Shown: piece by piece, positions 1 through 38,396 of the stretch
Layout of the letters: each line of letters begins with the position of its first letter
Position numbering within the stretch: position 1 is the stretch's first letter
Source of the DNA: Candidatus Didemnitutus sp.
GTDB taxonomy: Bacteria; Verrucomicrobiota; Verrucomicrobiia; Opitutales; Opitutaceae
Assembly (NCBI GenBank): GCA_023701285.1
Contig: JAMPXH010000031.1
Coordinates: forward strand, 1-38,396
Direction of reading: 5' to 3'
DNA: 38,396 bases
The notes under the pieces: generated by a model
What the model was told of the DNA's origin: nothing
The model's input: only the letters and a program-made list of their open reading frames with translations
Database searches by the model: none
Made by a program: the position numbers and the translations under genes

Positions 1-361
1 AACTGGCGGCCTCGGCGAGCGGGACAGGGAAGATCGTGCGGTAGCCGTGGATGAGGTCGTAGGCGAAGAGCACGGGGATACCGAGGCGGGATTTCTCCAC
101 GGCGAGGCGTTGCACGGCGTTGGTCTTTGCCGCACCGTGGATGTTGATCAGCGAGCCGATGAGGCCCTGCTCGACCAGCACCTCGTGCTCGGGGCGGTGG
201 TCGCCGCCGCCGGGCGCGGTGCCGATCTGCGTGAGCTGGCCGACCTTCTCGGCGACGGTCATGCGCGCGAGCAGCGCTTCAATCTGGGAGTCGAACTCGG
301 CGGCGCCGGCCGTGGCCAGCGCCAGCAACCCGAGGGCGGCGGTGCGGAGTGGGGCGATCAT
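1..361 (-). CDS. bglX: GH3 beta-glucosidase, N-terminal part (cut by window edge)
   Basis: This reading frame is open from an ATG at 361 to the left edge, so only about 120 N-terminal residues are present. Residues 1-21 form a signal peptide with an Ala-rich end. The following text is typical of glycoside hydrolase family 3 beta-glucosidases of the BglX type: a helix with KVGQLTQ (about 39-45), an IGSLINIHGA strand (about 68-77), and the hallmark block YDLIHGYRTIFPVPLAEA (about 101-118), which contributes to the sugar-binding pocket. The family hydrolyses terminal beta-glucosides, usually in the periplasm. The catalytic Asp and the C-terminal domain lie outside the window. It is divergent from the GH78-type gene at 519, which fits a plant-glycan degradation locus. 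No clear ribosome-binding site is seen before the ATG. Confidence 0.88.
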   Translation of the reverse strand, partial: MIAPLRTAALGLLALATAGAAEFDSQIEALLARMTVAEKVGQLTQIGTAPGGGDHRPEHEVLVEQGLIGSLINIHGAAKTNAVQRLAVEKSRLGIPVLFAYDLIHGYRTIFPVPLAEAAS

Positions 362-518
362 GGGGACGGCCGCGCGGAAGGCCGCCCGATTGGGCCGGAC
401 GCGGTGTCGGCGGACAACGGCGCGCAGGCTCAACCGTTGACCCTGCCGCCGCTTGCGTGCCGGGGCGAAGCACGGCGTCTTGGAGGCGCTGTCCGGTTGC
501 CCCGCACCCCGTTTTCCC

Positions 519-3044
519 ATGCTCCGTCGCGATCTCCTCAAACTCTCCGCGTTGTCGCTCGCCGGCCTCGGTGTCCGTGAACTCTGTGGCGCCCCCGCCA
601 CGCCGGCGCTGCCGTTCGGGACTAACGAACCGATCAGTCCGTCGCTGGAGCCGCGCGGGCGTCCGAGCGCCATGGAGGTGACTTGGGCCGCCGGCACAGG
701 CCTGATCTGGATGAAGGGCGAGACACTGTTCTACGACAATCCGCGCAATCGCTTTATGCGTTTCCGCCGGAAGTTCGACGCGCCGGCGAACGTCGTCCGC
801 GCGGAGCTGCGCCTGTGGGCCGACACGCACTACATCGCGTGGTTGAACGGCGAGGAAATTGCGCGCGGGCCGGGTCGCAGCGATTGGAAGTGGGCGTTGT
901 TCGACACGCATGACGTCACCGCGCGCCTGCGGCCGGGCGAGAACACGCTCGCCGTGCTGGCTCTGTTCCAAGGCTTCGGCACGGGCGGCCGGCAGAGCCT
1001 GATGCAGGCGCTGCTCGCGCACCTCGCGATCGAGACGGCGGACGGGAAGAAGAGGCACGTGGTCAGCGACCCGTCGTGGAAAACGAGTCCCGCGCCCGAG
1101 TTCCTGCGCCCGACGCCGCGGCTGCATGCCACGCTCGGCTGCATGGAAGTGCAGGACCTGCGGTTGGCCGAGGACGGCTGGCAACAACCGTCGTTCGATG
1201 ACCGCGGCTGGACGCCGAGCGACTACGTGAAGCCCACGCTCGGCATGGGCCCGTGGTATTATTTCGCGCCCGAGCCGCTGCCGGCGCGCACGTTGGACGA
1301 GGTGGCGTTTTCCGTGGCGGCGCGTGGCGACGAGGTGGCGCTTGCCTTGCCGCCTGTGGATGCGCTCGGCGCGGTGCGTCCCTCGCTCGCGCTCGGTCGC
1401 CAAGTGACTTTGCCCGCCCGGCTGTCGGGACGCGAAGCCGGCACGGTGCAGGTGATCTCGCTCGATCTCGGGCGGGACGAATGCGGCTATTTCGAGGCGG
1501 ACGTGACCGGCCCGGCCGGAGCGACGATCGACCTGTTGTGCGGCGAGATGCTGGTCGACGGTCGCGTGCCCAAGCCCGGCACGGCGCGCGTGCACACGAC
1601 GCGTTTCATCCTTCGCGGCGGCCGGCAGACGCTGCGCGTGGCCTTCAACTGGCTGGCGCTCCGCCATGCGCAGCTGTGGGTGTGGACGCCCGGCGAATTC
1701 ACGCTGCACCGCGCGACGCTGCGGCGGCTCACGCTGCCGCTCGGCGAGGGCGGGCACTTCGCCTGCGACGACAGTTTTCTCAATCAGCTCGACGCGATCT
1801 GCGCGCACACGCTCCGGTTGTGCGCGCAGGACGGCATCGTCGACAGCTCCAGCCGCGAGCAGCAGCAGTGGATCGGCGACGGGCGTTTCACGGCGATGAC
1901 GCTCCATCATCGCTTCGCGGCTGGCGCGATCCACCGCCGGCTCATCGAGCAGGTGGGGCAGGGCATCGATTGGATGGGCTCGCTCGTGCCGCGTTTCCCG
2001 ACCGGCAATCTCAACGTCTCGCCGATCCCGCTCTACTCGTTGCACTGGGTGCTGGCCTTTCGCGATTACGCGTGGTTCACCGGCGACACGGCGCTGGCGC
2101 GCGAGTGGTGGCCGATGGTGTTGCACGCGCTGCGCTGGTTCACGGCGTTCGAGCGCGAGGACGGGCTCGTCGCGAACGTGCCGCACTGGATGTATATCGA
2201 CCTCGGCGAAGGTCCTCGGCCCGGCCGCGTGCCGTCGACCGGCGCGGTCAACGCGACGCTGAACTTCCATTACCTCGCGGCCGCGCGCGTGGCCGCGGAG
2301 TTTGCCGCCGAGTTCGGCGATCCGGTCAACGCCCGGCATTTCCGGGCCAAGGCCCGCCGCCTCGAGGCGGCGAACCGGCGCGCGTTCTGGGACGAGGCGA
2401 CCGGCGCCTACCGCGACTCGCTCGATGCGCGCGGCGGCTTCGGCACGCTGTCGGAGGGCACGAATGCCTTTGCGCTGATCCATCTGGAAGCGCCCGGCAG
2501 CGCGCGGGCGGCGCGCATCTTGGAGACGATCTTCGCGACGCCGGCCGCCGATCCGATCAAGGCGAGCCCGTTCACGATGAACGCGGTGCTCGATGCACTC
2601 GGCCGGCACGGCCGGGGCGAGCTGGCCATCCCGCGGTTGAAGCAGCGGTATGCGCCGCAGCTCGAGACCGGATCGACGTGGGAACACTGGCGGAGCCACC
2701 ACGTCACGGAGGAAGGCGTGCCCGAGGGGCACTCTCTCAGCCATGCGTGGGGCGCGGGTCCGCTGGCGTTCTTCGTCAACACGATCGCCGGCATCCGTCC
2801 GGCGTCGCCCGGCTGGGCGACGGTGCGCATCGCGCCGCAGCCGGCGGGACTGTCGCGCGCGGAGGCGAGCGTCGTCACAGCGCGCGGCCGGATCGCGGTG
2901 CGCTGGGAGCGCGCGGGCGGACGTTTCACGCTGCACGCGACGCTGCCCGCCGATGTTACGGGCGAATGCGTGTTGCCCGACGGCACGACGGCGGCCTTGC
3001 GCGCGGGCGGGAACGCAGTTGCCGGGGCCGATCCGGTCGCGTGA
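519..3044 (+). CDS. GH78-type alpha-L-rhamnosidase-like glycoside hydrolase, Tat-exported
   Basis: This 841-residue protein is probably a periplasmic or secreted glycosidase releasing terminal alpha-L-rhamnose from plant polysaccharides or glycosides. I chose the ATG at 519 over the in-frame ATG at 453 because it starts directly with a twin-arginine-like leader (LRRDLLKLSALSLAG). An N-terminal beta-sandwich carries the WLNGEEIARGPGR type block of rhamnosidase accessory domains. The catalytic (alpha/alpha)6 domain starts near residue 400 and contains SREQQQWIGDG, related to the family block around the catalytic acids. STWEHW, with Glu722, matches the conserved C-terminal catalytic Glu block. 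A C-terminal beta-sandwich closes the protein. The first acid block differs from the classical DERxGWxGD, so substrate specificity is uncertain and it may belong to a divergent subfamily. It converges with the permease gene ending at 3096. Confidence 0.82.
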   Translation: MLRRDLLKLSALSLAGLGVRELCGAPATPALPFGTNEPISPSLEPRGRPSAMEVTWAAGTGLIWMKGETLFYDNPRNRFMRFRRKFDAPANVVRAELRLWADTHYIAWLNGEEIARGPGRSDWKWALFDTHDVTARLRPGENTLAVLALFQGFGTGGRQSLMQALLAHLAIETADGKKRHVVSDPSWKTSPAPEFLRPTPRLHATLGCMEVQDLRLAEDGWQQPSFDDRGWTPSDYVKPTLGMGPWYYFAPEPLPARTLDEVAFSVAARGDEVALALPPVDALGAVRPSLALGRQVTLPARLSGREAGTVQVISLDLGRDECGYFEADVTGPAGATIDLLCGEMLVDGRVPKPGTARVHTTRFILRGGRQTLRVAFNWLALRHAQLWVWTPGEFTLHRATLRRLTLPLGEGGHFACDDSFLNQLDAICAHTLRLCAQDGIVDSSSREQQQWIGDGRFTAMTLHHRFAAGAIHRRLIEQVGQGIDWMGSLVPRFPTGNLNVSPIPLYSLHWVLAFRDYAWFTGDTALAREWWPMVLHALRWFTAFEREDGLVANVPHWMYIDLGEGPRPGRVPSTGAVNATLNFHYLAAARVAAEFAAEFGDPVNARHFRAKARRLEAANRRAFWDEATGAYRDSLDARGGFGTLSEGTNAFALIHLEAPGSARAARILETIFATPAADPIKASPFTMNAVLDALGRHGRGELAIPRLKQRYAPQLETGSTWEHWRSHHVTEEGVPEGHSLSHAWGAGPLAFFVNTIAGIRPASPGWATVRIAPQPAGLSRAEASVVTARGRIAVRWERAGGRFTLHATLPADVTGECVLPDGTTAALRAGGNAVAGADPVA

Positions 3045-3068
3045 GCGGGCGACGAGTGGCGGAAGGTC

Positions 3069-3087
3069 GGCGCGGTCTGATCGCGCC
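3069..3087. terminator. Possible hairpin between convergent genes
   Basis: A six-base inverted repeat, GGCGCG with CGCGCC, encloses a seven-base loop in the 51-base gap between two convergent genes. It could act as a weak bidirectional terminator, but there is no T tract on either side, and such GC repeats arise easily in this composition. Confidence 0.3.
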
Positions 3088-3095
3088 GAGCGCGC

Positions 3096-4790
3096 TCAGA
3101 CGCGGAAGATCGCGCCGAGTTTCTTGCCGAGCAGGATCGTCATGCCCGCGATGGTGATGCCGAGGAAGACCATGGCCCAGACGCCGAGTGCGGAGGCGAT
3201 GAACTTGCCGTCGCCGAGGAGCTGGAAGAGTTCGTAGATGGCCTTCGTGATCGGGTAATAAAGCTGCTTCTGCGCGAGGATGAGCGAGTCGGACACCTCG
3301 AGCATCGCGAAGGAGAAGGCCAGCAGGCCGCCCGCGATGAGATTGGCGAGGATGAGAGGCAGCGTGATCTTGAAGAGCGATTTCAGCGGCGGGCAGCCGA
3401 GGTTCTGCGCGGCCTCCTCGAGCGTCTCGCTCGTCTGCTGGAAGCCCGCGGCGGCCGAGCGCACCACGTAGGGCAGGCGGCGGATGGAGTAGGCGATGAT
3501 CAGCAGGATGGTCGGGTCGGCGACGGGGTTGATGAAGGAGAAGAATTTCCCCTCCTGGCTCATCGCGAGGTAGCCGAAGGCCAGCACGAGGCCGGGCACG
3601 GCGAGCGGCATCATCGAGAGGAAGTCGAGGATCTGGCGGCCGCGGATCTTCGAGCGCACGATGACGTAGGCGAGCGCGATGCCTAGGATGAGGTCGATGA
3701 TCGTGGAGATGCTCGCGTATTTGAGGCTGTTGGCGATCGCGGGGACGGTCAGCTCGTGGCCGAGCGCGAGCTCGAAGTTGTCGAGGGTGAAGTTCTGCGG
3801 CAGGACGGTGGCATACCAGTCGTTGGAGAATGCCACGGCGACGACGCCGAGGTGCGGCAGGATGGCGAGGAAGGTGACGCCACCGAAGAGCGCGGTGCAG
3901 AGCCAGGAGCGGCCGGCGCCGAGCGAGCGCGCGCCGCCGGCGTGCGTGGCCTTGGCCATCATGGCGTAGGACTGGCGGCCGAACAGGCCTTTGCCGATGG
4001 CGTAGAACATCACGGAGCTGGCCAGCATCACGGCCACGAGCGCGTAGGGGAACGGGTTGCCGCCGATGTCCTTCAGGCCGTAGAAAATCTGCACCGACGT
4101 GACGCGCGCGTAGTCGAAGATGAGCGGCACGCCGAGGTCGGTGAACGACCAGATGAAGACGATGGTGCCGCCGGCGAAGAGGCCGGACTTGATGAGCGGC
4201 AGGGTGATCTTGAAGAATTTACGGAAGCCCGTGCAGCCGAGGTTCTCCGCCGCTTCCTCCATGGCCGGGTCGATGTTGGCGAGCGCCGCCACGGCGTTGA
4301 GGTAGATGATGGGGTAGAGGCTGAGCGCGGTGACGAGGGAGATGCCGAGAAACTGGTTGGCGCCGAGCCAGTCGAAGGTCCAACCCTCGGGCTTCAGCCC
4401 GAGCGAGATGATGAAGCTGTTCAGCGCGCCGTATTGCCCGAGGATCTGCTTGATGCCGATCGCGCCGACGAACGGCGGCAGGATCATCGGCACGAGGATG
4501 AGCGAGCCGAGGAGGTTCTTCAGCGGGAAGACGAACCGATCCGCGATGAATGCCAGCGGCAACGCGATCAGCAGCGCCAGGCTTGTCGTCGTCACGGCCA
4601 GCAGGAACGAGTTGCCCAGACCGCCGAGGTAGATCGGATCGCTCAGCAAGGCCCCGAGGTAGGCGAAGGTCAGGTTGCCGTCCGCGTCGACGAACCCGCC
4701 CTTCAGGATCTGGAAAATCGGCCAGGCGAAGAAGAGCGCGAAGAAGACGAGCGTGAGAGCAAAGACGATCCGGGCGAAGCCTTTGGACAT
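3096..4790 (-). CDS. Fused double-domain ABC permease, iron(III)/FbpB type
   Basis: This 564-residue inner-membrane protein contains two tandem MetI-like (BPD_transp_1) permease domains, the FbpB/AfuB arrangement used for ferric iron and related cargo. Both ATPase-contacting EAA loops are visible: EEAAENLGCTGFRKFFKITL in the first half and EEAAQNLGCPPLKSLFKITL in the second, each followed by a Pro-Leu-Ile segment. About twelve hydrophobic helices are present. The start is the ATG at 4790 (MSKGFARIVFAL), directly before the first helix; an in-frame ATG at 4853 would add a non-hydrophobic tail. No binding protein or ATPase of this system lies beside it, so it is an orphan here and must work with components encoded elsewhere. 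It is divergent from the metal-uptake operon starting near 4929. Iron as cargo is inferred from family architecture; phosphonate or sugar-phosphate relatives exist. Confidence 0.82.
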   Translation of the reverse strand: MSKGFARIVFALTLVFFALFFAWPIFQILKGGFVDADGNLTFAYLGALLSDPIYLGGLGNSFLLAVTTTSLALLIALPLAFIADRFVFPLKNLLGSLILVPMILPPFVGAIGIKQILGQYGALNSFIISLGLKPEGWTFDWLGANQFLGISLVTALSLYPIIYLNAVAALANIDPAMEEAAENLGCTGFRKFFKITLPLIKSGLFAGGTIVFIWSFTDLGVPLIFDYARVTSVQIFYGLKDIGGNPFPYALVAVMLASSVMFYAIGKGLFGRQSYAMMAKATHAGGARSLGAGRSWLCTALFGGVTFLAILPHLGVVAVAFSNDWYATVLPQNFTLDNFELALGHELTVPAIANSLKYASISTIIDLILGIALAYVIVRSKIRGRQILDFLSMMPLAVPGLVLAFGYLAMSQEGKFFSFINPVADPTILLIIAYSIRRLPYVVRSAAAGFQQTSETLEEAAQNLGCPPLKSLFKITLPLILANLIAGGLLAFSFAMLEVSDSLILAQKQLYYPITKAIYELFQLLGDGKFIASALGVWAMVFLGITIAGMTILLGKKLGAIFRV

Positions 4791-4867
4791 GCAACTGCGA
4801 TGTCGCCGCACGCCGGCCGGTGACTCAAGGCGGAAAGCACCGCACCCGAACATCAGGGGCAGGGCAC

Positions 4868-4889
4868 AAAATTAGGAATGACTAAGTTT
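4868..4889. promoter_or_regulatory. Candidate DtxR/MntR-type metal box
   Basis: A 22-base imperfect palindrome has arms AAAATTAG and CTAAGTTT separated by six bases; seven of the eight arm positions pair. It sits in a conspicuously AT-rich island (about 4868-4900) inside GC-rich DNA, between divergent genes for a fused ferric-type permease and a TroA-type metal-uptake operon. The TTAG...CTAA core resembles boxes bound by DtxR/MntR-family repressors. Its position suggests control of one or both transcription units. The protein that binds it is not identified; the operon itself encodes a DtxR-like domain fused to a permease. Confidence 0.5.
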
Positions 4890-4928
4890 GTTATTGAAAA
4901 CGTCGCGGGGCTGCCTCTCCGTGCAGGC

Positions 4929-5828
4929 ATGTCCCGGCTGCTCGTTTGCGTTCTCTTGCTCGCCACCGTCGGTCTTCCGGCGGCGACCGCGCGGCTGCGC
5001 GTTGTCACGACCACGTCCATCGTCACCGATCTCGTGCGGCAGGTCGCGGGCGATTTCGCCCAGGTCGAGGGCCTGATGGGGCCGGGCGTCGATCCGCATC
5101 TCTACAAGCCGACGGCGGCGGACATCGTCCGCCTGCAGCGCGCCGAAGTCATCTTCTACAATGGGCTGATGCTGGAAGGTCGCATGACGGACGTGTTCAC
5201 CAAGCTCGCGCGGTCGAAGCGGCACGTCTATGCGGTCACCGAATCGATCCCGGAGGACGAACTGCTCCAGCCGGCGGCGTTCGAGGGACACTTCGATCCG
5301 CACGTCTGGTTCGATGTGCAACTCTGGGCGAAATGCGTGGACACCGTCGTGGCGGGCCTTGCCGCAGCCGACTCCGCGAACGCCGACGCCTACCGGCGCC
5401 AGGGCGAGGCGGTCCGAGCGCGGTTGGCGGCGCTGCATGCCTGGGCCCGGGCGAAGGCGGACGAGTTGCCCGCCGAGCGGCGCGTGCTGGTGACGAGCCA
5501 TGACGCCTACAATTACTTCGGCCGCGCCTACGGGTTCACGGTGGTCGGCTTGCAGGGGATCTCGACTGCGACGGAGGCGGGCCTGGCCGATGTGGCGCGC
5601 CTGAGCGATTTCATCCGCACGCGCGGCGTGAAGGCGGTGTTCGTCGAGAGCAGCGTGTCGCCGGCCACGATCGAACGGGTGGCGCGCGACTCAGGGGCGC
5701 GCGTGGGTGGGGAGCTGTTTTCCGACGCCATGGGCGAGCCGGGGCAGATCGAGGGCGGATACAACCTTGGCACTTACGAGGGCATGATTAAGCACAACCT
5801 GTCCACCATCGTGGACGCGTTGAAATGA
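4929..5828 (+). CDS. troA: TroA/ZnuA-type metal-binding protein of an ABC transporter
   Basis: This 299-residue periplasmic protein binds a divalent metal and delivers it to the permease encoded downstream. I chose the ATG at 4929 because it gives a proper signal peptide (MSRLLVCVLLLATVGLPAATA); the in-frame ATG at 4878 lies inside the palindromic operator. Four ligand positions are recognisable in this numbering: His57 (GVDPHLY), His125 (FDPHVWFD), His191 (TSHDAYNYFGRAYG) and Asp266 (LFSDAMG). His rather than Glu at the third position follows TroA/ZnuA more than the Mn-specific PsaA type. The acidic His-rich loop of many ZnuA proteins is absent, so zinc or manganese both remain possible. It is the first gene of an operon: the next gene starts two bases after its stop. 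Confidence 0.88.
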   Translation: MSRLLVCVLLLATVGLPAATARLRVVTTTSIVTDLVRQVAGDFAQVEGLMGPGVDPHLYKPTAADIVRLQRAEVIFYNGLMLEGRMTDVFTKLARSKRHVYAVTESIPEDELLQPAAFEGHFDPHVWFDVQLWAKCVDTVVAGLAAADSANADAYRRQGEAVRARLAALHAWARAKADELPAERRVLVTSHDAYNYFGRAYGFTVVGLQGISTATEAGLADVARLSDFIRTRGVKAVFVESSVSPATIERVARDSGARVGGELFSDAMGEPGQIEGGYNLGTYEGMIKHNLSTIVDALK

Positions 5829-5829
5829 C

Positions 5830-6603
5830 ATGAAAACGGCACTTCGTTCCGTCGCGCTCTTCGCCGCCACCGCTCTGTCCGTGGTCGCGCAATACACCGA
5901 AACCCCGGTCACGATCGCCCCGGGCGCGTGGCTGCTCGAGACCGATGTCGTCAACGTCGCCTATGACCGGCACACGCCGTGGCGCGACGGCGTGCATTAC
6001 CGCTCCACTTATCTGGGCTACGTGCAACTGACGACCGGCGTCCTGCCGAATCTCGATGTGCAACTCGGCCTCGACTCCTGGCGCGAGGAGCGGGCGAGCG
6101 ACGGCGTGACGACGACACGCGCGCGCGGCATGGGCGAGCTTTACCTGCGCGCCAAGTGGCAGGTCTGGCAAAAGGACGAGGCGGGCGTGGCGTTGCTGCC
6201 GTATGTCGCCTTACGCGGCACGGCGCACGAGAGCCTGCGACCGGCGCGCACGCAGTTCGGCGTCGTCGTGCCGTGGGCGGCGCCGCTGGGCGAGACGTGG
6301 TGGTCGGGCGGGCAGATGCAGGTCGACTGGCTCGACGATGGCGCCGGCGGCCGCGAGGAGTGGCTCACCGCCACCGTGGTGGCGGGACGGGCGCTGACGG
6401 AAAAGTTCGGCTGCTATTTCGAGGCGATGACGTATGCCGCACCGGATCTGGAGCGGCGCTGGGCGACGCTGCTCGGCGGCGGTGTCACGTGGCAGGTGAG
6501 CGAGCGGTTTTACTGGGATCTCGGCTGCATGTTCGGTTGCTCGCGCATCGCCCCGGACATCAGCCCGGTGCTCCGGTTCGGTTGGTCCCTGCCGCCGCGA
6601 TGA
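5830..6603 (+). CDS. Outer-membrane beta-barrel protein, MetA-pathway/phenol-degradation-like family
   Basis: This 257-residue protein has a signal peptide (about residues 1-20, ending SVVAQ). The rest is built of alternating polar/hydrophobic strands rich in Trp, Tyr and Gly (GAWLLETD, YVQLTTGVLPNLDVQLGL, WATLLGGGVTWQVSERFYWDLG), the pattern of an outer-membrane barrel. It resembles the putative-transporter family named for the meta-pathway of phenol degradation. It lies inside the metal ABC operon, two bases after the binding-protein gene, and its stop overlaps the ATPase start at 6600. Co-translation with a metal importer suggests it helps metal cross or be sensed at the outer membrane. 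That role is inference; no cargo motif is visible, and the C-terminus ends in Pro-Pro-Arg instead of the usual terminal aromatic residue. Confidence 0.65.
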   Translation: MKTALRSVALFAATALSVVAQYTETPVTIAPGAWLLETDVVNVAYDRHTPWRDGVHYRSTYLGYVQLTTGVLPNLDVQLGLDSWREERASDGVTTTRARGMGELYLRAKWQVWQKDEAGVALLPYVALRGTAHESLRPARTQFGVVVPWAAPLGETWWSGGQMQVDWLDDGAGGREEWLTATVVAGRALTEKFGCYFEAMTYAAPDLERRWATLLGGGVTWQVSERFYWDLGCMFGCSRIAPDISPVLRFGWSLPPR

Positions 6604-7385
6604 ATGCTTCCGTCCTTCCGCTGGAGATCCACGATCTCACGGTCGCCTATCACAAGAAGCCGGTGCTGTGGGGTGTCGACGTTGCCGTGCCGGCCGGCCA
6701 ACTGGTTGGCATCGTGGGTCCGAACGGCGCGGGCAAATCCACGTTGATCAAGGCCTGCATGGGGCTGCTGCCTGTTGCGAGCGGGTGGGTGAAATTTTTC
6801 GGCCAGCCGCTGCGCGCAGCCGGCACGCGGGTCGGCTACGTGCCGCAGCGCGAGTCGGTGGACTGGGATTTTCCGGTCAACGTGATGGATGTGGTGCTCA
6901 TGGGGTGCTACGGCCGACTCGGTCTGTTGCGCCGGCCCGGCGCCGCTGAGCGGGCGAAGGCGCGGGCCTGCCTCGATCAGGTCGGCATGCTGCCGTTTGC
7001 CGACCGGCAGATCGCCAACCTCTCGGGCGGCCAGCAACAGCGCGTGTTCCTCGCCCGCGCGCTGGCGCAGGAGGCGGAGCTCTATTTCATGGACGAACCC
7101 TTCGCGGGCGTGGATGCCGCGACAGAGGCGGCCATCATCGCGGTGCTGCGCTCGTTGCGCGATCGCGGCTGCACGCTGCTGGTGGTGCACCACGACCTGC
7201 CGACCGCGCGGAGCTATTTCGACAGTCTGCTGCTGTTGAACATGAATGTCGTGGCCTTCGGGCCGACGGAGAAGGTGTTCACGCCCGAGCTGCTCCAGCG
7301 CACCTACGGCGGCCGGCTGACCATCCTCTCCGAGGTGGCGCATGCGGTCGGCGTCGCCGAGCGTTCGGAGAAGAGCGGATCATGA
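6600..7385 (+). CDS. troB: Metal ABC transporter ATPase (TroB/MntB/ZnuC family)
   Basis: This 261-residue cytoplasmic ATPase powers metal uptake. Walker A is GPNGAGKST (residues 40-48), the signature is LSGGQQQR (141-148), Walker B is LYFMDEP (161-167), and the switch His lies in VVHHDL. VGYVPQRESVDWDFPVNVMDVVLMG is the Q-loop region characteristic of Mn/Zn/Fe-chelate ATPases. The ATG at 6600 overlaps the stop of the barrel gene, and the stop overlaps the following permease start at 7382 as ATGA, so the genes are translationally coupled. The C-terminal extension after about residue 230 (QRTYGGRLTILSEVAHAVG) is usual for the family. Confidence 0.93.
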   Translation: MNASVLPLEIHDLTVAYHKKPVLWGVDVAVPAGQLVGIVGPNGAGKSTLIKACMGLLPVASGWVKFFGQPLRAAGTRVGYVPQRESVDWDFPVNVMDVVLMGCYGRLGLLRRPGAAERAKARACLDQVGMLPFADRQIANLSGGQQQRVFLARALAQEAELYFMDEPFAGVDAATEAAIIAVLRSLRDRGCTLLVVHHDLPTARSYFDSLLLLNMNVVAFGPTEKVFTPELLQRTYGGRLTILSEVAHAVGVAERSEKSGS

Positions 7386-8815
7386 ACGCGTGGCGCAGGC
7401 TGGCGGTCCTCGGGCTCGCGCTCGGGTGCGTGGCGGTGGCGCACGCGGCGCGCGTGGGCGACGTCGCCGCGACGGACTTGGGCGAACAGGTCGCGCGTTT
7501 CCTGAGCCTGCGCGATCCGGCGGTGCGCACCGCGGTGGCGGGCGCGGCGTTGCTCGGCGTGTGTTGCGGCGTGCTCGGCGGCTTCGTCGTCGTGCGCCGG
7601 ATGGCGTTGGTGGGCGATGCGCTGTCGCACGCGGTGCTGCCGGGCGTCGCGCTGGGTTTTCTTTGGAACCTGTCCAAGGATCCGCTGGCGATCTTCGTCG
7701 GCGCCACCGCGGCGGGCCTGCTGGGCACGGCGCTGGTGCGCGCAATCACGGCGACCACACGCCTGAAGGAGGACGCGGCACTGGGGCTCGTGCTGGCGTC
7801 GTTCTTCGCGGCCGGCGCCTGCCTCGTGACGATGATCCAGCGGCTGCCCACGGGCAACAAGAGCGGCATCGACAAGTTCCTCTTCGGCCAGGCGGCGGCG
7901 ATCAGCGGCGACGACCTCGTGCTCATGGGCGGGGTGGCCGTGCTCGTGCTCGGCTTGGTGGCGTGTTTCTACAAGGAACTTCTCGTCGTGAGTTTCGACG
8001 GGGCGTTCGCGCGGGCGAGCGGGCTGCCGGTGGCGTGGATCGACCGCGGGTTGATGCTGCTGCTCGCATTCTCCGTCGTGATCGCGCTGCAGGCGGTCGG
8101 TGCCGTGCTCGTGTCGGCCATGCTCATCACGCCGGCGGCGACCGCCTACCTGCTGACGGACCGTTTGCACCGGCTGCTGGCGTTGGCGGCGGTCTTCGGC
8201 GTCGTGGCGGGCGTGCTGGGGGCGTTTTTCTCCTTCCTCGGCCACAACCTGCCGACCGGGCCCTTCATCGTGCTGGCGTCGAGCGCGCTCTTCACGGGGG
8301 CGTTTTTCCTCGCGCCGCGGCACGGCGTGCTGGTGCGGTGGTGGCGGCGGCGCGACCGCACGGCGCGCACCCGGCGCGAGAACACGCTCAAGTCCATCTA
8401 CCGCGTGTGGGAGGAACGGGATTTCGCCGGCGAGGGCGTGACCTTCGCCGCCCTGGCCGAACGGCGCGGCGAGACGCTGGGCGAGGCGCAGGCGCAGGGG
8501 CGCGCGCTGGCCGGGCACGGCCTGGCGACGATCAGCGGCGACGTGGTGCATTTCACGCCCGAGGGCCGGCGGCGCGCGGCGGAGATCGTGCGCAATCACC
8601 GGCTCTGGGAACTCTATCTCACCGACTCGGCCAACATCGCGCCCGACCACGTGCACGAGGACGCGGAGAAGATCGAGCACGTGCTTGGTGAGGACGTCGT
8701 GCGCGAACTCGAGCGGCGTTTCCGTCACGCCGAGCGTGATCCGCACGGCCGCCGCATTCCGCGGGCGAGCGAGATCCATGGCGACAGTCCGTCGCCGGGA
8801 GGAAACGCCGGATGA
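7382..8815 (+). CDS. troC: Metal ABC permease fused to a C-terminal DtxR/MntR-like domain
   Basis: This 477-residue protein joins a TroC/ZnuB-family (ABC-3) permease, about residues 45-315, to a cytoplasmic tail of about 150 residues that resembles a DtxR-family metalloregulator. An extra N-terminal hydrophobic segment resembles a signal peptide. The permease part shows VRRMALVGDALSHAVLPGVA and LQAVGAVLVSAMLITPAAT. The tail has a winged-helix-like part (about 334-400) and the dimerisation/metal block NHRLWELYL plus VHEDAEKIEH. His406, Glu429, Glu432 and His433 line up by eye with MntR His77, Glu99, Glu102 and His103. The positions matching MntR Asp8 and Glu11 are Asn334 and Lys337, so the first helix lacks two ligands. 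The tail might sense cytoplasmic metal and gate transport, or bind DNA at the membrane; both are inference. Confidence 0.85.
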   Translation: MNAWRRLAVLGLALGCVAVAHAARVGDVAATDLGEQVARFLSLRDPAVRTAVAGAALLGVCCGVLGGFVVVRRMALVGDALSHAVLPGVALGFLWNLSKDPLAIFVGATAAGLLGTALVRAITATTRLKEDAALGLVLASFFAAGACLVTMIQRLPTGNKSGIDKFLFGQAAAISGDDLVLMGGVAVLVLGLVACFYKELLVVSFDGAFARASGLPVAWIDRGLMLLLAFSVVIALQAVGAVLVSAMLITPAATAYLLTDRLHRLLALAAVFGVVAGVLGAFFSFLGHNLPTGPFIVLASSALFTGAFFLAPRHGVLVRWWRRRDRTARTRRENTLKSIYRVWEERDFAGEGVTFAALAERRGETLGEAQAQGRALAGHGLATISGDVVHFTPEGRRRAAEIVRNHRLWELYLTDSANIAPDHVHEDAEKIEHVLGEDVVRELERRFRHAERDPHGRRIPRASEIHGDSPSPGGNAG

Positions 8816-9789
8816 GCGAGCTGATCCCCGCTTTCGACTGGCAGCGCGTGATGGTGGAACCCTGGACGGAGGGGCTCGGCACCTTCGGCTGGATCATGCT
8901 GATGGGCTTTCTGGCCACGGCGGCCTGCGGGCTGGTGGGCAATTACCTGCTGTTGCGCCGGCTCGCGCTGATGGGCGACGCGGTGAGCCACAGTGTGCTG
9001 CCGGGACTCGTGATCGCGTTCCTGCTCACCGGCAGCCGCGGCACGGGCCCGATGTTCCTCGGCGCGTTGATCGCGGGCGTCAGCGCGACGGTGTTGATCG
9101 AACTCATCCACACGCGCTCCCGCATCAAGCAGGACGCGGCCATGGGTGTGGCGTTCACCACGCTCTTCGCCGCGGGCGTGGTGCTCACGGCGCTTTATGC
9201 GGACACGATCGACCTCGACGTGGAGTGCGTGCTCTTCGGCGAGATTGCCTACGTGCCCTTCGACGAGATCGTGACGGCGGGCGGGCTCGTGCTCGGGCCG
9301 CTCTCGGTCGTGCGGATGGGCGCGGTGTTGCTGGCGGTCGTGGTTCTCATTGTCGCGTTCTACAAAGAACTCCTCGTGGCGAGCTTCGATGCCGGGCTGG
9401 CGCGCAATCTCGGCGTGAATCCCACCGCGGCGCACTTCGGGCTCATGGCGGTGCTTTCCGTGGTGGTGGTGAGTGCGTTCGAGGCGGTGGGCGCGATCCT
9501 CGTCATCGCGATGCTCATCCTGCCCGGGGCGACGGCGTCGCTGCTCGCGCACCGGCTGTCGCGCGTGCATCTGCTCACGGTGGCGCACGCGGCGCTGAGC
9601 GCGGTCGCGGGCGTGCACCTCGGCGTGTGGCTCGATTGCTCGATCGGTGCGGCGATGGTCGTCGCCGGCACGGGCTGGTTCGTGCTGGCGTGGGTCTTTG
9701 CCCCGCGCGACGGCTTGCTGGCGCAGGCCTGGCGCCGCGCCGGCGGCGCGGCCCGCTCAGAACAGCCGCGCGAACAGATCGCGGAATAG
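8812..9789 (+). CDS. troD: Metal ABC transporter permease, second subunit
   Basis: This 325-residue ABC-3 family permease is the paired partner of the fused permease before it. It contains eight or nine hydrophobic helices, the family block LLRRLALMGDAVSHSVLPGLV near residues 46-66, and FEAVGAILVIAMLILPGATASLLAHRLSR near residues 224-252. Unlike its partner it has no regulatory tail and ends soon after the last helix. The ATG at 8812 overlaps the previous stop by four bases. Its last 33 bases overlap, on the opposite strand, the 3' end of the purine permease gene (stop at 9757), so the two convergent transcripts share their ends. This is the last gene of the metal-uptake operon. Confidence 0.92.
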   Translation: MSELIPAFDWQRVMVEPWTEGLGTFGWIMLMGFLATAACGLVGNYLLLRRLALMGDAVSHSVLPGLVIAFLLTGSRGTGPMFLGALIAGVSATVLIELIHTRSRIKQDAAMGVAFTTLFAAGVVLTALYADTIDLDVECVLFGEIAYVPFDEIVTAGGLVLGPLSVVRMGAVLLAVVVLIVAFYKELLVASFDAGLARNLGVNPTAAHFGLMAVLSVVVVSAFEAVGAILVIAMLILPGATASLLAHRLSRVHLLTVAHAALSAVAGVHLGVWLDCSIGAAMVVAGTGWFVLAWVFAPRDGLLAQAWRRAGGAARSEQPREQIAE

Positions 9790-11091
9790 GTGCGCGCCGA
9801 AGATGGCCGCGAGCACGTAGATCAGCCAGGAGACTTGGCGGGCGCGGCCGGTGCAGAGCGAGACGACGGCGAAGGTCAGCAGGCCCAGGCCGATGCCCTC
9901 GGCGATGCTGAAGGTCAGCGGCGTCCCGAGGATGATGAGGAAGGCTGGCGCGACCTGGTGAAAGTCCTTCAGGTTCAGCTCGGCGACCGACTGGAACATG
10001 AAGATGCCGACGACGACCAGCGCGGGCGCCGTGGCGACGGCGGGCATGGCGAGGATCAGCGGCGTGAAGAACAGCGCGAGCAGGAACAGCACCGCGACCG
10101 TCACGCCCACGAGCCCGGTGCGTCCGCCGGCGGCGACGCCCGACGCGGACTCGACGTAGCTGACGACGTTCGACGTGCCGAAAAGCGAGGAGACGATCAC
10201 GCCGAGGGAGTCGGCGACGAGCGCCTTGCCGGCGCCGGGCAGGCGACCGTCGGCGTCGAGCAGGCCGGCGCGCTGGGCGACGCCCACGAGCGTGCCGATG
10301 TTGTCAAACAGAGCGATGAGCAGCAGCGTGAGAACGACCGTGGTGGCTTTGACGGGGTCTTGGGCGAAGTAATTGAAATTGAGCTGGAGGAAGGTGTCAC
10401 CCATCGAGGCGGGCCACGCGACGGCCTGCTCGGGCCAGTTCGTCAGGTGACCGCCCTGTCCGTCGGGGATGAAGAGTCCGGCCAGCGTCGTGAGCAGGAT
10501 CGAGAGGATGATCGCGCCCGGCACACCGCGCGTGACGAGGATGATGGTCAGCAGCAGGCCGCCGAAGAAGAGGAGCACGGCAGGCGAGCCGAGGTTGCCG
10601 TGCGTGACGAGGGTGTTGCTGTCGGCGACGATGAGGCCGCCGTTCTTCAGGCCGATGAAGGCGATGAAGAGCCCGACGCCGCAGGTGATCGCCATCTTCA
10701 GCTGATACGGGATGATGTTGATGATCTTCTCGCGGATGCCGGAGACGGAGAGGGCGAGGAAGGCGAAGCCGTTGATGAAGACGAGGCCGAGCGCGGATTG
10801 CCACGGCACGCCGAGCCCGAGGCAGACGGTGAACGAGAAATAGGCGTTGATCCCCATGCCCGGCGCGAGCGCGAGCGGGAAATTTGTGAACAGCGCCATG
10901 ATCAGCGTGCTGGCGGCGGCGGCGAGCGCGGTGACGGTGACGAGGCCCTCGCGCGGCATGCCGCCGGCGGCGAGGATCGCCGGGTTCACGGCGAGGATGT
11001 AGGCCATCGCGGCGAACGTCGTGAGGCCGGCCTGGATCTCGCGCACCGGAGTCGTGCCGTGGCGGTCGAGTTGGAAGAAGCGCGCGAGCAT
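9757..11091 (-). CDS. NCS2-family purine permease, AzgA/PbuG type
   Basis: This 444-residue inner-membrane protein is a proton-coupled nucleobase importer of the AzgA-like branch (hypoxanthine, guanine, adenine). Diagnostic segments are TTFAAMAYILAVNP in helix 1, FTNFPLALAPGMGINAYFS in helix 3, and ALFDNIGTLVGVAQRAGLLD followed by SLFGTSNVVSYVESASGVAAGGRTGL, the substrate-site region of this branch. It has about twelve to fourteen helices and matches the family in length. I use the ATG at 11091; a longer frame from 11238 adds a non-homologous Arg-rich tail. It is divergent from the amidohydrolase at 11149, leaving 57 bases between the starts. Purine specificity is inferred from the branch. 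Confidence 0.9.
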   Translation of the reverse strand: MLARFFQLDRHGTTPVREIQAGLTTFAAMAYILAVNPAILAAGGMPREGLVTVTALAAAASTLIMALFTNFPLALAPGMGINAYFSFTVCLGLGVPWQSALGLVFINGFAFLALSVSGIREKIINIIPYQLKMAITCGVGLFIAFIGLKNGGLIVADSNTLVTHGNLGSPAVLLFFGGLLLTIILVTRGVPGAIILSILLTTLAGLFIPDGQGGHLTNWPEQAVAWPASMGDTFLQLNFNYFAQDPVKATTVVLTLLLIALFDNIGTLVGVAQRAGLLDADGRLPGAGKALVADSLGVIVSSLFGTSNVVSYVESASGVAAGGRTGLVGVTVAVLFLLALFFTPLILAMPAVATAPALVVVGIFMFQSVAELNLKDFHQVAPAFLIILGTPLTFSIAEGIGLGLLTFAVVSLCTGRARQVSWLIYVLAAIFGAHLFRDLFARLF

Positions 11092-11148
11092 GGGAGAAAT
11101 TGGCTTTCGACAGTGCAGGTCCGCGGCTAGAGAACGAGCCGGATTTTC

Positions 11149-12018
11149 ATGCGCGCCCTCGACGCCCACGTGCACCTTTACCCCGCCGCGGTCAACCGCG
11201 ACCCGGCCGCGTGGGCGGCGGCAAACGGCGAGCCGCACTGGGCGACGCTGTGCACGCGGCGCCGCAAGGACGGGCGGCCGGTGCAGCTTTTCCCGAACGT
11301 GGACGAGCTACTGCGCACGATGGACGCCGCGGGCGTCGAGCGCAGCGTGTTGCTCGGCTGGTATTGGGAAACGCCTGCCGCCTGCGCGCAGCAAAACCGT
11401 TTCTACGCCGACTGTGTGCGGGCGCACCCGGACAGGTTGAGTGCGTTCGCCACGGTGCATCCGGCCGACGGGGCGGCGTTGGTGGAGGTGCACTGGGCGC
11501 GCGAACAGGGGTTTTGCGGGCTGGGGGAGCTGTCGCCGCACTCACTGGGAATCGCAGTGGGAGATCCGCGGTGGCGCGACGTGCTGGCGCTGGCCGGCGA
11601 ACTCGCGCTGCCGGTGAACCTGCACGTCACCGAACCAGAATCGCGGCCTTTCCCCGGGCGGGTCGAGACGCCGCTCGAGGATTTCGTGGCGCTGGCGCGC
11701 GATTTTCCCGGCACGCGGTTCATCCTCGCGCACTGGGGCGGCGGACTGGCGTTCCAGCCCCGGATGCGCGCGGCGGCGAATGTGTGGTTCGACACGGCGG
11801 CCTCGCCCTTGCTCTACGGGCCCGACGTGTGGGCTCGGGCGGTTGCGGCGGTGGGCGCGGAGCGGTTGCTCTTCGGGTCGGATTTCCCGCTGCGCCTCTA
11901 TCCGACGCAGGAGGAAGGCGATGGACTGGCGACGTTCGTCGCGGCGGCGGTGGCGAACCTGTCGCCGGAGACGCGGGACCGCGCCCTGCGCACGAATGCC
12001 GCCGCGTTGCTCTGCTGA
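11149..12018 (+). CDS. Amidohydrolase-2 family metal-dependent hydrolase or decarboxylase
   Basis: This 289-residue TIM-barrel enzyme belongs to the amidohydrolase superfamily (Amidohydro_2). The metal-site motif HVH is at residues 7-9, further candidate ligands are His159 (NLHVTEPE) and His195 (AHWGGG), and the catalytic Asp is Asp245 (LFGSDFP). There is no signal peptide, so it is cytoplasmic. The family includes lactonases, decarboxylases and amide or ester hydrolases, and the sequence does not settle the substrate. It is divergent from the purine permease and converges with the amidase gene, ending nine bases before it. A role in degrading an imported ring compound or amide is possible but inferred from location only. 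Confidence 0.78.
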   Translation: MRALDAHVHLYPAAVNRDPAAWAAANGEPHWATLCTRRRKDGRPVQLFPNVDELLRTMDAAGVERSVLLGWYWETPAACAQQNRFYADCVRAHPDRLSAFATVHPADGAALVEVHWAREQGFCGLGELSPHSLGIAVGDPRWRDVLALAGELALPVNLHVTEPESRPFPGRVETPLEDFVALARDFPGTRFILAHWGGGLAFQPRMRAAANVWFDTAASPLLYGPDVWARAVAAVGAERLLFGSDFPLRLYPTQEEGDGLATFVAAAVANLSPETRDRALRTNAAALLC

Positions 12019-12027
12019 ACCAACCGG

Positions 12028-13332
12028 TCAGCGCGCGGCCTGATTGAGCCACCAGGTGAAGACCGGGCTGTCCTCGCGGGCCGCCAGCACCTGCAACCCG
12101 GCCGTGAGTCCGCCGGGTAGGGCGACCGGCACGGTGAGACAGGGCAGGCCGGCCAGGCTGGCGGGAGTCGTGAAGGTGAGGATGGAGCGTCGCACCTCGG
12201 GCGTGCATTGGGCCTTCGTCAGCGCGGGCAAAGGCGCGCACGGCAGCACGAGGAAATCGTGTGTGGCGAAATACGCCGCGAAGCTCGCGCGGATTTGCCC
12301 GAACACGGCGCGCGCCGCCGCGAGGGTTTCCTCCGGGAGTTTGCCGGCGTCGGTGAAACGCTGCCAGATCGAGGGATCGTAGTGCTCGCGGTAGGGCGCG
12401 AGCCAGTTTTGGTGCACGTCGTGGGCTTCGCGCGTCACGGTCGCGGTGTAGGCGGCCACGGCCTCGCTCCAATCGGCCAGCAGGCCGCGTCGCGTCAGCT
12501 CATCCGCCGCGGGACAGAAGGCGGCGGCGTGCCGCGCGCAAGCTTCGTCGAGCACGGAATCGGCTGCGGGCAGGAGATCGGTGGCGCGCAGGAAAACGCC
12601 CCGCGGCGGGCGCGCCGGTGTCGGTCCGCCGCCGACCAGCGCAGCGAGCACGACCCGCATGTCGGCTGCGTCGCGAGTGAACCAGCCCGCGGTGTCGCAG
12701 GTGGGCGAGAGCGGCACCGCGTCGCGGATGAACGCATGCCCCGGAACGCCGCGAAAGCCATGGACGCCGCAGAACGCGGCGGGCACGCGCACGGAGCCGC
12801 CGGTGTCGGTGCCGATCGCCAACGGCACGACGCCGGCCGCCACGAGGGCGGCCGAGCCGCTGCTCGAGCCACCGGCGAGGCGGTCGGGGAAATGCGGATG
12901 CGGGCAGTCGCCGAAAGTGCGGTTCTCGCCGGTGAGGCCAGCCGCGAATTCGACGAGGTGCGTCTTGCCGGCGCAGGCCGCGCCTACTTCGCGCAGCCGG
13001 CGCACCAGCGTGGAGTCGCCCGGCGTGGGGCGCGCCCGGTCGAGGAAGGCGGAACCGGCGCGCGTCGGGACGCCGGCGACATCGAAGAGATCCTTCACCA
13101 GGCAAGGCACGCCGTGCAGCGGCTGCGCCGGGTCGGTGGCGGCCAGTTCTTCCGCGAGTTCGCGCTCCGGGCGGAGCCACGCCAGCGCGGCGGAGCGCAG
13201 GGCGGCGGGCAGGGCGCCGACCCGCGCGTGCACCTCGCGCGCGGCGGCGGTGGATGACAAGGATTGCCAGGCCGCGAGGGGCAAAGGAACTGGCGTTTTG
13301 ACAGCGTTCGTGTCCACTTGCGCGCGATTCAT
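12028..13332 (-). CDS. Amidase-signature family hydrolase
   Basis: This 434-residue enzyme carries the complete Ser-cisSer-Lys triad of the amidase signature family: Lys80 in CLVKDLFD, cis-Ser156 in GGSSSGSAALVAAG, and nucleophile Ser180 in TDTGGSVRVPAAFCG. The 24-residue spacing between the two serines is the same as in FAAH. It hydrolyses a carboxamide, and without a signal peptide it should be cytoplasmic. GatA function is unlikely because no gatB or gatC is nearby and the C-terminus is that of stand-alone amidases. The ATG at 13332 shares the four bases CATG with the divergent ABC ATPase start at 13331, so one of the two starts may be internal; GTG and TTG alternatives exist a little downstream. 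Pairing with the transporter suggests it acts on the imported compound, which is inference. Confidence 0.85.
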   Translation of the reverse strand: MNRAQVDTNAVKTPVPLPLAAWQSLSSTAAAREVHARVGALPAALRSAALAWLRPERELAEELAATDPAQPLHGVPCLVKDLFDVAGVPTRAGSAFLDRARPTPGDSTLVRRLREVGAACAGKTHLVEFAAGLTGENRTFGDCPHPHFPDRLAGGSSSGSAALVAAGVVPLAIGTDTGGSVRVPAAFCGVHGFRGVPGHAFIRDAVPLSPTCDTAGWFTRDAADMRVVLAALVGGGPTPARPPRGVFLRATDLLPAADSVLDEACARHAAAFCPAADELTRRGLLADWSEAVAAYTATVTREAHDVHQNWLAPYREHYDPSIWQRFTDAGKLPEETLAAARAVFGQIRASFAAYFATHDFLVLPCAPLPALTKAQCTPEVRRSILTFTTPASLAGLPCLTVPVALPGGLTAGLQVLAAREDSPVFTWWLNQAAR

Positions 13333-14104
13333 GGACGCAGCCACGCCCATCGTCAAACTCCACCACGTCCGCAAGCGCTATGGCGACGGGCCCGTGGTGC
13401 TGGACGGGGTCGATCTGGCGGTGCGGCCGCGCGATTTCGTGAGCCTGATCGGCCCGAGCGGCTGCGGCAAATCGACGGTGCTCAAACTCATCTCCGGCCT
13501 CAGTCCGTGGACCGAGGGCGAGGTCACCGTGCTCGGCCGGGCGCCGCGGCAGGCGCGCGACCGGCAGGCGTTCATCTTCCAGGATGCGACGTTGCTGCCG
13601 TGGCTGACGGCGCGGCGCAACGTCGAGGTGCCGCTGCGCCTGCGCGGCGTCGCGGCGGCGGAGCGGGCGGAGAAGGCGCGCGGCTGGCTCGACCGCGTGG
13701 GGCTCGCGGCGGTGGCGGACTATTATCCGCGGCAACTTTCGGGCGGCATGAAGATGCGCGTCTCGATCGCGCGGGCGCTGACGCTCGCGCCCGAACTGCT
13801 GTTGCTCGACGAACCCTTCGGTGCGCTCGACGAGATGACGCGCCAGCGCCTGAACGAGTTGCTGCTGGCGCTGCGCGAGCAGGCGGCGTTCGCCGGGGTG
13901 TTCGTGACGCATTCGGTCGCGGAGGCGGTGTTCCTCTCCAATCGCATCGTCGTGATGGCGGCTAATCCCGGGCGGCTGCACGCCGAGATCGCGGTGGATT
14001 TCCCGTATCCGCGGCGCGCGGAGTTGCGCGAGCGGCCGGAGTTCCAGGCGAAGGTGAACGAGGTGTCGCGGCTGCTGCACGCGGTGGAGGAAGGCGCGCG
14101 ATGA
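13331..14104 (+). CDS. ABC transporter ATPase, SsuB/ThiZ/TauB type
   Basis: This 257-residue ATPase of the nitrate/sulfonate/pyrimidine-precursor importer family has Walker A GPSGCGKST (41-49), Q-loop FIFQDATLLPWLTARRNVEVPL, signature LSGGM (136-140), Walker B LLLLDEPFGALDE (about 157-169) and the switch His in FVTHSVAEAVFLSNRI. The FQDATLLPW and VAEAVFLS blocks are typical of the SsuB/TauB/ThiZ branch. It is the first gene of a three-gene transporter operon; its stop overlaps the permease ATG at 14101. A perfect TTGACA hexamer at 13298-13303 lies upstream, but no matching -10 is found at normal spacing. Confidence 0.92.
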   Translation: MDAATPIVKLHHVRKRYGDGPVVLDGVDLAVRPRDFVSLIGPSGCGKSTVLKLISGLSPWTEGEVTVLGRAPRQARDRQAFIFQDATLLPWLTARRNVEVPLRLRGVAAAERAEKARGWLDRVGLAAVADYYPRQLSGGMKMRVSIARALTLAPELLLLDEPFGALDEMTRQRLNELLLALREQAAFAGVFVTHSVAEAVFLSNRIVVMAANPGRLHAEIAVDFPYPRRAELRERPEFQAKVNEVSRLLHAVEEGAR

Positions 14105-14895
14105 AGAAGACTCCGGCCTGGCTGCTGTGGACGTTGCCGCTGGTGAGCGGCGTGGCGTTCGTCGCGCTCTGGTATGCGGTGCGGGCGTGGTCCGGGTTGC
14201 AGAGTTGGATCCTGCCGGCGCCTCTGGAAATCTTCGCGGCGGCGTGGCACGAGCGGGCGCGTCTGCTCTCCGCCGTCGGCAGCACCGCGCTCGGTGCGCT
14301 GGCGGGTTTCGCGCTGGCGGCGACGGGCGGGCTGGCCACGGCGCTGCTGCTCGGAGTGTCGCGCGCGCTGCACGCGAGCCTTTATCCGTGGCTGCTGATG
14401 TTGCAGATGACGCCGGTGATCGTGCTCACGCCGATCATCGTGTTGTGGGCCGGGCCGGGGTTCCCGGGCATCATCACCATCACCTGGCTGATCAGTTTCT
14501 TCCCCATCGTGGCGAACACGACGCAGGGGCTGCTTTCGACGGATCTGAACCACGTCGCGCTCTTCCGCATGTGCAACGCGAGCCGCTGGCAGGAGCTGCT
14601 GCTGCTGCGCGTGCCGTCGGCGCTGCCGTATTACCTCGCCGGGTTGCGCATCGCCGCGACGCTGGCGCCGATCGGCGCGATTTTCGGCGAATACATGGTG
14701 GGCAACGCCTCCGGCGGCTCGGGCGGCCTCGGCTTCCTCGTCTACAGCTACAACACGCAGATCAAGATCCCTGCGCTGTTCGCCACCGCGCTGACGAGCT
14801 GCCTGCTCGGCTTCGTGTTCGTGGCAGCGGTCGCATTTCTGAATTGGGCCGTGCTGCGCAAGTGGCATGATTCCTTCGAACGCAACGATCACTGA
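14101..14895 (+). CDS. ABC transporter permease, SsuC/ThiX type
   Basis: This 264-residue MetI-like permease has six predicted helices. It contains the segment LLMLQMTPVIVLTPIIVLWAG, equivalent to the conserved PxxAxxPLxxxWFG region of SsuC/TauC/ThiX, and an EAA-like loop around LFRMCNASRWQELLLLRVPSALPYYLAGLR. It forms the membrane channel with the ATPase encoded immediately upstream (four-base overlap) and receives ligand from the lipoprotein encoded two bases downstream. Cargo follows the binding protein: an amino-pyrimidine-like or other small organic compound. Confidence 0.9.
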   Translation: MKKTPAWLLWTLPLVSGVAFVALWYAVRAWSGLQSWILPAPLEIFAAAWHERARLLSAVGSTALGALAGFALAATGGLATALLLGVSRALHASLYPWLLMLQMTPVIVLTPIIVLWAGPGFPGIITITWLISFFPIVANTTQGLLSTDLNHVALFRMCNASRWQELLLLRVPSALPYYLAGLRIAATLAPIGAIFGEYMVGNASGGSGGLGFLVYSYNTQIKIPALFATALTSCLLGFVFVAAVAFLNWAVLRKWHDSFERNDH

Positions 14896-14896
14896 C

Positions 14897-15892
14897 ATGA
14901 TTCGCTCCACGCTTTTCATCTTTGCCACGCTGGGTGTGGCGCTCCTCGCCGGTTGCGGAAAAAAGGAAGCCGCGTCCGCGTCCGGCGGCCCGGCGCTCGT
15001 CAAGGTTCGGTTCCAGACCGACTGGTTCCCGCAGCCCGAGCACGGCGGTTACTACCAGGCGCTCGCCAAGGGCTACTACGCGGCGGAAGGGCTCGACGTG
15101 GAGCTCGTGCCCGGCGGCCCGAACGCGCAGGTGATGACCGGCGTGGCGACCGGCCGCATGCATCTCGGCATGACGAACGGCGACGATGTGATGGTGGCGG
15201 TCGGCCGCGGTGTGCCGCTGAAGATGGTGGCGGCCGAGATGCAGCGTGACGCGCAGGGCATCCTTTTCCACCGCGAGAATCCGATTCATGAGATCCGCGA
15301 TCTCGACGGGCAGACGATCATGGCGGGAGCCGGGTCGGTGTGGATCGAGTTCGTGCAGCGGAAATACGGCATCAAGTTCAACCTGCACCCGCTGGTGGGC
15401 GACCTCGCGCGGTTCATGAACGACAAGCGTTTCGTCCAGCAGTGCTTTGTGACGAATGAGCCGTTCTTCGCGCGCCAACGCGGCGCCGAGGTCGGCGCGC
15501 TGCTCATCGCGCATCCGGGCTACGAGCCGTATCGCGTGATTTTCACGAGCGACGCCTTCCTGGCGGAACATCCGGAGGTGGTGCGCAAATTCGTGCGCGC
15601 CTCGCTCCGCGGTTGGACGGAATACCTCACGGGCGACCCCGCGCCGGCCAACGCACTGCTGCAGCGGCTGCGGCCCGAGCTTTCACCTGAGTTTTTCGCC
15701 TACAGCATCCGGGCGATGAAGGATTACCAGCTCGTGCTCGGTGATCCCGCGCGCGGCGAGAAGATGGGCCAGCTCACGGCGGCGCGGCTCAAGACGCAGC
15801 TGCGCAACCTGCGCGAACTCGGCGCGATCGAGCGCGAGCTGCGCATCGAGGACGTGGCGACGTTCGACTTCCTGCCGCCGGAGGCGCGCTGA
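14897..15892 (+). CDS. NMT1/THI5-like substrate-binding lipoprotein
   Basis: This 331-residue periplasmic lipoprotein is the binding component of the preceding ABC transporter. I take the ATG at 14897, one base after the permease stop, because it gives a short leader with lipobox LAGC and lipid-modified Cys20. The mature part shows the NMT1/THI5 pattern: FQTDWFPQPEHGGYYQALAKG, GYYAAEGLDVELVPGGP, and a GVATGRMHLGMTNGDDVMVA block. Members such as ThiY bind formyl-aminopyrimidine, a thiamine breakdown product; others bind sulfonates, riboflavin or unknown ligands. I see no TPP riboswitch before the operon, so thiamine linkage is unproven. The divergent amidase could deformylate or deamidate the cargo. 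The gene converges with argA ten bases downstream. Confidence 0.87.
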   Translation: MIRSTLFIFATLGVALLAGCGKKEAASASGGPALVKVRFQTDWFPQPEHGGYYQALAKGYYAAEGLDVELVPGGPNAQVMTGVATGRMHLGMTNGDDVMVAVGRGVPLKMVAAEMQRDAQGILFHRENPIHEIRDLDGQTIMAGAGSVWIEFVQRKYGIKFNLHPLVGDLARFMNDKRFVQQCFVTNEPFFARQRGAEVGALLIAHPGYEPYRVIFTSDAFLAEHPEVVRKFVRASLRGWTEYLTGDPAPANALLQRLRPELSPEFFAYSIRAMKDYQLVLGDPARGEKMGQLTAARLKTQLRNLRELGAIERELRIEDVATFDFLPPEAR

Positions 15893-15902
15893 GGCGCGCG
15901 GC

Positions 15903-17204
15903 TCAGGCGAGCTGCTTGCGCAGCACCTTCGAGTTGCGGCCGCTCTCCTCGTAACTCTTGAGGCGGGACTCGGGCAGCGCGTCCTTCTCGGCTTCCTCGA
16001 AGCCGCAGACGGAGGTGAAGAAGGTGTAGGCCTGCGTGGAGAGGGCGATGACGGTCTTGGCGCCCTCGTCCTTCGCGACCTTGCAGCCGTAATCGACCAT
16101 CTTCTTGCCGACGCCGCGGTGGTGGTAGAACGGCATCACGTAGAGCGAGCCGACCTCGGCGAGGCCGGGGCGCTCGGGGAAGAAGGTGACGGAGCAGCAG
16201 GCGATGATGTTCTCGTCGATCTCGAAGACGTGGAAGTTCTCGATGTTCTTCTCGATCGCCTGCTGGGTGCGGAAGACCAGCTCCTCGCGCTTCACGGCGG
16301 AGCGGGTGAGGTTGTAGATCGCGCGCACGTCGCGCTTCGTGGCCTGGCGGATCTGCTGGTATTCGTTGCCGTGGATGAGCGTGCCGACGCCCTCGTTGGA
16401 GAAGATCTCGGTCAGCAGCGCGTCGATCTGGCGGCCGTCGAGCAGGTGGACGCGCGGCGTGCCGGTCTCGATGGCCTTGACGGCGTGCGCGGCCTTGCTG
16501 CGCATGGGCTCGTTGATCGAGTCGGGGCGCTCGGCGAGGATCTCGCGGAGGCGGTCGACGTTGATCTGGTGGTGGAACTTGCCGGCGACCTCGAGGCCGC
16601 GGTGGGTCGTGAAGTAGATGATCTTGGTGGCGTGGAGCGCCTCGGCCAGCTCGGCGGCGAGCAGGTCGGAGTTCACGCGCAGCGGGCGGCCGTCGCGGTC
16701 GAACGCGATGGGGTTCACCACGGGGACGACGCCGGAGGAGATGAGCTGGAGGATGAAGTCGCGGTCGATGCGGTCGACGCGGCCGGTGAGCTGGTGGTCG
16801 ACGCCGCGGAGGATGCCGATGGGCGCGGAGCGCACGGCGTTGGTCAGCGCGGCCTTGAGGTTCTGCTGCGTGAGGTCCTCGAGCACGAGGTGCGTGACGC
16901 GGCCGGCGGCGCGGATGGCGAGGTCGAGCGTGGCGGCGTCGGTCACGCCCGTGCCGGTGACGTCGGTGATGGGCACGCCGCGGAGGACGGAGAGTTCCTC
17001 GATCTGCTTGCCGATGCCGTGGACGATGACGACCTTGATGCCGAGCGAGCGGAGCACGGCGACGTCGAGGAGGATGTTGCCGAAGTTCTCGTCCCCCACG
17101 ATGGCGCCGTCGATGGCGAGCACGAAGATCTGATCCTGGTAACGCGGGACGTATTTCAGGATGCCGCGGAGATCGGTGGGTTTGATGTCGGCGCCGGTGG
17201 ACAT
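15903..17204 (-). CDS. argA: N-acetylglutamate synthase (amino-acid N-acetyltransferase)
   Basis: This 433-residue cytoplasmic enzyme acetylates glutamate with acetyl-CoA, the first step of arginine biosynthesis. It has the full ArgA architecture: an amino-acid-kinase-like domain (about residues 20-285; VVIVHGIGKQIEEL and GVVPVVNPIAFDRDGRPLRVNSD) that normally binds arginine for feedback control, and a C-terminal GNAT domain (about 290-433) with the acetyl-CoA loop HHRGVGKKM and the GSLYVMPFYHH strand. The length matches E. coli ArgA (443). It lies 78 bases downstream of the anchored unknown protein gene on the same strand and may be co-transcribed. No other arg gene is in the window. Retained kinase catalytic activity is not expected. 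Confidence 0.92.
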   Translation of the reverse strand: MSTGADIKPTDLRGILKYVPRYQDQIFVLAIDGAIVGDENFGNILLDVAVLRSLGIKVVIVHGIGKQIEELSVLRGVPITDVTGTGVTDAATLDLAIRAAGRVTHLVLEDLTQQNLKAALTNAVRSAPIGILRGVDHQLTGRVDRIDRDFILQLISSGVVPVVNPIAFDRDGRPLRVNSDLLAAELAEALHATKIIYFTTHRGLEVAGKFHHQINVDRLREILAERPDSINEPMRSKAAHAVKAIETGTPRVHLLDGRQIDALLTEIFSNEGVGTLIHGNEYQQIRQATKRDVRAIYNLTRSAVKREELVFRTQQAIEKNIENFHVFEIDENIIACCSVTFFPERPGLAEVGSLYVMPFYHHRGVGKKMVDYGCKVAKDEGAKTVIALSTQAYTFFTSVCGFEEAEKDALPESRLKSYEESGRNSKVLRKQLA

Positions 17205-17282
17205 GTCGGAGCGCGTTTAATCGGGCATCGCCGCCCGCCCGTCAATCGGGATGTGCGGCGCGGCGGGGCCGCGGCGGAGCGT

Positions 17283-17909
17283 TCAGGGCGTGACGGTGAA
17301 CGTCCACTCGGCGGCGGGGCCGCGGGCGGCGAGGCGCACGCGGTAGCGGCCCGGCTCCAGGCGCTCGGTGTCGAGGCCGGCCCAGTAATCGCCGTCGTTC
17401 CAGCGCGTGAGCAGTTCCTTGCCCGGGAGTTTTTCGAGGCTGGGCACGAGCACGATCTCGTCGCCGCGCCGGAGCGCCTCGACGTGGCCGAGTTGGAGGT
17501 GCTGGTCGGTGAGCGTGCCGGAGAAGTAGATCGCGCAGGTGGCGCCGCGGGCGACGCTCTGCGGTGCGGTGACGCGGCCGATGGTCGCGAGCAGGACCGG
17601 TTTTTCGGCGAAGGCCGCCTCGAGTTCGGCGCCGAGGCCGCTCGCGCCGCGGCTCACGGGGGCCGCGAGGGTGAGGGCGGGTTTCTCGGCGGGGAGACGG
17701 AGTTCCACCGGGAGTTTCTGCCAGCCGGCGGCGAGGAGGCGCGCGGTGGTGGCGCGGTTGTTCATGTCCTCGTAGGGCCGGAAGGCGCGCCCGGGCTTGC
17801 GGTAGAAGACGTTCACGAGCGTGTAGCCGACCACGAAGAGCACGATGGCGAGCGCGATCCATTTCATGGACCAAGGCTTCGGCGGCGGACGCTGGGCAGG
17901 GACGCTCAT
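17283..17909 (-). CDS. Membrane-anchored protein of unknown function
   Basis: This is a 208-residue protein I do not recognise. A short basic, Pro-rich cytoplasmic start is followed by one hydrophobic helix (about residues 15-35, MKWIALAIVLFVVGYTLVNVF) and then an extracytoplasmic region of about 170 residues with mixed beta character and no Cys pairs. The C-terminal strands (YWAGLDTERLEPGRYRVRLAARG) look like an immunoglobulin-like or carrier-type sandwich. I chose the ATG at 17909 because the in-frame start at 17987 would add an Arg-rich, GC-biased leader. It is divergent from proS and upstream of argA, possibly in one transcript with argA. Confidence 0.6.
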   Translation of the reverse strand: MSVPAQRPPPKPWSMKWIALAIVLFVVGYTLVNVFYRKPGRAFRPYEDMNNRATTARLLAAGWQKLPVELRLPAEKPALTLAAPVSRGASGLGAELEAAFAEKPVLLATIGRVTAPQSVARGATCAIYFSGTLTDQHLQLGHVEALRRGDEIVLVPSLEKLPGKELLTRWNDGDYWAGLDTERLEPGRYRVRLAARGPAAEWTFTVTP

Positions 17910-18033
17910 GCGGGGGACCAAAGCCGCGCCGGGGCGCGGGCTCAAGGCGGTTTCGGCGGCGCGGCGCGGCCGGGCGCGGGACAGCAAATTCCGTTGCAGG
18001 CGGGCGGGGGAGTTGCTTCGGTGCCGGACTCAC

Positions 18034-19788
<1,755 letters not shown>

Positions 19789-19832
19789 GCGCAGCCGTGC
19801 TCATTCCCGTCCGCCCGCTCCGTTTCGCGCCC

Positions 19833-20132
19833 ATGGCCGAGACCAACCCGCATCATTCCCCGGCCGAGGCCACCGCGACTGCGACGGCCCTGCAGGACGC
19901 CTGGCGCGTCGTCGTGCTCAACGACCCGGTGAACCTGATGTCCTACGTCGTGCTGGTCTTCAAGAAGGTGTTCGGCTTCGACGAGACACGCGCGCGCAAG
20001 CACATGCTCGAGGTCCACGAACAGGGCCGCTCCGTGCTCTGGGTCGGCGGACGCGAGCCGGCCGAGGCCTACGTCTTCACGCTGCAACAGTGGCATCTCA
20101 CCGCGATTCTGGAGTCCGATGAAACGGGTTGA
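19833..20132 (+). CDS. clpS: ClpS adaptor of the ClpAP/ClpCP protease, NDPVNLMSYV type
   Basis: This 99-residue adaptor delivers N-degron substrates to the Clp unfoldase. After a flexible leader (1-23) the ClpS fold runs from VVVLNDPVNLMSYVV to the C-terminus. The N-degron pocket residues Asn34, Asp35 and His66 of E. coli correspond by exact spacing to Asn30, Asp31 and His62 here, but E. coli Asp36 is replaced by Pro32. The NDPVNLMSYV version is the one familiar from actinobacterial ClpS. It overlaps the DUF2017 gene by 14 bases, an association also seen in actinobacteria. No clpA or clpC is in the window. Confidence 0.9.
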   Translation: MAETNPHHSPAEATATATALQDAWRVVVLNDPVNLMSYVVLVFKKVFGFDETRARKHMLEVHEQGRSVLWVGGREPAEAYVFTLQQWHLTAILESDETG

Positions 20133-20577
20133 GATCAAGCTCAACCTCGACGCCGTGGCGCCGTTGCTCGATGCGGTGAAGTCCGCGGCCGACACGCTCG
20201 AGCCCCGGCTCGCCGTCGAGCCGCAGGTGCCCGAGCACGAGGCCGACTTTGCCGCCAGCTGGCGCGACGAGCTGCTCGGCGGCCAGCGCAGCGACCTCGC
20301 GGTGCTGCTGGGCCTGTTTGGCAGCGAATTCTTCGCGAGCGGCATCATCGTGCTCGATGAGGAGAACGGCGAGCCGGTGCTGCGCGCGTGCACGGCGGTG
20401 CGGCTGCGGTTGCGCGAGCTGCATCTCCGCGGCTTGGATGACGGCAGCCTCGAGAGCGGGGAGGTCGAGCTGGAGGAGTTGCCCGAGGCGCAGAGCCGGG
20501 CCTTCGCCGCCTACGTTTTCCTCGCGACCCTGCAGGAAGTCATCATCCAGCACCTCGACCCGACGCAGAGCGATTGA
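20119..20577 (+). CDS. DUF2017-like protein linked to ClpS
   Basis: This 152-residue, mostly alpha-helical acidic protein has no signal or membrane segment. It begins inside the end of clpS (14-base overlap) with a GGAG Shine-Dalgarno-like site four bases before the ATG, so translation is coupled to clpS. Size, the middle segment WRDELLGGQRSDLAVLLGLFGSEFF and its position after clpS fit the DUF2017 family, best known next to actinobacterial clpS. The biochemical function is unknown; a role in substrate delivery or adaptor control is suggested only by linkage. Confidence 0.65.
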   Translation: MKRVEIKLNLDAVAPLLDAVKSAADTLEPRLAVEPQVPEHEADFAASWRDELLGGQRSDLAVLLGLFGSEFFASGIIVLDEENGEPVLRACTAVRLRLRELHLRGLDDGSLESGEVELEELPEAQSRAFAAYVFLATLQEVIIQHLDPTQSD

Positions 20578-20638
20578 GGCCCGCGGCGGGGCGGGTTGCA
20601 GGGTGGAATCGGCGGTGGATTTTCCGCGACGTTCGCAT

Positions 20639-20666
20639 TTGACGGAGCAGGGGGGAGGGGTAGCGT
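20639..20666 (+). promoter_or_regulatory. Candidate sigma-70 promoter of the 6S-like RNA
   Basis: TTGACG at 20639-20644 resembles a -35 box. Sixteen bases later TAGCGT at 20661-20666 is a weak -10 box. The predicted transcription start, about seven bases on, falls at the first base of the closing stem of the RNA at 20674. The agreement between promoter spacing and the independent RNA fold is the main support. Confidence 0.45.
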
Positions 20667-20673
20667 CCGACCC

Positions 20674-20854
20674 GACACCCTGCAGTGTTCGAGGTGCTTC
20701 GAATTCGCTCTTTGCCTTTGTCAACATTTGGGAGCCGCCAAGCGGCGCGCCGATGCCAGGCCGTAAACCGGAAGGCTGAAACGCGCCAGGTAGCGCCCAC
20801 CTTAACCTAGAAGGTTTTGGAGCCCACTGAAGCATACGGCACAGGCGGGGTGTC
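20674..20854 (+). ncRNA. ssrS: 6S RNA candidate
   Basis: This 181-base segment lies in the only gene-free stretch over 300 bases (20578-20898) and folds like 6S RNA, which mimics an open promoter and sequesters sigma-70 RNA polymerase. The closing stem pairs GACACCCTGC-A-GTG (from 20674) with CAC-AG-GCGGGGTGTC (to 20854). Next comes the TTCG internal bulge typical of 6S, then GTGCTTC (20694-20700) pairs with GAAGCAT (from 20829). An open central region follows, with a small hairpin AACCT-AGA-AGGTT on its 3' side. Above it GGGAGC pairs with GCGCCC and GGCGCG with CGCGCC under an apical hairpin. The length matches the 184 bases of E. coli 6S. A T-rich run follows at 20855-20867. Identification is by structure and motif only. 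Confidence 0.75.
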
Positions 20855-20898
20855 ATTCTCTTTTCCAAAACTGCTAAATCACACCACGCACACACACC

Positions 20899-21255
20899 AT
20901 GGACAGACTGCCTTACTACCAACTGCTGCACATCCTTTCGCTGCTCGTCCTCACGGCGCACACGTTCATGGCCTTCGCCAATCCCGCGCCGGAGAACCGC
21001 AAGCGCACGATGATGATCACGGGCATCGCGGCGCTGCTGATGTTCATCAGCGGTTTCGGCATGCTCACGATCAACAAGATCCCCTTCGGCAGCACGCCGT
21101 GGATCTGGGTGAAGACCGCCTGCTGGCTCGGCGTCGCGGCGATGGCCGGCCTCGCCTACCGCAAGGCGCACCTGCGCGGGGTGCTGAGCCTCGTCACGCT
21201 CGTGCTCCTCGCGGTTGCGGTCGCGATGGTCTATTTCCGGCCGTTCTCCGGCTGA
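20899..21255 (+). CDS. Small four-helix inner-membrane protein of unknown function
   Basis: This 118-residue protein consists almost entirely of four hydrophobic helices (about residues 8-27, 38-56, 69-86 and 93-113). The first has the pattern LLHILSLLVLTAHTF with two His residues. The loop between helices 2 and 3 contains INKIPFGSTPWIWVKT, and a basic loop follows helix 3 (YRKAH). The layout is reminiscent of SirB2-like small membrane proteins, but I do not assign it. It follows the 6S-like RNA and precedes the polymerase gene by nine bases, so it may be co-transcribed with polB. Confidence 0.65.
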   Translation: MDRLPYYQLLHILSLLVLTAHTFMAFANPAPENRKRTMMITGIAALLMFISGFGMLTINKIPFGSTPWIWVKTACWLGVAAMAGLAYRKAHLRGVLSLVTLVLLAVAVAMVYFRPFSG

Positions 21256-21264
21256 TCCCCGCCG

Positions 21265-23439
21265 ATGGGTGAGTCGCTGTGCGGCCTGTGGATCGACGAC
21301 GCGGGCCGCGCGCATGTCGCCGTGTCGACCGCCGAGGGCGGTCGCGCGGAACGCGTTGAGCCGTTCCGGCCCTTCGCCTGGCTTCCCGCCGCGCCGCCGG
21401 CATCGCCGGGCATCGCGGTGGAACCGCTGCAAGGCGCGGGCGCCTTCGCCTGGCTGGCGCACGCGGAGGGCCTGGCGGAATTCGACGACTTCGTGCGCAG
21501 CGTGCGCGACGGCGGCGGCATCGACGTGCTCAAACCCTACGAGCACCAGTGGCTCGTGCAACGCCGCGCGCGGCTGTTTGCCGACATGCCCTTCGCCGGG
21601 CTGCGCCGTTGCCAGCTCGACATCGAGACGGCGTCCGAGGTCGAGGGCGGATTCAGCGACCCGCAGCGTCCCGGCGACCGCGTGCTCGCGATCGGCCTGC
21701 AATGCGGTGCGCGCCGCGAGTTGCTCACGCTGGTGGAGGAGACCGACGCCGCGGAGCGCGACCTGCTGCTGCGGTTCAACGCGACGCTGCGCGAGATGGA
21801 CCCCGACGTGATCGAGGGGCACAACCTGTTCAAGTTCGACCTCGATTACCTGCGCCAGCGCGGCAAGCGCCACAAGGTGCCCTGCGCGTGGGGGCGTTTC
21901 GGGCTGAAGGTGGAATTCCGCAACAGCCGCATGCGCGTGGCCGAGCGCTGGATCGATTTTCCCCGTTGCGACATCCCGGGGCGCGCGGTCGTCGACACCT
22001 ACCTGCTCGTGCAGCTCTACGATATCACGACGCGCGAGATGACGTCGTATGGCCTCAAGGACGCGGCGGTCTACTTCGGCGTCACGCCCGAGTCCGGCGC
22101 CGGGCGCACCTACATCGACGGGCGCGGCATCCAGGACGAGTTCCGGCGCGACCGGGCGAAATTCCTCGCCTACCTCGGCGACGATCTGCGCGAGACGAAG
22201 GGAGTCGCGGACGTGCTGTTGCCGACGTATTTCGAGCAGGCGCGCGCCTTTCCGCTCATGCTGCAGGAGGCGGCGCTGCGCGGCACGGCGGGCAAGGTGG
22301 ACCTGCTCTTCCTCGAGGAGTATTACCATGCGCGCGCGGCGTGCCCGGGCCCGGTGGAGATCGCCGGATTCGAGGGCGGTTTCACGCGCAGTTTCCAGGA
22401 AGGCGTGTTCAAGCACGTGCTGCACTTCGACGTCGCCTCGCTCTACCCGAGCCTCCTCTTGCACATCGGGAGGAATCCCCGCGGCGACACGCTGGGCGTC
22501 TTCATCCCGCTGCTGCAGCGCCTGCGCGAGTATCGCCTGAGATACAAGCAGCTGGCGAAGACCGCGCCGACCGCCGCCGAGCGCGACGAGGCGCAGGCGC
22601 GGCAGCAGACCTTCAAGATCCTCATCAATTCCTTCTACGGCTACCTCGGCTTCTCCGGCGCGCGTTTCGGCGACGGTGAACTCGCCGCCGAGGTGACGCG
22701 CCGCGGCCGCGAGCTGCTGCAGGCGCTGATCGACGAGTTCGCGCGTCTCGGCTGCACCATCCTCGAAGCCGACACCGACGGCATCTACCTCTCTTCTGCC
22801 GCACACCATGCGAACCCTGACGCGCTGCTCGCGCAGGTGCAGCAGATCCTGCCCGCGGGCATCGAGCTGGAATTCGACGGCCGCTACGACGCGATGTTCT
22901 GCTACAAGGCGAAGAACTACGCGCTGGTCGCCGACGGAGAGATCACGCTCCGCGGCTCGGCCCTGCGCTCGCGTGGCATCGAGCCGTTCCTGAAGCGCCT
23001 GGGCGACGAGATGATCGCCTACGTGCTCGGCGTCAGCCCGCGCTCGCCCCTCGCCACGGTGGCGGAGTTGCGCGAGAAGATCCGCGCTCGCGAACTGCCC
23101 GTTGCCGAACTCGCGAAGTCCGAGGCGCTGAGCCAGAACCCCGACGCCTACGAGCAATGGGTCGCGGGCGGCGGCAAACCCCGGCGCGCCTCGGCCGAGG
23201 CCGCTTTGCAGCTGCACCCGCGGCCGCGCATGGGCGAGCGTGTGACCTACTACATCGTCGCCCGGCAGAAGGGGCAGACGGCCGACTGGCAGCGGGCGCG
23301 TCCGCTCGCGCACCACGATCCCGTCACCGCGCCCTACGATCCTGTCTATTATTTGGAAAAAATCGACGACTGGGTGGAACGCTATGGACGTTTCGCGGGC
23401 ATCGCGCCACAAGTCGACCAGCAGCAACTGCTGCTCTGA
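21265..23439 (+). CDS. polB: Family B DNA polymerase (Pol II-like) with 3'-5' exonuclease
   Basis: This 724-residue replicative/repair polymerase has all catalytic motifs. Exonuclease: ExoI DIE with Asp119 and Glu121, ExoII NLFKFDLDYL with Asp192, ExoIII YLGDD with Tyr303 and Asp307. Polymerase: motif A DVASLYPS with Asp389, motif B KILINSFYG, motif C DTDG with Asp503 and Asp505, and KAKNY (KxY-type) after it. It is shorter than E. coli Pol II (783) mainly at the N-terminus, so it is a compact version. Pol II enzymes act in lesion bypass and replication restart, and the intact exonuclease implies proofreading. The start is nine bases after the small membrane protein stop. Confidence 0.93.
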   Translation: MGESLCGLWIDDAGRAHVAVSTAEGGRAERVEPFRPFAWLPAAPPASPGIAVEPLQGAGAFAWLAHAEGLAEFDDFVRSVRDGGGIDVLKPYEHQWLVQRRARLFADMPFAGLRRCQLDIETASEVEGGFSDPQRPGDRVLAIGLQCGARRELLTLVEETDAAERDLLLRFNATLREMDPDVIEGHNLFKFDLDYLRQRGKRHKVPCAWGRFGLKVEFRNSRMRVAERWIDFPRCDIPGRAVVDTYLLVQLYDITTREMTSYGLKDAAVYFGVTPESGAGRTYIDGRGIQDEFRRDRAKFLAYLGDDLRETKGVADVLLPTYFEQARAFPLMLQEAALRGTAGKVDLLFLEEYYHARAACPGPVEIAGFEGGFTRSFQEGVFKHVLHFDVASLYPSLLLHIGRNPRGDTLGVFIPLLQRLREYRLRYKQLAKTAPTAAERDEAQARQQTFKILINSFYGYLGFSGARFGDGELAAEVTRRGRELLQALIDEFARLGCTILEADTDGIYLSSAAHHANPDALLAQVQQILPAGIELEFDGRYDAMFCYKAKNYALVADGEITLRGSALRSRGIEPFLKRLGDEMIAYVLGVSPRSPLATVAELREKIRARELPVAELAKSEALSQNPDAYEQWVAGGGKPRRASAEAALQLHPRPRMGERVTYYIVARQKGQTADWQRARPLAHHDPVTAPYDPVYYLEKIDDWVERYGRFAGIAPQVDQQQLLL

Positions 23440-23442
23440 TCC

Positions 23443-24855
23443 ATGCGCACGCGGCTTTGTTATCTCGCGTTGGTCCTCGTTCCGCTCCTCGCCTACGGAC
23501 CCTTGCTGCTGCAAGGCTACGGCACGCCGGAGGATTACCTGCGCCTCGCCGACGGCATCGATGGCACGCAAAGCGGCATCCTCCACGGCGCGCTGGCTGA
23601 GCTGGCCTTCTTTGCGGTGAAGGGCGTGGCGGAGCTGGCGTGGGTGCGCGGGCTGGCGGTGCTCTTCGTCATCCTGGCTGGCGTCGCACTGTGGCAATCC
23701 CTTGAGCGCGGCGGTTGGGGCGAGCTGGATGCGCTGGCGGTCGCGCTCGGCACAGTGCTGCTGCCCAGCGCCCAACTGGCCGCGGGCTGGGCCTCGGCCT
23801 GGCCCGCCGTGCTGGCCGCGTTGCTCTCACTGGCGGGATTCGCTGCGGCGGAGAGCGAACTGGAGGCCGGCGGCACGCGCCGTTCGGTCGGTTTGCTCGG
23901 CGGGGTGCTGCTTTATTTCGCCGCGGCGATGTGTTTCCTGCCCAACGCGATCATGGCGCTCGTGCCGCTGGCCGCGCTGACTTTCTCTCGTCCGCTGCGC
24001 CTCGCCGGGGAACTCGGGAAATGGTTCCGCCTGCACGCCCTCCTGATGTTGCTGGGCGTCTTCAGTGCTTGGTTGATGGAGCGTTGGATGATGACCGATG
24101 CCGGCATCGCCGACCGCACCGGGCTGGCCGAGCGGTTGGTCTCGCTCTTCAGTGTCGCGGTGCCGTCCAGCTGGGCGCTTTTTCTGGTCGGTGAGACTGG
24201 CGCGTGGCGTGTGGCGGGTGCGGTGCTCGCCCTCGGCGTGCTCGCGGGGGTGATCTACGCGGCCCGCCGGCAGGTGACCGCAGATGAGCGCGTGCAGGCG
24301 GCCTGGCTGCTGGCGTTGCTCGGGTCCCTGGCGATCTTCAGCCTCGTGGTCGTGCTCGCCCCGCACTGGCACGCGGGCTATCGCACGATCTGGCCGCTGG
24401 CCGGCGTGGCGGTCGTGGCCGTGGCGGCCGCGGTGCGCGGCGTGGGCGACCGGCCCGGGAAGAAGCCGGTCTGGCATTACGCCGCGCTCGGCGGGCTGAT
24501 CGCGGCGGGCGGCTTCGCGGCGGCGACCCAGCCGCTTAATCATCTCGCGGCGCCGGTGGCCGACGAATGGGCCGCGCTGCGCGGCGCCGTGCTGCGGGCC
24601 AATTTCGTCGGTAAGAGCGAAGTCACGCTCGTGGTGACGCCCGCGGCGGAACGCGCTGCGGTGGCCGAGCCGCATTTCCACGTGCGCATCGCCGACCATG
24701 CGCCGGCCGCGCAGGCGATGTTCGCCCTCGCGTTGCGCGAGCGTTTCCCGTCCGGGCGCCCGGGCGGGCAGGATTTGCCCGTGCGCACGGTGATCGCGCG
24801 GCCCGAGGGGACGGCGGAGCGGCTGGTCTTCGATCTGACCCGCGGCGGCCACTGA
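23443..24855 (+). CDS. Multi-helix membrane protein, possibly GT-C glycosyltransferase-like
   Basis: This 470-residue protein starts one codon after the polymerase stop. It has about ten to eleven hydrophobic helices up to residue 365 and a soluble C-terminal tail of about 100 residues. The first helix is followed by a loop with [15 protein letters not shown], reminiscent of the acidic first-loop motif of GT-C transferases such as the GtrII group. [12 protein letters not shown] lies late in the membrane part. I therefore suggest a lipid-linked-sugar transferase, with low certainty; no catalytic residue is proven and no other envelope sugar gene is nearby. The coding frame is well supported by hydrophobic periodicity. 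Confidence 0.6.
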
Positions 24856-24870
24856 GCGCGCGCGGGCGGC

Positions 24871-27084
24871 TCAGCTCCAGCGCAGATCCTGCCGGCTGAG
24901 CGGCAGCGCGCGCACGCGCTTGCCGGTGGCGGCGAAGATCGCGTTGCACACCGCCGGCGGCAGCGGGGGCAGGGCGGGTTCGCCGAGACCGGTGGGCGGG
25001 TTCTTGCTCTGGATGAAGTGGACGTCGACCTGCGGCGTCTCGGTGATGCGGAGCAGCGGGTAGGTGTCGAAGTTCGCCTGCTGCGCGCGGCCGCGTTCGA
25101 AGGTGACTTCCTGCAACCAGGCGCCGCCAAGACCGTCGACGATCGAGCCCTGGATCTGGTTCTCGGCGCCGCTGAGGTTCATGATCGGGCCGACATCGCT
25201 GACGACCGTGACGCGATGGACCTTCAACGTGCCGTCGGGCGCCACGCTGACCTCGGCGACCTCGGCGACGTAGCCGCGGTGGCTGAAGTGGAAGGCGACG
25301 CCCCGGCCGGAGCCGCGCGGGAGCGGCCGACCCCAGCCGGATTTCTCGGCGGCGAGCCGCACGCAATCCTTCATGCGCTTGGTGTCGTAGCCTGGCGCCT
25401 GCGGGTTGGCGCCGGGCACCACGCGATCCTCGCCGAGCAACGCGAGCCGGAACTCGACCGGGTCGCGGCCGGCCGCGTGCGCGAGTTCGTCGATGAAGGA
25501 TTGCATGACGAACGACAGCGCATTGCTCCCCGGTGCGCGCAACGGGCCGGTGGGGACGTTGGTGTTGATGACCGATTGCGCGACGCGGTAGTTGGCCAGC
25601 CAGCGACCGGGGAACTCCGCCGGGCTCAGGCCGGCGCTGCGGCCGGGCTCGCTGTCGGAATTGAGGCCGACCGTGACGAAGTGGTTGTGCCACGCGACGA
25701 TGTCGCCGCGGGCGTCGAGCCCGGCTTTGAAATGATGCCAGCCGGCGGGTCGGTAGTGGCCGTGCTGCGTGTCTTGCTCGCGCGTCCAGGTGAGTTTCAC
25801 GGGCACGCCGGCCTTCTGCGCGATGGCGGCCGCCTCGACGACGTAATCGTTGGCGAGGCGCCGGCCGAAGCCGCCGCCGATGCGCGTGAAGCGCACCTTG
25901 ATTTTGTCCTTGGCGAGGCCGAGCGTCTGGGCGACGAGGTCCAGCGCACTTTGCGGCGTCTGGGTGGGCGCGAGGATCTCCATGCCGCCGTCCGCGGTGG
26001 GCCACGCCATCGCGTTCATTGGCTCGAGCGTGGCGTGGTGGAGATAGGGATAAAAATAGCGGGCTTCGACGACCTTCGCGGCGGTGGCGAGCGCGGCGTC
26101 GACGTTGCCGTCGTGGCGGACGACCTTGCCGGGGCCGGCGGCGAGTTCGGCGGCGCGGGCTTCGAAGCCGACGCTGCTCTGCTCCGCGCCCGGGCCTTCG
26201 TCCCAGACGACGCGCAGCTCGCGCAGGGCCTTGAAGCTCGCCCAGGTCGAGTCGGCGAGGATGGCCACTCCGGGCATCAGGCCGTGGTAGTTGCGCGTGC
26301 CGTCGAGCACGAAGGCGTCGCGCACGCCCGGCAGGGCCTTGAGCTGGTCGAGGTTGGCGGACTTCACCCGGCCGCCGTAGACGGGGAATTTCTGGTAAAC
26401 GGCGTGGAGCATGCCGGGCACCTGCTGGTCGATGCCGAAAAGGGGCTGGCCGGTGACGATGGCGGGATTGTCGACGCCGCCGACGCGCGAGCCGAGCAGG
26501 CGGAATTCCTCCACCTCCTTCAGGCGGATCTTGCTCTCGTCGGGGATGGGCAGCGTGGCGGCCTTGGCGGCGAGTTCGCCGTAGGTGAGGCGTCGGCCGC
26601 TGGCGCGGTGCACGACGGTGCCGCGCTCGGCCTCGAGCTCGTCGGGGCTCAGGCCCCAAGTCTGCGCGGCGGCCTCGATGAGCATGGTGCGCGCGGTGGC
26701 GCCGGCCTTGCGCAGCGTGTCGTAGTTCATCGGCGTGGACAGGCTGCCGCCGGCGAATTGCGCGCCGAGCTGCGGGTCGAGCGCCGCCTGTTCGATGACG
26801 ACGCGGTCGAAATCCACCTCCAGTTCCTCGGCGAGGATCATGGGCAGGGAGGTCTTCACGCCCTGGCCGACCTCGGGGTTCTTGGCGACAAGCGTGACCG
26901 TGCCATCGGGCGAGATGCGGATGAAGGGGCTCGGCGTGAACTGGCGTGCGGTGTCATCGAGCGCGCCGGCGGGCTGGGCGAACGCCGCGGGCGCGGCCGC
27001 GAGGCCGAGCGCAAAACCGCCGCCGGCGAGGGCAGTGACGCGGAGGAATTCGCGGCGGGAGAGGCCGGGGTCGGTCGGGTTCAT
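24871..27084 (-). CDS. Molybdenum hydroxylase large subunit, isoquinoline 1-oxidoreductase beta (IorB) type
   Basis: This 737-residue catalytic subunit binds molybdenum cofactor and oxidises an aldehyde or N-heterocycle. The start at 27084 gives a twin-arginine leader ([18 protein letters not shown] at 10-11), so the folded complex is exported to the periplasm. Cofactor and active-site motifs include GGGFGRR (about residues 395-401), [11 protein letters not shown], and [18 protein letters not shown] near the C-terminus with the catalytic-type Glu702. Tat-exported single-chain large subunits with a separate small 2Fe-2S subunit are the IorAB pattern. Its ATG overlaps the stop of the small-subunit gene (ATGA). 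No cytochrome c electron acceptor and no XdhC/MocA maturation gene are adjacent. The substrate is not predictable from sequence. Confidence 0.9.
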
Positions 27085-27560
27085 TGCGCACCTCCCGGGG
27101 TCGCCATCGCCTGCGCGGCATCCTGGATCGCAGCGCGGATGCGCAGGTAGGTGCCGCAACGGCAGAGGTTGCCCGCCATCGCGCCATCGATCTCCTCCGC
27201 GGTCGGGCGCGGGTTGGACTTGAGCAGGGCGGCGGCGGTCATGATCTGGCCGGCCTGGCAGTAGCCGCATTGCGGCACGTCGTGTTCGATCCAGGCTTTT
27301 TGCAAGGGGTGCGAGGCGTCGGCGGAGAGGCCCTCGATGGTGGTGATCGCCATCGCGGCGACCGTGGACACGGCGAACTGGCAGGAGCGCAGCGGCACGC
27401 CGTTGAGGTGCACGGTGCAGGCGCCGCAGAGGCCGGCGCCACAGCCGTATTTGGTGCCGAGCAGGCCGAGATGGTCGCGCAGGACCCACAGGAGGGGCGT
27501 GTCCGCGGGCACGTCCACGGTGCGGACCTGCCCATTCACGTTCAGGGTATAACGGGGCAT
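27081..27560 (-). CDS. 2Fe-2S small subunit of the molybdenum hydroxylase, IorA type
   Basis: This 159-residue protein passes electrons from the molybdenum site to an acceptor. The plant-type ferredoxin cluster is bound by Cys40, Cys45, Cys48 and Cys60 ([16 protein letters not shown]). The second 2Fe-2S cluster is bound by Cys98, Cys101, Cys133 and Cys135 (QCGYCQAGQ and NLCRCGTY). All eight cysteines are present. It has no signal peptide and is expected to travel with the Tat-signalled large subunit. It is first in the two-gene operon, with a four-base overlap to the large subunit, and divergent from the hybrid kinase gene. Confidence 0.94.
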
Positions 27561-27760
27561 GAGAGGAGGGTGGGCTCAACCTGTGCGGCCCGTGCGCGAC
27601 GTCAAGGCGGCGAGCCCGGAAACGCCGGCGCAGGCGCGGCGGGCCGGATCGGGTGGAGGCGCGCGGCGCGGTGGTTCAGGGCGATTGAGAGCTGGACGCG
27701 ATGGCCGGACTCGGGACACTGGCCGGCAGCAAACCGGCCTCCCGACCTTTCCTTGGACGG

Positions 27761-30700
27761 ATGTTAAAGAGTCTACGCACGACGTTCCTCCTGCTCTGCC
27801 TTGGCGGCGGTGCCGTGCTGGCTCACGCTCTGCACCATGTCCAGCCGGTGACGTTGGATTATCAGCTGCGGGTCTGGACGATCGAGAGCGGCTTCCCGCA
27901 TGTGGCGCCCACGTGTTTTGCCGAGACGCGCGACGGCTACCTGTGGATCGGCACGTTCTCCAGCCTGATGCGATTCGACGGCGTGCGCTTCGAGGTCATC
28001 ACCGCGCCCGAGGCACCGGCGCTGGCGAACTGCATGGTGCTCTACCTGCACGTGGCGCGCGATGGCGCACTCTGGGCCGCGACCAGCCGCGGAGTTGGTC
28101 GCTGGGAGGACGGAAAATGGCAATGGTGGTCCGAGGCGGAGGGTGTGCCGCTGGACATCCCCCAGTCGCTCGGCGAGTGGGAGGGCCAGATCTTCGTCAG
28201 CTACGGATCGCGGGCCTTCATCTGCCGCGACGGACGGACGTTCGCGCCGCTGGAAGCGCCGCCGGTGCCGACGGAGCGCGACGTGGGGCTGCGCCTGCAC
28301 ACCGACTACGCGGGCGGGTTGTGGGCGGTGACTTCGCAGCACCTGCATCGCTGGCGCGACGGCCGGTGGCAGGAAATCTATGCGGCCGCCGATCCGCATG
28401 AACGGCTGGGCAGCGCCACCGCGGCGTTGAGCGGAGGACTGTGGGTGTCCGGGGCCGGCCGCGTGATGCGCTGGGAAGGCACGCAGCTCGTCGAGGAACT
28501 GCCGCGACCGGCGGAATTTCTCAGCGACTACATCACCCTGCGCGAGGATGCGGCCGGCAATCTCTGGATGGGGAGCTACACGCGCGGTGCGATCCGCCAC
28601 ACGCCCAACGGCGAGATGTTGCGCGTGACGATGGAGGAAGGGCTGGAAAATCAGGCGATCCTGAACGTGTTCGACGATTCCCAAGGCAACGTCTGGCTCG
28701 CGACGAACGGCGGCGGCCTCGCACGGTTGCGGCCGAAGCGCGTGCAGTCGTTCGATCGGGCGGCCGGGCTGACGCAGCCGGCGGTCAACGCCGTGTTGGA
28801 GGATGCGCCGGGCAATTACCTCGTGGCGACGCACGGCGGCGGTTTGCTGCGGTTCCGGGGCGGGCGCTTCACGCCGCTCGAGGGGAATGATGCCGACTTG
28901 CTCCTGCCGGCCGGGTCCTGGCCGCTGGCGCTGGAACGGAGCGCCGACGGCGCGTTGTGGATTGGCACCTTCAGCTTCGGCGCCGTGCGCGTGAAGGATG
29001 GGACCGTGCGCGCCTTCACGCTGGCCGAGCTCGGCGACGATGTCGTCTACGCGGTGCATCCGGCGAAGGATGGGCGCACGTGGGTGGGCACGCGCAGCGG
29101 CCTGGCGGTGGTGACGGGCGAATCCGTCCGCCGCTTCGACCTCAAGGACGGCGTGCCGTTGGAGCGCTTTCATGCTTTCTGCGAACAGCCGGATGGCACG
29201 GTGTGGGCGGGCGGGCGCGAGGGCGGGCTCTGGTCCTTCCGCGGCGACACGGTGCGCGAGGAGCGCTTCGACGGCGTGCGGCGCCGGATCGAGGCGCTGC
29301 ATTGCGACCCGGCGGGGCGCGTGTGGGTGGCCTTCTCGGAAGGCGGGCTCGCCGTGCTCCAGGACGCGGAGTGGAAGGAGGTCGACAGCCCGTCGCGACT
29401 GCCGGCGCTGGAAGTGTTGTCCTTGCAATCGGATCGCGCAGGCAATCTCTGGCTCGGCACCAACCGGGGCTTGGTGCGCGTCGCGGCAGAATCGGTGGAG
29501 AACTGGCTGGAAGGCGGGCCGGACCCGTGGGATTTCGTGCTGCTCGACAGCTCGGACGGGCTGCCGTTCGCGCTGCGCGACGGCATGGACCAGTTGCTGC
29601 GGCTGACCAGTGACGGCCAGCTCGCGATCGCGACGATGCGCGGCCTGGCATTCGTGGACCCGGCGCAGGAACTGCGCGCGAAACTGCCGCCGCGCACGCG
29701 TCTGCTGTCCGCCACGCTGGATGACCGTGAACTGCGCTGGCAGGAGGGTCAGCCGCTGCGGGTGCCGGCCGGCGTGCGCCGCTTCGGTTTTAATTTCACC
29801 GCCATCGATGTGGGCACGGGCGAGACGCTGCGTTTCGAGTATCGCCTGCAGGGGCGCGACGAGAAGTGGATGCTCGTGGAAGGCGAGCGGCGCGTGGAGT
29901 TCTTCGACGTGGCCCCGGGCTCCTACAGTCTGACAGTGCGGGCGATCGGCCGCGACGGACGGCGGGGGGCGGCCGCGGAAGTGAGCGCGCTGATCGTCGA
30001 ACCGTATTTCTGGCAGACGGCGTGGTTCCGCTACGGCGGCATCGCGCTCCTCGTCACCCTGGTGGGCGGCGGCGTCTGGCTGGCGCAGTCCGCGCGCCTG
30101 CGACGCGAGCGGGAGCGGCTGGAGAACGAGCGGCGGTTCGCCGAGGCGCAGGCCCGCGAGGAGCTGGCCCGGCGCGAGCAGCAGGCCGCGGCGGCGGCGA
30201 GCAAGGCGAAGAGCGATTTCCTCGCGACCATCAGCCACGAGATCCGCACGCCCCTCAACGGCGTCATCGGCTCCGCCGACCTGCTGATGGACACGCCGCT
30301 CGACGCGACGCAGCGCGAGTTTCTCGACAACCTGCGCACGAGCGCCGACGGCTTGATGGGACTGTTGAACGAGGTGCTCGATTTCTCGAAGATCGAGGCC
30401 GGGCATGTCGTGTTGGAACAGGCGCCGTTCGAATTGCGGCAGCCGATGATCGAGGCCATGGAGATCGTGCAGCCGAAGGCGCGGGAGAAGGAGCTGGAGC
30501 TGGTCCTGCTCTTGCCGCCGGATCTGCCCGTCATGGTGGTCGGCGATGCGCCGCGCCTCCGCCAGATCCTGCTCAACCTGCTGGCGAATGCCGTCAAGTT
30601 CACCGACCGCGGCCACGTGGCGATGCGCGTCGACCACACGCCCGCGGAGGACTCCGGCCGGACGCGCCTGCGGGTCGCGGTGAGCGACACCGGAATCGGC

Positions 30701-31708
30701 ATCGCCGCGGAGGCCCGGAACAAATTGTTCGAGAAATTCAGCCAGGAGGACTCTTCCACGACGCGCCGCTACGGCGGCACGGGTCTGGGACTCGCAATCT
30801 GCAAGCGCCTCGTGACGATGATGGGCGGGACGATCACCGTGGAGAGCACGCAGGGACGCGGCTCGACCTTCGTGGTCGAACTCCCGGGGCAGATCGAATT
30901 GCCCTGCATCGTCAGCCCGCAGCGCGAGTGGCGGCTGCTGGCGATCGACGATCTGCCGGAAGCGGCGGAGGCGGTGCGTTGGATCGGTGCGCGCGCCGGC
31001 ATCGAGGTCCATGGCGTGGGGACGGTCGCGCAAGCATTGCCGCTGCTGCGCGCGGGTGGTTTTCACGCGTTGCTGGTGGACGCCTCGGTCGCGATCTTGG
31101 AATGCAGCGCACTCCAAGCGCTGCTGTCGGAACTGGCGGAACGCCCGCCGGTGCTGCTGGCGACCACCTGGAGTTTCGCGCCCGAAGATGTCGCCGAGCT
31201 CCAGCCGGTCGGCGTCGTGCACAAGCCGCTGCTGCATCCCGAGCACCTGCTGGAGGCCTTGACGCGCCTGCGCGCCCCCGGACGCCGCGACGCGGCGCCG
31301 GGCGACGCGTCGGAGGAACCGCTGCTCGTCGGCCCGCATCGCGTGCTGCTGGTGGAGGACGATCCGGTCAACCAGATGATCGCCGACCGCCTGCTGAAGT
31401 CGCTCGGGTGCGAGGTCGAGACGGCGCAACATGGCGACGAGGCGATCGCCAAGACCGCGGCGACGCGCTACGACCTGATCTTCATGGATTGCCGCATGCC
31501 GGTGCGCGACGGCTACGAGGCGACGACCTTGATCCGGCGGCGGGATGGGGCACGCACGCCGCCGATCGTGGCACTGACGGCGAACGCCACGCTCGAGGAC
31601 CGCAGTCGGTGTCTCGCGATCGGCATGGCCGCCTTCCTCACGAAACCCGTGCGCAAGAAGGATCTCGCGAACGCCATCGAAAAATTCTCCCGCCGCGCGC
31701 GGGACTGA
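27761..31708 (+). CDS. Two-component-propeller hybrid sensor histidine kinase with two receiver domains
   Basis: This 1315-residue inner-membrane sensor starts at the ATG at 27761, which gives a signal peptide or anchor (MLKSLRTTFLLLCLGGGAVL). The periplasmic part is a series of propeller repeats (about 30-640, with blocks such as DGYLWIGT and GNLWLGTNRGLVR), then a Y_Y_Y-type domain (about 650-745) and one transmembrane helix (about 757-778). After a coiled coil come HisKA with phospho-acceptor His826 (SHEIRTPLNG), an ATPase domain (LLANAVKFTDRG, DTGIGI, YGGTGLGL), a divergent receiver with Asp1107, and a standard receiver with Asp1243 (FMDCRMP). There is no C-terminal HTH, so output needs a separate phosphotransfer or regulator protein. 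Such sensors often follow glycan availability. It is divergent from the molybdenum hydroxylase operon, a plausible but unproven target. Confidence 0.93.
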   Translation: MLKSLRTTFLLLCLGGGAVLAHALHHVQPVTLDYQLRVWTIESGFPHVAPTCFAETRDGYLWIGTFSSLMRFDGVRFEVITAPEAPALANCMVLYLHVARDGALWAATSRGVGRWEDGKWQWWSEAEGVPLDIPQSLGEWEGQIFVSYGSRAFICRDGRTFAPLEAPPVPTERDVGLRLHTDYAGGLWAVTSQHLHRWRDGRWQEIYAAADPHERLGSATAALSGGLWVSGAGRVMRWEGTQLVEELPRPAEFLSDYITLREDAAGNLWMGSYTRGAIRHTPNGEMLRVTMEEGLENQAILNVFDDSQGNVWLATNGGGLARLRPKRVQSFDRAAGLTQPAVNAVLEDAPGNYLVATHGGGLLRFRGGRFTPLEGNDADLLLPAGSWPLALERSADGALWIGTFSFGAVRVKDGTVRAFTLAELGDDVVYAVHPAKDGRTWVGTRSGLAVVTGESVRRFDLKDGVPLERFHAFCEQPDGTVWAGGREGGLWSFRGDTVREERFDGVRRRIEALHCDPAGRVWVAFSEGGLAVLQDAEWKEVDSPSRLPALEVLSLQSDRAGNLWLGTNRGLVRVAAESVENWLEGGPDPWDFVLLDSSDGLPFALRDGMDQLLRLTSDGQLAIATMRGLAFVDPAQELRAKLPPRTRLLSATLDDRELRWQEGQPLRVPAGVRRFGFNFTAIDVGTGETLRFEYRLQGRDEKWMLVEGERRVEFFDVAPGSYSLTVRAIGRDGRRGAAAEVSALIVEPYFWQTAWFRYGGIALLVTLVGGGVWLAQSARLRRERERLENERRFAEAQAREELARREQQAAAAASKAKSDFLATISHEIRTPLNGVIGSADLLMDTPLDATQREFLDNLRTSADGLMGLLNEVLDFSKIEAGHVVLEQAPFELRQPMIEAMEIVQPKAREKELELVLLLPPDLPVMVVGDAPRLRQILLNLLANAVKFTDRGHVAMRVDHTPAEDSGRTRLRVAVSDTGIGIAAEARNKLFEKFSQEDSSTTRRYGGTGLGLAICKRLVTMMGGTITVESTQGRGSTFVVELPGQIELPCIVSPQREWRLLAIDDLPEAAEAVRWIGARAGIEVHGVGTVAQALPLLRAGGFHALLVDASVAILECSALQALLSELAERPPVLLATTWSFAPEDVAELQPVGVVHKPLLHPEHLLEALTRLRAPGRRDAAPGDASEEPLLVGPHRVLLVEDDPVNQMIADRLLKSLGCEVETAQHGDEAIAKTAATRYDLIFMDCRMPVRDGYEATTLIRRRDGARTPPIVALTANATLEDRSRCLAIGMAAFLTKPVRKKDLANAIEKFSRRARD

Positions 31709-31853
31709 CCGAGGCGGGAATCGGGTCGCCGGTGCGATTCCGCCCGCGGATTGGCGGCGCGGCCGGACTGAATGGATGCCGCGCCGGCGTGGCGGGCCGC
31801 ACGCTCAGCCGGGATCATGCAGGAGGTGGGCGTCGGTGTCCCCACTGACGCCT

Positions 31854-31876
31854 GTCGCCGCTGGGACAGCGGCGAC
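31854..31876. terminator. Strong hairpin between convergent genes
   Basis: A perfect ten-base inverted repeat, GTCGCCGCTG and CAGCGGCGAC, with a GGA loop lies in the 225-base gap between the kinase gene (ends 31708) and the 84-residue protein gene (ends 31934, opposite strand). It could terminate or stabilise both transcripts. No T tract follows on either strand, so it is not a standard intrinsic terminator. Nothing else was recognised in the gap. Confidence 0.45.
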
Positions 31877-31933
31877 CACCCCATGGTCAGGAACTCATCA
31901 GTCGGGAATCGCGTCCAACTGCATGAGTCCGGC

Positions 31934-32188
31934 TCAGTCTTCCTCGGCGTTGCTGAAATCGCCGGCGTCTTCGCCTTCGCCGCCGGCTTCCGCTTCGAAG
32001 AAGCCCTCGCTCTCGAGGATGCGCATCGTCTCGTCGATCACGGCCTTCTTGTCGGCGGCGGCGAGCGAGCGATGGTGCAGGGTGAGGTATTCCGCGATGC
32101 CGGCCTTGGCTTCCTCGCGTCGGGTCACGCCGCCGAGGAAGTCATCGGCCTGATCGCAGATCTGGTTGGCGATGACCTTCGCATTCAT
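31934..32188 (-). CDS. Small acidic protein of unknown function
   Basis: This 84-residue protein starts at the ATG at 32188 (MNAKVIANQICDQADDF); a start at 32221 would add an unlikely basic leader. Residues 1-65 look alpha-helical with one Cys and a TLHHRSL segment. The last 20 residues are strongly acidic (EAEAGGEGEDAGDFSNAEED) and probably disordered. There is no signal peptide. I do not recognise the family. The charge pattern and absence of stops support it as real, but it has no operon partner; it is divergent from the ADOP-like permease. Confidence 0.55.
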   Translation of the reverse strand: MNAKVIANQICDQADDFLGGVTRREEAKAGIAEYLTLHHRSLAAADKKAVIDETMRILESEGFFEAEAGGEGEDAGDFSNAEED

Positions 32189-32318
32189 GCGCTCAGGATA
32201 GCGATTCGGCGCCCGTTGCAAAGGCTCGGGGAGCCGCCGCGCGATTTTTGGTTGCGGGAAGGGTAAATCGGACCTGCCGCCCCGTCCGGGCGAAGGGGAC
32301 GAAAACGGGCAAATTTTC

Positions 32319-32347
32319 TGTAACTTCGCGTCTGCCCCGCGGGTTAG
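32319..32347 (+). promoter_or_regulatory. Candidate ECF-type promoter of the ADOP permease
   Basis: TGTAAC at 32319-32324, inside an AT-rich patch, and GGTTAG at 32342-32347 are placed like the -35 and -10 elements of extracytoplasmic-function sigma factors. Transcription would start within a few bases of the ATG at 32356, giving a nearly leaderless message. This is pattern matching only. Confidence 0.3.
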
Positions 32348-32355
32348 TAGCGGGC

Positions 32356-34848
32356 ATGCCTCAACTTCCCGCTTCTGCCCCGCGGTCCGCCGGGCTCTTC
32401 ACCGGCGTGGCCGGTGACCTTCGTCATGCCTGTCGGCTGCTGTGGAAGAGCCGCGGCATCACCGCCACCACGCTGCTCACGCTGACGTTCTGCATCGGCG
32501 CGACCACGGCCATCTTCTCGATGGTATATTCGCTGATGCTGAAGCCGCTGCCGTTCCCGGAGCCCGAGCGGGTCGTGGAACTCTTCAGCTCGGCGAAGAA
32601 AGCCGGCCTCGACCACATGCCGGCCAACGTGCCGATGTATCTCGATTACTCGAAGAATGCCACGTCCTACGAGACGGTCGCGCTCTGGACACTCTATCAC
32701 GGCATGATCGGCGACGAGGGCGCCGCCGAGCGCCTGAGCGGCGCGCGGGCGACGGGCGAGATCTTCGGCTTGCTGCGCGTGCAGCCGGTGATCGGCAGCT
32801 TTTTCACGACGGAGCAGAACAAACAGGGCGCGGACAAAGTGGTCGTCCTCACGGAATCCTTCTGGCGCAGCCGCTACGGCGAACGCCCTGAGGCGGTCGG
32901 CCAGACGCTGCGCATCGACGGCGAAAATTACCAGATCGTCGGCGTGGCCCCGCGGGTGCTGGAGGCGGTGGATGCGCGGGCGAGGTTCATTGTTCCGCTC
33001 TCCTGGCCGGAGGCCGCGGCGGACCCGCAGCGGCGCTACGGCGTCGGGATTCAGATGTATGGCCGGCTCAAGCCGGGCGTCACCGCCGGGCAGGCGGATG
33101 CCGAGGCCAAGCTGATCGAAAAACGCTACGTCGACGCCTCGCCCCCGGGCGTGCAGCAGTTCGTCGAGCGCTCGGGCATGACGATGAACGTCGGCGGCCT
33201 CCAGGCCCAACGCGTCGAGCCGGTGCGTCCGACCATGTTGCTGCTGCAGGGCGGCGTGGCCTTCGTGCTGCTGATCGGCTGCGTGAACGTGGCCAACCTG
33301 CTCCTCGTCCGCTCCAACGCGCGGCAGGCGGAGCTGGCGATCCGCTCGGCGCTCGGCGCCGGCCGCGGCACCATCGCGCGGCAGTTGCTGCTGGAAAGCC
33401 TGCTGCTCACGGGACTCGGCGCCGTGCTCGGACTCGGTCTGGCGTGGGGCGCGTTGCGGACGATCAATTTCTACACGGCCAAGATGCTGCCGCAGGCGTT
33501 GCCGGCCACGCTCGATTGGCGCGTGCTCGGCTTCGCCATCGCGCTGACGGCGGTCGTGGGCGTGCTCATCGGCCTCGTGCCGGTCTTCCACACGCTGCGC
33601 ACGAACCTCGCCGAGGTGATCCAACGCGGCTCGCGCGGCGCCTCGTCGGGGCGCGGCGTGCGCACGCTGAGCAGCGTGCTCGTCGTGGCGCAGGTGGCCG
33701 TGGCGCTGGTGCTGCTGACCGGCGCGGGGCTGCTCATCCATAGTTTTTCCAAGGCGCTGGACGTCGATCCGGGCCTGGACCCGCGCGGCGTCGTGACCGG
33801 ACGCATCGCGCTGCCGCAGGCGCATCGCGCGAGCGAGGAGGCGGCGAAGAACCTGCAGGAACGCCTGCTGCAATCGCTGCGCGAGATTCCCGGAGTGAGC
33901 TCCGTGGCGCTGTCGTTCGCCACGCCGTTCCAAGGCGGGCTGCCGATCAACGCGTTCACGCTCGAACAGGACACGCTGCCGCCGGGCTCGCCGCAGCCCG
34001 GGGCGTTCCGCGTGCTCGTGACGCCCGGCTACCTCGAGACGATGAAGCTGCGCCTGATCGAGGGACGCTTCTACGAGGAGGCCGACCGCGCGCCCGGGCG
34101 CGAGCACTTCGTCGTGGACGAGAGCTTTGCGCGGAAATTCTTCCCCGGCCGCTCGGCCATCGGCGGACGCTTCGACTTCGGCGGACCGCCGGAGAAGCCG
34201 GAGGACTGGCCGACGATCATCGGCGTCGTGCAGGATGTGCCGCACAATGGCGTGGAGGAGAAGAGCGGCAATCCGTTCATCTACCAACTCATGTCCGGTG
34301 GCCGGCCGGGCGGGCTGACGCTGTTCCTGCGCACCGACCGCAGCGAGTCCGACACCATCGCCGCCGTGCGCGCGAAGCTGCGCGCCATCGATCCGGCCAT
34401 CCCGCTCTTCGATACCGGCACGCTGGAGAAGGCGATCGGCGGCTCCTACGACAGCCGTCGCGCCGTGATGCTGTTGCTGGCGGCGTTCGCCGGCCTGGCG
34501 CTGTTTCTCTCCGCGCTCGGCATCTACGGCGTGCTGGCCTACGACGTCTCGCAACGCACGCGCGAGATCGGCGTGCGCGGAGCCATCGGGGCCTCGCAAG
34601 GGCAGATCGTGACGATGATCCTGCGGCAGGGCCTGTGGAAAACGGGCCTCGGGCTCGCGATCGGCCTCGTCGGCGCGGTGCTGCTCAGCCGTTCGATGAC
34701 GACGCTGCTCTTCGGTGTGAAGCCGACCGATCCCGGCGTGTATGCAGCGGTGTCGGTCGTGCTGATCGGCGTGGCGTTGCTGGCGAGTTACCTGCCGGCG
34801 CGGCGCGCGGCGAAGATCGATCCGTTGGTGGCGCTGCGCGACGAGTGA
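32356..34848 (+). CDS. ADOP/MacB-type ABC transporter permease (double FtsX)
   Basis: This 830-residue permease has the duplicated layout of the ADOP family: helix, MacB periplasmic core domain, three FtsX helices, and the same set again. The first half has TLLTLTFCIGATTAIFSMV then FVLLIGCVNVANLLLVRS with the ELAIRSALGAGRG coupling helix. The second half has LVVAQVAVALVLLTGAGLL, then AFAGLALFLSALGIYGVLAYDVSQRTREIGVRGAIGA and YLPARRAAKIDPLVALRDE. The ATG at 32356 is used because the homologous N-terminus (ACRLLWKSRGITA) follows closely. No MacB ATPase or MacA adaptor is adjacent, as is usual for orphan ADOP genes. Members act in mechanotransmission or export of peptides and lipoproteins; the cargo here is unknown. 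Confidence 0.9.
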   Translation: MPQLPASAPRSAGLFTGVAGDLRHACRLLWKSRGITATTLLTLTFCIGATTAIFSMVYSLMLKPLPFPEPERVVELFSSAKKAGLDHMPANVPMYLDYSKNATSYETVALWTLYHGMIGDEGAAERLSGARATGEIFGLLRVQPVIGSFFTTEQNKQGADKVVVLTESFWRSRYGERPEAVGQTLRIDGENYQIVGVAPRVLEAVDARARFIVPLSWPEAAADPQRRYGVGIQMYGRLKPGVTAGQADAEAKLIEKRYVDASPPGVQQFVERSGMTMNVGGLQAQRVEPVRPTMLLLQGGVAFVLLIGCVNVANLLLVRSNARQAELAIRSALGAGRGTIARQLLLESLLLTGLGAVLGLGLAWGALRTINFYTAKMLPQALPATLDWRVLGFAIALTAVVGVLIGLVPVFHTLRTNLAEVIQRGSRGASSGRGVRTLSSVLVVAQVAVALVLLTGAGLLIHSFSKALDVDPGLDPRGVVTGRIALPQAHRASEEAAKNLQERLLQSLREIPGVSSVALSFATPFQGGLPINAFTLEQDTLPPGSPQPGAFRVLVTPGYLETMKLRLIEGRFYEEADRAPGREHFVVDESFARKFFPGRSAIGGRFDFGGPPEKPEDWPTIIGVVQDVPHNGVEEKSGNPFIYQLMSGGRPGGLTLFLRTDRSESDTIAAVRAKLRAIDPAIPLFDTGTLEKAIGGSYDSRRAVMLLLAAFAGLALFLSALGIYGVLAYDVSQRTREIGVRGAIGASQGQIVTMILRQGLWKTGLGLAIGLVGAVLLSRSMTTLLFGVKPTDPGVYAAVSVVLIGVALLASYLPARRAAKIDPLVALRDE

Positions 34849-34855
34849 GTCTGCG

Positions 34856-34875
34856 TCGCAGCATGCCGCCTGCGA
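34856..34875. terminator. Possible short hairpin between convergent genes
   Basis: TCGCAG and CTGCGA form a six-base inverted repeat with an eight-base loop in the 36-base gap between the ADOP permease and the RES toxin gene. There is no T tract. It is a weak terminator candidate. Confidence 0.25.
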
Positions 34876-34884
34876 GCACTGCGT

Positions 34885-35349
34885 TCACAGCAGGCGCGGG
34901 TCGAAGGCGAAGGGCTCCGGCGCGTGAAACTCGAGTTTCGCGAACGCGGGGTGCTGCGGATTGAGCAGGTAATTGAACTCCCCGGGGACCACGGCGCTCG
35001 GCACGCGTAGCGCGAGGTGTGTGCCCGCCTCGATCCAGGCGACACCGACCGCCTGCGTGTCGGGCGGATGAGGGAAGCGGCGCCAGTTCGCCGGGAAACG
35101 CGCAGGCTTGGCGATGGCGCTTTCGGGCAGCGTCGCGGCCGAGAACATCCATTGCAGGTGGAGCAGGCGGTCTGGCTCGTCGGCGTTGGCCAGCACCTCG
35201 ACGATGGCCAAGGCGCGTGACTCGGCGCAGTAGGCCACGCGTCGGCCGGGCGGCGACCAGCGGCCGCCGTAGAGCTCGGCACCTTCGCCGGAAAAGGCGG
35301 TGGGCGCGTATTGGGCGGCGCAGAGGCGCCAGACGAGCCGCGAACTCAC
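34885..35349 (-). CDS. RES-domain toxin (NAD+-degrading) of a RES-Xre module
   Basis: This 154-residue protein is a complete RES domain. Conserved positions of the family are present: Arg30 (YGGRWSPPG), Tyr40 (VAYCAES), Glu51 (AIVEVL), and the C-terminal block with Ser118 and Asn126 (VPSAVVPGEFNYLLNPQHP). RES toxins such as MbcT and those of Pseudomonas and Sinorhizobium degrade NAD+ and stop growth. It begins with GTG at 35349, overlapping the antitoxin stop by four bases (GTGA), so synthesis is coupled to and after the antitoxin. No frameshift or missing key residue is seen, so it is probably active. Confidence 0.9.
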   Translation of the reverse strand: MSSRLVWRLCAAQYAPTAFSGEGAELYGGRWSPPGRRVAYCAESRALAIVEVLANADEPDRLLHLQWMFSAATLPESAIAKPARFPANWRRFPHPPDTQAVGVAWIEAGTHLALRVPSAVVPGEFNYLLNPQHPAFAKLEFHAPEPFAFDPRLL

Positions 35350-35762
35350 GAGAAGACGCCGTGCTCGATGCGACCGATGAGATTCTCGACCTCCCGCGCG
35401 CCGGGCTCGGTCTGCGCGTAGTCGAGCGGCGTCTGACCACCGAGGGCGAGGAGCTTGGCGTTGAACCAGCCGCGCGTGTTCTCGTCGGTGCCGAAAACCT
35501 CGCGGGCCCGGTCGAAGAGGCGCATCAGCCGCGCGGCGCGCTCGCCTTCGTGGACCTTCAGGCGCGCTTTCGTGGCGACGCGGCGGGCGTAGGTGCGGGG
35601 CGGAATCTGGATGAGCCGGGCCAGCTCCTCATTGGTGAAGCCCGCCTGCTTGCCGAACTGCACGATCTCAAGCACGGGCAGTCCTTCCTCGACGCGATCC
35701 TTGAGCGCGTGGTTGTCGTGGAGATCCCCGGCCAGCGGGGCCTTGGGTTTGCGGGTTTTCAT
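35346..35762 (-). CDS. Xre/MbcA/ParS-type antitoxin (DUF2384)
   Basis: This 138-residue antitoxin starts at the ATG at 35762. The N-terminal half has an Xre-like helix-turn-helix (about residues 35-65, FGKQAGFTNEELARLIQIPPRTYARR). The C-terminal half is the DUF2384 toxin-binding domain (about 80-130, LFDRAREVFGTDENTRGWFNAKLLALGGQTPLDYAQTEPGAREV). It should bind and block the RES toxin encoded downstream and repress its own promoter through the two palindromes at 35804-35837. The antitoxin-first order is usual for this family. Confidence 0.9.
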   Translation of the reverse strand: MKTRKPKAPLAGDLHDNHALKDRVEEGLPVLEIVQFGKQAGFTNEELARLIQIPPRTYARRVATKARLKVHEGERAARLMRLFDRAREVFGTDENTRGWFNAKLLALGGQTPLDYAQTEPGAREVENLIGRIEHGVFS

Positions 35763-35803
35763 GATGGGAAGATGGGCACGTCGGAGGTGTTTCTCAAGTG
35801 CAA

Positions 35804-35837
35804 ATGCCAAATGGCATGAACAATAATGCCAAATGGC
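35804..35837. promoter_or_regulatory. Double palindromic operator of the RES-Xre module
   Basis: Two copies of ATGCCAAATGGC lie at 35804-35815 and 35826-35837. Each contains GCCA-AA-TGGC; the first extends to a perfect six-base-arm palindrome (ATGCCA-AA-TGGCAT). Their spacing of 22 bases places them on the same face of the helix, two turns apart. They begin 41 bases upstream of the antitoxin start, where the promoter should lie. This arrangement is expected for cooperative autorepression by a dimeric Xre antitoxin or the toxin-antitoxin complex. Confidence 0.7.
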
Positions 35838-35923
35838 GGCAGGCAGGCGCAGGGAGAGTCGTTCGGTGCTTCCGCGGACGAGGGATGTGGCGGTCCCTGA
35901 GGATCGGTCTGAAAATTGTCGAG

Positions 35924-35950
35924 GGGCGGCTCGTCAGGGACGACTCGCCC
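35924..35950. repeat. REP-like imperfect palindrome
   Basis: GGGCGGCTCGTC and GACGACTCGCCC form a 12-base inverted repeat with two mismatched pairs and an AGG loop, between the toxin-antitoxin control region and the alaS terminator. Size, placement and flanking GTCGAGG...CCTACCAC suggest an intergenic REP-type element found in many copies. Only one copy is in the window, so repetition is not shown. Confidence 0.4.
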
Positions 35951-35956
35951 TACCAC

Positions 35957-35985
35957 AAACAGAAAGGCCGGTCGTGAGACCGGCC
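35957..35985 (-). terminator. Rho-independent terminator of alaS
   Basis: On the minus strand, GGCCGGTC-TCAC-GACCGGCC forms a perfect eight-base stem (35966-35985), followed by TTTCTGTTT (35965-35957). It begins five bases after the alaS stop codon. Stem, tight loop and T tract make it the clearest intrinsic terminator in the window. Confidence 0.88.
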
Positions 35986-35990
35986 CTGCT

Positions 35991-38396
35991 TTACTTGAGC
36001 ACTTCGGCGAGTTTGGCGGGCTCTTTGCCGCCGCCCATGGCGAAGTCGGGTTTGCCGCCGCCCTTGCCGCCGAGCTTGGCGCAGAGTTCGCCCACGATCT
36101 TGCCGGCCTGGTGGCCGGCCTTGATCGCGGCCGGCGAGCAGAAGGCGACGACGCTGGCCTTGTCGCTGAACGCGGCGCCGAGCGTGACGACGCCCTCACC
36201 GAGCTTGTTCAGCACCTGGCTGCCGAGCGAACGGAGCGCGTCGGGCGAGTCGGCGTTGACGACGGCAGTGACGAACTTGAGGCCGTCCTTCTCGGAAGCC
36301 TTGGCAATGAGCTCGTCGGCGAGGCCGGCGGCGGCCTTGGCTTCGAAGATCTTCAGCTTGCGCTCGAGTTCCTTCTGGTGGGCGAGGAGGGCGTCGAGTT
36401 TCTGGGCGACGTCCTGCACGCCGGCGTTGAGCTTGAGGCTGACGGTCTTGAGCGCGGCTTCGTGGGTCGCGACGTAGTCGAAGGCCGGCTGGCCGGCGAC
36501 GGCTTCGACGCGGCGGGTGCCGGCGGCGACGGCCATTTCGGCCACGATCTTGATCAGGCCAATCTCGCCGGTGGTGGCGACGTGCGTGCCGCCGCAGAGT
36601 TCGCGGCTGTAGCCGCCGATGTCGACGACGCGGACAAATTTGCCGTATTTGTCGCCGAAGAAGGCGAGGGTGCCCTCGGGCTTCTTGTCGAACTCGGTTT
36701 CATAGGACTCGACCTTGGCGTTATCGATGACCTTCTCGTTCACGAGGCGTTCGACCTCCTTGATCTGCTCGGGCGTCATCGCCTCGAAGTGCGAGAAGTC
36801 GAAGCGCATGCGCTCGGGCGTCTTCGACGTGCCGGCCTGGCGGACGTGCGTGCCGAGAACTTTGCGCAGCGCCCAATGGATCAAGTGCGCGGAGCTGTGG
36901 TGGCGATTGATCGCGCGACGGCGGACGGCGTCGACGGCGAGCGTCGCCGGGCTGCCAACGGCAGGTAGGGCGAGTTCTCCGAACGAGCCGAGCTTGTGCA
37001 AGTGGCGGCCCGATTTGTCCTTCACGCAGTCGACGATCTGAAACGTCTGGCCGGCGATGGTCGCGGTGCCGGTGTCGCCGGCTTGGCCGCCCATTTCACC
37101 GTAGAAGGGCGTCTGGTCGAACACGAGGAAGGTGTCCTTCTCCGTCTTCACGACTTCGAGGAGCGTGCCGGTGGCGGTGAGCGTCGTGTAGCCGAGGAAG
37201 GCCGTCGGCTTCGTGTCGGTGGCCTCGCCTTCGGTGGCGGCGACGATAATTTCCTTCTTCTGCGCCGCGCGGGCGCGCTCGCGTTGCTGCTCCATGAGTT
37301 GTTCAAACTCATCGATGTTCACTTTAAGCCCCTGCTCGCTTGCGAGCAATTGGGTCATATCCAGCGGGAAACCGTAAGTGTCGTAGAGTTCGAAGGCAAC
37401 CGAGCCAGGGAGACGGCTGCTGAGATGGATCACTCCGGAATTGGTGTCGTGTGATTTGCTTTCTTCACGAACCCACTGCCAAAAACGCCCCAATCCACGA
37501 TCCAGAGTTCGCCCGAAGCTCTCCTCCTCACTTTGAATCACGCGGCGGATGACTTCCTGCTGCTGTTTCAGCTCGGGGAAAACGTGGCCGAGGGACTCGA
37601 CGACGGGGGCGACGAGTTGGGAGAAGTCGCCGACTTTGAAGCCGAGTTTCTTCCCGTAGAGGATGCCGCGGCGGAGGATGCGGCGGATGACGTAGTTGCG
37701 GCCGTCGTTGCCGGGCATGATGCCGTCGGCGATGGCGCAGCTTACGCAGCGCGCGTGGTCGGCGAGGACGCGGAACGCGATGTCGATGTTCTCCTGCTCG
37801 GTGAGCCCTTCGCGCTTGGTCGGGACGGTGCCGCGGTAGGTCTTGCCGGAGAGCGCAGTGACTTTGGCGAAGAGCGGGGCGAAGACGTCGGCGTTGTAGT
37901 TCGAGGGCTCGGCGGAGAAGTCCTTAAAGCCCTTCGTTGTGGCGTAGATGCCGGCGACGCGTTCGAAGCCCATGCCGGTGTCGACGTGCTTGGCGGCGAG
38001 CGGGGCAAAGGTGCCGTCGGCGTTCGCGTTGAACTGGATGAAGACGTGGTTCCAGATCTCGATGCAGCGGGGGCTGGAGGAGTTCACGCCCTTGCGGCCC
38101 TCGACCTCGTCGTCGGAAGGGAGGAGGTTGAAGTGGATCTCGGAGCAGGGGCCGCAGGGGCCGGTGTCGCCCATCTGCCAGAAGTTGTCCTTCTTTCCGA
38201 AGCGCAGGACGCGCTCCGGAGGCGCCCCGGCCTTCACCCACAGCGCCGCCGCTTCCTCGTCGGCGGGAACCTTGTCGTCGCCTTCGAAGACGGAGAACCA
38301 GAGCCGCTCCGGATCGAGGCCGTAGACGTCGACCATCAGCTCCCACGCGAAACGGATCGCGTCTTCCTTGAAGTAGTCGCCGAACGAGAAGTTGCC
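35991..38396 (-). CDS. alaS: Alanyl-tRNA synthetase, missing N-terminus (cut by window edge)
   Basis: The frame is open from the right edge to a TAA at 35991, giving 801 residues that begin GNFSFGDYFKEDAIRFAWEL; roughly the first 90 residues are outside. The class II catalytic core is followed by the tRNA-recognition helices, the editing domain with its zinc-type HxxxH (HHSSAHLIHW) and CGGTH motifs (CxxxH), and the C-terminal C-Ala domain ending in a Gly-rich tail (GGKGGGKPDFAMGGG). It charges tRNA-Ala and clears Ser- and Gly-tRNA-Ala. All key editing residues are present. Bases about 37300-37560 have visibly lower GC and different codon use than the rest, although the protein remains in frame and homologous. 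An intrinsic terminator follows directly. Confidence 0.96.
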   Translation of the reverse strand, partial: GNFSFGDYFKEDAIRFAWELMVDVYGLDPERLWFSVFEGDDKVPADEEAAALWVKAGAPPERVLRFGKKDNFWQMGDTGPCGPCSEIHFNLLPSDDEVEGRKGVNSSSPRCIEIWNHVFIQFNANADGTFAPLAAKHVDTGMGFERVAGIYATTKGFKDFSAEPSNYNADVFAPLFAKVTALSGKTYRGTVPTKREGLTEQENIDIAFRVLADHARCVSCAIADGIMPGNDGRNYVIRRILRRGILYGKKLGFKVGDFSQLVAPVVESLGHVFPELKQQQEVIRRVIQSEEESFGRTLDRGLGRFWQWVREESKSHDTNSGVIHLSSRLPGSVAFELYDTYGFPLDMTQLLASEQGLKVNIDEFEQLMEQQRERARAAQKKEIIVAATEGEATDTKPTAFLGYTTLTATGTLLEVVKTEKDTFLVFDQTPFYGEMGGQAGDTGTATIAGQTFQIVDCVKDKSGRHLHKLGSFGELALPAVGSPATLAVDAVRRRAINRHHSSAHLIHWALRKVLGTHVRQAGTSKTPERMRFDFSHFEAMTPEQIKEVERLVNEKVIDNAKVESYETEFDKKPEGTLAFFGDKYGKFVRVVDIGGYSRELCGGTHVATTGEIGLIKIVAEMAVAAGTRRVEAVAGQPAFDYVATHEAALKTVSLKLNAGVQDVAQKLDALLAHQKELERKLKIFEAKAAAGLADELIAKASEKDGLKFVTAVVNADSPDALRSLGSQVLNKLGEGVVTLGAAFSDKASVVAFCSPAAIKAGHQAGKIVGELCAKLGGKGGGKPDFAMGGGKEPAKLAEVLK

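Follow-up and report, generated by a model that had tools for sequence, protein, structure and literature searches.

The fused permease and its operon

Within the window, i.e. the whole stretch of 38,396 nucleotides from Candidatus Didemnitutus sp. (contig JAMPXH010000031.1) that was analysed, an operon at 4878-9789 encodes, as assigned by Pfam and in this order, a substrate-binding protein (SBP), a Phenol_MetA_deg-type protein, an ATPase, a permease fused to a DtxR-fold tail (PermC) and a second permease (PermD) (Table 1). The SBP more likely starts at the ATG at 4929, as suggested by a signal-peptide-like sequence and by the overlap of the operator with the first ATG. Of 112 related loci, 30 have the Phenol_MetA_deg-type gene between those of SBP and ATPase, the NCBIfam models nearest to the ATPase are manganese/iron importers, each scoring below its cut-off, and a Pfam scan of PermD gave no match to PF02742. 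A permease gene, presumably of the Fbp type, runs divergent from the operon. Together the operon products probably form an ABC importer of the PsaABC/TroABCD type that takes up manganese and possibly also ferrous iron.

Table 1. Features of the operon and of PermC in window coordinates.
Feature	Position	Strand	Evidence or remark
Palindromic operator AAATTAGGAATGACTAAGTT, MntR-box-like	4869..4888		overlaps first ATG of SBP ORF
Substrate-binding protein, ZnuA/TroA class	4878..5828	+	PF01297, E 8e-81
Phenol_MetA_deg-type (outer-membrane channel-like) protein	5830..6603	+	PF13557, E 7.3e-8
ABC ATPase	6600..7385	+	PF00005, E 2.8e-28
PermC, permease fused to DtxR-fold tail, 477 aa	7382..8815	+	PF00950 and PF02742
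ABC-3 permease domain of PermC, residues 47-309	7520..8308	+	PF00950, E 3.7e-67
Predicted unbroken helix, PermC residues 316-345	8327..8416	+	AlphaFold2 secondary structure
DtxR recognition-helix position, PermC residues 365-374, not DtxR-like	8474..8503	+	alignment
Metal-binding and dimerisation domain, PermC residues 392-461	8555..8764	+	PF02742, E 2.7e-23
PermD, second ABC-3 permease, tailless	8812..9789	+	PF00950, E 2.1e-50

The sequence-only reading had described PermC as a metal ABC permease with a DtxR/MntR-like tail, and both parts were found by Pfam. The permease domain scores 227 bits against the PF00950 cut-off of 20.1, identifying PermC as an ABC-3 metal permease, and the SBP (PF01297) and ATPase (PF00005) encoded in the same operon complete an ABC-3 importer. 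It resembles the manganese permeases PsaBC, TroCD and MntB (PF00950), S. pneumoniae PsaBC being the best structural match (Foldseek E 2.2e-15); unlike PermC, the PsaBC chains are short (258-290 residues), and we know of no cytoplasmic DtxR tail in PsaBC/TroCD/MntB permeases. The tail scores 82.2 bits against the PF02742 cut-off of 27, and searched alone against the sequences of the PDB it retrieves DtxR/IdeR/MntR-type chains (best 5zr4, E 5.5e-16; DtxR, 6.8e-14). Its predicted structure (pLDDT 86.9) has the DtxR fold, including a winged helix, and matches DR2539, DtxR and IdeR at Z of about 18-19 and B. subtilis MntR at about 13.5. The higher Z scores place the tail nearer to the branch of DtxR and IdeR, with B. 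subtilis MntR more distant. In the full-length PermC model (mean pLDDT 77.0, pTM 0.65; PDB matches PsaBC and DR2539/DtxR) helix 316-345 is predicted to continue from the end of the membrane part into the first tail helix; at this confidence the model gives no reliable placement of tail and membrane domain relative to each other.

The residues singled out from the sequence, His406, Glu429, Glu432, His433, Asn334 and Lys337, are all present, and Glu410 and His425 occupy two further DtxR-type ligand positions, so that the full list of these positions is H406, E410, H425, E429, E432 and H433. Conservation across the fusions, proposed earlier as a check, bears out the ligands: among 97 fused tails of the window's HVH type no substitution occurs at H406, E410 or E432, H433 is present in 96 and E429 in 93, the other four having D; H425 is invariant by construction in this set, which was selected by the motif HVH at 423-425. 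In class A (97 members; the classes are defined below) position 425 is H in 88 and D in 9, and other tail types mostly have D at 425 and 429 (18/20 non-HVH, 14/14 C1). As read from the alignments, the ligand set differs between tail types, but not freely. Pfam found no FeoA domain in the PermC tail.

Distribution of the fusion and the DNA-reading part of the tail

A tailed permease, sought in frames of at least 428 aa, is encoded in 17 of 57 genomes, the own genome counted. All 14 permease matches of at least 50% identity in the 57 genomes lie within frames of at least 487 aa, so that no loss of the tail was seen among them; identities of up to 41% are also seen with tailless ABC-3 permeases that belong to other systems (G034, frame 340). 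A model of the tail matches 112 of 387 genomes of the phylum at E 1e-10, fused and free proteins being counted together. A search for relatives gave at least 458 confirmed stretches, and the titles of the best 80, which were retained, are all Verrucomicrobiota (one Kiritimatiellia) with the exception of L078, which bears the title Klebsiella pneumoniae and presumably is a mislabelled bin. Since the same fusion is present in many relatives, it is not an assembly accident. On viral contigs 51 pattern matches yielded no confirmed relative of the tail. Among plasmids 69 records matched, each below 60% identity; of the 30 listed, 29 are annotated as regulator and one has no annotation. None of the entries listed from these three collections is chlamydial.

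Three architectures were distinguished: a tail on PermC only with no adjacent regulator gene seen, as in the window (A), an equally single-tailed form with an adjacent gene for free DtxR or MntR (B), and tails on both PermC and PermD (C). The latter is represented by 14 loci (L132-L145) which were chosen for looking double-tailed and from which no frequency can be derived; ten have a free DtxR gene in the fetched stretch. The alignment comprises 96 A tails and that of the window, 20 B tails, 14 C1 and 14 C2 tails (C2 being the second tail of double-tailed loci), 30 neighbouring free regulators and the MntR of the own genome. The fused proteins of one set (A3) come from 40 of the 80 best loci, those with simple complete frames, and free fragments in L046, L092 and L111 were excluded from the free regulators. 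The sequences compared are mostly from one phylum and not independent of each other.

The N-terminal DNA-binding domain PF01325 gave no match in the window's PermC at E 1. At a Pfam E of 0.01 all 89 fused proteins (41 window-type, 28 from double-tailed loci, 20 remaining single-tailed) match PF02742 and none matches PF01325 (0/41, 0/28 and 0/20, respectively), while both domains were found in all 31 free DtxR/MntR regulators, a set picked by the metal domain only and hence not selected for PF01325. Among the window-type fused proteins one of 41 matches MarR_2, a DNA-binding wHTH family (E 0.003), and one of 41 HVO_A0114 (E 0.002).

In the recognition helix (residues 364-372) mean pairwise identity is 0.24 (A), 0.20 (B), 0.30 (C1) and 0.17 (C2) for the fused tails, compared to 0.65 for free DtxR and 0.44 for free MntR. 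The metal domain shows values of 0.62 (A), 0.57 (B), 0.56 (C1) and 0.47 (C2) for fused tails and 0.61 and 0.37 for free DtxR and MntR. At a matched metal-domain identity of 0.6-0.7, 1677 fused pairs show an identity of 0.21 in the recognition helix, 0.49 in helix 2 and 0.63 in helix 1, compared to 0.71, 0.40 and 0.50 for 46 free DtxR pairs; helices 1 and 2 are in this band no less conserved in the fused pairs than in the free ones. Ser37, Pro39, Thr40 and Gln43, which we take to be the contact residues of DtxR, correspond by PDB-chain alignments to PermC residues 365, 367, 368 and 371. At 367 or 368 (DtxR P39/T40) an acidic residue is present in 81 of 97 HVH-type tails but in none of the 31 free regulators; in the other tails it occurs in 5/20 other single, 0/14 C1 and 1/14 C2 tails, and helix 3 of these non-HVH types is basic on average and equally unlike DtxR. 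In three double-tailed loci (L135, L143, L144) the HTH of the second tail is partly deleted. The turn preceding helix 3 is kept in HVH tails (R362 in 93/97, E364 and T365 each in 66/97), and the motif R362-x-[EW]-[TS] is kept in most PermC tails, which makes this turn a candidate for contacting the ATPase or lipid; in principle it could also contact DNA.

The sequence-only reading had taken an altered first helix, with Asn334 and Lys337, as a sign against DNA binding. This sign of lost function was dropped, as both residues are common in free DtxR-type regulators: those of these loci have N in 11 and D in 6 at position 334 and K in 17/17 at position 337, and free MntR has D and E at the two positions in 14/14. 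To judge from the alignments, the informative change is that of the recognition helix, residues 364-374, rather than Asn334/Lys337. The PermC tail is like the DtxR/IdeR/DR2539/MntR regulators in its fold, its PF02742 domain and its ligand positions, and unlike them in being fused to a permease and in having no PF01325 match, no DtxR-like recognition helix and no FeoA domain. These comparisons suggest that the fused tails keep the metal and dimerisation domain and have likely lost DNA reading.

The operator, free MntR and mntH

The operator is the sole zero-mismatch site in the 4.02 Mb draft genome (G000), and shuffling predicts 0 in the window, the window's own count not being independent as the pattern was derived from it and then tried on relatives. 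At up to two mismatches the own genome has five sites of the operator pattern versus 12 of a reversed control pattern, and in most relatives the control count equals or exceeds that of the operator; for sites with mismatches only the position before operons or mntH carries weight, not the count. Of 116 upstream stretches taken, 106 were counted, L052-L055 being excluded as duplicates and L034, L035, L071, L075, L109 and L121 as overlong at contig ends. Within two mismatches the operator is present upstream of HVH single tails in 37 of 64 stretches without a neighbouring regulator (0.58 expected by shuffling) and in 2 of 10 with one, upstream of other single tails in 0/10 without and 2/9 with such a neighbour, and upstream of double-tailed (class C) loci in 0/13.

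Four fusion-free congeners (G001, G004, G007, G010) each have one site within one mismatch, located directly before mntH, and in a fifth (G006) the only one-mismatch site precedes a barrel gene followed by mntH. In G004 and G010 (in the latter judged by eye) mntH is divergent from a permease resembling the Fbp-type one beside the window operon, suggesting that mntH and the fused importer occupy the same slot. In G029, G032, G005 and G011 the single operator-like site inspected in each is not at mntH; G029 and G032 encode MntR and no fusion. The operator-like site shared by G005 and G029 precedes an ArsR-like gene.

A free DtxR or MntR is encoded in 16 of the 17 fusion-bearing genomes among the 57, the own genome included, DtxR being mostly judged by frames of 220-261 aa. 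Close MntR orthologues (E 1e-64 or better) were found in G000, G001, G002 (cut by a contig end), G003, G004, G006, G007, G008, G009 and G012; none was found in G010 (86% complete) and G005 and G011 gave weaker matches only. Within the genus a strong mntH (E below 1e-100, a cut-off set by us) is absent in all five genomes with the fusion and present in seven of eight without it, one genome having neither. In all 57 genomes it is present in 1/17 with versus 19/40 without the fusion, compared by a Fisher test which ignores kinship. Three genomes run counter to a mutual exclusion of fusion and mntH: G003 and G016, in which the fusion occurs together with a weaker Nramp paralogue, and G019, in which it occurs together with a strong mntH.

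Since the palindrome precedes mntH or the barrel gene and mntH in five fusion-free congeners, its reader is probably the free MntR, as far as can be told from site and gene positions. The simplest reading is that free MntR would read the operator whichever importer follows and that the fused importer would carry manganese.

A proposed metal gate and its alternatives

The data are consistent with a model, which we regard as somewhat probable, in which the product of the operon is a manganese(-iron) importer, with free MntR controlling its transcription and the metal-sensing tail acting on its activity. A separate MntR, encoded elsewhere in the genome, would control transcription via the palindrome, and the PermC tail, having lost its DNA-reading surface and kept its metal and dimerisation domain, would serve as a cytoplasmic metal sensor. 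At sufficient cytosolic metal the tail would bind metal and change shape or dimerise, and the metal-loaded tail would slow or lock the transporter through helix 316-345 in a feedback resembling trans-inhibition. We infer both that the tail binds metal and that it gates the importer. We prefer feedback on transport because a helix joins a metal-sensing domain without recognisable DNA-reading face to the membrane subunit of an importer, the cargo of which this domain would bind, beside a separate repressor; the leaning of the sequence-only reading toward gating over classical DNA binding agrees with the distribution of PF01325 (0/89 fused versus 31/31 free), gating itself being suggested rather than observed. 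In double-tailed transporters the two tails of one complex could pair. The window form is single-tailed, so that either two transporters would have to supply the tails of a DtxR-like dimer or the tail would act as a monomer. A wider version, which we advance tentatively as falling somewhat short of an even chance, would have the Verrucomicrobiota tails be a repressor domesticated into a post-translational metal gate which reads no DNA and switches the importer off, with double tails pairing as a metal-locked heterodimer and free DtxR/MntR handling transcription.

Several observations weaken gating. A winged-helix fold is still predicted and single matches to MarR_2 and HVO_A0114 exist; the conserved turn before helix 3 indicates a contact role, conceivably with DNA; the acidic helix is confined to the HVH type, helix 3 of other tails being basic on average; the site inspected in G029, G032, G005 and G011 is not at mntH; and YtgR of Chlamydia, a tail of like architecture, is reported to bind DNA. 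The sequence-only reading knew of no established mechanism for such a fusion, which the Chlamydia literature corrects: YtgCR is an established permease-DtxR fusion (PMC5599777, PMC6504234, PMC7755916) whose tail is released as a fragment of ~28 kDa, and YtgR represses ytgABCD and trpBA in an iron-dependent manner (PMC5599777, PMC6504234, PMC7755916, PMC10239878). A review cites permease-DtxR fusions in 11 bacterial phyla and suggests that the repressor mechanism is perhaps general (PMC5599777). The available part of a study on Waddlia counts ytgC among the transcription factors and reports its abundance, giving no YtgC target sites there (PMC4989314).

PermC fits this type of fusion, being a permease-DtxR fusion inside an SBP-ATPase-permease operon: like C. 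trachomatis YtgCR (CT069) it is a metal ABC permease ending in a DtxR-like domain, and like ytgABCD its operon comprises SBP, ATPase, fused permease and second permease. The tail might accordingly be cut from the permease and, once soluble, repress its own operon in response to metal, as suggested by the shared architecture and gene order with Chlamydia, where YtgCR is reported to be cleaved to a repressor of ~28 kDa (PMC5599777, PMC7755916), and by the zero-mismatch palindrome before this operon and nowhere else in the genome, as autoregulation predicts. We nevertheless consider this unlikely. Neither the window's tail nor any of the 89 fused proteins matches PF01325; the recognition helix is poorly kept despite a conserved operator (37/64 versus 0.58 expected); and, unlike in the YtgCR system, the host genome encodes a free MntR and the operator, with one mismatch, serves mntH in fusion-free congeners. 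The same four points count against an uncut tail reading DNA while anchored to the membrane, discussed for full-length YtgC by analogy with membrane-anchored LacI in PMC5599777, and the partial deletion of the HTH in the second tail of L135, L143 and L144 adds to them, making such a tethered repressor highly improbable.

An account with no regulation at all, in which the tail takes up the ion at the channel exit as an acceptor or chaperone, would explain why the ligands are kept and the DNA-reading surface is not, why the tail is fused directly to the membrane subunit and why the second permease is likewise tailed in some loci. However, conservation extends beyond the ligands to the whole dimerisation domain (mean identity 0.62 in class A) and the DtxR-type fold is an allosteric switch, leaving this account improbable as well. 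The preferred reading, a tail that gates its own importer, has parallels in working only: according to PMC10710835, MetNI and ModBC are ABC importers locked by their cargo on an added cytoplasmic domain, and by analogy the PermC tail would likewise sense the transported substrate. The sensor domains of MetNI and ModBC are located on the ATPase and have other folds, while that of PermC is on the membrane subunit and stems from a repressor family. In the open-access literature, outside of which most subscription journals lie, we found no permease-DtxR fusion described as a gate, and DtxR does not occur in the main text of a 2023 review of transporter regulation.

The permease-DtxR fusion as such is already known from Chlamydia YtgCR. 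New are the metal domain kept without a DNA-binding profile in the fused tails (89/89 versus 0/89), the free DtxR/MntR in 16 of 17 fusion-bearing genomes, own included, the operator before the fused operon shared with mntH or barrel-mntH of five fusion-free congeners, and the relatives with tails on both permeases. Since the DNA-reading part lacks conservation and the operator probably has a different reader, the cleaved-transcription-factor model of YtgCR may be wrong for a large group of fusions, and the present evidence, drawn from sequence comparisons, argues against a general repressor mechanism for this group, making it the less likely one. Should the tail gate the transporter, an ABC metal importer would here sense its own cargo in a novel manner, and the fusion would clearly exemplify how a transcription factor can become an allosteric domain.

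Metal-ligand positions and the helix 3 turn of the fused tails

Window's own version of the turn before helix 3 in the fused permease, PermC, is R-G-E-T, and in the alignment the R-x-[E/W]-[T/S] pattern was not found in the free DtxR/MntR proteins compared; judged from sequence, this turn is a candidate contact surface.

At 14 loci, L132-L145, chosen because they looked double-tailed, each of the two permeases of a metal ABC importer carries a DtxR-fold tail (for example L134:5704-8537), and a free DtxR usually adjoins the importer. By alignment, the two tails differ in their ligand sets, PermC having D at 425 and 429 (14/14) and PermD H and E (14/14), and the HTH is partly deleted in three of the PermD tails.

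Features of the fused tail, of the importer surroundings and of two ArsR-like loci
Feature	Location	Strand	Remark
Two-domain BPD_transp_1 permease	window 3096-4790	-	divergent from importer operon; promoter region common to both
AT-rich repeat TTTAGTTCTTGCTTAATTAAGTT	~1490-1540 in L188 (G029) and L198 (G005)		directly ahead of ArsR-like regulator gene
Phenol_MetA_deg-type barrel-like gene	window 5830-6603; L194:1565-2437; L195:1585-2448
Turn R-x-[E/W]-[T/S], residues 362-365 of fused protein	window 8465-8476		kept in most PermC tails

Genes around the manganese importers, and a repeat ahead of an ArsR-like gene

Among 17 fusion-bearing genomes, only G019 (locus L038) combines the fusion with a strong mntH. 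The divergent BPD_transp_1 permease, which we take by resemblance to be of the ferric-iron Fbp type, has a similar gene divergent from mntH in the congeners G004 and G010. The AT-rich repeat, near-identical between its two loci, fits the pattern of the window's operator with at most one mismatch, and is probably a different operator from that palindrome.

The barrel-like gene lies within the ABC operon at 30 of 112 loci and adjoins mntH in the fusion-free congeners G001, G006 and G007. It accompanies a manganese importer of either kind, ABC operon or mntH, its product being a candidate outer-membrane manganese channel.
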